From contig JARIGM010000023.1 in the NCBI GenBank assembly GCA_029288865.1, forward strand, positions 67,039 through 109,778: a stretch of DNA of 42,740 nt, read 5' to 3'. Positions 1 through 42,740 of this stretch are shown one piece after another. The translations under genes and the position numbers were made by a program. The stretch is from Candidatus Kaiserbacteria bacterium. Its GTDB lineage: Bacteria; Patescibacteriota; Minisyncoccia; Phycocordibacterales; Phycocordibacteraceae. How positions within the stretch are numbered: position 1 is the stretch's first letter; every line of letters begins with the position of its first letter. Under the pieces are notes generated by a model, which saw nothing but the letters and a program-made list of their open reading frames with translations, did not search any database and was not told where the DNA came from.

Positions 1-653
1 CCGCTTGCAACGATTCGATCAAAGAGGTTGCCGACGAGCGGATAGCTCCAGCCGAGCAATTCGAGACCACTGCATTCTGCATACTGCACGGCTTGGCTCG
101 TGAATTTGGTATTCGTGATGAGCATGCCGTGGGTCACGGGACAGGTTTGTTTCTTCGGGTCGCATTTCCAGATATCGTCGAAACGAGCCTTCACATAAAG
201 GGCTGTTTTAATATCCGTCTTGTATGCAGGATCGTTGTGATACTTAAGCTCAGCGCCGAGATATTCACCGTTACGTGTCGCGTATACGTCTACCTCATGT
301 GTGACGCATCCGCCTTGGATCAGCTTTCGCCATTCGACATTCCAGCCCTCTTTTTGGAACATCTGTGCCATGAAGTCTTCGAATGGGTGGCCCGATGGGC
401 CGAGTTCGAGAAGAGCGCGTCGAAGATAATAACGAGATGCAGCAGTGCGCGTTTCTTGGCGGAGCATCATGAATGCTCGACGATAAATTTCTTTAGATGG
501 AGCGACACCGCCGATCGAGGATTCGATCGTATGTCGTATACGAGCTGCTGTGCTGCTCGCTGCTCCAGAGCGGCGCAGCGAGAGCTCCAGCTTGTCTCCA
601 TCGAAAGTCTCTACTGTCCCGTCTGCTTTTACAATCTTTGCTGTCTGTGCCAT
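1..653 (-). CDS. ATP-cone plus PDDEXK (Mrr-like) nuclease-fold protein, 3' end cut by window edge
   Basis: The reading frame starts at ATG 651-653 and stays open to the left edge, so about 217 N-terminal residues are visible and the C terminus is missing. Residues 1-85 resemble an ATP-cone, the nucleotide-sensing domain of ribonucleotide reductases and NrdR: the start AKIVKADGTVETFDGDKLE is typical, followed by a helical part. Residues 88-217 resemble the Mrr/restriction-endonuclease fold: HPFEDFMAQMF helix, then Asp122 in HEVDVYA and Glu135/Lys137 in GAELKYH, matching the D...ExK metal-binding core. By family knowledge this would be a nuclease whose activity or oligomeric state responds to ATP or dATP; that is inference. 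It begins 3 bases after the mnmA stop, so it is probably translated from the mnmA transcript. No Shine-Dalgarno is visible. The missing part could hold a further domain. Confidence 0.75.
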   Translation of the reverse strand, partial: MAQTAKIVKADGTVETFDGDKLELSLRRSGAASSTAARIRHTIESSIGGVAPSKEIYRRAFMMLRQETRTAASRYYLRRALLELGPSGHPFEDFMAQMFQKEGWNVEWRKLIQGGCVTHEVDVYATRNGEYLGAELKYHNDPAYKTDIKTALYVKARFDDIWKCDPKKQTCPVTHGMLITNTKFTSQAVQYAECSGLELLGWSYPLVGNLFDRIVAS

Positions 654-656
654 TGC

Positions 657-1691
657 TTAAGCAATGATACCACCACCGACACATACCTCGCCACGATATA
701 CGACGAGTGACTGCCCCACTGCAACAGGTTCCGTGAGTGGTTCACTCGGAACGAACTGATTCCTGTTGAGTATGCCCTGGATCTTGGGCCCGTGATATCG
801 ATATTGTGCTTCAACATCTCCATTCACATCTTGGAACCAGTTAGTCTCAATCAGAGAAATAAGCTCTGCGTTGTTGGTGTGAGCAAGTTCATGTGATACG
901 GTCAGTACGTTCTTTTCCATATCCTTACGGATTACGTACCATGGTCCCGCAGGAGCGCTTTCTAGAGCAATTCGCTCGCCGAGCGTGTGGAGTACAGCAC
1001 CATTATGCTTTCCTATTTCTTTTCCTGACTCATCTATCGCAATCCCCGGCTCAGGATGAAATTCATTCTTAAGAAAATCTTCCACTGAGATCGAGCCAAG
1101 GAAACAAATTCCCTGACTATCTTTCTTGGTAGCGACTGGCAGCTTAAATTTTGCAGCGAGCGTTCGCACTTCGGTTTTGTACATGCCGCCCAATGGGAAT
1201 AATGTATGTGCAAACGCTTCCGCGGGAACGCCCCAGAGGAAATAGCTTTGATCCTTTGACGCATCAAGGCCACGTAGAAGTTGCGGGCCTGTGGCGGAAT
1301 GTACGATCTGTGCATAATGGCCGGTCGCGATGAAATCAGCGCCATGTTCACGAGCGAATCGGTAAAAGGCACCAAATTTCACTTCGCGGTTGCACATGAT
1401 GTCTGGGTTCGGTGTCCTCCCGGCTTTATATTCGGCAAGAAGATAGTCGATGACACCCTTCTTATACTCTTCCTGTGCATCGAGAGTGTGGAATGGGATG
1501 CCAAGATGAGCTGCAACACGCATTGCGTCACGTCGGTCATCGGCCCACGTGCAGGGCATGCCAGGCGGATACCAGCCCTTGATGAATACTCCTGTGATAG
1601 AGGCTCCAGTCTGCTGCAGCAATGCAGCGGTTACGCTCGAATCAACCCCTCCTGAGAGTCCGACGAATATACGTTTTCCTTTGAGATCCAT
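657..1691 (-). CDS. mnmA: tRNA-specific 2-thiouridylase MnmA
   Basis: A 344-residue protein, near the usual family length. It activates U34 of tRNA-Glu, -Gln and -Lys with ATP and inserts sulfur to make the s2U base in the cytoplasm. The PP-loop SGGVDSS is at residues 13-19. Both catalytic cysteines are present: Cys100 in NPDIMCNREVKF and Cys196 in KKDSQGICFLG. The C-terminal beta-barrel is complete and ends GGGIIA. The start is ATG 1689-1691; a TATAAC hexamer lies exactly six bases upstream and there is no Shine-Dalgarno, so the transcript is probably leaderless. It lies 15 bases after the DUF8128-like gene and 3 bases before the ATP-cone gene. No sulfur-relay genes (tus) or mnmE/mnmG are in this window. 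Confidence 0.95.
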   Translation of the reverse strand: MDLKGKRIFVGLSGGVDSSVTAALLQQTGASITGVFIKGWYPPGMPCTWADDRRDAMRVAAHLGIPFHTLDAQEEYKKGVIDYLLAEYKAGRTPNPDIMCNREVKFGAFYRFAREHGADFIATGHYAQIVHSATGPQLLRGLDASKDQSYFLWGVPAEAFAHTLFPLGGMYKTEVRTLAAKFKLPVATKKDSQGICFLGSISVEDFLKNEFHPEPGIAIDESGKEIGKHNGAVLHTLGERIALESAPAGPWYVIRKDMEKNVLTVSHELAHTNNAELISLIETNWFQDVNGDVEAQYRYHGPKIQGILNRNQFVPSEPLTEPVAVGQSLVVYRGEVCVGGGIIA

Positions 1692-1697
1692 GCCCTC

Positions 1698-1703
1698 GTT
1701 ATA
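1698..1703 (-). promoter_or_regulatory. -10 box of mnmA (leaderless-type)
   Basis: TATAAC on the minus strand, separated from the mnmA ATG by the six bases GAGGGC. No convincing -35 lies 16-18 bases upstream. The normal distance from a -10 to +1 puts the transcript start on the ATG itself. Confidence 0.5.
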
Positions 1704-1706
1704 CCA

Positions 1707-3077
1707 TTAAGTAGGAAGGTTGGAAGGAGGAGCTGCCGTAGTGGATTGCGTGCGCGGCAAGTTTGGTGTCGTGACCCCGCTCGTTGGTACATGGAAGAGT
1801 GTGGCAAGCTCCTCAGAACTGAAGATGGACCAATTCCCTTTATACGGATAATAGAAGTAGGTGCGCTGGCGATAGAGATCAGTAATGATGCGACTGATGT
1901 GATGGAAATGATGCTGGTGCGGATCTTCCCAAGGATAATCTCCGAACATGGCATGCCAAACCCCTTGCGGCCCAATAGTGTTAAGTCCTTCGTTATTGAA
2001 TGGCTTAAACATATTGAGCATCGCTGGAATCGAGATTCCGTTGAATTTCTCTTCTTTGGCGCAGTAAATCGCGCGAATGCCCACGTCGAAGCCTTGCTTG
2101 CCGACATTGCGCTCAGCTCCGTTGATAGTGTTTTTAGTAGCATCGGTAAGATTGATGAGGCCAATGTCTTCTTCTGCATGCGTTTCGGGATTTACCTTGG
2201 TGCGCAAACCTTTCACAACTTCTGCGCATTCGTCGCGCCAGGTGAACGGTTTCCCTTTCTTATTTAATCGCGGCTCGTATTTCTCAGTCTTAGTCATACG
2301 AATGACGAACTGCAGCCAGAACTGTTCGCCCGGACCAAATGAGCCCATGAATTCAATAAGTTGCGCGAGCGGATCTACGTTTTCTTCCGGTTTGATACCC
2401 GGCGTAAGGTTGTATTCCATATACGTCTTGATAGGAATCGGGCTCGGCTGATTCTTCGTATACTCGCAGCCCCACATATTCCATCCGTGCTCGGCAGGAT
2501 CAACGAGTCGGGAATAGTCTTCGGCTTCGATCACTTCAACACCCGGGTACTGAGCGTAGATATACGTTTCTACGAGGCGTCGATATCCTTCCGTCGTCCA
2601 GATATAAAAATGTACCCGCCCTTCGAGAGAGACGATCTCGAAGGAGAACCATGGGCGAGTACCGCCGTTAATGTATTTCTTGTACCAGTTCGTTTCCCCT
2701 GAGCCGATATGCAGGTTACTAATGAACGTTTCCATTGCGAATGGCGTCTTGTTCGTCTCGCGTGGCATGCGGAGTTCCAATAACACCCAATCACGTTTTG
2801 AAAAGTTCTGGTACCGCACAGCGTCGATGTAGCGTACAAGTGTCGGGCGATACAAAAGAGCTGGCACCCAGAGTGGCGAGAAGAAAAGGAGGAATTCGAA
2901 ATTCCAGATGGTCTGCTGCGGATCGACAAAGAAGAAAATACCGATCATGAGCGTGAACGCGATAGCAAACGGCTTTACTTGGAAGTGATAACCTCCTTTT
3001 TCGTGCGAGCTGTGCAGCCAATTATTTATCGCGGATAGGCCAGGCAGTCCGCCGCCTCCGCCATGATCACTAGACAT
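1707..3077 (-). CDS. DUF8128-like membrane protein, standalone relative of the N-terminal part of CPR VirD4-like ATPases
   Basis: 456 residues. A Gly-rich N terminus (residues 4-12) is followed by two hydrophobic segments at about 37-52 and 62-79, then a large presumably cytoplasmic domain with blocks such as WVLLELRMPRETNKTPFAME, RPWFSFEIVSLEGRVHFYIW and YAQYPGVEVIEAEDY. In my recollection of CPR proteins these blocks form the N-terminal membrane module of conjugation-type ATPases, the family found at the right end of this window. Here no Walker motifs follow; the protein ends in a Thr/Pro-rich tail after SSEELATLFHVP. A role as a membrane partner or regulator of a type-IV-secretion-like machine is inference. 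It has its own TATACT box six bases before the ATG, and a terminator ends the preceding operon. Confidence 0.6.
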   Translation of the reverse strand: MSSDHGGGGGLPGLSAINNWLHSSHEKGGYHFQVKPFAIAFTLMIGIFFFVDPQQTIWNFEFLLFFSPLWVPALLYRPTLVRYIDAVRYQNFSKRDWVLLELRMPRETNKTPFAMETFISNLHIGSGETNWYKKYINGGTRPWFSFEIVSLEGRVHFYIWTTEGYRRLVETYIYAQYPGVEVIEAEDYSRLVDPAEHGWNMWGCEYTKNQPSPIPIKTYMEYNLTPGIKPEENVDPLAQLIEFMGSFGPGEQFWLQFVIRMTKTEKYEPRLNKKGKPFTWRDECAEVVKGLRTKVNPETHAEEDIGLINLTDATKNTINGAERNVGKQGFDVGIRAIYCAKEEKFNGISIPAMLNMFKPFNNEGLNTIGPQGVWHAMFGDYPWEDPHQHHFHHISRIITDLYRQRTYFYYPYKGNWSIFSSEELATLFHVPTSGVTTPNLPRTQSTTAAPPSNLPT

Positions 3078-3083
3078 GCTCTT

Positions 3084-3089
3084 AGTATA
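3084..3089 (-). promoter_or_regulatory. -10 box of the DUF8128-like gene (leaderless-type)
   Basis: TATACT, then the six bases AAGAGC, then ATG. It sits just after the terminator of the upstream regulator gene. No good -35 is seen. Confidence 0.55.
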
Positions 3090-3117
3090 GCAAAGCGAAA
3101 CGCGCCGGAGGCGCGTT
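3088..3117 (-). terminator. Intrinsic terminator after the sigma4/HARE regulator gene
   Basis: A perfect 8-bp stem, AACGCGCC / GGCGCGTT, with a 3-base loop (arms 3099-3106 and 3110-3117), followed on the minus strand by a short U-rich run TTTCGCTTT. It separates the leuS-regulator unit from the DUF8128-like gene. The weak U-tract lowers confidence. Confidence 0.55.
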
Positions 3118-3141
3118 GTGCATTACGATGATGGAGTCGGG

Positions 3142-4215
3142 TTACGCAACAGTGTACGTTCCGTTCTTCTGTCGCTTGAAGTAGCGAGGATCGTTCAGGT
3201 TCACCAAGATAGTGTTGTCCTTCACATAACGAACTTTCTTCACTGCCTCGATAACTTCGTCGCGAGTGAGCGGCTTCTTCTTGAGAATGGTCTTGATCAC
3301 GTCACGCACAACGCCTGGCTGGTATCCCCATTCTGCGAGTGCGTAGAGACCACGACCGACGAGCACGAAACGATCATCTTTGATGAGCTCGTTATGTGTC
3401 GTCGCGACATGAGCTTCCTTCGCGAAAAGTGAGCTGATGGACTTCGCAACATCAGAGAAGTGCATTGGCTGCGCGCCGCGCTTGATCACGAGATATGCGT
3501 AATCGCGGATGCCCTTCGTGCGGATCGATGGCGAATCTGCCTTGCCCCACTCCGCGAGCGGATTTGATCCGATGTTCTTTGAGAGAGAAAGCCAGCGCTT
3601 GAGAATCTCCTCGCTCTTGTATGCATCGTTAATGGTGCGGAGCTCTTCGAGGAATCGGTCGAGCATGTCGCCTTCTGAGAGAACCTCGTTATCAGGGAGA
3701 GACGCGTACAGCTTGGAGAGTGCTGCATGGACCTTCTCAGCAGTCGATGGATCGACATGCCAACGAGCATAGAAATCATCAGTCTCGCGCTCACGGAAGA
3801 ACGCGCTACCTACAACGAGGAGGAAACGGTACCGGTTACGAGCCTTTTCGTCTCCTGAGAGGTCTTCAAGGAGGAGATCTTCTGGCACGATGCCGCCGAG
3901 CATCTTGATGTGCTGGGCCAATTCGTCGAATGCAGATTCTGCATCGGTAAATGCTGAGGAATTGCGGATAGCCTCGATGCCAGCTGCTTCGATCTGGCGG
4001 ACACGCTCACGCGTAATACCCCATCGTTCCCCGATAGCTTCGAGGGTCTCCCGTTCGCTCGAGGTGCCAAGACCGAAACGGTATGTCAGCACTTCGCGAG
4101 CGCGGTCAGGCACTTCTGCAAGCAGCTTCTTTACGAGCGCAGCAGCGTCGAACGAAAGGGTTGTCTTTTTAGCGGCTGCCTTCTTAGCAGCAGGCTTTTT
4201 TGCGTTCTGTGGCAT
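3142..4215 (-). CDS. Sigma-70 region 4-like and HARE-HTH DNA-binding protein
   Basis: 357 residues from ATG 4213-4215. The frame extends upstream to a TTG at 4257, but that start overlaps the leuS stop and adds an unconserved-looking tail, so I prefer the ATG. After a Lys/Ala-rich basic tail (about 1-22), residues 28-86 form a sigma region 4 fold: LTYRFGLG, then the helix-turn-helix LEAIGERWGITRERVRQIE. Regions 2 and 3 are absent, so this is not a complete sigma factor. The C-terminal part, from about 250 on, contains a HARE-HTH/RpoE-delta-like winged helix (MHFSDVAKSIS, GRGLYALAEWG) and a second similar unit ending in the stop. By family knowledge such proteins bind DNA or RNA polymerase; the target is unknown. 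It lies 38 bases after leuS and is followed by a hairpin terminator. Confidence 0.75.
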   Translation of the reverse strand: MPQNAKKPAAKKAAAKKTTLSFDAAALVKKLLAEVPDRAREVLTYRFGLGTSSERETLEAIGERWGITRERVRQIEAAGIEAIRNSSAFTDAESAFDELAQHIKMLGGIVPEDLLLEDLSGDEKARNRYRFLLVVGSAFFRERETDDFYARWHVDPSTAEKVHAALSKLYASLPDNEVLSEGDMLDRFLEELRTINDAYKSEEILKRWLSLSKNIGSNPLAEWGKADSPSIRTKGIRDYAYLVIKRGAQPMHFSDVAKSISSLFAKEAHVATTHNELIKDDRFVLVGRGLYALAEWGYQPGVVRDVIKTILKKKPLTRDEVIEAVKKVRYVKDNTILVNLNDPRYFKRQKNGTYTVA

Positions 4216-4253
4216 AATTTGTTCTTTATTTATACCAGATAGGGTATTTATCG

Positions 4254-7130
4254 TCAAATAACAAGATTGAGGATGCGGCCCGGCACGTAGATGACCTTCT
4301 TGGCTGGACCCGCTGCCAGCAGCTCTTTGATGATCGGAATCTCTTCAGCTGCTGCCAGCGCTTCAGTCTCTATAGCGTCGTTTGGAAGCGACACTTCCCC
4401 GCGCTTCTTGCCATTAACTTGCACGATTACGGTCGCATGACTTGCCTGGAGCAGCGCCTCGTCAACCGTCGGCCATGCCGCTGCATGCACGCTTTGGGCC
4501 TCATCATCTTCTGTTGCAAGCTTTCCCCACAATTCTTCGCCGAGATGAGGAGCGAATGGTGCAAGCAGTATGAGGAAATCCCGGAAGGCACTCTGTGGCA
4601 CTTGTTCAAGCGTTTCAAATTCCTTAAGGGCAATCATGAGTGCTGAGATTGCTGTGTTCAATTTCAATCGTTCAATATCGGTGCGTACTTTCTCGATCGC
4701 GCGTGCCATAGCTCGCGAAGTTTCTTCAGTAGCTTCTACTGTCGAGACCTTATCTGCAACGCGCACGATGCGATCCAAGAATCGGCGCATGGATTCAACG
4801 CCATCGAGATTCCACGGATATTGTCCCGGCTCGTTGTATGGACCGATGAAAGCCAGGTACACACGGACAGAGTCTGCACCATATTTCACGACGAAATCGT
4901 CTGGATTGAGTACATTTCCCTTCGATTTAGACATCTTCTGTCCATCAGGACCCAGGATTATGCCGCGATTATTGCGGTGCGCGAATGGTTCGGAAGTCGG
5001 GACGAGTGCGAGGTCGTGCAATGCCTTGTGGAAGAATCGCGAATAGAGCAAGTGCATGGTCGTGTGCTCGCTGCCGCCGAGATAGTAATTGATCGGCGTC
5101 CATGTCTTGAGTCGAGCATCGTTTGAAAATGTTTCCTCATTCTTCGGATCTAGGTAGCGGAGGAAATACCATGAAGAATCTACGAATGTATCGAGTGTGT
5201 CATACTCTGGAGTCCAGCCCTCGCCGAATATGCGCTCGACGCGTTCCTTGAGTTCAACAGATGTCGCAAGTGGTGATTTGCCGCCCGTGTTCTCGAGCGC
5301 AGTGAAGTCCACGTCGCTCGGTAAGAGCCAAGGAAGGTGTTCAGCTGGAACGAGATGCGGTTCTCCTTCTGGGTCATACACGACGGGAATCGGACAGCCC
5401 CAGTATCGCTGACGGGAGACTAGCCAGTCACGGATGCGGAATTGTGTCACACGCTCGCCTTCTGCTGCCGCGACGATATCCCACTTTGCTTCTTGGTTCG
5501 GACGGCCTGTGAACTCTCCCGAGTCCATAAGGATTCCTGAGCCAGTGTAGGCATCCATGCCTGTCATAAGACGCTGCCAGATGATATCGAATTCCGCGTG
5601 CTGCAAGCCGGCCTTTACGACTTCTTCTTTCGAAAGCCAGGCGATGTCGTACTGAGCAGACTCCTCCTCAGAGATAGCCTCACGAGATGCATCCATGAGC
5701 TCAAAGAGCACCGAAGTCGCGTGTACGGTCCGATTAACACCCTTGTGGGCTGCATAGAAGCGACTCTCCGTAATGCCACCAAGCACGCGAACAGGCTTCA
5801 GTTCGGTGTAGCCAGTCTCTTCCCGAACTTCTCGGTACGCAGCTTCGATCGGATCTTCGCCATCCTCGATGCCGCCCGTGATGAACGTCGTCCAGGGCTG
5901 CGTCTTCCATTTCAGCGTGAGATACGTGTCTGTTTTCGGATCGTGCACGATGGCGATGATAATATTTCGGAATGTGTCTTCCTTACCGGCTTGAGGAGGG
6001 TTTGCGAGGTCAGTCACCTGCGGCACGACCACCTGCTTGATCGGCAGATTATACTTCTGAGCAAATTCGAAATCGCGCTCGTCATGAGCCGGTACTGCCA
6101 TGACAGCGCCCGTGCCGTATGAAGCGAGTACGTAGTCCGCAACATATACGGGTATATCAATATTTGTGAGGGGATTAAGTGCTGTCACTCCCTTGAGAAT
6201 GACGCCGGTCTTCTCTTTATTCTCGGAGCGCTCTCGCTCAGTCTTGCGGCCTGTGGCGATGCGATACGCCTCAACTTCTTGAGGGTTTGTCGTCAGCGGC
6301 AAGAGCGTATCCACGAGCGGATGCTCAGGAGCGATAACGACGTATGTTGCACCGAAGAGAGTGTCAGGTCGAGTCGTGAATACTTCAACGACGCCTGCAT
6401 CCTCATTTAGATCAGCACTGAATTGAAAGAATATCTTTGCGCCTTCAGACTCGCCGATCCATGCACGCTGCGCATCCTTAATTTCTTCGCGCCATGGAAG
6501 CCCGCCGAGATCATCTAAGAGGCGCTTCGCGTATTTCGTGATCAGGATGAACCACTGGGTGAGACTTTTTTCTTCCACTTCAGCGCCGCAGCGCTCGCAG
6601 CAGCCGTCGATAACCTGTTCATTTGCGAGCACTGTCTGATCGTTCGGGCACCACTTCACGGGCGCCTCTTTTCGCTCTACCAGATCGTGCTCATAAAGCT
6701 TCGAGAAAAGCCATTGTGTCCAGCGATAATAGTTCGGATCGCATGTAACGACTTCCTTCGACCAATCGAACGAGTTGCCCATTGAGCTGAATTGCTTGCG
6801 CATGTGCTCCATGTTGTCGTATGTCCATTTCTTCGGATCAAGACCTCGCTTGATGGCAGCGTTCTCAGCTGGAAGTCCGAACGCATCGAAGCCAATGGGA
6901 AAGAGTACATTCTTGCCAGTAAGTCGATGGTACCGGGCGAAGATATCTGCGACAGCAAATGCATACCAGTGACCGATGTGCAGATCGCCTGATGGATATG
7001 GGAATTCGGTCAACACATAGTATGGCTCTTTTTCAGAGTCATTGAGATCGGTTCGATAGATATCAAGCATTGCCCACTTCTCGCGAGCTGCTGCTTCTAC
7101 TTTCTGATGATCGTACGATTCTCGTGCCAT
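4254..7130 (-). CDS. leuS: Leucyl-tRNA synthetase with a Nudix domain inserted in the editing domain
   Basis: 958 residues, against roughly 800-880 for typical bacterial LeuRS. It charges tRNA-Leu with leucine. Class I motifs are HIGH (51-54) and KMSKS (732-736). A zinc-type CPND...CCERCG region is at 161-182. The CP1 editing domain starts near 225, with the Thr-rich TTRPDTLFG (252-260) and the conserved editing Asp350 in PAHDERDFEF. Residues about 385-520 are not LeuRS: they form a Nudix hydrolase fold with a complete Nudix box at 419-441 (G-x5-E-x7-R-E-V-x-E-E-x-G-Y). LeuRS resumes at ILMDSGEFTG (533). The anticodon-binding and C-terminal domains are intact. The start is ATG 7128-7130, 24 bases after the upstream membrane gene, with no Shine-Dalgarno. 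The frame is continuous across the insertion, so it is one polypeptide. Confidence 0.95.
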   Translation of the reverse strand: MARESYDHQKVEAAAREKWAMLDIYRTDLNDSEKEPYYVLTEFPYPSGDLHIGHWYAFAVADIFARYHRLTGKNVLFPIGFDAFGLPAENAAIKRGLDPKKWTYDNMEHMRKQFSSMGNSFDWSKEVVTCDPNYYRWTQWLFSKLYEHDLVERKEAPVKWCPNDQTVLANEQVIDGCCERCGAEVEEKSLTQWFILITKYAKRLLDDLGGLPWREEIKDAQRAWIGESEGAKIFFQFSADLNEDAGVVEVFTTRPDTLFGATYVVIAPEHPLVDTLLPLTTNPQEVEAYRIATGRKTERERSENKEKTGVILKGVTALNPLTNIDIPVYVADYVLASYGTGAVMAVPAHDERDFEFAQKYNLPIKQVVVPQVTDLANPPQAGKEDTFRNIIIAIVHDPKTDTYLTLKWKTQPWTTFITGGIEDGEDPIEAAYREVREETGYTELKPVRVLGGITESRFYAAHKGVNRTVHATSVLFELMDASREAISEEESAQYDIAWLSKEEVVKAGLQHAEFDIIWQRLMTGMDAYTGSGILMDSGEFTGRPNQEAKWDIVAAAEGERVTQFRIRDWLVSRQRYWGCPIPVVYDPEGEPHLVPAEHLPWLLPSDVDFTALENTGGKSPLATSVELKERVERIFGEGWTPEYDTLDTFVDSSWYFLRYLDPKNEETFSNDARLKTWTPINYYLGGSEHTTMHLLYSRFFHKALHDLALVPTSEPFAHRNNRGIILGPDGQKMSKSKGNVLNPDDFVVKYGADSVRVYLAFIGPYNEPGQYPWNLDGVESMRRFLDRIVRVADKVSTVEATEETSRAMARAIEKVRTDIERLKLNTAISALMIALKEFETLEQVPQSAFRDFLILLAPFAPHLGEELWGKLATEDDEAQSVHAAAWPTVDEALLQASHATVIVQVNGKKRGEVSLPNDAIETEALAAAEEIPIIKELLAAGPAKKVIYVPGRILNLVI

Positions 7131-7154
7131 AGGTGATGGTGGCTGCGAGTCGCG

Positions 7155-7718
7155 CTAGTCGCGGAAGCGGCGAACGCCGATATAAATAAGTGCGGCAAGC
7201 GCTATGAGAGAAATTGCAAGGCGAAGCCAGCTGCTTGCGTCGCTCCAGTATTGGCCCGATGCGACGATGAATGCGATAACGCCGCCATAGGTAAGTCCGG
7301 TCGAAACGATAGATGAACCGAGCGGCAAGACACCAACAATGATTGCGAGCACGCCTAATCCGACTTCGAGCACGAAGCTGTAAAGCTGGAATTGATCATA
7401 CGCCTTCTGATAGATTGGCTGACACTTCGCTTGCATATCGCAATAGCCAGTCGGAGCTGGAGGCATTGCCTTTGAGCCAGGAGCAGTCGGTGCTTCCGCG
7501 CCAGACGTATCGGTCCAAACACCTCCTGCAGTGCTGCATGACTGCGAGTCTTGAGGAGCTGAGGTTGTGACCGGGCAGTAATCATTGTATTGCGGCATCG
7601 GCATGACGAGCGAACGCGCCGCGAAAAAGAATAGGTTCAGAGCGACAACGATGCCGACCATGACTGCCCAACGTACGAATCGAGGCTTCTTGACGTGTTC
7701 TTTTGCGGTATGTTCCAT
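7155..7718 (-). CDS. Four-TM membrane protein with Cys-containing extracytoplasmic loop
   Basis: 187 residues from ATG 7716-7718. An upstream TTG at 7739 is possible, but TATAAT lies nine bases before the ATG. One hydrophobic helix lies at about 18-37, then a polar Pro/Ala/Ser-rich stretch (about 40-105) carrying Cys in NDYCPV, QSCST, GYCDM and AKCQP, which could form disulfides outside the membrane. Three more hydrophobic helices follow (about 110-185), ending in basic VRRFRD. I do not recognise the family. It precedes leuS by 24 bases and may be cotranscribed with it. Function unknown. Confidence 0.65.
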   Translation of the reverse strand: MEHTAKEHVKKPRFVRWAVMVGIVVALNLFFFAARSLVMPMPQYNDYCPVTTSAPQDSQSCSTAGGVWTDTSGAEAPTAPGSKAMPPAPTGYCDMQAKCQPIYQKAYDQFQLYSFVLEVGLGVLAIIVGVLPLGSSIVSTGLTYGGVIAFIVASGQYWSDASSWLRLAISLIALAALIYIGVRRFRD

Positions 7719-7727
7719 ATGCCGGAG

Positions 7728-7733
7728 ATTATA
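7728..7733 (-). promoter_or_regulatory. -10 box for the membrane gene upstream of leuS
   Basis: A perfect TATAAT on the minus strand, nine bases before the ATG at 7718. It predicts a leader of zero to three bases and supports that start over the upstream TTG. Confidence 0.45.
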
Positions 7734-7762
7734 CAACAAATCTCATCGGCTATCTACCAGCT

Positions 7763-8860
7763 TTAGCTGTGCAGGAATACCATCACGTCGCCGTCTTGGA
7801 CGACATATGTCTTCCCTTCGGTGCGGATATCTCCCTTATCGCGAGCAGCACTCCACGAACCGTCTTGCAGAAGCGTCTGCCAACCGATGGTTTCCGCGCG
7901 AATAAACTTGTCTTTAAAATCAGTATGAATAGCAGCACCTGCTTCAGGGGCTGTTGAACCGCGGGTAATAGTCCATGCGCGTGATTCCTTCGGACCAGTC
8001 GTGAAGAATGTGATGAGTCCAAGCGTCTCATAGGCGCCACGGATAAGCTCGGTGAGACCGTTCACCTGCACGCCCAGCTCCTGCCGAAACATATCTTGAT
8101 CTTCGTCTGCCACTTCGATAAGTTCACGCTCTGTACCAGCATCCACGTGTACATATTGCGACCCCAGCGACTTGATGAGATCGATCGCAGCTTCAGCACG
8201 GCCATCATTCACTTCGTTCAGGTTATGGCCGCCTGTCTTGCCATTAAGCGCGTAGAGGATCGGCTTCAATGTGAGCAGGTTGAGCGACTTTATGAGTTTG
8301 GCCTCTTCAGGCGAAAGCTCGACGCTTCGTGCAAGCTTGCCAATCGCAAGTGCTCCCTCAATCTTGGCAAGAATCGCATCCTCCGTGATCGCATCCTTTG
8401 ACCCTGCGCGCACGTCACGCATGATGCGTTCGCGACGCCCAGCGACAGACTGCTGGTCCGCGAGAATCAGCTCGAGGTTGATAACTTCGATGTCGCGAAC
8501 AGGATCGACTTCCCCATGCACGTGGATCACATCCGGATCGTCGAAGAAACGTACCATCTCCAGGATGGCGTCTACTTCACGAATATGAGAGAGGAACTGA
8601 TTACCCAAGCCTTCTCCTTCAGACGCTCCCTTCACGAGGCCTGCGATGTCTACGAATTCGATCGCGGCAGGGATGGTCTTTTCAGAGCCAGAAAGCTTCG
8701 CAAGGTTATCGAGACGATCATCTGGCACGCCAACGACGCCCACCGATGGGTCGATGGTGCAGAACGGATAGTTCTCTGCAGGAACGCTTTGGCGTGTGAG
8801 CGCATTAAAAAGAGTGGACTTCCCGACGTTCGGGAGCCCGACGATACCGATTTTCAACAT
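7763..8860 (-). CDS. ychF: Redox-regulated ATPase/GTPase YchF (OLA1 family)
   Basis: 365 residues from ATG 8858-8860, the usual length. The frame is open for 85 more codons upstream, but that part runs through the terminator hairpin and looks noncoding, while MLKIGIVGLPNVGKST is the canonical YchF N terminus. The G1 motif GLPNVGKS is at residues 8-15, Switch I carries the NYPFCTIDPSVG block, G3 is DIAGLVKGAS, and NGK stands in the G4 position, as expected for this ATP-preferring family. The C-terminal TGS domain ends HTDFKDKFIRAETI...GDVMVFLHS. It binds ribosomes and hydrolyses ATP; its cellular role in stress is not settled. It stands directly downstream of a candidate structured RNA and terminator. 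Confidence 0.93.
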   Translation of the reverse strand: MLKIGIVGLPNVGKSTLFNALTRQSVPAENYPFCTIDPSVGVVGVPDDRLDNLAKLSGSEKTIPAAIEFVDIAGLVKGASEGEGLGNQFLSHIREVDAILEMVRFFDDPDVIHVHGEVDPVRDIEVINLELILADQQSVAGRRERIMRDVRAGSKDAITEDAILAKIEGALAIGKLARSVELSPEEAKLIKSLNLLTLKPILYALNGKTGGHNLNEVNDGRAEAAIDLIKSLGSQYVHVDAGTERELIEVADEDQDMFRQELGVQVNGLTELIRGAYETLGLITFFTTGPKESRAWTITRGSTAPEAGAAIHTDFKDKFIRAETIGWQTLLQDGSWSAARDKGDIRTEGKTYVVQDGDVMVFLHS

Positions 8861-8888
8861 AATATTCTTACAGTACGCGGGAACGAGC

Positions 8889-8924
8889 AAAAAGAAAAGA
8901 CCTGCATTCCGAGGAATGCAGGTC
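8889..8924 (-). terminator. Strong intrinsic terminator between the oxidoreductase gene and ychF
   Basis: A near-perfect hairpin GACCTGCATTCC / GGAATGCAGGTC (arms 8899-8910 and 8913-8924), followed on the minus strand by TTTTCTTTTT. It lies 29 bases before the ychF ATG, so it could either simply end the upstream transcript or act as an attenuator for ychF. Confidence 0.85.
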
Positions 8925-9042
8925 AGGTAGTGATGATTTGGTAGGCATACAAAAGGCAGCAAGCCCTTAGTCCCAGCACGGCTGGTGGGGCGGGGGCGAG
9001 TGCCAAAGGTCAAAGAGCTTGCCGAGGTCAGTATCCCACTAC
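8925..9042 (-). ncRNA. Candidate structured RNA (3'UTR element, sRNA or leader) upstream of ychF
   Basis: The stretch between the oxidoreductase stop and the terminator is locally GC-rich and can fold in nested fashion on the minus strand. An outer helix GTAGTG/CACTAC pairs 9037-9042 with 8927-8932. An inner helix GCAAGC/GCTTGC pairs 9017-9022 with 8959-8964. An apical hairpin CCAGC-CGT-GCTGG lies at 8973-8985. I could not match it to SRP RNA, tmRNA, 6S, RNase P or a known riboswitch. The outer 5' strand overlaps the last codon of the upstream gene, so it may be only a 3'UTR. Existence and strand are inference from pairing and the adjacent terminator. Confidence 0.35.
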
Positions 9043-9626
9043 TTTCCTTTTCGTGCAAGAGCTGTAATGCGTCTGATCCACGATGCTTTCTTTGCGGGCT
9101 TGAGATCTTCTGCATGTCCGATTTCTGTGAGAGCTACCTTGTAGCCGGAGAAGCCAAGGATGGCGCGACAGATCTCATTTGAGTAATCACCGAAAAGAAG
9201 ACGGATGAGCCAGCCCGGAGACTTGGATGTGACGATCACGCGCGCTGTACGACCTTTGAGCATCTTTTCCCAACTCATGTGACGCATCATGCCAGGACCT
9301 TTATAGAAACGGAATGCGAAGCCCGGCAAGCACATGCGATCCCACATTCCTTTAAGGAGTGCTGGCATGCCAGACCACCAGAGTGGATAGAAGAGCACGA
9401 AATGCTCAGCCCAGGTCATATTTTCTTGGACGGTCTTGAGATCAGGTTCAAGTTCCTGGATGACTTTGTATCCCTTATGGAGCAGCGGGTCGAACTGAAG
9501 GTCGCCGATATTCATGCGACGAACTTCATGTCCTGCTGCCCGCGCTTCCTTTTCGTAGAGGTCTGCAAACTCTGCTGTTAATGTTCCCTCTTTGTCCGGG
9601 TTGCCCAGAAGTATGAAAATACGCAT
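9039..9626 (-). CDS. NAD(P)H-dependent oxidoreductase, flavodoxin-2/quinone reductase family
   Basis: 195 residues. The N terminus MRIFILLGNPDKEGTLT is the beta1-loop that binds flavin phosphate in the Flavodoxin_2 family (NQO1, MdaB, KefF type). The family signature FYPLWWSGMPALLKGMWDR is present at about residues 79-97, followed by PGFAFRF. By family it transfers two electrons from NAD(P)H through FMN or FAD to quinones or other acceptors in the cytoplasm; the actual substrate is unknown. The C terminus is Lys/Arg-rich. A TATTCT box is placed six bases before ATG 9624-9626. The stop is followed by the candidate structured RNA and a terminator. Confidence 0.85.
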   Translation of the reverse strand: MRIFILLGNPDKEGTLTAEFADLYEKEARAAGHEVRRMNIGDLQFDPLLHKGYKVIQELEPDLKTVQENMTWAEHFVLFYPLWWSGMPALLKGMWDRMCLPGFAFRFYKGPGMMRHMSWEKMLKGRTARVIVTSKSPGWLIRLLFGDYSNEICRAILGFSGYKVALTEIGHAEDLKPAKKASWIRRITALARKGK

Positions 9627-9632
9627 ATATCT

Positions 9633-9638
9633 AGAATA
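9633..9638 (-). promoter_or_regulatory. -10 box of the flavodoxin-like oxidoreductase gene
   Basis: TATTCT, six bases (AGATAT), ATG. This is the same spacing as at the other leaderless-type starts in this window. No -35 recognised. Confidence 0.4.
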
Positions 9639-9644
9639 TCATTA

Positions 9645-10172
9645 TTATTCGCTTCCTTCTTTCCGCATATGGGGATGCCAGAACCACAGACGCACATATC
9701 CGATCACTCCAGCTGCAAGGAATGTGAGCAAGATATAGAACATGATGATCGCGGTGTAGCCGAACGAAGCGAGATATCCGAGGTCAATAGCAAGCAGCAT
9801 CCACCATCCGACAAGCATTGCCGATGATGCCACCCACCACGGCGTCTGACGCTTCTCGAGCGTTCGTCCGAACAATACGATCGCCACGATCAGCGTCTGC
9901 GCAGCCCAGAATTGCGCGGTCGCAACGTCTTGCTGTCCGCCTGGTATCAGATACTCGAGCACGATAAGCGCAATACTGCTGATAACCACGACTGGCGTCG
10001 CAATACTGAGGGCACGAAATAGCCGGCGCAAGTATTTGCGTTCGTGTTTATCCACGACACCATCCGAAGCAGCTTTGATATAGAAGATTTCCGCGAAGGT
10101 ACTGTATGCGACGCCAGCGAACGTCCCGATGAGGTGCAATAGTCCGAACAACGCGATGAAATCAAGTGGCAT
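9645..10172 (-). CDS. Unknown multi-pass membrane protein
   Basis: 175 residues, with about five hydrophobic helices. The first (about 3-25) begins directly after MPLD and is followed by a charged loop DGVVDKHERKYLRRLF; the others lie near 57-75, 85-103, 112-130 and 135-163, and the tail FWHPHMRKEGSE is charged. I do not recognise the family. Its ATG begins one base after the stop of the upstream 76-residue gene, so the two are translationally linked and probably act together. No Shine-Dalgarno is visible. Confidence 0.6.
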   Translation of the reverse strand: MPLDFIALFGLLHLIGTFAGVAYSTFAEIFYIKAASDGVVDKHERKYLRRLFRALSIATPVVVISSIALIVLEYLIPGGQQDVATAQFWAAQTLIVAIVLFGRTLEKRQTPWWVASSAMLVGWWMLLAIDLGYLASFGYTAIIMFYILLTFLAAGVIGYVRLWFWHPHMRKEGSE

Positions 10173-10173
10173 G

Positions 10174-10404
10174 TTATTTCTGGACGAGTTCTGCGAGCTC
10201 AGCGCGGTACTTCTTCATCACTTCCATCGTCGCCTTCATTTGTTGTTCTCCACCCTTCACACGTCGATCAACTTCTTCGCCGATCTTCTTAAAGAGTTCC
10301 GGATTCTTCTTCACGAGATTCATGATCATCTCGCGCTGTTCCTCGGGAACATCTTTCATCTTCCACTTAAGTGCCTGGTTTATGAGAAAGTCTTGGATTG
10401 CCAT
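10174..10404 (-). CDS. Small helical charged protein, unknown function
   Basis: 76 residues, rich in Lys and Glu and predicted almost wholly alpha-helical (KDVPEEQREMIMNLVKKNPELF, then KGGEQQMKATMEVMKKYRAEL). There is no membrane segment or signal. A TATAAT box lies eight bases before ATG 10402-10404. It is the first gene of a two-gene unit with the five-TM protein that follows at one-base spacing. The repeated Lys/Glu pattern suggests a short coiled coil or helical hairpin; function not assigned. Confidence 0.6.
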   Translation of the reverse strand: MAIQDFLINQALKWKMKDVPEEQREMIMNLVKKNPELFKKIGEEVDRRVKGGEQQMKATMEVMKKYRAELAELVQK

Positions 10405-10412
10405 ATGCGTAA

Positions 10413-10418
10413 ATTATA
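10413..10418 (-). promoter_or_regulatory. -10 box of the small helical protein gene
   Basis: A perfect TATAAT on the minus strand, eight bases upstream of ATG 10404, leaving at most a couple of leader bases. Confidence 0.45.
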
Positions 10419-10442
10419 CTACGAATTCCAGGTAGCGCATTA

Positions 10443-10472
10443 TTGACAAGTAATACTATCTAGACGAATAAT
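10443..10472 (+). promoter_or_regulatory. Promoter of the 40-residue membrane peptide gene
   Basis: TTGACA (10443-10448), an 18-base spacer, then AATAAT (10467-10472), five of six matching the consensus. Downstream is a leader of about 45 bases containing a hairpin ACCACC/GGTGGT (10483-10499) just before the Shine-Dalgarno. Confidence 0.65.
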
Positions 10473-10523
10473 TCATCTCAAGACCACCGTATGGGTGGTT
10501 TCAAGTTGTGGGAGGAAATAGTT

Positions 10524-10646
10524 ATGACTTGGTGGCATTGGGCAGTCGGAGGGATTGCTGTAGCTGTTTTGGTCGGGCTCGGTCTCTGGGCAGCATGGGA
10601 ACATGCTACCAGCCCGGACCCTGATTACGATCCGGAAGACTATTGA
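10524..10646 (+). CDS. 40-residue single-TM peptide with acidic tail
   Basis: A small gene with all expression signals: a TTGACA promoter, a leader hairpin, the Shine-Dalgarno GGAGG at 10511-10515 and ATG 10524-10526. The peptide starts MTWWHWAVGG, continues with one hydrophobic helix (about 7-25, Ala/Val/Leu/Gly) and ends in an Asp/Glu/Pro-rich tail (SPDPDYDPEDY). It is followed five bases later by a strong terminator, so it forms its own transcription unit. It could be a small membrane regulator, a holin-like or a toxin-like peptide, but nothing in the sequence decides. I found no antisense RNA partner. Confidence 0.65.
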   Translation: MTWWHWAVGGIAVAVLVGLGLWAAWEHATSPDPDYDPEDY

Positions 10647-10651
10647 TCGAA

Positions 10652-10681
10652 GGCCTCGCGCAACGCGCGGGGCTTTTTATT
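10652..10681 (+). terminator. Intrinsic terminator after the 40-residue peptide gene
   Basis: An 8-bp GC-rich stem (10653-10660 with 10666-10673, one G-U pair), loop CAACG, followed by TTTTTATTT. Confidence 0.85.
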
Positions 10682-10742
10682 TGCGTGATAAGGCAGGTGT
10701 ATACTAATGACAGACTAGCAGAAACGACTAGCTCTTTTGTAC

Positions 10743-10748
10743 AGGAGG
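10743..10748 (+). promoter_or_regulatory. Shine-Dalgarno that fixes the start of the 77-residue gene
   Basis: AGGAGG ends six bases before ATG 10755-10757. It lies downstream of an in-frame TTG (10737), so the shorter 77-residue product is the right one. Confidence 0.8.
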
Positions 10749-10754
10749 TGCGTC

Positions 10755-10988
10755 ATGGGTAGATGGTTTGGAGTGCTTATGTTTTTGATAGGCTGCATCC
10801 CTCTCGGAATGCTGATTGCATATTGGAGGTCTTTCCATGCTGCTTTCGGTGGCTGGGCGATTGCGGTTGCAGTCATAAGCGGAATTTTCTTTCTGGTTTA
10901 TTTCCTTCTCACGGTGTACATTTTCTGGTGTTACAAGTCAGATGAGGAGCAGACCAAAGGAACTCACGAGGTTAAGCATGCTCACTAG
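10755..10988 (+). CDS. 77-residue two-TM membrane protein
   Basis: It starts MGRWFGVLMFLIG, with hydrophobic helices at about 4-24 and 33-58, a short loop WRSFHAAFGGW between them, and a charged C terminus (KSDEEQTKGTHEVKHAH). It is preceded by a consensus Shine-Dalgarno, and a TATACT (10700-10705) in the upstream gap could serve as -10. It ends 8 bases before a bidirectional terminator. The family is not recognised. Like its 40-residue neighbour it faces away from the surrounding minus-strand genes and uses SD-type initiation, unlike them. Confidence 0.65.
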   Translation: MGRWFGVLMFLIGCIPLGMLIAYWRSFHAAFGGWAIAVAVISGIFFLVYFLLTVYIFWCYKSDEEQTKGTHEVKHAH

Positions 10989-10996
10989 ATTAATGT

Positions 10997-11026
10997 AAAA
11001 GACCCGGAAGCTATCCCGGGTCTTTT
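10997..11026. terminator. Bidirectional terminator between the 77-residue gene and the atp operon
   Basis: An AAAAGACCCGG / CCGGGTCTTTT stem (10997-11007 and 11016-11026) with an 8-base loop. The A and T ends give a U-tract on both strands, so it can end the + strand gene and, on the minus strand, the ATP synthase operon after atpC. Confidence 0.85.
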
Positions 11027-11043
11027 CATATCTATATCTGAAC

Positions 11044-11292
11044 TTAAAGAATGACAGTGGTTTGGTTTTGCGAAACTTCCGCAATGCCACCATTGGGTAG
11101 CGCGACCTGCTGCTTTTGTCCGTCTGCGGTCTCAATGATCGCTTCTCCTGCCTTAAGTGGTGTGACGAACGCTTCGTGATTTGCCATCACCGCAAAGACG
11201 CCTTCCTCTCCTGGCAGCGTTACGGAAACAGCTTCCCCATCGAAGATGTTGTTTCCTACTTCAGCGATCGTGAGATGAAAGGTTTTTGCCAT
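11044..11292 (-). CDS. atpC: ATP synthase epsilon subunit, short form without C-terminal helices
   Basis: 82 residues, against about 130-140 in most bacteria. The N-terminal ten-strand beta-sandwich that contacts gamma and the c-ring is complete (FHLTIAEVGNNIFDGEAVSVTLPGEEG style, then AVMANHEAFVTPLKAG, ending SQNQTTVIL). The helical hairpin that inhibits ATP hydrolysis in the 'up' state is absent. The next stop is genuine: TAA directly after VIL, then a terminator, so this is not a visible frameshift. It is the last gene of the operon. The absence suggests that ATP hydrolysis is not controlled by epsilon here, which is inference. Confidence 0.9.
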   Translation of the reverse strand: MAKTFHLTIAEVGNNIFDGEAVSVTLPGEEGVFAVMANHEAFVTPLKAGEAIIETADGQKQQVALPNGGIAEVSQNQTTVIL

Positions 11293-11310
11293 GGCAGTAT
11301 GTGCGCAAGA

Positions 11311-13636
<2,326 letters not shown>

Positions 13637-13639
13637 ATG

Positions 13640-14179
13640 TTATGCGTCGTGATTATCGATATGAATGAGCGCCATACGAAGCGCCTGCTTGGTGTACTCC
13701 TTTCGATCAACTCTGCCCTTGGTAAGGATGCCGATTGCTCCCTGGCCCGAACCGATCTTTGGATCAGCCGTCATGCCTGCCTTATTAATTGCCTCGGACA
13801 TATCAAGACCGTCTTCCATGATCATGCGAGTGATCTCGGTATCCGGAAATTCAAAAGCTGAAGAAAGTCCGAGATGCAGTTCGCTTCCATCATAGATAGC
13901 CACGACACAGACATCCATGTAACCGCTCTTCGTGTGCGGAACAGGCATAAGACCCGATTCGATCCCGACAGAATAGGTGCATTGACCGAATGCATTCTTG
14001 GCACGATTCACTGCGCCGTTAGTGGTTTCCTCGAGAGAACGTGGCTGATCTGGCACATCAGACGAAACATCAGTTCCAACCACCTCAAGATCTTTGAGGT
14101 GTGAATACTCCTGCAGTATCTCGCGTACCGCATCTACTTTTGCAGGATTCTTAGAACCGACGATCACCGTATCAGCCAT
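13640..14179 (-). CDS. yjjX: Inosine/xanthosine triphosphatase (YjjX/DUF84 family), inside the atp operon
   Basis: 179 residues. The start VIVGSKNPAKVDAVREIL is the substrate loop of the DUF84/ITPase group; further family features are the SLEETTNGAVNRAKNAF helix (the usual 'ET..GA..RA' pattern) and GIESGL. The C-terminal part IGSGQGAIGILTKGRVDRKEYT matches the family's end motif. By family it hydrolyses ITP, XTP or oxidised nucleotides to monophosphates, cleaning the NTP pool. It is placed 5 bases after atpA and 3 bases before atpG, so it should be made along with the ATP synthase. This position is unusual. Confidence 0.85.
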   Translation of the reverse strand: MADTVIVGSKNPAKVDAVREILQEYSHLKDLEVVGTDVSSDVPDQPRSLEETTNGAVNRAKNAFGQCTYSVGIESGLMPVPHTKSGYMDVCVVAIYDGSELHLGLSSAFEFPDTEITRMIMEDGLDMSEAINKAGMTADPKIGSGQGAIGILTKGRVDRKEYTKQALRMALIHIDNHDA

Positions 14180-14184
14180 GAGTA

Positions 14185-15768
14185 TTATTCAGCTTCTGCA
14201 GCTTCGCGCTCCTTGGACTTCGGAGCGATGCGCTCCACGAAGAGCTCAAGCTTTGCGCGGAGTGCCTTTTCGGTTTCTTCGTCGATATTCTTAGTATCAC
14301 GGATCATCTTGAGCACGTCAGAACCTTCACGGGTGAGGAAGTCCTGGAGATGGGTCTGCGCTTCGCGAGTCCTTTCAGGAGCAAACGCATTGAAGTATCC
14401 GTTCACTGCCGCAAAAATCACCGCTGATTCCATTTCGAATGCGAGCGGCTGGCCGTTCGGCTGATTGAGCACTTCCGTCATGCGGCGACCTGAGTCAATA
14501 CGAGCTTTCGTCTCCGCATCGAGATCAGATGCAAACTGCATGAAGGCTTCGAGTTCGCGGAACTGCGCAAGCTCAAGCTTGATCTTTCCCGCGACTTTCT
14601 TCATTGCCTTGGTCTGCGCTGCAGAACCCACACGAGACACGGAGTTACCCACGTCGATAGCTGGTCGCTGACCCTTATTGAAGAGATCAGCGAGCAAGAA
14701 GATCTGTCCGTCCGTGATCGAGATCACGTTCGTTGGAATGTATGCAGAGATGTCACCTTCCTGGGTTTCGATGATCGGAAGCGCAGTGAGCGAACCGCCG
14801 CCCTTCTCCTTCGAGAGCTTTGCAGCACGCTCGAGCAAGCGAGAGTGGAGGTAGAATACGTCTCCGGGATACGCTTCGCGACCTGGTGGGCGTCGAAGGA
14901 GAAGCGACATCTGACGATATGCGACAGCCTGCTTTGAGAGGTCGTCGTAAATCACGAGTGCGTCCTTGCCCTGCTCCATGAAGTGCTCGCCGATTGCAGC
15001 ACCTGCGAATGGCGCGAGGAACTGGAATGCTGCTGGTGTTGAAGCTGGTGCAGTAACCACGACGGTGTATTCCATCGCGCCGAGTTCTGCGAGCTGTGCA
15101 ACGATTTTTGCCGTCTTTGATTCCTTCTGACCAATAGCCACGTAGATACAGATCGGACGAGTCGCAGGATCTTCAGACTTTTGGTTCAGGATCGTGTCGA
15201 TAGCTACCGTCGTCTTTCCGACGCCGCGGTCACCGATGATGAGCTCGCGCTGTCCACGGCCAATCGGTACCATCGCGTCGATTGCCTTGATACCGGTGTG
15301 AAGCGGCGTGTTAACGCTCGCACGATCCATAACTCCGTATGCTTCGCGCTCGATCGGCGTAAGGCGGGTTCCTGCGACCGGACCTTTGCCGTCAACCGGC
15401 TCGCCAAGCGGATTCACGACGCGGCCGATAAGTTCATCACCAACAGGGATGGAAAGCAGACGTCCCAAGCGACGAACACGCATACCCTCGTACACGCGAG
15501 AAGCATCACCAAGAATCACAGCGCGAACGCCGTCCTCTTCGAGGTTGAGCACAAGACCGTAGATCGGGTCGGCATCCTTGAGCGCTTCTTCGAGACTGCG
15601 ATCGAATGTCGCATCGAAGAGCACCATTTCTGTCATGACTGCCCGTTCAAGGCCGTCGATCTCCGCGATACCGTCACCGGTCGTGCGGACGATGCCGGTC
15701 TCCTCCTCTTTCGCGACGGGCGCGAGTGCGGCAATTTCCTGTTCGATACGCTTGATAATGCTTTCCAT
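14185..15768 (-). CDS. atpA: ATP synthase alpha subunit
   Basis: 527 residues, slightly longer than usual. The Walker A GDRGVGKT is at 179-186 and the arginine finger is in [11 protein letters not shown]. In the N-terminal beta-barrel there is an extra stretch of about 20 residues around 50-72 ([21 protein letters not shown]) between the strands that normally join directly. It forms F1 with beta and binds non-catalytic nucleotides. It sits 23 bases after atpH and 5 before yjjX. No Shine-Dalgarno. Confidence 0.96.
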
Positions 15769-15791
15769 GTGGTAATGACTAAATTAATAAG

Positions 15792-16163
15792 TTAGGGCGT
15801 GATGATCTTCCGATACAAAGTGAGGAGAGATTGCTTGCTCGAGTTATCGATAAGCTTTCCCTTCTCAGTTGCACGCCAACCACTGATGAGATCGTGGTTA
15901 ACGTGTGCGCGTGTGGCATGAATGCCATGCTTCGCGGCTTCTTCAAGCGCGTGATGCGCTTCGTCCTGGTGTGCGACTTCAACGGTCGGCAGGAGCTTTG
16001 CATGCTTCTGTTCGATCTTCTGAAGCGCACGGAGTATTCCAGGCAAGAGCTTTTCGCGTCCGTGCTCTTTCAGATGCGTTGCAAGGTTCTGGACCAATGC
16101 CTTCGCATCGGCACCATCCTTGTGTGCTTCTGTGTAGAGTGCTTGTGCGTAGAGCTCTGCCAT
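15792..16163 (-). CDS. atpH: ATP synthase delta subunit, shortened
   Basis: 123 residues against about 175-180 in typical bacteria. The C-terminal region that contacts the b subunits is recognisable (LISGWRATEKGKLIDNSSKQSLLTL, matching the usual GG-x-D-S pattern). The N-terminal part, which should be a six-helix bundle binding the alpha N termini, has only a few helices (AELYAQALYTEAHKDGADAKAL onward). Position between atpF and atpA supports the identity. Its reduction goes together with the AtpA N-terminal insertion, which may compensate; that is inference. Confidence 0.85.
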   Translation of the reverse strand: MAELYAQALYTEAHKDGADAKALVQNLATHLKEHGREKLLPGILRALQKIEQKHAKLLPTVEVAHQDEAHHALEEAAKHGIHATRAHVNHDLISGWRATEKGKLIDNSSKQSLLTLYRKIITP

Positions 16164-16169
16164 AGGTCG

Positions 16170-16619
16170 TTACGATGCCTTCTGGCGAAGTACCTTCTCA
16201 GCTGCGAGTACTGCAAGACGAGCGACTTCTTTTTCGCTGTCGCGGAGCGTCTTCGCTGCGGTTTCTTTCGCACGAGCATCTGCATCAGCTTCAATAGCCG
16301 CAGAACGAGCTTCTGCCTCTTTTATGATGCGCTCGCGTTCCGTCTGACCGCTCTTGCGGGCCAAGGTGAGGATGCTGTCTGCTTCCTGCTCTGCGCCACG
16401 AACGCGTGACGAAGCCTCCTCGTCTGCCGTTGCGAGCTTCTGGGCTGCCTTCTCCGCATCTTCGACACCCTGGGCGATCTTCTGACGACGCGCTTCAAGC
16501 ATCTTCATGACCGGCTTGTACAAGACAAACCAGAGCACGACCATGAGCACGCCGAAGTTTATCGCTTGCGCGAGAAGCAGTGAACCGTCAAGGCCGAATG
16601 CAGCGAATAATTGACCCAT
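16170..16619 (-). CDS. atpF: ATP synthase b subunit
   Basis: 149 residues. One membrane helix lies at about 13-33 (LLLAQAINFGVLMVVLWFVLY), followed by the conserved KPVMKMLEARRQKI and a long Ala/Glu/Lys/Arg coiled coil to the C terminus. It forms the peripheral stalk holding F1 to Fo. It lies 6 bases before atpH and 12 after atpE. Only one b-type gene is present, so the stalk is a homodimer as in E. coli. Confidence 0.93.
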   Translation of the reverse strand: MGQLFAAFGLDGSLLLAQAINFGVLMVVLWFVLYKPVMKMLEARRQKIAQGVEDAEKAAQKLATADEEASSRVRGAEQEADSILTLARKSGQTERERIIKEAEARSAAIEADADARAKETAAKTLRDSEKEVARLAVLAAEKVLRQKAS

Positions 16620-16631
16620 ATACGCGTGCGA

Positions 16632-17722
<1,091 letters not shown>

Positions 17723-17731
17723 GATATATAC

Positions 17732-17759
17732 ATCTTAACAGAAATTTAATCCCTCACAA
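17732..17759 (-). promoter_or_regulatory. Possible promoter of the atp operon
   Basis: TTGTGA (17754-17759), a 16-base spacer, then TAAGAT (17732-17737), nine bases before the atpB ATG. It lies in the only free space upstream of the operon. The match is moderate (four of six in each box). Confidence 0.35.
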
Positions 17760-17769
17760 ATCCCCAGCT

Positions 17770-20700
17770 TTATGGACTCGTCGTGCTCGCGTCAGAGGTA
17801 GTATCGGGTACGGGATCGGGTGAAACTGTGGTATCCGTTTCGGGCGTTGAAGATGCGGTTTCCGAAGAAGATCCGTCGGAATTTGTCGAGGCAGGTTCGG
17901 TTGTGCTTGCAGTCGTCACACTTGACGTCGTAACCATTACTGATCCTGTCTGTCCTGATTCATCCAATACTTTCTGAAGCTGATCGCCCGTGATGCATAC
18001 ATATGAACCATCAGCTTTCTTGACGCAAACATTATCGAAGCGGCCTGTTACGGCAGTGACCACTTGTGTGGTAATAGATTGCGCGAGCTGTGCAGATTCC
18101 TTCATCAGTTCTTGGACTGCCACGATGAGCGGTGCGATGAGACCTGGATAATCGACGGTAAGCGTGCCGTCAGGGGTAAGTGCAGTCGGACTTGAGGTCG
18201 AGACGAGGTTCGGGAACACACGCTGTACTTCCTGAGCGATGAGTCCAAACTGTTGTGCAGTGCCGCGGTTTGTGTCCGGCTTCCAATAGAACTGCACCGG
18301 TCGGAGTCCTGCGATCCCTGCAAGCGTTGAAGACGCATCGAGTTGAACAACATCTTGTTTCAGTCGCTGATCAGATGCCGTACAAGACACAAGTCCATTT
18401 GCATTCGTGGTAAAGCCAGAACAATTCAAGTACCCATCGAGGGTAAGGTTCGCTGTTGAGCCTCCCACCTCAAATAGAGTCGCTGGCGAGGTAGTGCTGA
18501 TACCGATATTTCCGGATTGCTTGATCGTAAAAGTCTTGGTGGTGCCGTTGATAAATTGAACATCCGCTCGAGCGTGCAAGCCCAAGCTTGGCAGACCCCC
18601 CGCCGTATCGTCATATTGGAAGATTCCGTTCTGCGGATTACCGTCTGAGACACGACGGAATGCGATACCGCTCGTGATGTTCGAAAGGCCGAGGCCAGAC
18701 ATTGCTGTCGCTTGGGAACCAATCAAGGTCGAGGCATTGGCTCCGGTCCATACTTCAAATTTATTTCCTGGTGAGGTCGTACCGATTCCTACGTTCCCTG
18801 CCGTCGTGATGAACATTGCTGAGCCTGCAGATGTCGGAGCGATGCTGCTTATGGAGTTCGGAGAGAACCCGATGCCGCCATATGCAGCAATCTGCAACGT
18901 GCCATTTGTTATGTCATTCTCGCGAGTGAGTCCGAATATTCCAACGTTACTCGCCGTATAACCCAGCAGTCCACTACCTGCGCTACCTATATTATCAAAG
19001 CGAATGTTTCCATAAACATCGAGCGCCTCAAGCGGACTCGTCGTAGCGATACCAACCTTACCCTTAAGAAGGGTCGTCGTAATACTGTCATTACCGAACA
19101 CGGCTTGATTGCTTGCGTAGACGTGAGCGTTATAGCCCACTGCGATGCTATTGGTAAGCGCTGAAGTAGACGCGATGCTGGAATCACGGCTTGCATTAGC
19201 TCCGATAAACGTCATGAAGGTATCAATGACTGATTGATTATCAGCGACCGTACCATATCCAGCTTGGTATCCGTAGGCCGTATTATTACTTGCCGTCGTA
19301 TTTCCGCGGAGCGCATTCACCCCGCTCGCAGTGTTATTACTTCCTGTACTACTGTTATAAAGCGCTGCATATCCAGTCGCGACATTCGCGCTTCCTGTTG
19401 TATTCCCATACAAAGCGTTCGCTCCGGAAGAGGTATTATTGGCACCGGTCGTGTTCGAATACATCGAGCTGATTCCCACTGCCGAATTTAAAGAACCACT
19501 AGTGTTGTTATAGAGCGCAGAGTAGCCGATTCCTGTGTTGTTGCTTCCGACCGATGAGTAGAGTGAGAATGTTCCTACTGCCGTGTTGTTGTTACCTATT
19601 CCGTAATAGCCGCGGAGCGCCTTATAACCGACACCGACGCTACCAGACGTCGTCGTAGCATATTCCATCGCTCCTTGTCCGACCGATGTGTTGTTGAGCA
19701 TGGCCGCATTCACGCTTGATCCGGCACCACTTCCCACTAACAGGTTCGTACTAGTTGCGTTCAATGACGCGACATACGGTGCAATATTGGACAATGTAAG
19801 AATATTGGATGCTGTTGATGTATCCCAATTATGGGCAGCAATATAATTTGCAACCTGTTTAGCTACCAGCGCGTAACCCGTAGTATTCAAATGTACGACG
19901 CTATCTGCGCGGAGTGATGTTGGAGGCACGTCATTGCTGATGTCGATGAGGTCTTGTGCCGTCGGTGTAATACCTGCATCTGTCAAGCCGTTCTGAACGA
20001 TGTACGAACGGATATCCAGATAATTATTCGGATAGGTAGCGGCAAGATACGCGTTGATCGCCATGATGGCCGTATAATTCGAGTTTCCGGACGGCTCGTT
20101 CGGCCCGTTCATGATCGACATGATGAGAAATCGTTGATGTCCCAGCGCCGCAACCATTGAGGCGATATTGGCTTCAACCGTTGCAGCATTCGTGAAATCG
20201 TTACGTCCTGACCATATGATGGTGTCGTAGGAATACTTATCGGGAGATGCAAGCATTCGTGAAGCGATCTGAGTACTTGTTTGTCCGCTGATACCGCCAT
20301 TGTACACATTGCGACCATTTAAAAGCCAAGAGAGTTGCTGGGGATATGTATAGGTGCCGCTTCCACCCTGGGTAAGACTGTCTCCCCATGCCGCAATATT
20401 GTATGCCCCCAAGTTTGACGTGCTGAGATACGTTAAGCCTAAGTTCGTGCGGGTCGTTGCGGCATCGCCCACATTCAGCGAACCACTGAGATAGCCATTC
20501 CCGTTGACTGAGAGACGTGCCGACGGACTTGTCGTGCCGATTCCCACGTTGCCTCCGGCAGTTGCCAGATAGGTAGATCCTGTAGAGGTAAACAACGTGG
20601 AGGAAGCCGCACCATTAAATTGCTGGAGGGCACTCCATGAATTTGCTGTAGTAGTCCCGAAGAGAAGCGAAAGTACATTCCCGCTTCGATTAAACGGATA

Positions 20701-21033
20701 GCTGAACGTAAGCGGCACCTCATACATACCAGCAAGAGCGGTCTGAGCACGAGTTGGTGTGAAATATAAGTTTGAAGTTCCTTCGTGTACGCCGTCTGTG
20801 GTGGTTGCGTACCAGACTGACGAATCCAATTTCCCCGCCACAGTATTCTGAAGGTTCGTCATGGCGCTAGTATCGATGCCACAGCTTGGATCGGTCGGAG
20901 CGCATGCAGGATCGAGCGTAGCACCTGGCGCATAGAGCGCTGCTTGTGCAGCGAGTGGCGTAATCAAAACGAAAAACGCTGCCAGCACCATGACTGGAAG
21001 CATACGTAAACGAGAAAGCCCGAACATACCCAT
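17770..21033 (-). CDS. Giant surface protein: signal peptide, SGNH hydrolase, YadA-head-like repeats, C-terminal peptidase S74
   Basis: 1087 residues from ATG 21031-21033, which has a TATGAT box six bases upstream; a GTG five codons further up is less likely. Positions below count from this ATG. A signal peptide (about 1-32, ending PLAAQA) is followed by a 'GNVGIGTTSP' module at 161. An SGNH/GDSL-like hydrolase at about 210-400 has Ser219 in WGDSLTQGG, GGISG, GRND (276-279) and His381 in DSVVHLNTTGY. Then come Asn/Gly/Ala/Thr-rich repeats (about 430-595) like YadA/Hep-Hag heads, three further GNVGI/GNIGI-type modules (near 658, 746 and 841), and a peptidase S74 intramolecular chaperone beginning ASDQRLKQD with the Ser887/Lys892 dyad. 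The protein ends in a Ser/Thr/Pro tail without an LPXTG or TM anchor. A trimeric, self-processed fibre is the family expectation. Confidence 0.85.
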   Translation of the reverse strand: MGMFGLSRLRMLPVMVLAAFFVLITPLAAQAALYAPGATLDPACAPTDPSCGIDTSAMTNLQNTVAGKLDSSVWYATTTDGVHEGTSNLYFTPTRAQTALAGMYEVPLTFSYPFNRSGNVLSLLFGTTTANSWSALQQFNGAASSTLFTSTGSTYLATAGGNVGIGTTSPSARLSVNGNGYLSGSLNVGDAATTRTNLGLTYLSTSNLGAYNIAAWGDSLTQGGSGTYTYPQQLSWLLNGRNVYNGGISGQTSTQIASRMLASPDKYSYDTIIWSGRNDFTNAATVEANIASMVAALGHQRFLIMSIMNGPNEPSGNSNYTAIMAINAYLAATYPNNYLDIRSYIVQNGLTDAGITPTAQDLIDISNDVPPTSLRADSVVHLNTTGYALVAKQVANYIAAHNWDTSTASNILTLSNIAPYVASLNATSTNLLVGSGAGSSVNAAMLNNTSVGQGAMEYATTTSGSVGVGYKALRGYYGIGNNNTAVGTFSLYSSVGSNNTGIGYSALYNNTSGSLNSAVGISSMYSNTTGANNTSSGANALYGNTTGSANVATGYAALYNSSTGSNNTASGVNALRGNTTASNNTAYGYQAGYGTVADNQSVIDTFMTFIGANASRDSSIASTSALTNSIAVGYNAHVYASNQAVFGNDSITTTLLKGKVGIATTSPLEALDVYGNIRFDNIGSAGSGLLGYTASNVGIFGLTRENDITNGTLQIAAYGGIGFSPNSISSIAPTSAGSAMFITTAGNVGIGTTSPGNKFEVWTGANASTLIGSQATAMSGLGLSNITSGIAFRRVSDGNPQNGIFQYDDTAGGLPSLGLHARADVQFINGTTKTFTIKQSGNIGISTTSPATLFEVGGSTANLTLDGYLNCSGFTTNANGLVSCTASDQRLKQDVVQLDASSTLAGIAGLRPVQFYWKPDTNRGTAQQFGLIAQEVQRVFPNLVSTSSPTALTPDGTLTVDYPGLIAPLIVAVQELMKESAQLAQSITTQVVTAVTGRFDNVCVKKADGSYVCITGDQLQKVLDESGQTGSVMVTTSSVTTASTTEPASTNSDGSSSETASSTPETDTTVSPDPVPDTTSDASTTSP

Positions 21034-21039
21034 TTCTAC

Positions 21040-21045
21040 ATCATA
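21040..21045 (-). promoter_or_regulatory. -10 box of the giant surface protein gene
   Basis: TATGAT, six bases (GTAGAA), then ATG 21033. It supports this start over the GTG at 21048. Confidence 0.45.
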
Positions 21046-21062
21046 CACTAAGGAATCAGACC

Positions 21063-21088
21063 TTATTCACGCTCGCAGGTGTGAATAA
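21063..21088. repeat. Inverted repeat upstream of the surface protein gene
   Basis: TTATTCAC and GTGAATAA form a perfect 8-bp inverted repeat with a 10-base spacer, located 18 bases upstream of the presumed -10 box. There is no U-tract after it, so an operator or a weak 3' hairpin of the upstream gene is possible. Confidence 0.4.
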
Positions 21089-21099
21089 CCGACTCCTCG

Positions 21100-21588
21100 C
21101 TACTTCTTTTTCTTAAGTGCTTCCACTTCGGCCAAGACTTTACGGATATCGTCTGCAAGCTGATCCAGATTACGTGCAGCTTCTTGCTCGCGTCGTTCTT
21201 CCTCGATCTCCTCTTCGTTGAGCTCTTCCAGGTCCTCCTGCATCTCTTCGACGTCTTCACTCATTTCTTCGAGATCTTCTTGCATTTCCTCGACATCTTC
21301 GCCGAGCTCTTCGACATCCTCTTGAATCTCATCAATGTCTTCCTCGACTTCGCGGAGACTCTCGGTGTTTCGGTTCACGCTGAACTGGATGAAGATCGCC
21401 AGATAAATCGCTTCGAGCGAGACGATGGTGTTCCAGACCAACAGCACAAGATCGCGCGGGAATACATTGCTCACTGTAAGAATTAAAAAACCTGCAAAGA
21501 TGCAAGAGTGCACCACCATGGACGGAACAGATCCGATCCAGCGAATGATGCCGTCTATGACGGTCGGTTTCTGTGGAGGCTTTGCCAT
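21100..21588 (-). CDS. Two-TM protein with long acidic coiled coil (DUF1003/iron-permease-like)
   Basis: 162 residues from ATG 21586-21588 (a GTG five codons upstream is possible). Hydrophobic helices lie at about 25-43 and 48-70, joined by NVFPRD; the second contains LVWNTIVSLEAIYLAIFIQFSVNRN, which resembles DUF1003 and low-affinity iron permease families (the 'SLEA...QNR' pattern). From about 73 to 135 there is a run of Glu/Asp-rich heptads (EEDIDEIQEDVEELGEDVEE and so on), with 21-base repeats visible in the DNA. The C terminus is KKKK. Iron transport is not supported by anything else here. It may act as a membrane-anchored coiled-coil spacer. Confidence 0.6.
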   Translation of the reverse strand: MAKPPQKPTVIDGIIRWIGSVPSMVVHSCIFAGFLILTVSNVFPRDLVLLVWNTIVSLEAIYLAIFIQFSVNRNTESLREVEEDIDEIQEDVEELGEDVEEMQEDLEEMSEDVEEMQEDLEELNEEEIEEERREQEAARNLDQLADDIRKVLAEVEALKKKK

Positions 21589-21651
21589 GACTTGACCGTA
21601 CACCCGTCCCGCAGCCCTGTCTACCTTTGTACGGGTATAAATCGTCTTAAA

Positions 21652-22950
21652 CTAAGACGCGAGATATTCTTTCACCGCTTCTGCGATCGTACGAACGATC
21701 GATTCGAATTTCTGTTCGTCTGGTTCAAGGAGCGTGAAGCGGAATCCGTACAGATCCGAGTTGAATCCCGACGAAAGCGGGACAAGACAGATACCTTTCG
21801 AGGCAAGCAAATAATATACAAAACGCTGATCCAGTTTTGCTTCCGTCAGCTTTGGCTCGATGATCTCGAACGCTTCAGGTGAAGTCGGGAGAGATTGTTG
21901 TGACGTGAGCGCACCTAGCTGAAAGACTGCTGTCATATAAAACGCACCGTGCGCATTGTGGATTTGTATCTGAGGAATCTCACCCAAGATCTTGCATGCG
22001 AGTTCAGATTTTGCAGCATATCGCTTCGTACGCTCAGCGAGGTACGGATAGTACCGCGGGTCTTGCATCACGACCGGCAGAACTTTTTGCGGAAGTGTCG
22101 TGGAGCACACTTCAAGCATCTTCGCTTCAATGATGGAGTGTGCGTATTTGTCAAAATTGGCATCCTTGTCGCGGTTGTAAAATTCGATCCAACCGCAGCG
22201 TGCGCCCGGCCACGGAAATTCTTTCGAGATGCCGCGCATCGCAATACCCGGCACATCTCCAATAACCGACGCGAGCTTGCGCATACTGCTTCCTTCATAC
22301 GCAAGGTTCGAATAAATCTCATCCGAAATCACCATCAGGTTGTATTTCTTTGCGAGGGTCACGATCGCCGAGATCGTCTCTTGCGGATAGACGAAACCGG
22401 TCGGATTATCTGGATTAATGATCAGGATGCCGGCGATCTCTGGATGCACGACGATCTTCGCTTCGAGCTCTTCTAGATCTGGTTCCCAGTTACGATTTGG
22501 ATCGAGTGAATAGCTGAGATGCACAGCATTACTGTGCGCGGCTTCTGCAGAGGAATGGGTGGAGTATGCGGGGTTTGGACCGATGATGCGAGCGCCTGGA
22601 TTCAAGTTACTATAGATGTTGGTGATGGCATCGCCAAGGCCGTTGAAGAACAAAATATCTTCGGCAGTGATCTGAATGCCTCCTTCGAGATTGCGTTCGC
22701 GAGCAATATACTCGCGTGTCTCTTCGAGACCTTTAGTTGGAGAATATGCGAAGCTTGAATTCTCAGCAGCGACACGTCCAACAATTTCGCGAATCCATTC
22801 AGGCACCTGTTCGCCTTTCGCAACGGGATCGCCGATATTCTCCCACACAACTGGCATACCGAGCGCCTCGATGCGCTTTCCCATACCGACGATCTGGCGA
22901 ATCTCGTACCGTAACTTGTCTGCGCCCGGATGGACTATCGGTGTCCGCAT
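21652..22950 (-). CDS. PLP-dependent aminotransferase class I/II
   Basis: 432 residues, fold type I. PLP-binding features in order are: NGLGDAITNIY (phosphate-side helix), Asn182 in NPDNPTG, Asp210 and Tyr213 in ISDEIYSNLAYEG, the Schiff-base Lys243 in GISKEFPWPGARCGW, and a C-terminal Arg in YGFRFTLLEP that normally binds the substrate carboxylate. It resembles the alanine/aspartate aminotransferase group; the substrate cannot be told from sequence. There are no amino-acid biosynthesis genes nearby. It is divergently oriented to mltG, with a 65-base shared upstream region and no Shine-Dalgarno. Confidence 0.88.
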   Translation of the reverse strand: MRTPIVHPGADKLRYEIRQIVGMGKRIEALGMPVVWENIGDPVAKGEQVPEWIREIVGRVAAENSSFAYSPTKGLEETREYIARERNLEGGIQITAEDILFFNGLGDAITNIYSNLNPGARIIGPNPAYSTHSSAEAAHSNAVHLSYSLDPNRNWEPDLEELEAKIVVHPEIAGILIINPDNPTGFVYPQETISAIVTLAKKYNLMVISDEIYSNLAYEGSSMRKLASVIGDVPGIAMRGISKEFPWPGARCGWIEFYNRDKDANFDKYAHSIIEAKMLEVCSTTLPQKVLPVVMQDPRYYPYLAERTKRYAAKSELACKILGEIPQIQIHNAHGAFYMTAVFQLGALTSQQSLPTSPEAFEIIEPKLTEAKLDQRFVYYLLASKGICLVPLSSGFNSDLYGFRFTLLEPDEQKFESIVRTIAEAVKEYLAS

Positions 22951-23015
22951 ATCGTACTACTCTACCACAGAAGCGGTAGGCATATACCCTCTTTTACGTT
23001 ACAGTAATAGTATAT

Positions 23016-24071
23016 ATGCCGGTACAGAACCGCTCACAATATCCATTGCGTGTTGCGACTCCGAAGAAGGCACGCGGCTTCCGTGTGATGCCTGCAATAG
23101 CTGGTGCGAGCGTATTTCTCATCGGCGGGTTCTTCCTCATTCCGAAGATCATTACGATCGAAGTCTTACGCGAACAATCCAAGCCGATACCGGTTGCCGT
23201 CGCTGCTCCGTTTCCAGTTTCTGTAGATGCGAACACTAAGAGCATCGTGCCAAACCCCGAGGCCGATGCACTTTTTGCGAATAACGCGTCACAACTCGCT
23301 GCAGCCGCGGACGAAGTTTCATATATCTTTGATTGGATTGCTTCAGTGATCGGCAATACCGCGCTCTATCAATCCCTCGCATCTGCAGATGGCCACATCA
23401 TCACCGTGCGGGCGGGTATGCGCAAAGAACAGATACTTTCCCAACTTACGTCTGCCCTTAATTGGACTCCGGACCAGCAGCAACAATTTCTCGTCGCCGA
23501 ACAAGCACAGACACCGGGTATTCCGGATGGCACCTTCACGGCCGGTACGTACGTGGTGAACAGCACCATGACGCCGCAGAATGTCGCAGCACTCATGAGT
23601 TTGGCATTTAATAAGAGCATCTTACTCCACTACAGCACGACGACTCAGCAGCACGTACCGCTTGCAACCGCTCTCACGGTCGCGTCCCTTATCGAACGTG
23701 AAGCGAAAGATACGAACGATATGCGTCAAATCTCTGGCATCATCTGGAATCGTCTCTTCAGTGGAATGAATCTTCAGATCGATGCGACTCTGCAGTATGC
23801 GAAGGGCCAGAATCAGAAATCTGGCTGGTGGTGGTCTACCGTCGTGCCGAAGGATAAATACGTAAAATCGCCTTATAACACTTACCTGCATCCTGGTCTT
23901 CCACCTGGACCGATCGCAAACCCGTCCGTCGCAGCCGTACTGGCCGCCCTCAACCCCGTCGACACTGATTGTATTTTCTACTTCCACGACAAGAACGGTA
24001 ACTTCCACTGCACTAAGACATACGCGGATCACGTGAAGATGCTTAAGCAGTATTACGGTCAAGGCAAATAG
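23016..24071 (+). CDS. mltG: Endolytic murein transglycosylase MltG (YceG-like)
   Basis: 351 residues. A basic cytoplasmic tail and one TM helix (about 26-48) anchor it in the membrane; an extended region follows, then a LysM-like part (VRAGMRKEQILSQL, TAGTYVV) and the YceG catalytic domain. Catalytic Glu227 lies in TVASLIEREAKD, followed by the conserved family blocks IIWNRL, LQIDATLQYA, SPYNTYLHPGLPPGPIANPS and YFHDKNGNFHCTKTYADH. It cleaves nascent peptidoglycan strands and so sets glycan length. It has its own unit, ended by a strong bidirectional terminator. It is the only core gene on the + strand and has no Shine-Dalgarno, unlike the other + strand genes. Confidence 0.93.
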   Translation: MPVQNRSQYPLRVATPKKARGFRVMPAIAGASVFLIGGFFLIPKIITIEVLREQSKPIPVAVAAPFPVSVDANTKSIVPNPEADALFANNASQLAAAADEVSYIFDWIASVIGNTALYQSLASADGHIITVRAGMRKEQILSQLTSALNWTPDQQQQFLVAEQAQTPGIPDGTFTAGTYVVNSTMTPQNVAALMSLAFNKSILLHYSTTTQQHVPLATALTVASLIEREAKDTNDMRQISGIIWNRLFSGMNLQIDATLQYAKGQNQKSGWWWSTVVPKDKYVKSPYNTYLHPGLPPGPIANPSVAAVLAALNPVDTDCIFYFHDKNGNFHCTKTYADHVKMLKQYYGQGK

Positions 24072-24080
24072 GATAAAAAG

Positions 24081-24110
24081 AAAGAGCCCGAAGCATGCTT
24101 CGGGCTCTTT
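24081..24110. terminator. Bidirectional terminator between mltG and the convergent hypothetical gene
   Basis: A perfect 14-bp stem, AAAGAGCCCGAAGC / GCTTCGGGCTCTTT, with a 2-base centre. The A/T ends give U-runs on both strands. It overlaps the stop codon of the convergent gene (24109-24111). Confidence 0.85.
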
Positions 24111-24645
24111 AGGTTTTCTTATCGAGTTGTAAATTCTCAAGCTCGCTCGCGACGAGCTGATGAACCTCTTCCACCGTCAGCTTGGTGAACTCGTCGACGG
24201 CAGTGCTGCGACGGCTTCCAGTCGAGTGAATAGTTGTTCCTCCATCAGACAATGTCCATCTCGAGACGTATTGCGCTGATGTCCGCGCCCGTTTTTCTGC
24301 TTCCCGTTTCTTAAGTCTTTCGAATAGACTGATGAGCGGTATCTTGCTGCTGGGATTAGCCGTAATGAATACATAGAAGAAAATTCGTTCCTCTGATTGG
24401 TAGCGGATCTGAACCGTGACATCGGCGCCTAAGGAATACACATACGAGCGAGGTATTGCCGAATATTGCGTTATGTCAGCGATACTGATTCCATTTGCCA
24501 GTAATACGAACGGAATCTCTTCCTTCTGCGGAAAAACCTGCGGGGGTCTCCGTGAAGGGATTGAGGGGTGGTGTCGCACATATCCCTCCTGATCGGATGA
24601 TGTTAATGCTCGGAATGAGCTGCCCTTGCCATTTATCTCACGCAT
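24109..24645 (-). CDS. Hypothetical protein, 178 residues
   Basis: Starts at ATG 24643-24645. The frame is open much further, to beyond the tRNA gene, but that upstream part is a translation of tRNA-Ala and its flank and is not protein. The product has a polar, basic N terminus (about 1-45, RRPP), a globular alpha/beta-looking middle (IPFVLLANGISIADITQY, TVQIRYQSEERIFFYVFITA), a Lys/Arg/Glu helix (SLFERLKKREAEKRAR) and a Leu/Glu-rich C-terminal helix. There is no signal peptide or TM segment, and the family is not recognised. It lies downstream of the tRNA on the same strand but beyond a hairpin. Confidence 0.55.
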   Translation of the reverse strand: MREINGKGSSFRALTSSDQEGYVRHHPSIPSRRPPQVFPQKEEIPFVLLANGISIADITQYSAIPRSYVYSLGADVTVQIRYQSEERIFFYVFITANPSSKIPLISLFERLKKREAEKRARTSAQYVSRWTLSDGGTTIHSTGSRRSTAVDEFTKLTVEEVHQLVASELENLQLDKKT

Positions 24646-24675
24646 TCGCTGATGCGTCAAAATTAGAATAATGCA

Positions 24676-24699
24676 AAGAACCTCCTTGCGGAGGTTCCA
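24676..24699 (-). terminator. Hairpin after tRNA-Ala, likely terminator
   Basis: GAACCTCC / GGAGGTTC (24678-24685 and 24690-24697) with a 4-base loop, 10 bases beyond the tRNA CCA end. The following minus-strand bases (TTTGCATTATTC) are only moderately U-rich, so termination may be partial. Confidence 0.5.
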
Positions 24700-24707
24700 G
24701 TTATTTT

Positions 24708-24783
24708 TGGTGGACCGTACAGGATTCGAACCTGCGACCCTCTCATTGCAAATGAGATGCTCTACCAACTGAGCTAACGGCCC
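24708..24783 (-). tRNA. tRNA-Ala (anticodon UGC), CCA encoded
   Basis: A 76-base cloverleaf. The acceptor stem GGGCCGT/ACGGTCC contains the G3-U70 pair that identifies alanine tRNAs. The D-arm is GCTCAGTTGGTAGAGC, the anticodon arm TCTCA-TTTGCAA-TGAGA (anticodon TGC), and the T-arm GCAGGTTCGAATCCTGT. A73 is followed by a genome-encoded CCA. A good promoter (TTGAAT, 17 bases, TATACT) lies upstream at 24810-24838. Confidence 0.98.
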
Positions 24784-24809
24784 GCGTGCTCCCGCAAACG
24801 GGTATCCCA

Positions 24810-24838
24810 AGTATACGTGAGGTCTCTGAGGAATTCAA
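24810..24838 (-). promoter_or_regulatory. Promoter of tRNA-Ala
   Basis: TTGAAT (24833-24838), a 17-base spacer, TATACT (24810-24815). The transcript would start about 20 bases upstream of the mature tRNA 5' end and includes a small CCCG/CGGG hairpin. The same TATACT hexamer recurs at the leaderless-type genes. Confidence 0.65.
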
Positions 24839-24852
24839 TACCCCATCCACAC

Positions 24853-25206
24853 CTATTCCCCGTGCATGAATTCGTCGAATAAAACGTTGATTTTGGCTGC
24901 CATAATGAAATCATTCTCGGTTAGGCCTCCGATTGAGTGCGTCCACAGCGCTACACCTAAGCGACCCCATGACACGGCAAAATCCGGATGATGCCCCTCT
25001 TCTTCAGCAAGATCTGCGATTCGATTTGCGAATGCCATCGCACCAGCGAAGTCTGAAACCTTGAAGACGCGCGAAAGCATCTGACCCTCAGGGGAAAGAT
25101 CCCATCCGATCACATGCTCCATGAGGTCTCGCGCTTGCTCGAGCGTCATCGGCGGGAAGCCGTCGTCTTCGCACGGCACGCAGTGCTGATCTTCGAGTGC
25201 GTCCAT
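24853..25206 (-). CDS. Pterin-4a-carbinolamine dehydratase-like protein (PCD/DCoH family)
   Basis: 117 residues from ATG 25204-25206. The longer open frame overlaps ddl and is rejected. The family core is clear: GWDLSPEGQMLSRVFKVSDF, the active-site EEEGHHPDFAVSWGRLGVALWTHS and GGLTENDFIMAAKI. The two adjacent His and the Asp, with the distal His of THS, correspond to the catalytic residues. The N terminus carries a CVPC pair not usual in the family. The enzyme dehydrates 4a-hydroxytetrahydrobiopterin, but no pterin-dependent hydroxylase is seen here, so its substrate or role is open. It begins one base after the ddl stop and is surely cotranscribed with ddl. Confidence 0.88.
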   Translation of the reverse strand: MDALEDQHCVPCEDDGFPPMTLEQARDLMEHVIGWDLSPEGQMLSRVFKVSDFAGAMAFANRIADLAEEEGHHPDFAVSWGRLGVALWTHSIGGLTENDFIMAAKINVLFDEFMHGE

Positions 25207-25207
25207 A

Positions 25208-26164
25208 TTAGCGACGAGCAAGCTCCACAAGATGCGAAAGGAATTCAGGGAACGGCACACCCACGGCTGCAAGAGATTTTGGAAGGAGAGACTCTTTAGT
25301 GAGACCAGGCAATGTGTTGGTCTCGAGATAATAGATGCCGCTTGGCGCTACAATAAAGTCTGAGCGCGAATAATGACGAAGATTCAAGGCGTCATGCATG
25401 CGCTGGGCAGTTTCCATAAGCTCTTGCGACACTTCCTTCGAGAAACGTCCCGGACAGATCTCCTTAGTCTTTCCACTGTACTTTGCGTCGTACGAGAAGA
25501 AATCGTTCTGAGGCGGCACGATCTCGATAGGCGGGAGTGCATACAGCGACTCTCCGCGCAGTCCTTCTACGACTCCCGCTGTTGCTTCAGTGCCGCGAAT
25601 GAATTCTTCGATAAGAACTTCGGTTTCTTCGAGCAAGTCGACAAGTGCAGCGTGCAGCGGTGCATATCCTCCCACGATCTTGATGCCCACCGATGAACCC
25701 CAACGCACCGGCTTCACCACCACCGGTTGATGAAACGATCGCACGACCTCATACGCGACTGCATGCGGATCTGAATCCTGCTCGATTAAAAGATACTTTG
25801 CAGTCTTCACTCCGATCTCTTTTGCGCGTTCCTTTGCCATTGCCTTGTGCATAGCCACATGCGATCCAAAAGAATCTGAACCAGTGAACGGAACATTGAA
25901 TTTCTCAAGGAGGCGCTGGACTTCCCCATCTTCACCATACTCACCATGGAGACCGACCATTACGACGTCTAAGCTACGCAGAATATCTGCAGGGGTCGAT
26001 GGCTTGCCACGTTCATGCCAAATGCCCTGTTTATCGATGTAGATATCGCGGACAGTGTATTTATCACGCGGAAGATTCGCGATGATTGCATGCCCCGAAA
26101 GCAGCGAGACCTCGTGTTCGCGCGAAGGACCGCCCCGGAGTACGCCCACCACTGTGCCAGTCAT
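25208..26164 (-). CDS. ddl: D-alanine--D-alanine ligase
   Basis: 318 residues, ATP-grasp fold and normal length. The N-terminal GGPSREHEVSLLSG loop binds the first D-Ala; VVMVGLHGEYGEDGEVQ is the family signature 1; PVVVKPVRWGSSVGI is the ATP-grasp loop; YSRSDFIV and YLETNTLPGLTKESL carry the metal- and second D-Ala-binding residues. It makes the D-Ala-D-Ala dipeptide for peptidoglycan stems in the cytoplasm. A TATACT box lies six bases before ATG 26162-26164. It lies 12 bases after uvrC and heads the ddl-PCD pair. Confidence 0.95.
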   Translation of the reverse strand: MTGTVVGVLRGGPSREHEVSLLSGHAIIANLPRDKYTVRDIYIDKQGIWHERGKPSTPADILRSLDVVMVGLHGEYGEDGEVQRLLEKFNVPFTGSDSFGSHVAMHKAMAKERAKEIGVKTAKYLLIEQDSDPHAVAYEVVRSFHQPVVVKPVRWGSSVGIKIVGGYAPLHAALVDLLEETEVLIEEFIRGTEATAGVVEGLRGESLYALPPIEIVPPQNDFFSYDAKYSGKTKEICPGRFSKEVSQELMETAQRMHDALNLRHYSRSDFIVAPSGIYYLETNTLPGLTKESLLPKSLAAVGVPFPEFLSHLVELARR

Positions 26165-26170
26165 ACCTCG

Positions 26171-26176
26171 AGTATA
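26171..26176 (-). promoter_or_regulatory. -10 box of ddl (leaderless-type)
   Basis: TATACT, six bases (CGAGGT), ATG. It lies in the 12-base gap after the uvrC stop. Confidence 0.55.
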
Positions 26177-27463
26177 TCACTCAGCTGATTTCTTTGCGGC
26201 ACGAGTGGTCGGGATATTGCGCATTGCACGCGTACGAGCATCGCGGTGCTTGGAAAGCGAGAATCGGTGCGCCTCGGAGTTCACAAGCACAGCATCCGCC
26301 TCGGTGATACCGGCGCGGATAGCGCCAATCACCTCGCGGGGTCGGTGCCGCTCATCTTTTACTACAGCCGCAACGGGTATTGCCACACCAATTTCCTTCA
26401 AGAGCTCCTCTGCAGCTTTCTTGTGCGTCTTACCCCCATCCACGACGATCGCCTTCGGCAGCTGCCATTCAGGGTGACCCATTCGCCGTGCGATGAGTTC
26501 CTTGAGCGAGGCGATATCGTCGTTTAGGGATTTACCACCTCGGCCTCGGATGCGGAAGGTACGATATTCCTTCTTTTGCGGCATGCCATCTTGGATCACC
26601 GTCATCACGCCGATCGCGTTCGTTCCTGAAAGATGTGCCGTGTCATATGCCTCGATGCGAGGACCTTGCGTGAACCGTTCGCGATCCTCACGGATGAGCG
26701 AAACGTCTTGGATATGATCCAGCGCGAAGAGTTGTTTGCGGATGAGCGCCGCGTCTTCAAAGCGCTCGGAGCGAGCTGCTGCGCGCATATCGCGCTCGAG
26801 GGTCGTACGAAGCGCTTTTACTCGGCCGGATAAGAACATCGAAACATTCCGGATCGTGCGGCGATACTCCTTCTCATCGATACCGCGTGGATACTGCCCG
26901 ATTTGCTGATTGAACTCAACCTTTGCGCGCTGATGCTTCGAATCGGTGCCGATCGGCTTCTGAGTATCGTAGAAAGGAAATATCCGACGGATAAGGCGGA
27001 GCCCTTCGCGAAGCTGATATCCGGATGGGAATGGGCCATATATATCGGTATACGGTGTGCCAGCGGCTCGCTTTGCGTCGAAGTCTATCTCACCACCGCG
27101 TATTGCAAGAACACGCGGAATGTCTTCATCCGTGATGACAGCATAGAGGAAGGTCTTATCATCCTTGCCCATGGAATTTGCGGGGGGATCGTATTTACGG
27201 ATGAGCGCAGCCTCGCGCACGAGGGCCTCGAGCACGGTTGGCACCGCTTCATGTGAGAGTCCGTCCGCTTGGGTCACCATGTCTACGATGCGCGGTCCAC
27301 GCGTTGCGATCAGGTCATCATCAAAATAGGAGCGCACGCGGTCACGCAGGGACGTTGCCTTCCCTACGTACAGTACTTTCTTGCCGCGCCCTTTGCCCTT
27401 CGTAAACAGATACACTCCCGGGCAGTCCGGCAGATTGAATTTTGCGAGGTCGCCTCGTTCCAT
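26177..27463 (-). CDS. uvrC: UvrC, short form of the excinuclease nuclease subunit
   Basis: 428 residues versus about 600 in most bacteria. The N-terminal GIY-YIG nuclease is present (PGVYLF, KVLYVGKATSLRDRVRSY, EALVREAALIRKY). A UvrB-binding UVR helix pair (SERFEDAALIRKQLFAL) is at about 230-250. The C-terminal RNase H-like nuclease has Asp274 in EAYDTAH, Asp342 in VVDGGKTH and His406 in SLSKHRDARTRA. Two parts are missing: the tandem HhH domain normally found after the nuclease, and the four cysteines of the Fe-S region (around 165-195 the expected CLNYHIGRCLAPC-type segment reads VEFNQQIGQYPRGI). It cuts 3' and 5' of DNA lesions with UvrB. The start is ATG 27461-27463. Confidence 0.93.
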   Translation of the reverse strand: MERGDLAKFNLPDCPGVYLFTKGKGRGKKVLYVGKATSLRDRVRSYFDDDLIATRGPRIVDMVTQADGLSHEAVPTVLEALVREAALIRKYDPPANSMGKDDKTFLYAVITDEDIPRVLAIRGGEIDFDAKRAAGTPYTDIYGPFPSGYQLREGLRLIRRIFPFYDTQKPIGTDSKHQRAKVEFNQQIGQYPRGIDEKEYRRTIRNVSMFLSGRVKALRTTLERDMRAAARSERFEDAALIRKQLFALDHIQDVSLIREDRERFTQGPRIEAYDTAHLSGTNAIGVMTVIQDGMPQKKEYRTFRIRGRGGKSLNDDIASLKELIARRMGHPEWQLPKAIVVDGGKTHKKAAEELLKEIGVAIPVAAVVKDERHRPREVIGAIRAGITEADAVLVNSEAHRFSLSKHRDARTRAMRNIPTTRAAKKSAE

Positions 27464-27469
27464 GCCTGT

Positions 27470-27475
27470 ATAGTA
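27470..27475 (-). promoter_or_regulatory. Possible -10 box of uvrC
   Basis: TACTAT six bases before the uvrC ATG. The match is weak (four of six), but the spacing equals that of the other leaderless-type starts. It almost touches the divergent TTGACA promoter at 27477. Confidence 0.3.
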
Positions 27476-27476
27476 A

Positions 27477-27505
27477 TTGACAGCACAATATTATCCAAGT
27501 ACAGT
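27477..27505 (+). promoter_or_regulatory. Promoter of the 122-residue membrane protein gene
   Basis: TTGACA (27477-27482), a 17-base spacer, TACAGT (27500-27505), with a leader of about 20 bases to a Shine-Dalgarno AGGAG at 27522-27526. Confidence 0.55.
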
Positions 27506-27532
27506 CCACTCAGCATCATATAGGAGATTTCG

Positions 27533-27901
27533 ATGTTCCTTTTGGCCCTGCTACTGATATATCTCAAATGCATATGGACTAATCCATATGCTCGTTACTC
27601 ATATATGGGAACAATCGTAGGAAGCTGTATGCATATATTTTTTGAGTCTAAGAAAGAGGCTCTGTTCTCTCTATTGGGCTTATTCATCTATGCTATAGCA
27701 TTACTGATCTTGGTTGAATCGCTGTTTGGTCTTGGCACTATGCTTGGATATCAACGCGCACGCAGGACAATCGCACTGTATGGACCAAGCGACGTAGAAG
27801 ATTACATGATTCTCGATCCTCAACCTAAGATACCGGGGTATGTCATTTGGCTAAGACTCGCCCTTAACGAGCATTTCGCTCAAATGGCTCGGTCTTATTG
27901 A
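27533..27901 (+). CDS. 122-residue membrane protein, AT-rich orphan gene
   Basis: Starts at ATG 27533-27535, seven bases after AGGAG (27522-27526). Hydrophobic segments lie at about 1-14 and 44-68 (LFSLLGLFIYAIALLILVESLFGLG), with a possible third near 20-33; the C-terminal half is soluble (YQRARRTIALYGPSDVEDYM, PKIPGYVIWLRLAL). The family is not recognised. Codon use is clearly more AT-rich than in the neighbouring uvr genes, which, with the lone + orientation, its own promoter and its own terminator, suggests an acquired gene. The stop TGA lies inside the loop of the terminator hairpin. Confidence 0.6.
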   Translation: MFLLALLLIYLKCIWTNPYARYSYMGTIVGSCMHIFFESKKEALFSLLGLFIYAIALLILVESLFGLGTMLGYQRARRTIALYGPSDVEDYMILDPQPKIPGYVIWLRLALNEHFAQMARSY

Positions 27902-27920
27902 TCGAGCCATTACTTTTTCT
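27883..27920 (+). terminator. Terminator of the 122-residue gene, overlapping the uvrA stop
   Basis: AATGGCTCG / CGAGCCATT (27883-27891 and 27903-27911), followed by ACTTTTTCTT. The stem's second arm covers the first two bases of the uvrA stop codon, so two convergent genes end inside one element. Confidence 0.75.
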
Positions 27921-30600
27921 TCTTTGCTTTCTTGAAAAGCTTTGCGAGGTATTCGCCGGTGTATGAACCCTCAGTGTCCGCAACCTCTTCAGGTGTTCCT
28001 TTGGCAATAACCTTACCGCCGTGGATGCCTCCCTCGGGACCGAAGTCGATGAGATAGTCTGCAGATTTTATGATGTCGAGATTGTGCTCGATCACCACGA
28101 CGGTATTACCGCGGCGCACGAGTTCTTGAAGGATTTCGAGAAGCTTACGAACGTCTTCGTAGTGGAGACCAACAGTTGGCTCGTCGAGCAAGTAGAGGGT
28201 CTTCATGGTGATTGGACGATACAGCTCCGAGGCGATCTTCACGCGTTGCGCTTCTCCTCCCGATAGTGTCGTTGCGCTCTGGCCGAGCGTGAGGTATTGC
28301 AGACCGGTTGCGTTGAGAGTCTGCAGACGGTCCGCAATCGCAGGAATATCACGGAAGAATTCTTCCGCTTCTTCGATGGTCATCTGGAGAATCTCGTAGA
28401 TGTTTTTGCCGCGATAGGTCACTTCGAGCGTCTCTTTCATGAAGCGTGTACCGTTACAGACGTCACACGTGACGTATACAGTCGGGAGGAAGTGCATTTC
28501 GACAGCGATCACGCCGTTTCCTTGGCACGATTCGCAGCGCCCGCCTGGAACGTTGAACGAGAAACGACCCGGCTTCCAGCCTCGAGCGCGAGCTTCACTT
28601 GCGCTCGCAAGCAAGTCACGGATATGAGTGAATGCTCCTGTATATGTTGCAGGGTTTGATCGCGGCGTGCGTCCGATCGCAGACTGATCCATAAGGATCA
28701 CACGGCCGATGTATTCGGTACCAGTAATAGACGCTGCATTCACGACTTTTGCTTCGCGTTTCGCCATGCGAGCCGCGACATTCTTATGCAGGACATCGTA
28801 GAGGAAAGTAGACTTTCCCGATCCGGATACGCCCGTGATGCAGACGAGCTTGCCGAGTGGTACATCAACGTTCTGATTCTTGATGTTATGTAAATTAGCG
28901 CCACGGATTTTGAGCGAACCTTTCTCGCCTTCACGGCGCTCTTCGGGAATCGGAATCTCCTTTTCACCACGTAGATATGAAAGCGTAAGCGAGCCGCTCT
29001 CGTTCTTCTCTGCAGTGAGCAGATCATCGAGCCAGCCAGTCGCGACGACGGTACCGCCGTGCGTTCCCGCGCCTGGACCGATATCAACGATGTAGTCCGA
29101 CGCATAGATAGTGTCTTCATCATGCTCCACAACCAGGATAGTATTGCCGAGCTCTTTGAGCGTAAGCAGCGTCTTAATAAGGCGATCGTTGTCTCGCTGA
29201 TGAAGACCGATGGTTGGTTCGTCCAGCACGTATAGCGCTCCTACAAGGCCCGTACCAAGCTGCGACGCGAGACGGATACGCTGCGCTTCACCACCGGAGA
29301 GCGTGGCTGCAGAGCGATTGAGCGTGAGGTAATCAAGACCCACGTTCAGCATGAAATCCAAACGGTTGCTGATTTCACGAATGATCGGCTCTGCAACTGC
29401 GCCGCGCATATCGGAGAGCTGGATCGTATCAAGGAAATCTTTTGCTTCTCGAATGGAGAATGACGTAAAGTCCACGACATTATTGCCGAGACCGCCATTA
29501 TCCTTTGGACGTGCAGAACCCTTGAGGTAAACACGGAGCGCTTCAGGACGAAGACGCTTCCCTTCACAGACCGGACATGGCTCATCAGAGAAAAGCGACT
29601 TCGTGCCGAGACCGTTACAATTCGGACATGCGCCGTATGGGCTGTTAAACGAGAACAAGCGCGGCTCCACTTCTGGGAATGACATGCCATCTTCAGGACA
29701 GATAAACTTCGACGAAAGCGTTTCCATGACGCCGTCTGCGTGCTTGATCTTCACGAGTCCTTCGGCCTCCTTAAGTGCGATTTCGAGCGCCTCAGAAAGA
29801 CGCTCGCGGGCTGCATCCGGACTACGTACGAATTCTGATACGAAGATCGTATCCACTACTGCATCAATGTCGTGCCGCTTATTACGATCGAGTTCGGTGC
29901 GTTCGCGAAGCGACTGCATCTTGCCATCTATCACAACCTTCTCGAAGCCCTTGCCGAGCAAGTCATAGAGCATCTGATAGTATTCGCCCTTGCGGCCCAC
30001 AACCACCGGTGCCATGATACTAACCGTACTGCGATCCAACTCTACTCCCATTACCTTATTTGGTTCCTTACCTGACTTCGCTTTGGCTGCATTCTCAGCA
30101 TCATTTACTTGGCCGGTTTTTTCAGAAACCTTATTCCAGATGATCTGAATCATCTCCTCCTTCGAAAGCTTTGAGATCGGCACATCATGATTCACACAGT
30201 ACGGCTGACCCGCACGAGCGTAGAGCACGCGGAGGTAGTCGTAAATCTCGGTCACCGTTGCAACTGTGGAGCGCGGATTGTTCGAACGGCTTTTTTGATC
30301 TATGGAAATAGCTGGCGAAAGACCCGTGATCTCATCCACATCGGGCTTTTGCATCTGGTTCAAGAACTGACGTGCATATGCGGAGAGAGACTCAACGTAC
30401 CGGCGCTGACCTTCGGCGAAAATCGTATCAAATGCAAGCGATGATTTGCCCGAACCGGAGAGTCCTGTGAGCACGGTCATCACGCCGCGTGGCAAATCTA
30501 CGTTGATATTCTTGAGGTTATGAGTACGAGCACCACGGACGGTAATCCAGTCCGCGCCTTGATGCTGCTCGTGTTTTGGGGTGGTCTTTTTAGTGGCCAT
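27910..30600 (-). CDS. uvrA: UvrA, excinuclease damage-recognition ATPase
   Basis: 896 residues, slightly below the usual 940. There are two ABC ATPase units: Walker [10 protein letters not shown] and GVSGSGKST, and signatures [12 protein letters not shown] and [12 protein letters not shown], each followed by a Walker B LDEPT. The UvrB-binding/insertion region is present. The C-terminal zinc finger is intact (CESCQGNG...CDVCNGTR). The first zinc module is changed: the usual CPxC reads CPED, while [10 protein letters not shown] is kept. A basic Lys-rich tail ends the protein. It loads UvrB on damaged DNA. ATG 30598-30600 has no Shine-Dalgarno. uvrB and uvrC are in the same window in separate units. 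Confidence 0.96.
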
Positions 30601-30617
30601 AAATATAGTGAGAAAGC

Positions 30618-30640
30618 ACTATACAGTATACGCTATAGCG
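30618..30640 (-). promoter_or_regulatory. uvrA upstream region: -10 candidates and palindrome
   Basis: The 61-base gap before uvrA holds TATACT (30625-30630) and TATAGT (30618-30623), and directly upstream a perfect 10-base palindrome CGCTATAGCG (30631-30640). The palindrome abutting a -10 would suit an operator, but no matching site is seen before uvrB or uvrC. Confidence 0.35.
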
Positions 30641-30661
30641 CGCATACCGCCACCACACCCA

Positions 30662-31042
30662 TTATTTACTGAGAAGATCCTGAATCTTCGCGACAATTTC
30701 CTCGATTGAAACTTCTGCCTTTACGAGATATTCAGTTGCACCGAGCGTCTTTGCCTTTTCTTTGTCGCTATCCTGGCCGAGATTCGAGACGACGATTATA
30801 GGAATATCCTTCAGCTCGTCAGTACGAGAACGGATGCTTTGAAGCACTGCAAAGCCATCCATCGTTGGGAGCATGAGATCGAGCAAGACAACTTTCGGCT
30901 TCTTTTGTTCTAGAAGCGAAAGTGCTTCATTACCATCGCTGGCGTACAGAGTTTGGTATTTATCGGCAAACGTATGCCCGAGGAGATTTTTGAGAATCGG
31001 GTCATCTTCGACGACGAGGATGAATTGCTGTGCATCAGTCAT
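30662..31042 (-). CDS. Single-domain response regulator (CheY-like receiver)
   Basis: 126 residues from ATG 31040-31042. Receiver residues are all present: acidic pair Asp13/Asp14 in VVEDDP, phosphoacceptor Asp55 in VVLLDLMLP, Ser in IIVVSNLG and Lys in YLVKAE. There is no output domain, so it acts through protein contact or phosphotransfer. It follows the histidine kinase by 25 bases, which contain a separate TATACT box six bases before the ATG, so it can be made independently. A TTG 12 codons upstream is possible but overlaps the kinase gene. Confidence 0.88.
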   Translation of the reverse strand: MTDAQQFILVVEDDPILKNLLGHTFADKYQTLYASDGNEALSLLEQKKPKVVLLDLMLPTMDGFAVLQSIRSRTDELKDIPIIVVSNLGQDSDKEKAKTLGATEYLVKAEVSIEEIVAKIQDLLSK

Positions 31043-31048
31043 ATCATC

Positions 31049-31054
31049 AGTATA
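31049..31054 (-). promoter_or_regulatory. -10 box of the response regulator gene
   Basis: TATACT, six bases (GATGAT), ATG, inside the 25-base gap after the kinase gene. Confidence 0.55.
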
Positions 31055-31067
31055 CTCATCTTTATCC

Positions 31068-32177
31068 CTAGTGTGCAACAGGCTGTGCAGTGGGCAACGA
31101 GAGCGTAAAGGTGGTGCCGACTCCCGACGGATTAGTCTCGAAATTCAAATCGCCGCCGTGATCTGTGGCGATCGTACGTGCAATGTAAAGACCGAGACCG
31201 TTTCCTTGATTTTCCTTCGCGATGGCGTTTCCTGCGCGATAGAAACGCTCGAAGATATTGGCTTTATCTGAAGCTTGGATGCCAATGCCCGTATCCTTCA
31301 CTTGGATAAGCACACGGCCTGGAATAACTCGAGAAAGAACCGTCACTGAACCGCCTGAAGGCGTGTAACGGATTGCGTTCTCTACGAGGTTATTAAGCGT
31401 CCATTTAATGCGCTCAGCATCCACACGGACCGGAGGAAGTGATTCCCCGCTCCGATCGAATGACAATGCAACCTTATTCTTCTCTGCCAATGGCATGAAG
31501 TCGTTAGTAACTTGCTCCGCGATGATCCCGACGTTCGTAATCTCGAACTTATACTTATATTTTCCTGACTCGATACTCGAGATATCAAGCAAGGTGCCGA
31601 TGATGGCAACCAAGTCATGACTCTTATCCACTGCACTCTTTACGAGCTGCATTTGCATCTCACTCAACGGCTCCTTTTCGAGCGCTTCAAGCGCCCAGCG
31701 AATTCCGGTAAGCGGCGTGCGGATCTGATGCGCTGCGGTCGAGATGAAGTCCGACTTCACGCGGGACATTTCCATATCGCGGCTGTGCACGGAGTTCACG
31801 CGCTCGGCGAATTGAGAGAAAGCTGTCGCAAGCGAACGCATCTCTCTTGTTTTGAGTGAAAACTTCGGTATGTCGGTATTATCTGGTTGCGTAGCAAAGA
31901 CTGAAAGGGTCTTGCTGATCATCAGTACTGGGGCTACGAAGAGCCGATCGATGAGGTAGTAAAGAAGACCAAACAACATTGCGACGATGAGCAAGACTCC
32001 GCCGGTCGTTCCCCAGATAAACACGGTCGTAGGCAGTGGCCCGAAGAAGAGCTGGACCGTATCAGGTAGAAGATGCTGATAGACGCGAAGCGAATATTCG
32101 GTCGAATAAAATGCGAGAGTAGCGCCTGCACCAAAGACGCTAATAAGAAGACTAGCAAGGATAAGCCGTAAACTCAT
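31068..32177 (-). CDS. Sensor histidine kinase
   Basis: 369 residues. TM helices lie at about 5-27 and 52-78, with only a short outside loop of about 25 residues; the membrane part is followed by a HAMP-like linker (about 80-135). HisKA has the phosphorylated His150 in ISTAAHQIRTPLTGIRW. The HATPase_c motifs are N (NLVENAIRYTPSGG), G1 (KDTGIGI), F (FERFYRAG) and G2 (GNGLGLYIARTIA). With such a small outside loop, sensing is likely within the membrane or at the inner face (inference). It pairs with the adjacent single-domain response regulator. A TATACT box lies six bases before ATG 32175-32177. Confidence 0.93.
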   Translation of the reverse strand: MSLRLILASLLISVFGAGATLAFYSTEYSLRVYQHLLPDTVQLFFGPLPTTVFIWGTTGGVLLIVAMLFGLLYYLIDRLFVAPVLMISKTLSVFATQPDNTDIPKFSLKTREMRSLATAFSQFAERVNSVHSRDMEMSRVKSDFISTAAHQIRTPLTGIRWALEALEKEPLSEMQMQLVKSAVDKSHDLVAIIGTLLDISSIESGKYKYKFEITNVGIIAEQVTNDFMPLAEKNKVALSFDRSGESLPPVRVDAERIKWTLNNLVENAIRYTPSGGSVTVLSRVIPGRVLIQVKDTGIGIQASDKANIFERFYRAGNAIAKENQGNGLGLYIARTIATDHGGDLNFETNPSGVGTTFTLSLPTAQPVAH

Positions 32178-32183
32178 ATCACT

Positions 32184-32189
32184 AGTATA
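32184..32189 (-). promoter_or_regulatory. -10 box of the histidine kinase gene
   Basis: TATACT, six bases (AGTGAT), ATG, between the uvrB stop and the kinase. Confidence 0.55.
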
Positions 32190-32203
32190 TCATTACGGTA
32201 GAG

Positions 32204-34291
32204 CTATCTCCTGCGCCTGCCACGACTTTGTGTGCTTTTGGGCGCAGCCTTCTTGGACTTCACTTCCTTCCCTTCGAGCACGAGGATTTCATCACGAATA
32301 ATGGCCGCCGTCTCGAAATCAAGCTGCTCCACTGCCTCTTCCATTTGCTGGCGCTTCTCTTTAATGAAAGCAGCTGGATCCTCAGCATAGAGCTTTGCAT
32401 CGAGCGTCAGAAGATCATCAACCGTGCGCTGATGTTCAGTCCTCATTGAAGCAGCGATATCGCGAATCTCCTTTTTGATAGTCATCGGCGTGATGCCATG
32501 CTCGGTGTTATATGCGATCTGAATAGCGCGACGGCGATTCGTTTCAGAGATGGCGCGTTCGAGCGAGCCGGTCATGTTGTCCGCATAGAGAATGACGCGT
32601 CCGAGAATATTTCGGGCTGCACGTCCGATGGTCTGGATGAGCGAAGTCTCTGAGCGCAAGAATCCTTCCTTGTCGGCATCAAGAATACCCACAAGCTCAA
32701 CTTCCGGAAGATCGAGACCTTCGCGGAGCAGGTTTACGCCCACGAGGATATCAAATGTTCCTTTACGGAATTCAGTAAGAATCGTAATACGATCAATAGT
32801 CTTTACATCGCTATGGAGGTACTCGGCTTTAATGCCGCGTTGTTTGAGAAAGTCTGAAAGGTCTTCGGCCATCTGTTTGGTGAGCGTGGTTGCGAGCGCA
32901 CGGCCTCCTCGCGCTATGACTATCTCAGTCTCGGCTATAAAATCAGCAATCTGACCCTTATATCCGTCAGCCGTCACTTCCGTGACAGGGCGCACGACGA
33001 GCTCTGGATCGATGAGACCGGTCGGTCGAATGATCTGTTCCACCACTTGCCCCTTTGGCGGAACGCAGTGCTCGCGCTCGTAGTTGCCGGGAGTCGCAGA
33101 GGTAAAGATGACTTGGCCGATGCGCTGTTCGAATTCATCGAACTTGAGTGGACGATTATCGAATGCTGACGGCAACCGGAAACCGAACTCAACGAGCGTA
33201 TTCTTTCGCGAGCGGTCACCTGCATACATACCGCCAATCTGGGACACGGTCACGTGCGATTCGTCGATAATCGTGAGGAAATCTGGTGAACCATCCTTCT
33301 TATGCGGGAAGTACGAGAGGAGCGTGAACGGCGGCTCGCCAGGCTCACGACCGTCGAAGTGGCGCGAATAGTTCTCGATGCCGTTCGTGTAGCCAATCTC
33401 GCGGATGAGCGAGATATCATGGAGCGTACGACGCTTGAGTCGTTCCGCTTCCAGCGGCTTCTCTTCGCGCTTCAGCTGCTCGACGCGCTCGTCGAGCTCG
33501 GCGCGAATCTGCTCGAGGGCGCGCTTGCGATCATCCTCGTCCGTTACGAAGTGTTTCGCCGGGAACACGAATACGTTATCTACCTCGGCAGTCTTCGCAC
33601 GAGAGATTGGATCAAGGCAATCGATAGACGCGACATGAACGCCATCAAAGGTTATGCGATAAATCGCGCGCTCATTCACCGGCATGAACTCGATCGCGTT
33701 CCCTACCGCTCGTAGCTGGCCCGGGTTGAGATCGGCCGTCGTGCGTTCAAAATAGATGCCAACGAGCTTGCGAATCAGCGCCGAGCGATTCTCTTCTTCG
33801 CCCTTTACGATCTTCACATGCACCTTTTCATAATTCGCCGGCGAACCGAGACCGTAGATCGCAGAAACTGACGCGACGATAATCACATCCTTACGCGTCA
33901 GCAGCGCCTGCGTAGCTGCGTGACGAAGACGATCGATCTCAGCATTGATCTGCGCCTCCTTTTCGATATAGGTATCGGAGTGCGCAATGTATGCCTCCGG
34001 CTGATAATAGTCATAGTACGAAACGAAATAGTGCACCGCGTTCTCTGGGAAGAATTCCCGATATTCCTGCGCAAGCTGTGCTGCGAGCGTCTTGTTGTGT
34101 GCAAGCACAAGGGTTGGCTTACCGTGATGTGCGATCACATTTGCCGCTGTGTAGGTCTTTCCCGAGCCTGTGACACCGAGGAGCGTCTGATACTGTAGCC
34201 CCTTATCCAGCCCTTCAGAGAGCTTCGCGATAGCATTCGGCTGGTCTCCACCAGGTGGAAACGGCACATGGAGCTTCAATTGACCCGTCAT
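32204..34291 (-). CDS. uvrB: UvrB, excinuclease helicase-like subunit
   Basis: 695 residues from ATG 34289-34291. The frame extends 26 codons upstream into tgt, but TACAAT six bases before this ATG and the usual family start support the shorter form. Features are: Walker A GVTGSGKT; the damage-clamping beta-hairpin YYDYYQPEAYIAHSDTYIEK; the DEAD-like DESHVT; motif VI region QTIGRAARN; and the C-terminal UVR domain (KRQQMEEAVEQLDFETAAIIRDEI), which binds UvrC. The basic tail ends SRGRRRR. Full length and normal. Confidence 0.96.
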   Translation of the reverse strand: MTGQLKLHVPFPPGGDQPNAIAKLSEGLDKGLQYQTLLGVTGSGKTYTAANVIAHHGKPTLVLAHNKTLAAQLAQEYREFFPENAVHYFVSYYDYYQPEAYIAHSDTYIEKEAQINAEIDRLRHAATQALLTRKDVIIVASVSAIYGLGSPANYEKVHVKIVKGEEENRSALIRKLVGIYFERTTADLNPGQLRAVGNAIEFMPVNERAIYRITFDGVHVASIDCLDPISRAKTAEVDNVFVFPAKHFVTDEDDRKRALEQIRAELDERVEQLKREEKPLEAERLKRRTLHDISLIREIGYTNGIENYSRHFDGREPGEPPFTLLSYFPHKKDGSPDFLTIIDESHVTVSQIGGMYAGDRSRKNTLVEFGFRLPSAFDNRPLKFDEFEQRIGQVIFTSATPGNYEREHCVPPKGQVVEQIIRPTGLIDPELVVRPVTEVTADGYKGQIADFIAETEIVIARGGRALATTLTKQMAEDLSDFLKQRGIKAEYLHSDVKTIDRITILTEFRKGTFDILVGVNLLREGLDLPEVELVGILDADKEGFLRSETSLIQTIGRAARNILGRVILYADNMTGSLERAISETNRRRAIQIAYNTEHGITPMTIKKEIRDIAASMRTEHQRTVDDLLTLDAKLYAEDPAAFIKEKRQQMEEAVEQLDFETAAIIRDEILVLEGKEVKSKKAAPKSTQSRGRRRR

Positions 34292-34297
34292 TTCCCT

Positions 34298-34303
34298 ATT
34301 GTA
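34298..34303 (-). promoter_or_regulatory. -10 box of uvrB (leaderless-type)
   Basis: TACAAT, six bases (AGGGAA), ATG 34291. It sets the start at MTGQLK instead of the upstream in-frame alternative. AGGG is too close to the ATG to be a Shine-Dalgarno. Confidence 0.5.
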
Positions 34304-34325
34304 TAGAAAAACTGAGACTTTGGCA

Positions 34326-35591
34326 CTATGCGTAATAATCACGCATGAAGTCAGCGCGGTACTGTTCAAATGTATCGTTCAGAATTGCTTCGCGAGCACC
34401 GTCCACGAGCTGGATGATGAATCCGACATTATGCATCGATGCGATGATCGGACCGAGCATTTCTTTGGCGCGGAAGAGGTGCGACAGGTAGCCGCGCGTA
34501 AACGATTCCGTGCCGGGAACCAGGACTTCAGGATCGAGCGGAGTGAAATCATTCTTGAATTTCTCATTCGTGAGGTTGATTGGCCCGCGTTTGGTGTAAA
34601 TCGTGCCGTGTCGACCGATGCGTGTCGCCGCGACGCAATCAAAGAGATCCATGCCCTGGGCAATACCCGTCAGGATATCACCTGGCTCACCGATGCCGAG
34701 GAAATGCCGTGGCTTCTCTTCAGGCAGATATTTCACTGCCGCTTCAAGGGCGCCATGCATATCTTCTTTGCTAAAAGATCCACCGATGCCGAATCCATCG
34801 AAGTCCATACTTGCGATTTCCTGTGCGCTTTCGCTTCGGAGATCTTCGTGTCGGCCACCCTGCACGATACCGAAAATAGACTGCGCACGGTTTGCAGCGA
34901 GGTTCTGTCGATGTGCCTTAAGAGAGCGAAGCGCCCAGCGATGCGTGCGACGCATCGCTTCCTTCTGGTATTCGTATGGTTCTGTCGGGCCCGTGCACTC
35001 ATCGAAGGCGAAGAACATATCTGCACCGAGCGCATGCTGGATCTCGATTGAGCGCTCTGGCGTAAAGCGATGGAGCGAGCCATCAAGATGGGAGGTGAAG
35101 GTCACTCCTTCATCATCAATCACTGCAAGCTGTCCATGTTTCGTTTGAACGTCTTCGTCATACACCGACACGCGTCGATTCTCCGCTTGTTCATTTGTGA
35201 GTTCCTCGCCTTTAGCAATCTTCGTGATCGTGCGGCCGAATGCTGCACCGAGCGAGAAAACCTGGAAACCGCCCGAGTCGGTCATGGTCGGACCATGCTT
35301 TGCGCCATCTTCTGTCATCTTTTCCCAACCCATGAACTTCGCGAGACCTCCTGCTTCTTCGATGATTTTCTCTCCGGGCTGCAAATATAGGTGGTAGGTA
35401 TTGGCGAGCACGACTTGGGCACCGAGCGCACGCAGTTGTTCGGGCAAGATGCCTTTCACTCCGGCCTTAGTGCCGACGGGAACGAATGCAGGGGTCTGAA
35501 TATCACCATGGAGCGTGCGCAAAAGCCCTGCACGAGCCGTTCCGGCTCGTGCTTTGATAGCAAATGACAGGGCTTTATCCGAGTTGCTCAT
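34326..35591 (-). CDS. tgt: Queuine/preQ1 tRNA-ribosyltransferase family protein (Tgt) lacking the zinc cysteines
   Basis: 421 residues. Catalytic aspartates are kept: Asp105 in TMTDSGGFQVFSL and the nucleophile Asp318 in GMDLFDCVAATR; FDECT (196-200) and GIVQGG are also normal. Three departures stand out. First, the zinc motif, normally C-x-C-x2-C before the 'R-x-YL-x-HL' helix, reads EVLVPGTESFTRGYLSHL (355-372), so all three cysteines are gone while His387 remains. Second, about 33 extra residues lie between SGGFQVFSL and EGVTFTSHLDGS (about 118-158). Third, the base-pocket segment usually GLAVGE reads GSFSKE (271-276). The enzyme exchanges guanine 34 in tRNA; which base it inserts here is unclear. 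The perfect TATAAT lies eight bases before ATG 35589-35591. Confidence 0.88.
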   Translation of the reverse strand: MSNSDKALSFAIKARAGTARAGLLRTLHGDIQTPAFVPVGTKAGVKGILPEQLRALGAQVVLANTYHLYLQPGEKIIEEAGGLAKFMGWEKMTEDGAKHGPTMTDSGGFQVFSLGAAFGRTITKIAKGEELTNEQAENRRVSVYDEDVQTKHGQLAVIDDEGVTFTSHLDGSLHRFTPERSIEIQHALGADMFFAFDECTGPTEPYEYQKEAMRRTHRWALRSLKAHRQNLAANRAQSIFGIVQGGRHEDLRSESAQEIASMDFDGFGIGGSFSKEDMHGALEAAVKYLPEEKPRHFLGIGEPGDILTGIAQGMDLFDCVAATRIGRHGTIYTKRGPINLTNEKFKNDFTPLDPEVLVPGTESFTRGYLSHLFRAKEMLGPIIASMHNVGFIIQLVDGAREAILNDTFEQYRADFMRDYYA

Positions 35592-35599
35592 ATCCAGTA

Positions 35600-35605
35600 A
35601 TTATA
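35600..35605 (-). promoter_or_regulatory. -10 box of tgt
   Basis: A perfect TATAAT, eight bases before the ATG; no -35 at the right distance. Confidence 0.45.
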
Positions 35606-35688
35606 GCCTTATTTTACAACGGTACAGGACAACCAGATTCCTGCAACCCGCGGACAGCCACGGGAGAGTCATTTGCCTGCCGATGCGC

Positions 35689-35717
35689 TTGACAAATACT
35701 ACTCATGGTGCTATAAA
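35689..35717 (+). promoter_or_regulatory. Strong promoter of the lipoprotein gene
   Basis: TTGACA (35689-35694), 17-base spacer, TATAAA (35712-35717). It is the best sigma70-type promoter in the window. The leader of about 50 bases contains a TAGAG/CTCTA stem and ends in the Shine-Dalgarno AAGGAG (35761-35766). Confidence 0.75.
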
Positions 35718-35772
35718 GTATCTAGAGTGAATCCGCTCTAAACATCAACTTAAGCAAGGAAAGGAGCATCTC

Positions 35773-36411
35773 ATGCTCAACATCCAAAAAACCCTCGTCG
35801 GCATTTCCCTTCTGGGAATGCTCGGGCTCAGCGCATGCGCCAACCCATATGAGCACGTCGATCTCGGCGTTACGAAATACGGGTATGGTGAAACGCATGC
35901 CGTCACAGAGGCCGACGTCGTTCATCAGAAGACCGTCGTCGAACCTCGTTGCCGAGACTACGGCGAGAAGACCCAACCCAATCCCTGGGTTGCAGCTCTC
36001 GCTTTCGGCTGGAACAACTTCCTGCCCGGACTCTTCGGCGAGGCCATCGGGTTCAAGCTCGATCTGGCCGCAGTTGGAGCCAAAGCGGCTTCGAAGGAAG
36101 TCGTCGGTGCCGGTCTGAATGAAGGGGCTGCTGCTGCTTCGCTCGGCGGAGCTGGTGGCGTCAATACGACGTTCGCCATGCAACACGCTGTTGCGCAAGG
36201 CTGCATGACGGCCGACGCCGCTGGATATCACCAGATGTCGACCTCGTGGGCCGAGCGTGAGCTTGCCAAAAATAATGGCAAGATTGTGTTCACACGGCCC
36301 GACGAGCCGACGAAGGCTTCATGGGCTGATCAATCGGCCAGCTCGTCTTCTGAGCAGTCCGATTCGCAAGACGGTCCGCCGCCGGCACCACCGGTTCCGC
36401 CAGTCCAATGA
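35773..36411 (+). CDS. Putative lipoprotein, 212 residues
   Basis: ATG 35773-35775 follows AAGGAG by six bases. The signal peptide MLNIQKTLVGISLLGMLG ends in a lipobox LSAC, predicting a lipid-modified Cys at residue 22. The mature part has a polar N-terminal region (HVDLGVTKYGYGETHAVTEA), a Gly/Ala-rich hydrophobic middle (about 68-128, WVAALAFGWNNFLPGLFGEA and GAAAASLGGAGG) and a Ser/Asp/Gln then Pro-rich tail ending PPAPPVPPVQ. The family is not recognised. Base use is more C/G-ending than in the neighbours, and with the isolated + orientation, strong own promoter, SD and terminator this suggests transfer or high expression. Confidence 0.7.
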   Translation: MLNIQKTLVGISLLGMLGLSACANPYEHVDLGVTKYGYGETHAVTEADVVHQKTVVEPRCRDYGEKTQPNPWVAALAFGWNNFLPGLFGEAIGFKLDLAAVGAKAASKEVVGAGLNEGAAAASLGGAGGVNTTFAMQHAVAQGCMTADAAGYHQMSTSWAERELAKNNGKIVFTRPDEPTKASWADQSASSSSEQSDSQDGPPPAPPVPPVQ

Positions 36412-36439
36412 TGTAAAAGCGCTGCACCTTACTAACAAA

Positions 36440-36474
36440 AACGCCCCAGGATTTATCCCGGGGCGTTCTTTTTT
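36440..36474. terminator. Bidirectional terminator between the lipoprotein and FKBP genes
   Basis: AACGCCCC / GGGGCGTT (36440-36447 and 36460-36467), with a further inner GGAT/ATCC pairing, then CTTTTTT on the + strand and a U-run TTTTTG on the minus strand. Confidence 0.85.
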
Positions 36475-36487
36475 GTCTTGTCGAAAA

Positions 36488-37051
36488 TTATTGACCTGGC
36501 TGCACGTTTACTAATTCAACTTCAAACACGAGCGTTGAGTTCGCAGGAATCGAGCCGATCGCTTGCGCTCCATATCCCAGCGATGCAGGAATGATAAGCT
36601 CGCGCTTGCCTCCCACCTTCATACCGGCAACTCCCTGATCCCATCCTTTAATTACTTGACCTGCTCCCAGCTTGAACGTAAACCCGGTGCTTCCATGATT
36701 CGCAGAGGCATCAAACACCTGCCCATTCGTGAGCATTCCGACATAGTTCACCGTTACCGTGTCTCCAGCTTTCGCTTCAGCACCCGTACCGACGACCATG
36801 TCCTTTCCCATCAATTCGGTTACGTTCGCTGGTACATTGGGAACTGAGCTCGTTGCTGCTGTCTGGTTATTCTGATCGTCCATAGTTGTTGTTACTGGCG
36901 TATTAGGTTGCGTCGTCGCAGCTGCTTGCGTCGACGTCTGATGGTTAAATAATGAAAATATCGCAGGCCCGAAGAATAGCAATCCGCCGGCGATAAGCAC
37001 GGCGAGGGCGACTGCGATTCCGACTCCCGTTACGTTCATTTGTTCATTCAT
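36488..37051 (-). CDS. Membrane-anchored FKBP-type peptidyl-prolyl isomerase
   Basis: 187 residues from ATG 37049-37051. An N-terminal TM helix (about 8-29) is followed by a Thr/Gln/Asn-rich linker (about 33-72), then a complete FKBP domain: GDTVTVNYVGMLTNGQVFDAS, FKLGAGQVIKGWDQGVAGMKVGGKRELIIPASLGYG and the C-terminal LVFEVELVNV. Family active-site residues (Tyr, Phe-Asp, Val-Ile, Trp, Tyr) are there, so activity is likely. It is held outside the membrane to fold secreted or envelope proteins. It follows the small helical protein gene by 7 bases, placing it at the end of the secretion-like operon. Confidence 0.92.
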   Translation of the reverse strand: MNEQMNVTGVGIAVALAVLIAGGLLFFGPAIFSLFNHQTSTQAAATTQPNTPVTTTMDDQNNQTAATSSVPNVPANVTELMGKDMVVGTGAEAKAGDTVTVNYVGMLTNGQVFDASANHGSTGFTFKLGAGQVIKGWDQGVAGMKVGGKRELIIPASLGYGAQAIGSIPANSTLVFEVELVNVQPGQ

Positions 37052-37058
37052 ATTGGTA

Positions 37059-37352
37059 TTAATTTTCTTTCTTCGCAAGTAGATCACTTTTTAGATCATC
37101 CATGGTTTCGCTGAGCAACTTGTCCAGATTCTTTACGTGAGTCTTGAAAAAAGCTCCTACCTCTTCATCAGATGGATCTCGTTCGAGCATGTGCTCGAGT
37201 TCTTCAGCTTTTGAATCATCAAGATTTTCAAGAATACGTATCAATGTCTGCTCAAACGCAATATCGTCAAGCTCCGAAAGGAGTGATTCCTGTTCTTCAA
37301 CTGGCAATGCGTCCATTTCGAGCGCACGGATGAGATCGGTTTGTGTTGTCAT
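37059..37352 (-). CDS. Small acidic helical protein, paralogue A
   Basis: 97 residues, rich in Glu/Asp/Leu and predicted all-helical. It aligns over its whole length with the 104-residue protein encoded at 39934-40248: shared pattern DL-AL-L--L-QESLL-EL-D-, T-IR, SDEE/SEEQ, F-K-HV---DK-L--T and L--D-LA. It resembles a small CPR family (possibly DUF5663; I am not certain of the number). It is encoded 2 bases after the 814-residue gene and 7 bases before the FKBP gene. It may be a partner of the large protein before it, since each copy follows one large protein (inference). Confidence 0.7.
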   Translation of the reverse strand: MTTQTDLIRALEMDALPVEEQESLLSELDDIAFEQTLIRILENLDDSKAEELEHMLERDPSDEEVGAFFKTHVKNLDKLLSETMDDLKSDLLAKKEN

Positions 37353-37354
37353 AA

Positions 37355-39799
37355 TTAGAATATTTCTTTCGCGCCTGTTACTGAAGGGATCTTCCCTGGA
37401 TACGGATCTAGATGATTAAAAGTTCCTCCATTTATTGCTGAGGTGTAATACGAGACATAGTTCGAACTCTTGCCTTGGATGATGACCTTCACGCTATCAT
37501 TGCCAGCTGCATATTGCTGCAAGAGGAAGTTCGCAAGATATCGTTCCGATTGGTCGTCCCCGCCGCGCACCACAAACTCAGTATCACTGACTTGATAGAC
37601 AGAAGCTGGATCCGATTGATGATTCGCAATTGCTTCCTGAGCACGCTGTACATATGCTTCGGACGTTTCTCCGCCATTTGGAGTAATTCCGGATGCGCAA
37701 AGTACCTTGAAGAGATCCATGCGGAACGCATTACTAGGATCCGAAGGATTCGAACTTCCTGGCTGATCAAGAACATCAGTCGCAGGTGCTCCCTTGAAGG
37801 TTTTCCATGTCGAGGATTCTCGCATTGCGTCAATGCTCGGGATTCCAGAAGTAGCACTCGCCTCTGCTGACGTAGCAGGAGCTGCAGCAGTTTCTAACAC
37901 TGAGGCCGACGCTGCTGGCGCTTGGGTTACGGTCTCGGTGGGATTAAACGGCGATTGGCTGGGGAACGCGGGTTTGCCTTCGGTCTGTTCTCTATCCAAG
38001 CGAGCAGCGATTTCATTCGGATCAATTGAAAGTGGGTTGGTTGGCCGCGTGGATGCGGTTTCAGGAATCGGATGACCGGCTACTTGCTCCTGATTCGCGC
38101 GAGCAGTTTCGGCGTTTGCTGCTGCTTCGCTTGTATCATTCGCTGGTGCAGCAGGCGGCACATTTTCAGTCTTGTACTTCACGCTCATCGAGCGGACATG
38201 GTACGGCGATTCGGGCATCGTTGCCGGAGCAGTAGCCACGACTGGAGCAGGCGTCGGCGCTGGTGGTACCTCACGCGGAGACGGTGCTGCAGCAGGTGTT
38301 TCTGTCGTAGCTGCAGCCGCGGTACGATAGGCAGCAGTTCCTTGACCCCACTTAATTTCGGCTCCCTGCGGCATATGCACGCCCAGCTTTTCGCGGAGCT
38401 GTTCACGATGCGTTACCACGTGAGTAGCACCTTTTTCCACTTGCAAGATCGTCACATCCTGCGGACCGCGATGCTTATCAACTCGATGGAAGATCAGGCT
38501 GGTACCATTAAATTCGAGAGAATCGCCTGGCTGCATATACCCTTGCGCATTATTGAGAGGGAAACCAAGTTGTTCGGCAAGAAGATTAGGATCCTTGTGC
38601 AGAAGCATTTTGCCAAAGTCTGTGTTTTCAATACCGCTCACATGTTTCAGGCTCTGCTGCATCTGATAGATAAGTTCGCCTGCGCCTTGTCCTTCCTTGA
38701 GCTCGAATTTCGCTCCCGGTATCTGTACGATTGGTCGTTCCATTGATGCCTGGGGACCTTTCTTGATTGCATCAAGTCCTGGCAACTTCCGTTCCGCTGT
38801 TGGTTGCTGATTAATCGGTTTCAGTTGCTGCAAAGCATCGATTCCGACACCGAGAGGTGCTGGTCCAGATGCGATAGCCAAACCAAGCGCCAACAAATCG
38901 CGCTTCTTACCTTTAAACGATTTTGCCATGATAGTGTCATGCACCGATTTCTGCGCAGGGCCGAGCTTTTCGGCTCGAGCTTTGTTGCGACCACGCAGCA
39001 TACCAAAGAATGCCAAGATGCGCTCCATTATTGTCTTTTTCTTTTCCTTGCTCTCGGTTTTCGGCTGAGGTTGCGTTTCCGCGTTGGTTTTTTTATGGGG
39101 ACCGAATTTTGCGACAACAGCAGAAAGTGTCTCCCACCATTCTTTTTTGGATAATTTCTCGCGAAGAAGCGGGCCGTGCTCAAGCGTCTGATTCAACAGA
39201 TCCTCCTTTGCTGGATGCGTTTCAATCTTAGACTGATTTGATTCTTCATGTACCGGACGAACGAGTGGCGCAAGCTCTGACCCTTTATCCCTAACTATAA
39301 TATCTCTTCCTGGTGGTTTAATATTTTCATCATTATTTTTCAGCACAAAATCGGTACCCGGAACTAATACGAATCCTGTACTCGGTGCAGGGTGCTTTTC
39401 GGCCGGGATTGCCTCTTGGGGGACAAGGTCTACACCTGACTCTTCTCCGGCTCCGGCTTGCGGAACATAGTCCACGGCGCCATAGGAATCATTCCCGGCG
39501 CTAAACGCAGGCAATTCGGAAGCCTGTACCCAAGGATCGTGAGCGATTGCTTGAGCTTGCTTTTCAAGAGTACCCTTCTTTGGTCCGTATTTCTTTGAAG
39601 CTGGTCTTAAACGTGATTTTCTTGTATTTCCAGCAGCCTTCTCTTCTTTTCGCTTTACAAAATCCGCCTGCGCAGCTTCTATTGCTTTGTTCCTATTCGG
39701 ATTATTGTGAATCTTGCTGTTGGGATTAACCGGAGACGGCCTTGATTCCTGTTTCTCGGGGGTCTTTTTTGGAGATGGAGGACTGTTAAAACTTTTCAT
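37355..39799 (-). CDS. Large low-complexity protein of the VirD4-associated locus, 814 residues
   Basis: Start ATG 39797-39799 with TATTCT six bases upstream. The N-terminal about 85 residues are very basic and Pro/Asn/Lys-rich. A basic segment around 250-300 (KEKKKTIMERILAFFGM, then RNKARAEKLGPAQKS) precedes a weak hydrophobic stretch (about 301-322). A folded-looking part at about 350-470 contains GYMQPGDSLEFNGTSLIF, reminiscent of LysM-type strands. Residues about 490-700 are a Pro/Ala/Thr/Glu-rich linker, and a compact C-terminal domain spans about 705-814 (FRMDLFKVLCASGITPNGG, VYQVSDTEFVVRGG). No known family. It shares the NKARAE motif region with the 536-residue protein upstream. A scaffold or surface-linked role is a guess. 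Confidence 0.6.
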   Translation of the reverse strand: MKSFNSPPSPKKTPEKQESRPSPVNPNSKIHNNPNRNKAIEAAQADFVKRKEEKAAGNTRKSRLRPASKKYGPKKGTLEKQAQAIAHDPWVQASELPAFSAGNDSYGAVDYVPQAGAGEESGVDLVPQEAIPAEKHPAPSTGFVLVPGTDFVLKNNDENIKPPGRDIIVRDKGSELAPLVRPVHEESNQSKIETHPAKEDLLNQTLEHGPLLREKLSKKEWWETLSAVVAKFGPHKKTNAETQPQPKTESKEKKKTIMERILAFFGMLRGRNKARAEKLGPAQKSVHDTIMAKSFKGKKRDLLALGLAIASGPAPLGVGIDALQQLKPINQQPTAERKLPGLDAIKKGPQASMERPIVQIPGAKFELKEGQGAGELIYQMQQSLKHVSGIENTDFGKMLLHKDPNLLAEQLGFPLNNAQGYMQPGDSLEFNGTSLIFHRVDKHRGPQDVTILQVEKGATHVVTHREQLREKLGVHMPQGAEIKWGQGTAAYRTAAAATTETPAAAPSPREVPPAPTPAPVVATAPATMPESPYHVRSMSVKYKTENVPPAAPANDTSEAAANAETARANQEQVAGHPIPETASTRPTNPLSIDPNEIAARLDREQTEGKPAFPSQSPFNPTETVTQAPAASASVLETAAAPATSAEASATSGIPSIDAMRESSTWKTFKGAPATDVLDQPGSSNPSDPSNAFRMDLFKVLCASGITPNGGETSEAYVQRAQEAIANHQSDPASVYQVSDTEFVVRGGDDQSERYLANFLLQQYAAGNDSVKVIIQGKSSNYVSYYTSAINGGTFNHLDPYPGKIPSVTGAKEIF

Positions 39800-39805
39800 A
39801 GTGAC

Positions 39806-39811
39806 AGAATA
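39806..39811 (-). promoter_or_regulatory. -10 box of the 814-residue protein gene
   Basis: TATTCT, six bases, ATG 39799. It lies between the stop of the decayed ATPase fragment and the gene. Confidence 0.4.
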
Positions 39812-39816
39812 AATAA

Positions 39817-39933
39817 TTATGACAAATATTTTGTCCGGGTCATGTCTTTAATGGTAGCACGGCCACGGCCGCATAAGAGGTGCGACATGCGGTTTTCCAC
39901 ACCTAAAATAAGGAACGTCAAAGCTCGGCCCAG
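39817..39933 (-). pseudogene. Decayed 3' fragment of a VirD4-like ATPase gene
   Basis: The frame just after the stop at 39934 reads, at its end, GRGRATIKDMTRTKYLS followed by TAA. This matches the true C terminus of the ATPase at 41872, GRDRATIENMIRTKYLS and TAA. Over about 70 bases (39820-39891 against 41875-41946) I count roughly 83 percent identity. Upstream of that the similarity fades and there is no start codon or rest of the gene. It stands before the 814-residue gene just as the real ATPase end stands before the 536-residue gene. It is the trace of a tandem duplication. Confidence 0.75.
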
Positions 39934-40248
39934 TCACTCCACATGTTCTTTGCTGGTTGTTGCCAGTATGTCATCTCGTAACTCTTCGATGGTGTCCTGC
40001 AGGGCTTTATCCGCATCTGGAACATGCTGCTTTATGAATCCGTCGATCTGCTCCTCAGAAGCCTCTGTATCCAAGAGTTTCTGGAATTGAGTCAGCGTCG
40101 GCTCGTCCATGAGCGCAATAAGTCGAATCATAGTTCCCTGCGTGATGAGGTCTTCCATCTCAAGGAGGATACTCTCTTGGTCTGTGGGTGAGAGCTCCTC
40201 GAGCTGGAGGGCTTTCAGAAGATCGTCTTGATGGGGAGAGAGGGACAT
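39934..40248 (-). CDS. Small acidic helical protein, paralogue B
   Basis: 104 residues, homologous along its length to the 97-residue protein at 37059-37352 (shared QESILLEMEDL, TMIRL, SEEQIDGFIKQHV and the TIEELRDDILA pattern). It is all-helical and acidic, with no TM segment. It begins 4 bases after the 536-residue gene and its stop is in frame with the ATPase remnant. Position and homology suggest one small protein per large protein in each copy of the module. Function unknown. Confidence 0.7.
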   Translation of the reverse strand: MSLSPHQDDLLKALQLEELSPTDQESILLEMEDLITQGTMIRLIALMDEPTLTQFQKLLDTEASEEQIDGFIKQHVPDADKALQDTIEELRDDILATTSKEHVE

Positions 40249-40252
40249 ACGA

Positions 40253-41863
40253 TTATGTAGTTATATCAGCTTGTAACATGTCTTCGCGTGCGTCGATGTC
40301 GGCTGGATGCTCCGAACCTTCGTAATAATGATGGGATTTCTCGGCTTCAGTAGCGTTCGCGATGTGATGCACGGCCGTGCTTAGATGCTCATGAGCATCC
40401 TTTGCGTCGTCAACCACACCTGCCGCATGCTCTGCCGAACCTGCGACGGATGTTGCGTGCTCGATCAGCGCTTCAGCTTCGCCGCCACCCACCAGCGCCA
40501 CGAGTTCTTTGACAGGAGCGAGATTTTCAAGAGCTGAGGAAGAGAGGATGCGTCCTCCGAGAAAACCAGCAGCGATAGTAACCCCGGACGTGACCCAGGC
40601 GGTCTTTCGATCGAGAGTATCTTCACTCGCTCGAGATTCAAGTTTCTTATACTCTTTATCCTTCTTCGAGAGGTCATTAGGAGTCCATGATTCGAGATCT
40701 CCATAGTTGGAGATCTTCTTTTGGGCATCCTGCTGCGCTTCTTGTCCAATGAATTTTTTATAGCCTGCTCCGGCGCCCTCTCCGACGGCGGCTGACGCCA
40801 CACCCATTGCCAGGCTCTTTGCAGAGATGAGGGCGATGAGCACGCCAGTCACAGGAAGACTTCCCGCAGTTGTCGCCGTAGTCCCTCCCACGATGGCAGA
40901 CGCGATCAGTACCGACCGAAGCACTTTGCCGACTCGCGGACCGATTTTCAGCGGCACCTTGTCCATGAGACCCTGAATATTTGATCCGAGACGATTGAGC
41001 GTAGAGGCAAGTTTTCCGAATCCGAGCTTCTGGACATAACTGAATCGTTCTGCTCGCGCTTTGTTATTTTGCTCCAAGAAGTTCTTGGTTAGCAATACGC
41101 GCTCCATGGCAACCTCGCCTTTTACTTTCTGTCGCGCTTCAGGAAGCCCGAATTCTTGTTCCAGTCTCGTTCGAAGATCCTCGATCTCAACATCTGAGAT
41201 GCTCTCATTTTTCATGCGGGCTTCACGAAGCAAAGCATATACCTGTTCCTGCTTTTCCTCTATCTCAACACTCTTCTTATCTTCGAACTGCCGTAGGAAA
41301 TTGAGACGAGCAGCATAATACTCATCCTTAAGCTTATTCAGCTCGACTGATTCTTTCGTCTTGAAAAGTTCCCGCCGCGAGCGCTCGAATGGATTTACCT
41401 TAAGATGCGCCGCATACGCCTCGAGATATTTGTTCTCAAAATTCTTATACGCCCATCGTTCGTCCTGCATGCGCTCCGCTCGACGCAGGCTCTGGATCTG
41501 CTTATCGCTTTTTCCGAGCTCCGCATTTTCTTTACGCCACGCCTCTGCACGAGCCGTCGGGGTGGAAGCTTCAGGGTTATCGCCAAACATGAGCTTTGCC
41601 CGCGCCATCAGCGTTTCGAAACGAGCCCTGCTCTCCGGACCTGCCTTGCCAGATGCAAGGACGCGCTCCATCGTTGGACTAACTGTATTGAAAAGCTCCG
41701 CTTCCCTGTCCAGTTTTATCTTTTCGAGCCGAGCAGTATCCTCTTCCTGAGTTTCCGAAAGCTTTTCTTCCTTCTGCTTTTCATGAAAAGCATCAGTCTT
41801 CATGCGCCGCTGCTCATCCTTGGGCGCACTGTTTTGCGGTAGCTTATCAAAAGAAAATGCCAT
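40253..41863 (-). CDS. Coiled-coil membrane protein of the VirD4-associated locus, 536 residues
   Basis: The N-terminal about 300 residues are highly charged and helical, Lys/Glu/Arg/Gln-rich coiled coil (RRAERMQDERWAYKNFENKY, IEEKQEQVYALLREARMKNE). Then come hydrophobic segments at about 315-336 and 338-360 (VLRSVLIASAIVGGTTATTAG, VTGVLIALISA) and a further one near 425-447. The C terminus is His/Glu/Asp/Ala-rich (HLSTAVHHIANATEAEKSHHYY). It contains NKARAERFSYVQKL (267-280), similar to NKARAEKLGPAQKS in the 814-residue protein. No family recognised. It starts 8 bases after the ATPase stop, so it is cotranscribed with it. Confidence 0.6.
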   Translation of the reverse strand: MAFSFDKLPQNSAPKDEQRRMKTDAFHEKQKEEKLSETQEEDTARLEKIKLDREAELFNTVSPTMERVLASGKAGPESRARFETLMARAKLMFGDNPEASTPTARAEAWRKENAELGKSDKQIQSLRRAERMQDERWAYKNFENKYLEAYAAHLKVNPFERSRRELFKTKESVELNKLKDEYYAARLNFLRQFEDKKSVEIEEKQEQVYALLREARMKNESISDVEIEDLRTRLEQEFGLPEARQKVKGEVAMERVLLTKNFLEQNNKARAERFSYVQKLGFGKLASTLNRLGSNIQGLMDKVPLKIGPRVGKVLRSVLIASAIVGGTTATTAGSLPVTGVLIALISAKSLAMGVASAAVGEGAGAGYKKFIGQEAQQDAQKKISNYGDLESWTPNDLSKKDKEYKKLESRASEDTLDRKTAWVTSGVTIAAGFLGGRILSSSALENLAPVKELVALVGGGEAEALIEHATSVAGSAEHAAGVVDDAKDAHEHLSTAVHHIANATEAEKSHHYYEGSEHPADIDAREDMLQADITT

Positions 41864-41871
41864 ACGTGTTC

Positions 41872-42740
41872 TTACGACAAATATTTTGTCCGGATCATGT
41901 TTTCAATGGTGGCACGATCACGGCCGTATGTGAGATACGACAGCTCGCGCAGGTCGTCTATCTGATCAGGATTTCCAGGGCCCAGATCTAATGTCTTGAT
42001 ATTAAAGGGTTTTTGCGGCACACCTCCTGCGAGGATGCGCACATAGGCGTTGCGGTTTTCGACATTAATGAAATCGGGCGCATCGAAAACCGGTGCGAAT
42101 TGCTTCGCAAAGAATTCACCATCCTCTTCACCCACGCGGAACACTGCCATGGACCCCACGTTTCCAAAGACTGCATCACGAATCTTCTCATCTATTTGCG
42201 CGAGGTACTGGTGAGCAATCGTAAGAGAAAGTTTGTACTTTCGAGCCTCCGAAAGAATACCTGGGATGGAATCTGTGGTGATGTTTTGGAACTCGTCGAT
42301 ATAGAAATAGAACGGCGGGAAGTTTCCGCGCGGATTATCCGCTCGGGAAAGTGCTGCCATGAAGAGCTTGCCGACGAGAATGAGACCGAGTAAGTTCGCA
42401 TTGCGCTCACCAAGACGTCCTTTCGAGAGATTCACGAGCAAGATCTTCTTGGTATCGATGACATTACGGAAATTGAACGATGAATTCTGCTGACCGATGA
42501 TCGGACGCATGAAGTCGTTTGCTGTGAAGTCGTCAAACTTGTTCGTGATGTACGGCACAATATTCTCGAGTGATGCATCGCCGCCTGCCTTCGTCGCGAT
42601 CTCGTTCCAGAACTGATTCACGACCGGATTCAGACTGCGTGAGAGTTTAAGTGCGCGGAAATTCGCATCGGACAGCACGCGTGCGATATCCATCATGGTC
42701 GAACCCGTTTCGGGATCTTCCATCACGAGCAATGTCGCAT
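41872..42740 (-). CDS. VirD4/TraG-like (type IV secretion coupling) ATPase, N terminus beyond the right edge
   Basis: Only the C-terminal 289 residues are seen; the frame continues to the window edge, so this is partial and the first visible Leu is not the start. The Walker B and following segment FYFYIDEFQNITTDSIPGI, ARKYKLSLTIAHQYLAQI (the Gln-containing sensor helix of HerA/VirB4/VirD4 ATPases) and GNVGSMAVFRVGEEDGEFFAKQF are clear. KILLVNLSKGRLGERNANLLG is another family block. These proteins are hexameric DNA or protein pumps at the membrane. In CPR they usually carry a DUF8128-like membrane module at the N terminus, which would lie outside this window. The C terminus YGRDRATIENMIRTKYLS is duplicated at 39817. 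Confidence 0.85.
   Translation of the reverse strand, partial: ATLLVMEDPETGSTMMDIARVLSDANFRALKLSRSLNPVVNQFWNEIATKAGGDASLENIVPYITNKFDDFTANDFMRPIIGQQNSSFNFRNVIDTKKILLVNLSKGRLGERNANLLGLILVGKLFMAALSRADNPRGNFPPFYFYIDEFQNITTDSIPGILSEARKYKLSLTIAHQYLAQIDEKIRDAVFGNVGSMAVFRVGEEDGEFFAKQFAPVFDAPDFINVENRNAYVRILAGGVPQKPFNIKTLDLGPGNPDQIDDLRELSYLTYGRDRATIENMIRTKYLS

What the first reader, a model, noticed from the sequence alone, without database searches (positions are those of the whole stretch)
5571..5978. Nudix hydrolase domain inserted into the LeuRS editing domain
LeuS residues about 385-520 form a Nudix domain with an intact Nudix box at 419-441 (5808-5876) between editing-domain blocks PAHDERDFEF and ILMDSGEFTG. 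All LeuRS catalytic and editing motifs remain. The Nudix catalytic glutamates are present, so the domain may be active. Aminoacyl-tRNA synthetases make Ap4A and related dinucleotides as by-products and several Nudix enzymes destroy them, so an enzyme carrying its own Ap4A or nucleotide clean-up is a testable idea (inference).
Basis: partly seen in the sequence, partly recalled or inferred. Interest (0 to 1): 0.85.

Follow-up and report, generated by a model that had tools for sequence, protein, structure and literature searches.

The report
Swappable Nudix enzyme inside leucyl-tRNA synthetase
An essential enzyme that loads leucine onto tRNA carries a second, apparently working nucleotide-cutting (Nudix) enzyme nested inside its proofreading domain; many tiny bacteria share this, the nested part is exchanged freely between lineages, and what it does is untested.

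Summary
Confirmed. LeuS (4254-7130, minus strand, 958 aa) is a complete bacterial LeuRS with a Nudix domain (fold 385-523, Nudix box 419-441) nested in the CP1 editing domain. It replaces a short surface loop in the closest insert-free LeuRS. It is not an assembly error: the insert occurs in 16 of 39 relatives, at least 49 of 380 genomes of the phylum and 40 of 146 genomes of a Bacilli order. Across 45 insert-bearing LeuRS the catalytic glutamates are kept (434: 45/45; 437: 44/45; 438: 45/45), and so are the editing motifs. Both folds are predicted confidently (pLDDT 91).

(1) The insert behaves as an exchangeable cassette: within the window's genus, LeuRS bodies 77% identical carry Nudix domains only 33% identical; one shared origin there is rejected (AU p about 1e-77). 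(2) Some Bacilli and Clostridia carry a free-standing CP1 remnant plus Nudix beside an insert-free LeuRS; its editing motifs are degraded but the Nudix box is intact. (3) Other Patescibacteria LeuRS carry further hydrolase inserts (RBBP9-like serine hydrolase, HAD), up to five domains.

Best explanation: an active Nudix pyrophosphohydrolase, independent of editing. Ap4A clean-up is possible but unproven. I found no description in the papers searched.

The parts
4254..7130 (-). leuS, leucyl-tRNA synthetase of bacterial type with nested Nudix domain, 958 aa
5556..6023 (-). whole extra stretch, residues about 370-525, replacing a loop of about 10-15 residues in insert-free relatives
   Evidence: pairwise alignment with L035, L026, L027
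5562..5978 (-). Nudix fold, residues 385-523 (strands, Nudix helix 427-439, C-terminal helix 514-523)
   Evidence: Pfam PF00293; AlphaFold2 pLDDT about 88-96
5808..5876 (-). Nudix box, residues 419-441, GGIEDGEDPIEAAYREVREETGY
   Evidence: sequence; conservation over 43 and 45 relatives
5817..5831 (-). catalytic and metal-binding glutamates E434, E437, E438
   Evidence: 45/45, 44/45 and 45/45 conserved; role by established Nudix chemistry
5730..5744 (-). subfamily motif K463..N466-R467 behind the Nudix box, possible phosphate contacts (inference)
   Evidence: K 42 of 43, N 37 of 43, R 36 of 43 in the box-anchored alignment
6024..6458 (-). N-terminal part of the CP1 editing domain, residues 225-369
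   Evidence: Pfam PF13603 at 222-374
6351..6377 (-). threonine-rich editing motif TTRPDTLFG, residues 252-260
   Evidence: T252 44/45, T253, R254, D256, T257 and G260 45/45 in insert-bearing LeuRS
6072..6086 (-). editing motif HDERD, residues 349-353 (catalytic Asp 353)
   Evidence: H, D, R, D 45/45
5451..5555 (-). C-terminal return of the CP1 domain into the synthetase body, residues 526-560
   Evidence: alignment to solved LeuRS resumes at 527
6969..6980 (-). HIGH motif of the aminoacylation site, residues 51-54
4923..4937 (-). KMSKS motif, residues 732-736

Best explanation
The window encodes a working leucyl-tRNA synthetase (aminoacylation and editing sites intact) with a catalytically competent Nudix pyrophosphohydrolase nested at one permissive surface loop of the CP1 editing domain. 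The two activities are probably independent: LeuRS charges and proofreads tRNA-Leu, while the Nudix domain, with Mg2+ held by E434/E437/E438, cuts a nucleoside-diphosphate-X substrate, most likely a dinucleoside polyphosphate, a damaged or unusual nucleotide, or an RNA 5' phosphate end. The domain belongs to a mainly LeuRS-resident Nudix subfamily and behaves as a cassette: it has been gained, lost and replaced many times at the same loop. Shown here: architecture, conservation, predicted folds, exchange, and selection on the free-standing version. Inferred: catalytic activity and substrate class.
For: Domain matches; a confident full-length model that aligns to E. coli LeuRS 4aq7 over 782 residues, Z 46.9, rmsd 2.8. 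Catalytic glutamates E434 45/45, E437 44/45, E438 45/45 although the domain is otherwise variable, with editing motifs invariant in the same proteins. Patchy presence: 16/39 relatives, at least 49/380 phylum, 40/146 in a Bacilli order; 15 state changes on the LeuRS body tree of 88 rows. Body and insert disagree: L011/L018 bodies 77% and Nudix 33%; L011/L066 bodies 49% and Nudix 62%; window/L072 bodies 45% and Nudix 56%; one clade for the Nudix domains of the window's LeuRS clade rejected, AU p 1.1e-77. Free-standing CP1 remnant plus Nudix: Pfam NUDIX plus LeuRS editing domain, pLDDT 96, both folds recovered (2azw Nudix Z 18.2; E. coli editing domain 2ajg Z 17.0); Nudix dN/dS 0.003/0.154, 0.051/0.497 and 0.045/0.542, versus 0.022/0.036, 0.088/0.322 and 0.083/0.269 for the CP1 remnant.
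Against: No biochemistry. No curated functional Nudix family reaches its cut-off, so the substrate is open. L014 has E437 changed to Q and a few inserts lose R433 or E425, so some copies may be weakened. Genomes that lack the insert mostly show no close stand-alone replacement, so the activity is dispensable. Most sequences are from metagenome-assembled genomes.
Confidence: 0.6

Rival explanations
1. Ap4A clean-up in cis: the Nudix domain destroys Ap4A/Ap3A made by LeuRS itself as a by-product of leucyl-adenylate formation.
For: aaRS make Ap4A and Nudix enzymes degrade it (PMC10148737). Ap4A hydrolases are among the nearest sequence and fold matches: Lupinus 1f3y, Aquifex 3i7u Z 15.5, Chlamydia CT771 4mpo, RppH.
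Against: The two reviews searched do not mention LeuRS. Six other Nudix and two HIT matches exist in the genome. The domain also occurs free-standing on a CP1 remnant in genomes whose LeuRS lacks it. Insert subfamilies are swapped without regard to the LeuRS body.
Confidence: 0.2
2. Tolerated cassette: the loop is simply a permissive site where domains land by illegitimate recombination, and the Nudix domain is a neutral passenger or structural spacer.
For: Patchy distribution, replacement by other subfamilies, several other hydrolase folds at other LeuRS loops, and one apparent partly deleted insert (G488).
Against: Catalytic residues would decay in a neutral passenger but are kept almost without exception; the free-standing Nudix is under stronger purifying selection than its CP1 remnant.
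Confidence: 0.2
3. Protection or quality control of LeuRS: the Nudix domain destroys nucleotide-like inhibitors of LeuRS, such as aminoacyl-nucleotide antibiotics of the agrocin 84 / TM84 kind, and fast cassette turnover reflects changing inhibitors.
For: Rapid exchange at one site; other intact hydrolase domains (serine hydrolase, HAD) in related LeuRS; LeuRS is a known target of a nucleotide antibiotic (structure 3zgz; PMC5059758).
Against: No evidence for such inhibitors in these habitats. TM84-type phosphoramidates are not known Nudix substrates (own knowledge). The domain is also found in a few genomes away from LeuRS.
Confidence: 0.1
4. Assembly or annotation artefact joining two genes.
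For: None found.
Against: Uninterrupted ORF, and the same junction in dozens of independent assemblies of several classes and phyla, with matching empty sites in relatives.
Confidence: 0.01

Closest known systems
Bacterial leucyl-tRNA synthetase (E. coli 4aq7, T. thermophilus 1h3n)
   Same: Whole synthetase body, HIGH, KMSKS, CP1 editing domain with T-rich motif and catalytic Asp; 782 of 958 residues superpose
   Different: No Nudix domain in any solved LeuRS matched; here about 155 residues replace a CP1 loop
Nudix hydrolases of the Ap4A hydrolase / RppH / NudI / MutT range (3i7u, 4s2x, 6dt3, 2azw)
   Same: Nudix box, fold and metal-binding glutamates; nearest matches by sequence and fold
   Different: No curated family cut-off reached; Nudix box ends in Tyr; subfamily motif K..NR; resident inside LeuRS
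Free-standing CP1 remnant plus Nudix proteins of Bacilli and Clostridia (L089, L092, L094; found here)
   Same: Nudix nested in a LeuRS editing-domain fold in the same way
   Different: No synthetase body; T-rich motif lost and the Asp motif degraded, while the Nudix box is intact
aaRS with other accessory domains, e.g. IleRS with a GNAT domain (NCBIfam NF040702, seen)
   Same: A class I editing synthetase carrying an extra enzyme domain
   Different: A different enzyme fold on a different synthetase

Membership tests
Bacterial LeuRS (TIGR00396) | Score above the curated cut-off | tested here: met
   876.8 bits against 548.4
Bacterial LeuRS (TIGR00396) | HIGH and KMSKS motifs | tested here: met
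   HIGH 51-54, KMSKS 732-736; conserved across relatives
Bacterial LeuRS (TIGR00396) | CP1 editing site: T-rich motif and catalytic Asp | tested here: met
   TTRPDTLFG 252-260 and HDERD 349-353
Bacterial LeuRS (TIGR00396) | Aminoacylation and editing activity | not testable with these tools
   needs biochemistry
Nudix hydrolase superfamily | Nudix box GX5EX7REUXEEXGU | tested here: met
   GGIEDGEDPIEAAYREVREETGY at 419-441; only the last U is Tyr instead of I/L/V
Nudix hydrolase superfamily | Nudix fold | tested here: met
   PF00293 58.6 bits against 21.1; confident model 385-523; the homologous nested domain of L089 gives Z 18.2 to 2azw
Nudix hydrolase superfamily | Metal-dependent hydrolysis of NDP-X | not testable with these tools
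   needs biochemistry; glutamates conserved 44-45 of 45
Ap4A hydrolase (Nudix, asymmetrical) | Clear placement in an Ap4A-hydrolase family | tested here: inconclusive
   Weak similarity to 1f3y and 3i7u; no curated NCBIfam cut-off reached
RNA pyrophosphohydrolase RppH | Score above the curated cut-off | tested here: not met
   best 29.3 bits against 259
Intein or other self-removing insert | Splicing (Hint) domain in the insert | tested here: not met
   Only NUDIX is matched in the insert by Pfam

The most novel reading that the evidence does not exclude
The LeuRS of Patescibacteria, and of some Bacilli, is a scaffold on which interchangeable, catalytically intact hydrolase cassettes (Nudix, RBBP9-like serine hydrolase, HAD phosphatase) are mounted at several surface loops, giving an essential synthetase extra, lineage-specific clean-up or protective activities. 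The CP1 plus Nudix module has been released as a separate protein in which the editing site degraded and the Nudix activity is what selection keeps.
Probability: 0.35. Interest if true: 0.88.

Novelty: new variant of a known kind. Interest (0 to 1): 0.74.

Why it matters
Domain insertions that keep their own active site inside an essential, slowly evolving enzyme are rare. Here one has been exchanged many times at one loop while both enzymes stayed intact, giving a natural experiment on how nested enzymes evolve. If the Nudix domain acts on Ap4A or related nucleotides, synthesis and removal of an alarmone would sit in one polypeptide, which would bear on the old question whether Ap4A is a signal or a waste product of tRNA charging. 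It also warns annotators that leucine--tRNA ligase in these tiny genomes can hide several further enzymes.

Tried and rejected
Assembly fusion: rejected (many independent genomes with empty-site relatives). Intein: no splicing domain. Degenerate Nudix: rejected by conservation. A phage source for the cassette: only box-level Nudix matches in viral contigs and none in phage records at E 1e-8. Assignment to a known Nudix function by curated families: nothing reached a cut-off. Literature: LeuRS with Nudix, Patescibacteria with LeuRS, synthetase with Nudix domain and related searches gave no description; the library is open-access only, so an earlier mention elsewhere is possible. Geometry between the Nudix, editing and aminoacylation sites could not be measured because model coordinates are not exposed. 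The first Nudix tree held duplicate rows and was replaced. The CP1-core dN/dS columns of the embedded pairs rest on rough boundaries and are not used. The 45-row count for N466/R467 suffers from alignment shifts; the box-anchored count is used instead.

Full report
Observation. The window holds one uninterrupted leuS ORF, 4254-7130 on the minus strand, 958 aa. It is a bacterial-type LeuRS well above the curated cut-off (TIGR00396 876.8 bits against 548.4) and the only full-length LeuRS of its genome (842 kb, 36 contigs, 100% complete). Pfam places NUDIX at residues 390-508 directly behind the LeuRS editing-domain match at 222-374 (E 2.6e-14). Solved LeuRS align to residues 4-370 and again from 527, and the stretch between is unmatched. 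The Nudix box lies at 419-441, as reported. The only departure from the textbook motif is Tyr at the last position.

Anatomy. AlphaFold2 with an alignment of 55 LeuRS gave mean pLDDT 91.4 and pTM 0.82; residues 385-523 form the Nudix strands, the Nudix helix 427-439 and a C-terminal helix at high confidence. The rest superposes on E. coli LeuRS 4aq7 over 782 residues, Z 46.9, rmsd 2.8. In the closest insert-free LeuRS body (L035, 69% identical) the sequence LPIVSVIESPDPLLTDSAFAYTDNGILTNSGEF runs straight through, so the insert replaces a short loop.

Not an artefact, and widespread. The insert is found in 16 of 39 relatives, in at least 49 of 380 genomes drawn from the phylum (my count of matches inside LeuRS-sized frames), and in 40 of 146 genomes of a Bacilli order. 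A scan of GTDB species genomes found it in Patescibacteria lineages (Taylor-, Magasanik-, Buchanan-, Moranii-, Berkel-, Saccharibacteria), in Bacilli and one Clostridia metagenome genome, and in a bacterial-type LeuRS of a Pacearchaeota genome. Of the 45 best loci of that scan (L066-L110), 39 lie in a LeuRS frame read directly and one more in a genome that reads TGA as sense (L096); three are on free-standing CP1 remnants and two on short proteins. By this sample the Nudix subfamily is mainly resident in LeuRS, with the reservation that the query was itself a LeuRS insert.

Conservation. In 45 insert-bearing LeuRS, E434, E437 and E438 are kept in 45, 44 and 45, G440 in 45 and W498 in 45, while the editing motifs TTRPDT and HDERD and the HIGH and KMSKS motifs are as intact as in insert-free LeuRS. 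A subfamily motif K..NR follows the box (K 42 of 43, N 37 of 43, R 36 of 43). Elsewhere the domain is variable: mean column identity 45% in a diverse set. Keeping the active site in a fast-changing domain argues for activity. L014 (E437Q) is the clearest exception.

An exchangeable cassette. On a tree of LeuRS bodies with the insert columns removed, presence and absence change 15 times over 88 rows, and the LeuRS of the window's genus form a fully supported clade that mixes both states. The Nudix domains of that clade do not group: 9 changes against a shuffled mean of 9.5, and one clade is rejected with AU p 1.1e-77. Pairs show it plainly: L011 and L018 have bodies 77% identical and Nudix domains 33% identical; L011 and L066 have bodies 49% and Nudix 62%; the window and L072 have bodies 45% and Nudix 56%. 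So the same loop has repeatedly lost, gained or replaced Nudix domains. No viral source was found. The LeuRS body tree is FastTree and the Nudix tree is short and partly unresolved, but the identity pairs do not depend on trees.

A natural dissection. In some Bacilli and Clostridia (L089, L092, L094) a free-standing protein of 276-292 aa consists of the LeuRS editing domain remnant with the Nudix nested in it (Pfam NUDIX plus PF13603), while the same genomes carry an ordinary LeuRS without the insert. AlphaFold2 gives pLDDT 96.0. VIA-align finds both the E. coli editing domain (2ajg, Z 17.0, 124 residues, 2.0 A, spanning the two ends) and Nudix proteins (2azw, Z 18.2; Ap4A hydrolase 3i7u, Z 15.5). 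Its T-rich motif is lost and HDERD is degraded to HIEKD or HNQEH, while the Nudix box is intact. Pairwise dN/dS for the Nudix part is 0.003/0.154, 0.051/0.497 and 0.045/0.542, against 0.022/0.036, 0.088/0.322 and 0.083/0.269 for the CP1 remnant. In these proteins selection keeps the Nudix enzyme more than the editing site, which argues that the Nudix role does not depend on aminoacylation or editing in cis. It is rare: 4 of 117 genomes of that family.

More hydrolases in the same synthetase. Several Patescibacteria LeuRS of 1,125-1,702 aa also carry a serine hydrolase of the RBBP9/YdeN type (PF06821), either near the start of CP1 or in the body; most keep the GxSxG nucleophile motif. Two carry a HAD domain with DFDGV. 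One, L068, holds three Nudix domains, an alpha/beta hydrolase and a HAD domain in 1,702 aa. L082 and L083 carry the Nudix at other CP1 positions. A search with the serine-hydrolase insert found it inside LeuRS-sized frames in roughly 19 of 333 genomes (my count, frames not all read). I did not follow these further.

What it does. The best-supported reading is an independent, active Nudix pyrophosphohydrolase carried by LeuRS. Neither curated families nor folds fix the substrate: weak matches go to RppH, dihydroneopterin triphosphate diphosphatase, NudI and Ap4A hydrolases. The Ap4A idea is chemically reasonable, since synthetases make Ap4A and Nudix enzymes cut it (PMC10148737), but it is not singled out: the genome has six other Nudix matches and two HIT matches, and the two Ap4A reviews searched do not mention LeuRS.

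Novelty. Searches for LeuRS with Nudix, for Patescibacteria LeuRS and for synthetases with Nudix domains returned no description; only open-access papers are held. Extra domains on synthetases are a known kind, so I rate it a new variant. The exchange of the cassette, the free-standing CP1 plus Nudix protein and the multi-hydrolase LeuRS raise the interest.

Noticed in passing
L062, L066, L072, L073, L081, L082, L084, L068 (LeuRS ORFs): RBBP9/YdeN-type serine hydrolase (PF06821) inserted in LeuRS besides the Nudix domain, most with an intact GxSxG motif; RBBP9-like enzymes can cut aminoacyl esters (own knowledge), which would suit an editing role.
   Followed up: partly
L068:1286-6391: A 1,702 aa LeuRS of a Taylorbacteria genome with three Nudix domains, an alpha/beta hydrolase and a HAD phosphatase domain.
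   Followed up: partly
L091 residues 527-681: HAD_2 domain with DFDGV motif inserted in a LeuRS behind the Nudix domain.
   Followed up: no
L089:3683-4510, L092:3689-4522, L094:3632-4507: Free-standing LeuRS editing-domain remnant with nested Nudix in Bacilli and Clostridia genomes whose LeuRS lacks the insert.
   Followed up: yes
L082, L083: Nudix domain inserted at other positions of the CP1 domain than in the window.
   Followed up: partly
G332 contig C11 175226-176590: Two Nudix matches in one LeuRS-sized frame of 1,123 aa.
   Followed up: no
L098: Bacterial-type LeuRS with Nudix insert on a 62 kb contig of a Pacearchaeota genome; horizontal transfer or mis-binning.
   Followed up: no
L024 (G010 contig C6) and L088: Short stand-alone Nudix proteins nested in the tree of LeuRS inserts, with linkers like those of LeuRS inserts.
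   Followed up: partly
G488 contig C2 23245-23784: LeuRS of 851 aa whose alignment keeps only the edges of the insert (query 2-97 and 210-296), apparently a partly deleted Nudix cassette.
   Followed up: no
window 13640-14179 (-): A PF01931 (NTPase_I-T, DUF84) inosine/xanthosine triphosphatase-like gene sits between the genes for the ATP synthase gamma and alpha subunits.
   Followed up: partly
window 3142-4257 (-): A sigma-70 region 4 protein of unusual make-up directly downstream of leuS, overlapping it by 4 bases.
   Followed up: no
window 17770-21048 (-): A 1,092 aa protein with a GDSL lipase domain and a C-terminal endosialidase-type chaperone (Peptidase_S74), a tail-fibre-like make-up, next to the ATP synthase genes.
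   Followed up: no
G366 contig C14 152668-152946: A weak serine-hydrolase match lies in an open frame reported as 24,995 aa long.
   Followed up: no

Follow-up and report, generated by a model that had tools for sequence, protein, structure and literature searches.

A predicted secreted S74 fibre with an inserted phage-type SGNH hydrolase domain in a Candidatus Kaiserbacteria genome

Introduction

Host recognition and handling by ultra-small bacteria are largely unknown. The closest described counterparts of the protein reported here are the mosaic adhesive trimer (MAT) fibres of the predator Bdellovibrio bacteriovorus, which localise to the cell surface, cleave themselves at the serine of an SDxxxK motif, share a capping-loop consensus and bear a β-rich domain of about 130 residues after the signal peptide (PMC10769870). 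Their solved structures include entries 8OND, 8OJN/8ONB/8ONC, 8OML, 8ON4 and 8OL4 (PMC10769870). Further relatives occur in phages, which use enzyme modules of this kind to deacetylate the sugar coat of a target cell. Tail-fibre SGNH domains comparable to the one described below have been assayed and are active esterases (PMC13123978). In the literature that we searched, with few subscription journals covered, no paper deals with S74 fibres, MAT and SGNH types included, in this group of bacteria; each part of the present fibre is already known, and the SGNH–S74 combination is undescribed there.

Results

Anatomy of the fibre

We analysed a window of 42,740 nucleotides (the whole stretch of DNA under study) from a Candidatus Kaiserbacteria genome of 842 kb in 36 contigs. 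The open reading frame reported by the initial annotation, at 17770-21033 on the minus strand with 1087 residues, is real; an in-frame GTG at 21048 is a possible alternative start. Its parts, from the N terminus to the tail, are the following.

17770..21033, minus strand: whole fibre gene, open reading frame of 1087 aa, ATG at 21033
20941..21033, minus strand: signal peptide of residues 1-31, probably cut after AQA (sequence, by eye)
20881..20934, minus strand: two-Cys N-terminal motif YAPGATLDPACAPTDPSC (34-51), common to the C36 paralogue and genus mates
20506..20556, minus strand: first loop, VGIGTTSP (160-176), like a MAT-type capping loop (motif scan)
19828..20418, minus strand: SGNH/GDSL hydrolase domain (206-402; Pfam, alignment, predicted structure)
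20377..20379, minus strand: predicted nucleophile Ser219 in WGDSLTQG (motif and alignment)
20200..20208, minus strand: block III, Gly276-Arg277-Asn278 (motif and alignment)
19891..19905, minus strand: predicted catalytic Asp377-Ser-Val-Val-His381, x3 spacing (motif and alignment)
19114..19716, minus strand: 17-residue β-roll repeats (about 440-640; model and sequence)
19015..19056, minus strand: second loop, VGIATTSP (660-673; motif scan)
18751..18792, minus strand: third loop, VGIGTTSP (748-761; motif scan)
18466..18507, minus strand: fourth loop, IGISTTSP (843-856; motif scan)
18079..18375, minus strand: Peptidase_S74/intramolecular chaperone region (887-985; Pfam, alignment, profiles, model)
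18373..18375, minus strand: Ser887, predicted to be the catalytic Ser and to start the released C-terminal part
18358..18360, minus strand: Lys892 of the Ser-Lys dyad (alignment)
17773..18078, minus strand: tail (986-1087), with a helix end, a CVKKADGSYVC motif and a Ser/Thr-rich end

The VG-I/A-x-TTSP loops start at residues 163, 660, 748 and 843, where a shuffled protein is expected to yield 0.01. All four of the GNVGI-TTSP modules first described are present, but one of them precedes the SGNH domain and only three follow it. The repeats once called YadA-head-like also exist; their unit, however, is 17 residues long and the whole protein has no Pfam match to a YadA head or anchor profile up to E 1, so the protein resembles YadA in style only. 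A search of the protein against NCBIfam gave no match. The monomer model of residues 400-1010 has a pLDDT of 43 and was used only for the period of the roll and for the S74 match. As no anchor was found in the protein, it could be released; any anchor is more likely to be N-terminal, since cleavage at Ser887 would remove the C-terminal tail.

The S74 region and its kinship with MAT fibres

Pfam recognises Peptidase_S74 at residues 887-944 with E 1.9e-15 and 57.3 bits, against a curated cut-off of 22. Ser887 and Lys892 align with Ser587 and Lys592 of MyRF, in agreement with the dyad proposed initially, and the model of this part gives a fold-level match to MyRF (E 5e-4). The S-x4-K dyad is found in 25 out of 25 S74 domains of the clan read in the correct frame, a count from which L031 (wrong frame) was left out.

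A profile built from 20 of the group's S74 proteins (A4), which includes the C36 paralogue and excludes the window fibre, matches the MAT crystal structure 8OND at E 2.6e-16; it also reaches entries 8OJN/8ONB/8ONC, 8OML, 8ON4 and 8OL4, together with MyRF and phage tail fibres. The five-sequence profile of SGNH-bearing fibres (A8) reaches only 8OND among the MAT entries, weakly (E 5e-4). Used as the sole query, the window fibre matches no MAT entry, only 9SIJ, MyRF and one phage fibre. By sequence, its four loops closely resemble the MAT capping-loop pattern V-G-[G/N]-x-x-x-P-x-x-x-L. Because of these A4 matches and the resemblance of the capping loops, the S74 domain and the GNVGI modules can be seen as parts of one known kind of fibre.

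An S74 domain does sit on a secreted cellular protein here, as was first pointed out, but this is not exceptional: such domains occur in 62 of the 103 genomes of the family and in 87 of 197 sampled genomes of the order (44%), and Bdellovibrio has 13. The rare feature is the SGNH module, present in about 1% of the genomes of the order.

Among 20 S74 fibres of the group, SGNH is the only enzyme module that Pfam detects. Half of them (10/20) contain an Ig-like domain, placed after the self-cleavage site in the members read, and one (1/20) an intein-like domain. Several fibres, e.g. G091:C31 and G010:C19, have two tandem S74 domains about 130 residues apart. Two long ones, L142:1279-7119 (1947 aa) and L149:1594-8847 (2418 aa), combine an HTH_17 DNA-binding domain, a hydrophobic stretch, loops and S74, in an order that recalls the eukaryotic factor MyRF.

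The catalytic set and fold of the SGNH module

The inserted domain scores above the curated cut-off of Pfam Lipase_GDSL_2 (residues 216-389, E 6e-9). In a 36-sequence alignment of SGNH modules the catalytic Ser, Gly, Asn, Asp and His are invariant; in the window fibre they lie in WGDSLTQG (Ser219), GRND (Asn278) and ADSVVH (Asp377, His381), which bears out the hydrolase and the motifs named initially. The predicted structure (pLDDT 94.6) has the α/β/α fold of the superfamily (VIA Z 20.5 to 4RW0, rmsd 2.3 over 169). Among predicted viral structures it is matched best by tail fibres and minor tail proteins of phages, at TM 0.87-0.89; among the PDB matches listed, the best solved structures are GDSL enzymes, at TM up to about 0.71.

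The D-x3-H spacing, reported at first as a departure from the usual D-x2-H, is genuine and is a departure, but not a lone oddity: it is common to the window fibre, L080 (a Candidatus Yonathbacteria sequence) and L081 (on a contig binned as Pseudolabrys). The other 33 of the 36 sequences have D-x2-H, a common rather than strictly defining feature. As read from the alignment, the x3 spacing may mark a small group of the module, the kinship of whose three members is not settled by the tree.

One alternative is that the domain has lost catalysis here, or never had it, and serves the same fibre as a carbohydrate-binding tip. The spacing seen in only 3 of 36 homologues could weaken the catalytic triad, and phage receptor-binding modules may retain binding after loss of turnover. 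All five catalytic residues are nonetheless invariant, and three sequences diverged to 56-62% identity have kept the x3 spacing, which decay would not be expected to produce. We consider a purely binding role unlikely, and retain a putative esterase.

Phage relatives and a possible target

By sequence, the SGNH domain is related to fibres of the Rhodococcus phages ReqiPoco6 and ReqiPepy6, and its PDB relatives 9SIJ and 9SIM bear the name tail spike protein. On two environmental contigs from genuine phages the module lies downstream of virion genes, a major head protein and head-tail adaptor in one (L097) and baseplate genes in the other (L100); in the latter, roll repeats like those of the window fibre follow the SGNH domain. 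The tree of SGNH modules is poorly resolved at depth and gives no direction of transfer between phages and cells.

The explanation that we favour, and hold to be rather probable, is a secreted, MAT-like, self-processing fibre with an inserted phage-type SGNH esterase that acts on a polysaccharide of another cell. The protein would be exported through its signal peptide and trimerise on triple β-helix segments capped by the VG-x-x-x-x-P-x-x-x-L loops, and the C-terminal S74 chaperone would fold the trimer before cutting itself off ahead of Ser887. The esterase, of phage tail-fibre type, would have been inserted between the first loop and the β-roll, into a frame that is standard for the order. 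The fibre would then bind polysaccharide on the other cell, be it in the host envelope or in a shared matrix, and strip O-acetyl or other acyl groups from it. Trimer formation, self-cleavage, esterase activity, surface display and target are all proposed here by homology. Its relatives, and the way of life common among bacteria with such genomes, make a host-directed fibre probable; another bacterium as its target would be reasonable given the MAT fibres and the phage esterase fibres.

The same fibre might instead work on the coat of its producer or on a shared extracellular matrix, for nutrient release or biofilm adhesion. Free-living Bacteroidota, Verrucomicrobiota and Nitrospiria do have proteins with homologous SGNH modules. 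The 842-kb size of the genome, with the Patescibacteria-type lifestyle expected from it, speaks against such a role, and so do the closest relatives of the module by fold, which are host-binding fibres of phages, even if neither point identifies the target. A role away from any host has a minor share of our belief, and we keep to the esterase fibre directed at another cell.

Distribution and mosaic ancestry

Collection scans used a three-sequence SGNH alignment, as an eight-sequence set with diverse phages was too divergent. The module was detected in 1 of 105 genomes of the family, in 4 of 397 of the order, which belong to four different families, and in 1 of 379 genomes of a phylum sample. 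The search for the same architecture in other CPR genomes, proposed initially, gave a positive result: SGNH and S74 are combined in three other genomes of the order (L080, L086 and L160, the last with a short C-terminus).

Judged by sequence identity, the window fibre is a mosaic whose nearest relatives differ by part. Its S74 region is 69% identical to a same-genus fibre that the SGNH search did not match, its SGNH domain 61% to that of L080, from another family; the roll repeats reach about 32-37% with several proteins, and the tail 37% with the paralogue.

That paralogue (C36; L008:1906-5793) is the second SGNH–S74 fibre of the genome, with 1295 aa, the phage-type β insert and D-x2-H. A recent duplication is not supported for the two, whose SGNH domains are of different subtypes. 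We also discarded the idea that a paralogue-like ancestor lost the phage insert by deletion, since modules without an insert are widespread in phages and bacteria. The same genome encodes a 1039-aa secreted protein (L010:2119-5238) with an unrelated, more typical GDSL domain. By eye, this domain lies among SH3-like and ricin-like stretches, and the C-terminal part of the protein is glucanase-like.

Genomic setting

On one side of the fibre gene lies atpB of the F1F0-ATPase operon (16973-17722); on the other, at 21100-22950, are a DUF948-like gene and an aminotransferase. The neighbours also include D-Ala-D-Ala ligase and DNA repair genes. In a genus mate (G004, locus L059), 448 bases without a gene separate the DUF948 gene from atpB, so the site of the fibre can be empty.

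SGNH and S74 alike have tail-fibre families among their matches, as would be expected if the gene were a relic or a piece of an integrated phage. Contrary to a virion-type fibre lying among virion genes, the gene has only housekeeping neighbours, and those examined include no capsid or tail genes. The protein has a signal peptide, which virion fibres do not carry; the codon usage of the gene is ordinary for the window and not foreign; a second copy lies on another contig, and S74 fibres are frequent in the order. A prophage origin is accordingly very improbable. A binning or assembly artefact that placed a phage or foreign gene here, conceivable for a genome in 36 contigs, is more improbable still, given the conserved genes on both sides within one contig, a GC content of 0.508 against 0.517 for the window, the ordinary codon usage, the S74 identity to a genus mate and the same architecture elsewhere in the order. 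We reject both, and continue with a cellular, MAT-like esterase fibre.

Fibres on putative mobile elements

Bradyrhizobium manausense contig NZ_LJYG01000090.1 (L084:4314-9267, L130/L131) encodes a 1273-aa SGNH–S74 fibre whose N- and C-terminal motifs are those of the window group. The fibre gene apparently lies in a genomic island of this alphaproteobacterium, which has a genome of 9.1 Mb. Two transfer-type ATPases are encoded upstream of it, and leuA-type core genes are found about 9 kb downstream. The window genome encodes a homologue (38-40%) of one of the ATPases, and a gene cut off at the edge of the window (41872-42732) is 37% identical to a transfer-type ATPase of the island. Cross-phylum transfer of the fibre is possible, and the contig may also be an assembly chimera. 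The SGNH fibre of L081, cut by the contig end, adjoins a transfer-type ATPase and a similar replication-type gene; it could belong to a related element or to a misbinned contig.

Discussion

The fibre architecture, the completeness of both catalytic sets, the homologies and the mosaic ancestry are firm as features of the sequence. The protein is a concrete, expressible candidate for host contact in ultra-small bacteria. S74 fibres are common in its order, and their homologues include the surface fibres of a bacterial predator; some of them share an enzyme module with phage tail fibres. Predators, phages and symbionts therefore have a common pool of fibre parts. As a tentative extension, Patescibacteria-type episymbionts might use self-processing MAT-like trimeric fibres as organs of host contact and exchange phage-type enzyme modules by way of them. 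An esterase fibre might then open or remodel the acetylated polysaccharide of the host, and an integrated element might have carried the same type of SGNH fibre between this group and Rhizobiales.

Comparison with known systems

The SGNH esterases of phage tail fibres and tailspikes (ReqiPoco6, the G7C gp63.1 deacetylase, a Klebsiella prophage; PMC13123978) are of the same SGNH subtype by sequence and fold. Unlike them, the window fibre is not part of a virion and has a signal peptide. Its enzyme precedes the shaft, whereas most of the annotated phage fibres examined end in the enzyme, and it is devoid of the β insert of about 85 residues of the phage type, which the C36 paralogue keeps.

YadA-type trimeric autotransporter adhesins likewise have a β-roll of short NxxxG-like repeats; the fibre differs from them in its 17-residue unit and in carrying neither a YadA domain recognised by Pfam nor a membrane anchor domain. 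With the S74 auto-processing domains of K1F endosialidase, the T5 tail fibre and MyRF it shares the Ser-Lys dyad, but here S74 is followed by about 100 residues with a two-Cys motif and a Ser/Thr-rich end.

The nearest system is the S74 subgroup of the B. bacteriovorus MAT fibres, e.g. Bd3182 (PMC10769870). The window fibre departs from it by its SGNH hydrolase, a domain absent from the main text of PMC10769870, by the position of this enzyme near the N-terminus and not at the tip, by its roll repeats and 100-residue tail after S74, and by its different lineage. Both kinds have a signal peptide, a length near 1000 aa, a repeated capping-loop motif and a C-terminal S74 domain with SDxxxK; both are cellular, non-virion proteins, and they are joined by the homology of the family profile to the MAT structures.

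Follow-up and report, generated by a model that had tools for sequence, protein, structure and literature searches.

A doubled module beside a VirD4-like ATPase gene at a conserved chromosomal locus of Candidatus Kaiserbacteria

A contig of an 842-kb Candidatus Kaiserbacteria genome ends in a coupling-ATPase gene that is followed by two pairs of genes, each coding for one large and one small protein, with a fragment resembling the end of the ATPase gene between them. How did this locus come to hold two pairs and a stray ATPase end? A preliminary description proposed a simple history, in which a unit of ATPase, large protein and small protein was duplicated once, one ATPase gene was lost and the large proteins diverged strongly. 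We analyzed the locus in the window (the whole stretch of DNA under study, 42,740 nt, which forms the end of contig C3) and its counterparts in related genomes.

Layout of the locus and its counterparts in relatives

In the direction of transcription, the order is the ATPase end, L1 (536 aa), S1, a copy of the ATPase tail (hereafter, the remnant), L2 (814 aa), S2 and an FKBP-type isomerase. The coordinates confirm the order described previously for the first six, and synteny identifies the isomerase gene as the conserved right-hand neighbor of the module. The features are as follows.

41872..42738, minus strand: C-terminal 288 aa of a VirD4/TraG-like coupling ATPase (TraG-D_C match; gene cut by the contig end)
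40253..41863, minus strand: L1, 536 aa, the membrane half of the family with the C-terminal half missing (TM1_2 profile; short tail)
41027..41107, minus strand: NKARAE block of L1, residues 253-279 (BLAST, shuffles)
40562..40975, minus strand: TM1_2 domain of L1, residues 297-434 (profile)
39934..40248, minus strand: S1, a 104-aa acidic helical protein, DUF5663 (PF18908; five-helix model)
39888..39922, minus strand: stretch upstream of the remnant, possibly more of the decayed ATPase sequence (suggestive; score reached by 17 and 25 of 1000 shuffles)
39817..39887, minus strand: remnant, a copy of the ATPase 3' end with the same stop codon (83% over 71 nt)
37355..39799, minus strand: L2, 814 aa, a large protein with MID and CT domains (profiles)
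38948..39028, minus strand: NKARAE block of L2, residues 258-284 (BLAST, shuffles)
38492..38692, minus strand: MID domain of L2, residues 370-436 (profile; folded in the model)
37460..37735, minus strand: CT domain of L2, residues 689-780 (profile; high-confidence fold in the model)
37059..37352, minus strand: S2, 97 aa, DUF5663-like (34% identity to S1)
36488..37087, minus strand: FKBP-type isomerase with one predicted membrane segment (PF00254, 2.4e-33; hydropathy; synteny)

The window stops at the contig end inside the ATPase gene, so that the ATPase is incomplete in it. The upstream part, of 813 aa and bearing both DUF87 and TraG-D_C, was found on contig C5; the ends of C3 and C5 overlap within the gene, where 50 of 583 positions differ with zero amino-acid changes. 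At the DNA level, no similarity above chance was detected between the two modules (best E 0.63).

Relatives were drawn from Candidatus Kaiserbacteria and from other Paceibacterota/Parcubacteria MAGs. An ATPase match was present in 91 of the 92 genomes of the genus; in G032, G033, G043, G111 and G122, the best match was of a second type only, about 42% identical. The gene order in relatives is ATPase, L, S (DUF5663) and FKBP, often followed by tgt and uvrB. Among 91 distinct ATPase loci (including the window and the C5 end), 72 reach the FKBP gene. The synteny comparison that the preliminary description had suggested found a single module, one L and one S, at 58 of these complete loci, neither gene at 10, L without S at three, and two L plus two S at one, which is the window. 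Unlike the window with its two tandem DUF5663 copies, the other 71 carry at most one. The locus is thus a conserved single chromosomal module of ATPase, L, S and FKBP in Kaiserbacteria, and the doubled module is a real, lineage-specific tandem rearrangement at it. In the limited literature collection that we searched, we found no description of such a locus and no paper on DUF5663.

The preliminary description had put the remnant at about 83% identity to the ATPase C terminus, and our searches agreed, giving 83% over 71 nt (E 7e-15 against the whole of its own genome; E 4e-17 in a local search), a score reached by none of 1000 dinucleotide-preserving shuffles. Both copies end in R-T-K-Y-L-S-stop, as the reported TKYLS-TAA ending had implied. 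The 46 nt between the S1 stop codon and the remnant also resemble the ATPase gene, with 17 and 25 of 1000 shuffles reaching the score, which is suggestive of more ATPase sequence with a deletion; no similarity was seen between this stretch and the sequence downstream of S2 (631 of 1000 shuffles). We searched for ATPase-tail matches downstream of the ATPase gene at 82 loci, the window included. A second tail copy occurs in the window only and is absent from the other 81 loci, four of which gave chance-like matches of 18-31 nt (E 0.002-0.005). The fragment is therefore not a conserved element of the relatives, a case that the preliminary description had considered.

Over 66 coding nucleotides, the remnant is 82% identical to its own ATPase gene and at most 65% identical to the tails of relatives, and the ATPase's own tail is at most 73% identical to those tails (53 relatives' tails were compared; L043 and L045 were out of register and disregarded). 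Being nearer to its own ATPase gene than to the tails of relatives, the remnant arose once this lineage had separated from the species sampled. Of the 12 differences that it shows, 11 are transitions; they are spread 4/4/4 over the codon positions, and several alter residues kept by nearly all relatives. Set against the wholly synonymous differences between the C3 and C5 alleles, this even spread indicates that the tail copy was unconstrained from the start; copying and loss of constraint would then have been simultaneous, which favors the genome's own ATPase gene as the source. The differences are unevenly placed along the remnant: 11 fall in the first 42 nt and a single one in the final 24 nt (Fisher p 0.043), which may reflect some constraint near the L2 start or the end of a recombination tract.

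Domain content of the large and small proteins

We delimited family L by four domains in one protein, CC, TM1_2, MID and CT, and built domain profiles from 49 relatives, excluding the window's own proteins as well as G019, G029, G113 and G121 (proteins whose loci hold no L); among 757 control sequences, the best scored E 0.033. With these relatives-only profiles, L1 matched the TM1_2 membrane domain at E 6.9e-10 and CC only at E 0.033, and L2 matched CT at E 1.9e-10 and MID at E 1.4e-3. TM1_2 was not detected in L2 by its profile, nor MID or CT in L1. By profile, neither protein combines the N-terminal and C-terminal halves, and we therefore call both partial members of the L family.

L1 has 102 residues after TM1_2, versus 314-546 in 14 complete relatives. 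In 12 of 15 TM1_2-bearing relatives, MID or CT shares the protein with TM1_2; of the remaining three, L181 is cut by a contig end, and L128 and L156 continue for about 500 aa past TM1_2 with MID and CT undetected. L2 has a single predicted membrane segment shortly before MID. TM1_2 is undetectable in the L proteins of many relatives too, and the N-terminal half of L2 may thus have diverged rather than been lost. Judged from the profiles, each of the two large proteins retains another part of a common family architecture, and they are not plain diverged copies, so that the strong divergence previously proposed for the large proteins gives way to different domain content; a clear loss, that of the C-terminal half, is apparent for L1 only.

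The NKARAE region, which had been described as common to the large proteins, is a weak similarity above chance: 27 aa align at 48% identity (E 0.003, BLAST), and the local alignment score was reached by 3 of 500 window-shuffles. In domain trees of weak support, TM1_2 of L1 and MID and CT of L2 fall with overlapping groups of relatives. A search of the same genome found no further piece of L. Neither L1 nor L2 matched a Pfam or NCBIfam family at a trustworthy score; the only Pfam domain in the relatives' L proteins was a DnaJ domain, in L180.

The model of the C-terminal half of L2 has two folded domains and a long disordered linker, and this half of L is presumably located outside the cell. 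It had no Foldseek match at E <=0.001, and its best VIA-align score (Z 6.0) was not informative. Over the MID part, VIA aligned 77 residues with 2gu1 (Z 4.5, rmsd 3.0) and scored Z 3.4-3.5 with ShyA chains; both values are too low to trust, and a LysM/OapA-like wall-binding domain is no more than a lead for MID. Sequence searches against solved structures returned no hit with E below 0.03.

The small proteins are homologous, as the preliminary description had stated: S1 and S2 are identical at 31 of 90 positions (34%), with 62 of 90 positives (E 3e-19). Against PF18908 (DUF5663; cut-off 23.7 bits), S1 scored 24.6 bits, which makes it a member, and S2 fell just short at 21.4 bits; a search of the same genome found no DUF5663 gene besides these two. 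S1 is acidic (25 D/E, 7 K/R), is modeled as five helices (mean pLDDT 85) and is presumably cytoplasmic. It had no Foldseek match at E <=0.001, and its best VIA-align score (Z 4.6) was not informative. A tree in which S1 and S2 were constrained as sisters had a likelihood 35 units better than the free search tree, and the AU test failed to reject it (p-AU 0.873). Free trees group L156 with S2, and the sister placement of S1 and S2 may be long-branch attraction.

Age of the copied tail and origin of the doubled module

We estimated the age of the tail at K 0.21 (0.10-0.38) substitutions per site. In simulations, proteins evolving without constraint were still about 66-68% identical after K 0.21 and 48-53% identical after K 0.38. 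S1 and S2 stand at 34% and are visibly constrained (positives as above), so their split most likely preceded the copying of the tail. The faster 42 nt of the remnant alone give K 0.32 with an upper limit of 0.62, at which a wholly unconstrained S could reach 34-40% identity. The tail is short, and the comparison argues strongly, if not finally, that it is too young for S1 and S2. Either the tail was refreshed by conversion, it was copied later, or the modules already differed when they were joined.

The best explanation, to which we give an even chance, is a tandem duplication of the L-S pair within this lineage together with tail conversion or a second copying. We infer the following order of events. 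The pair would have become tandem by duplication inside the lineage, and the copy of the ATPase 3' end between the pairs is an unconstrained, decaying fragment; L1 would have lost its C-terminal half, and L2 would have kept the C-terminal domains while its N-terminal half was lost or greatly changed. The duplication may be old, in which case gene conversion from the ATPase gene, 2 kb upstream, would have renewed the tail afterwards, or the tail may have been copied in a second, younger event. One such extra event must be assumed, given the tail's K of 0.21 against 34% identity of S1 and S2. The equal codon positions in the remnant favor copying from the own gene, and the trees allow S1 and S2 to be sisters, weakly because their branches are long.

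Alternatively, and with lower probability, another strain or species may have supplied an already diverged L-S module, which entered by recombination anchored in the ATPase gene; the old tail would have been displaced and would be the remnant that now precedes the resident L2-S2. Such an acquisition of a pre-diverged module would account for the species-level difference between S1 and S2 despite the young tail. It would also fit the two ATPase alleles that overlap at the C3/C5 ends, which differ at synonymous sites only and point to related DNA in the assembled sample or genome, and the hypervariability of L: at an ATPase DNA identity of 0.83-0.88, nearly all listed pairs have L 24-53% identical, and one exceptional pair has 74%. 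A donor from another species, however, should have added third-position differences to the tail, as opposed to the 4/4/4 observed. An S at 34% would also be out of the ordinary for a near donor: in the single pair that has both proteins at an ATPase 4-fold identity of 0.80, S is 94% identical and L 70%. At an ATPase 4-fold identity of 0.5-0.67, S is 57-87% identical in most listed pairs, with lower values of 43% and 51%, both involving L180. FastTree trees of ATPase and S, restricted to loci having both, disagree for L203, L137 and L054, as exchange would predict, but none of the three disagreements reaches significance (p-AU 0.396, 0.174 and 0.341). We therefore dropped exchange of the module between clades as a proof of acquisition, since the AU tests keep agreement between the trees.

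The history first proposed, a single tandem duplication of ATPase, L and S followed by loss of the second ATPase gene and rapid divergence of L and S, is unlikely. Gene order, remnant and the homology of S1 and S2 are all in line with it, and two of its elements stand, namely the tandem modules and a fragment that arose within the lineage. The clock speaks against one duplication with later divergence: S1 and S2 differ by more than even evolution without constraint would produce in the time given by the tail, and a single duplication thus explains the data poorly. It also conflicts with the retention of different domains in L1 and L2. As for a lost second ATPase gene, nothing shows that a full one existed, and copying of the tail alone suffices.

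It is very unlikely that the loci of two strains were chimerically joined in assembly. In favor of such an artefact, the junction is 2.8 kb away from the contig end and C5 carries a second ATPase allele at its end; the join, however, would leave the decayed tail unexplained, and the S1 end and the flank of the remnant share no sequence able to cause it. Hardly credible at all is a small integrative element, L1-S1, that inserted at the ATPase 3' end and, in the manner of genomic islands, displaced a 3' fragment that stayed behind: the duplicated gene end, with one difference in its last 24 coding nucleotides against 11 in the preceding 42, and the 10 of 72 loci without a module are compatible with it, but the 1.9-kb unit holds only L1 and S1, with no integrase found, and an L-S pair is the normal resident there at 58 of 72 loci.

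Duplication with complementary loss of parts is a known concept. In the preferred reading, duplication within the lineage, the window would offer a likeness, in that here too two copies keep different parts of one ancestral protein; it differs in that loss is clear for L1 only and the N-terminal half of L2 has perhaps changed.

The ATPase and its candidate membrane partner

The ATPase part in the window matched TraG-D_C (PF12696) at 28.3 bits (cut-off 22), and the part on C5 matched DUF87 at 26.9 bits (cut-off 23.2) and TraG-D_C at 24.3 bits. By these domains it resembles the type IV coupling proteins (T4CPs; VirD4/TraG-D), including those that lack a membrane domain and have a membrane partner next to them (TraJ/TraI of pIP501; TraG-TraJ pairs). 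Taking a 19-aa stretch at or above 1.6 as strongly hydrophobic, we scanned the first 480 residues of 72 full-length homologues and found no such stretch in 71, that is, no N-terminal transmembrane domain of the classical T4CP kind by this measure. This fits a T4CP subgroup without a membrane domain, and we accordingly file the ATPase as VirD4-like only. In the pertinent passages of two papers, coupling proteins without a membrane domain are described, and TraI is a likely anchor of TraJ of pIP501 (PMC7434980, PMC13037476).

Here too, an ATPase without an N-terminal membrane segment adjoins a membrane-protein gene, as L has predicted membrane segments and its gene lies next to that of the ATPase. 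Together with the TraI precedent, this makes L a candidate anchor, and neighborhood and hydropathy suggest that it may be the membrane partner of the ATPase. At about 530-1400 aa, L is far larger than the membrane partners described for TraJ-type ATPases in the same passages. Among the genes noted in the mapped stretches, there was no relaxase or channel gene. As to role, we infer that L would hold the ATPase at the membrane or couple it there, that S would be a cytoplasmic partner, and that in the window the membrane part (L1) and the C-terminal part (L2) may be supplied by separate proteins. A fuller version, which we regard as doubtful, is that evolution has split the membrane partner of the anchor-less ATPase in two, with L1 as a membrane protein and L2 as a C-terminal protein that is probably outer; each would have a DUF5663 partner of its own, and gene conversion would keep the tail copy between them similar.

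The relevant passages of a survey of Patescibacteria report 5,713 VirD4 homologues in 2,918 genomes, 148 of them near virB4 (PMC12102498). Like the dispersed homologues described there, the ATPase studied here is chromosomal and lies among housekeeping genes; the L-DUF5663-FKBP neighborhood is not mentioned in those passages. VirD4-like ATPases of Patescibacteria are thus abundant and, according to the same passages, mostly located away from virB4, and one of them is now given a fixed neighborhood (L, DUF5663 and FKBP) across a genus. Modest as an evolutionary peculiarity, the doubled module is nonetheless real; it sits at a little-known secretion-like locus and provides a natural example of an ATPase-linked membrane protein, L, that is present as two partial copies. 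It leads to a testable proposal, that L anchors the ATPase and that its membrane and C-terminal parts can act as separate proteins.

ATPase sequences at the two contig ends

The window's contig and the contig carrying the upstream part of the VirD4-like ATPase overlap at their ends:

window 42158-42740 against L039:1-583 (locus at the end of the second contig), 583 bp

Across these 583 bp the two ends are 91.4% identical, and all 50 differences are synonymous. The outermost 116 bp and 28 bp are identical, as are 59 of 91 four-fold sites. The ends represent two ATPase alleles at a species-like synonymous distance; they belong either to different strains or to separate copies of the gene.

Variation and possible exchange of the L-S module

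Identity between large (L) proteins of different species is mostly 24-53% genus-wide; between those species, the C-terminal part of the ATPase is about 87-98% identical in protein. L proteins are hypervariable across the genus. One L protein (L180:6265-10515, 1417 aa) bears an N-terminal DnaJ domain (E 2.9e-20). Locus L203 has its ATPase in one clade, but its small DUF5663 protein (S) and L architecture side with the other. AU tests of this conflict were not significant; it hints at module exchange.

Relatives lacking the module

Both L and S are missing from 10 of the 72 loci that reach FKBP, where the ATPase precedes FKBP with neither gene present. Examples are:

L141
L144
L147
L165

Therefore, the module can be missing from the locus even when the ATPase is retained.
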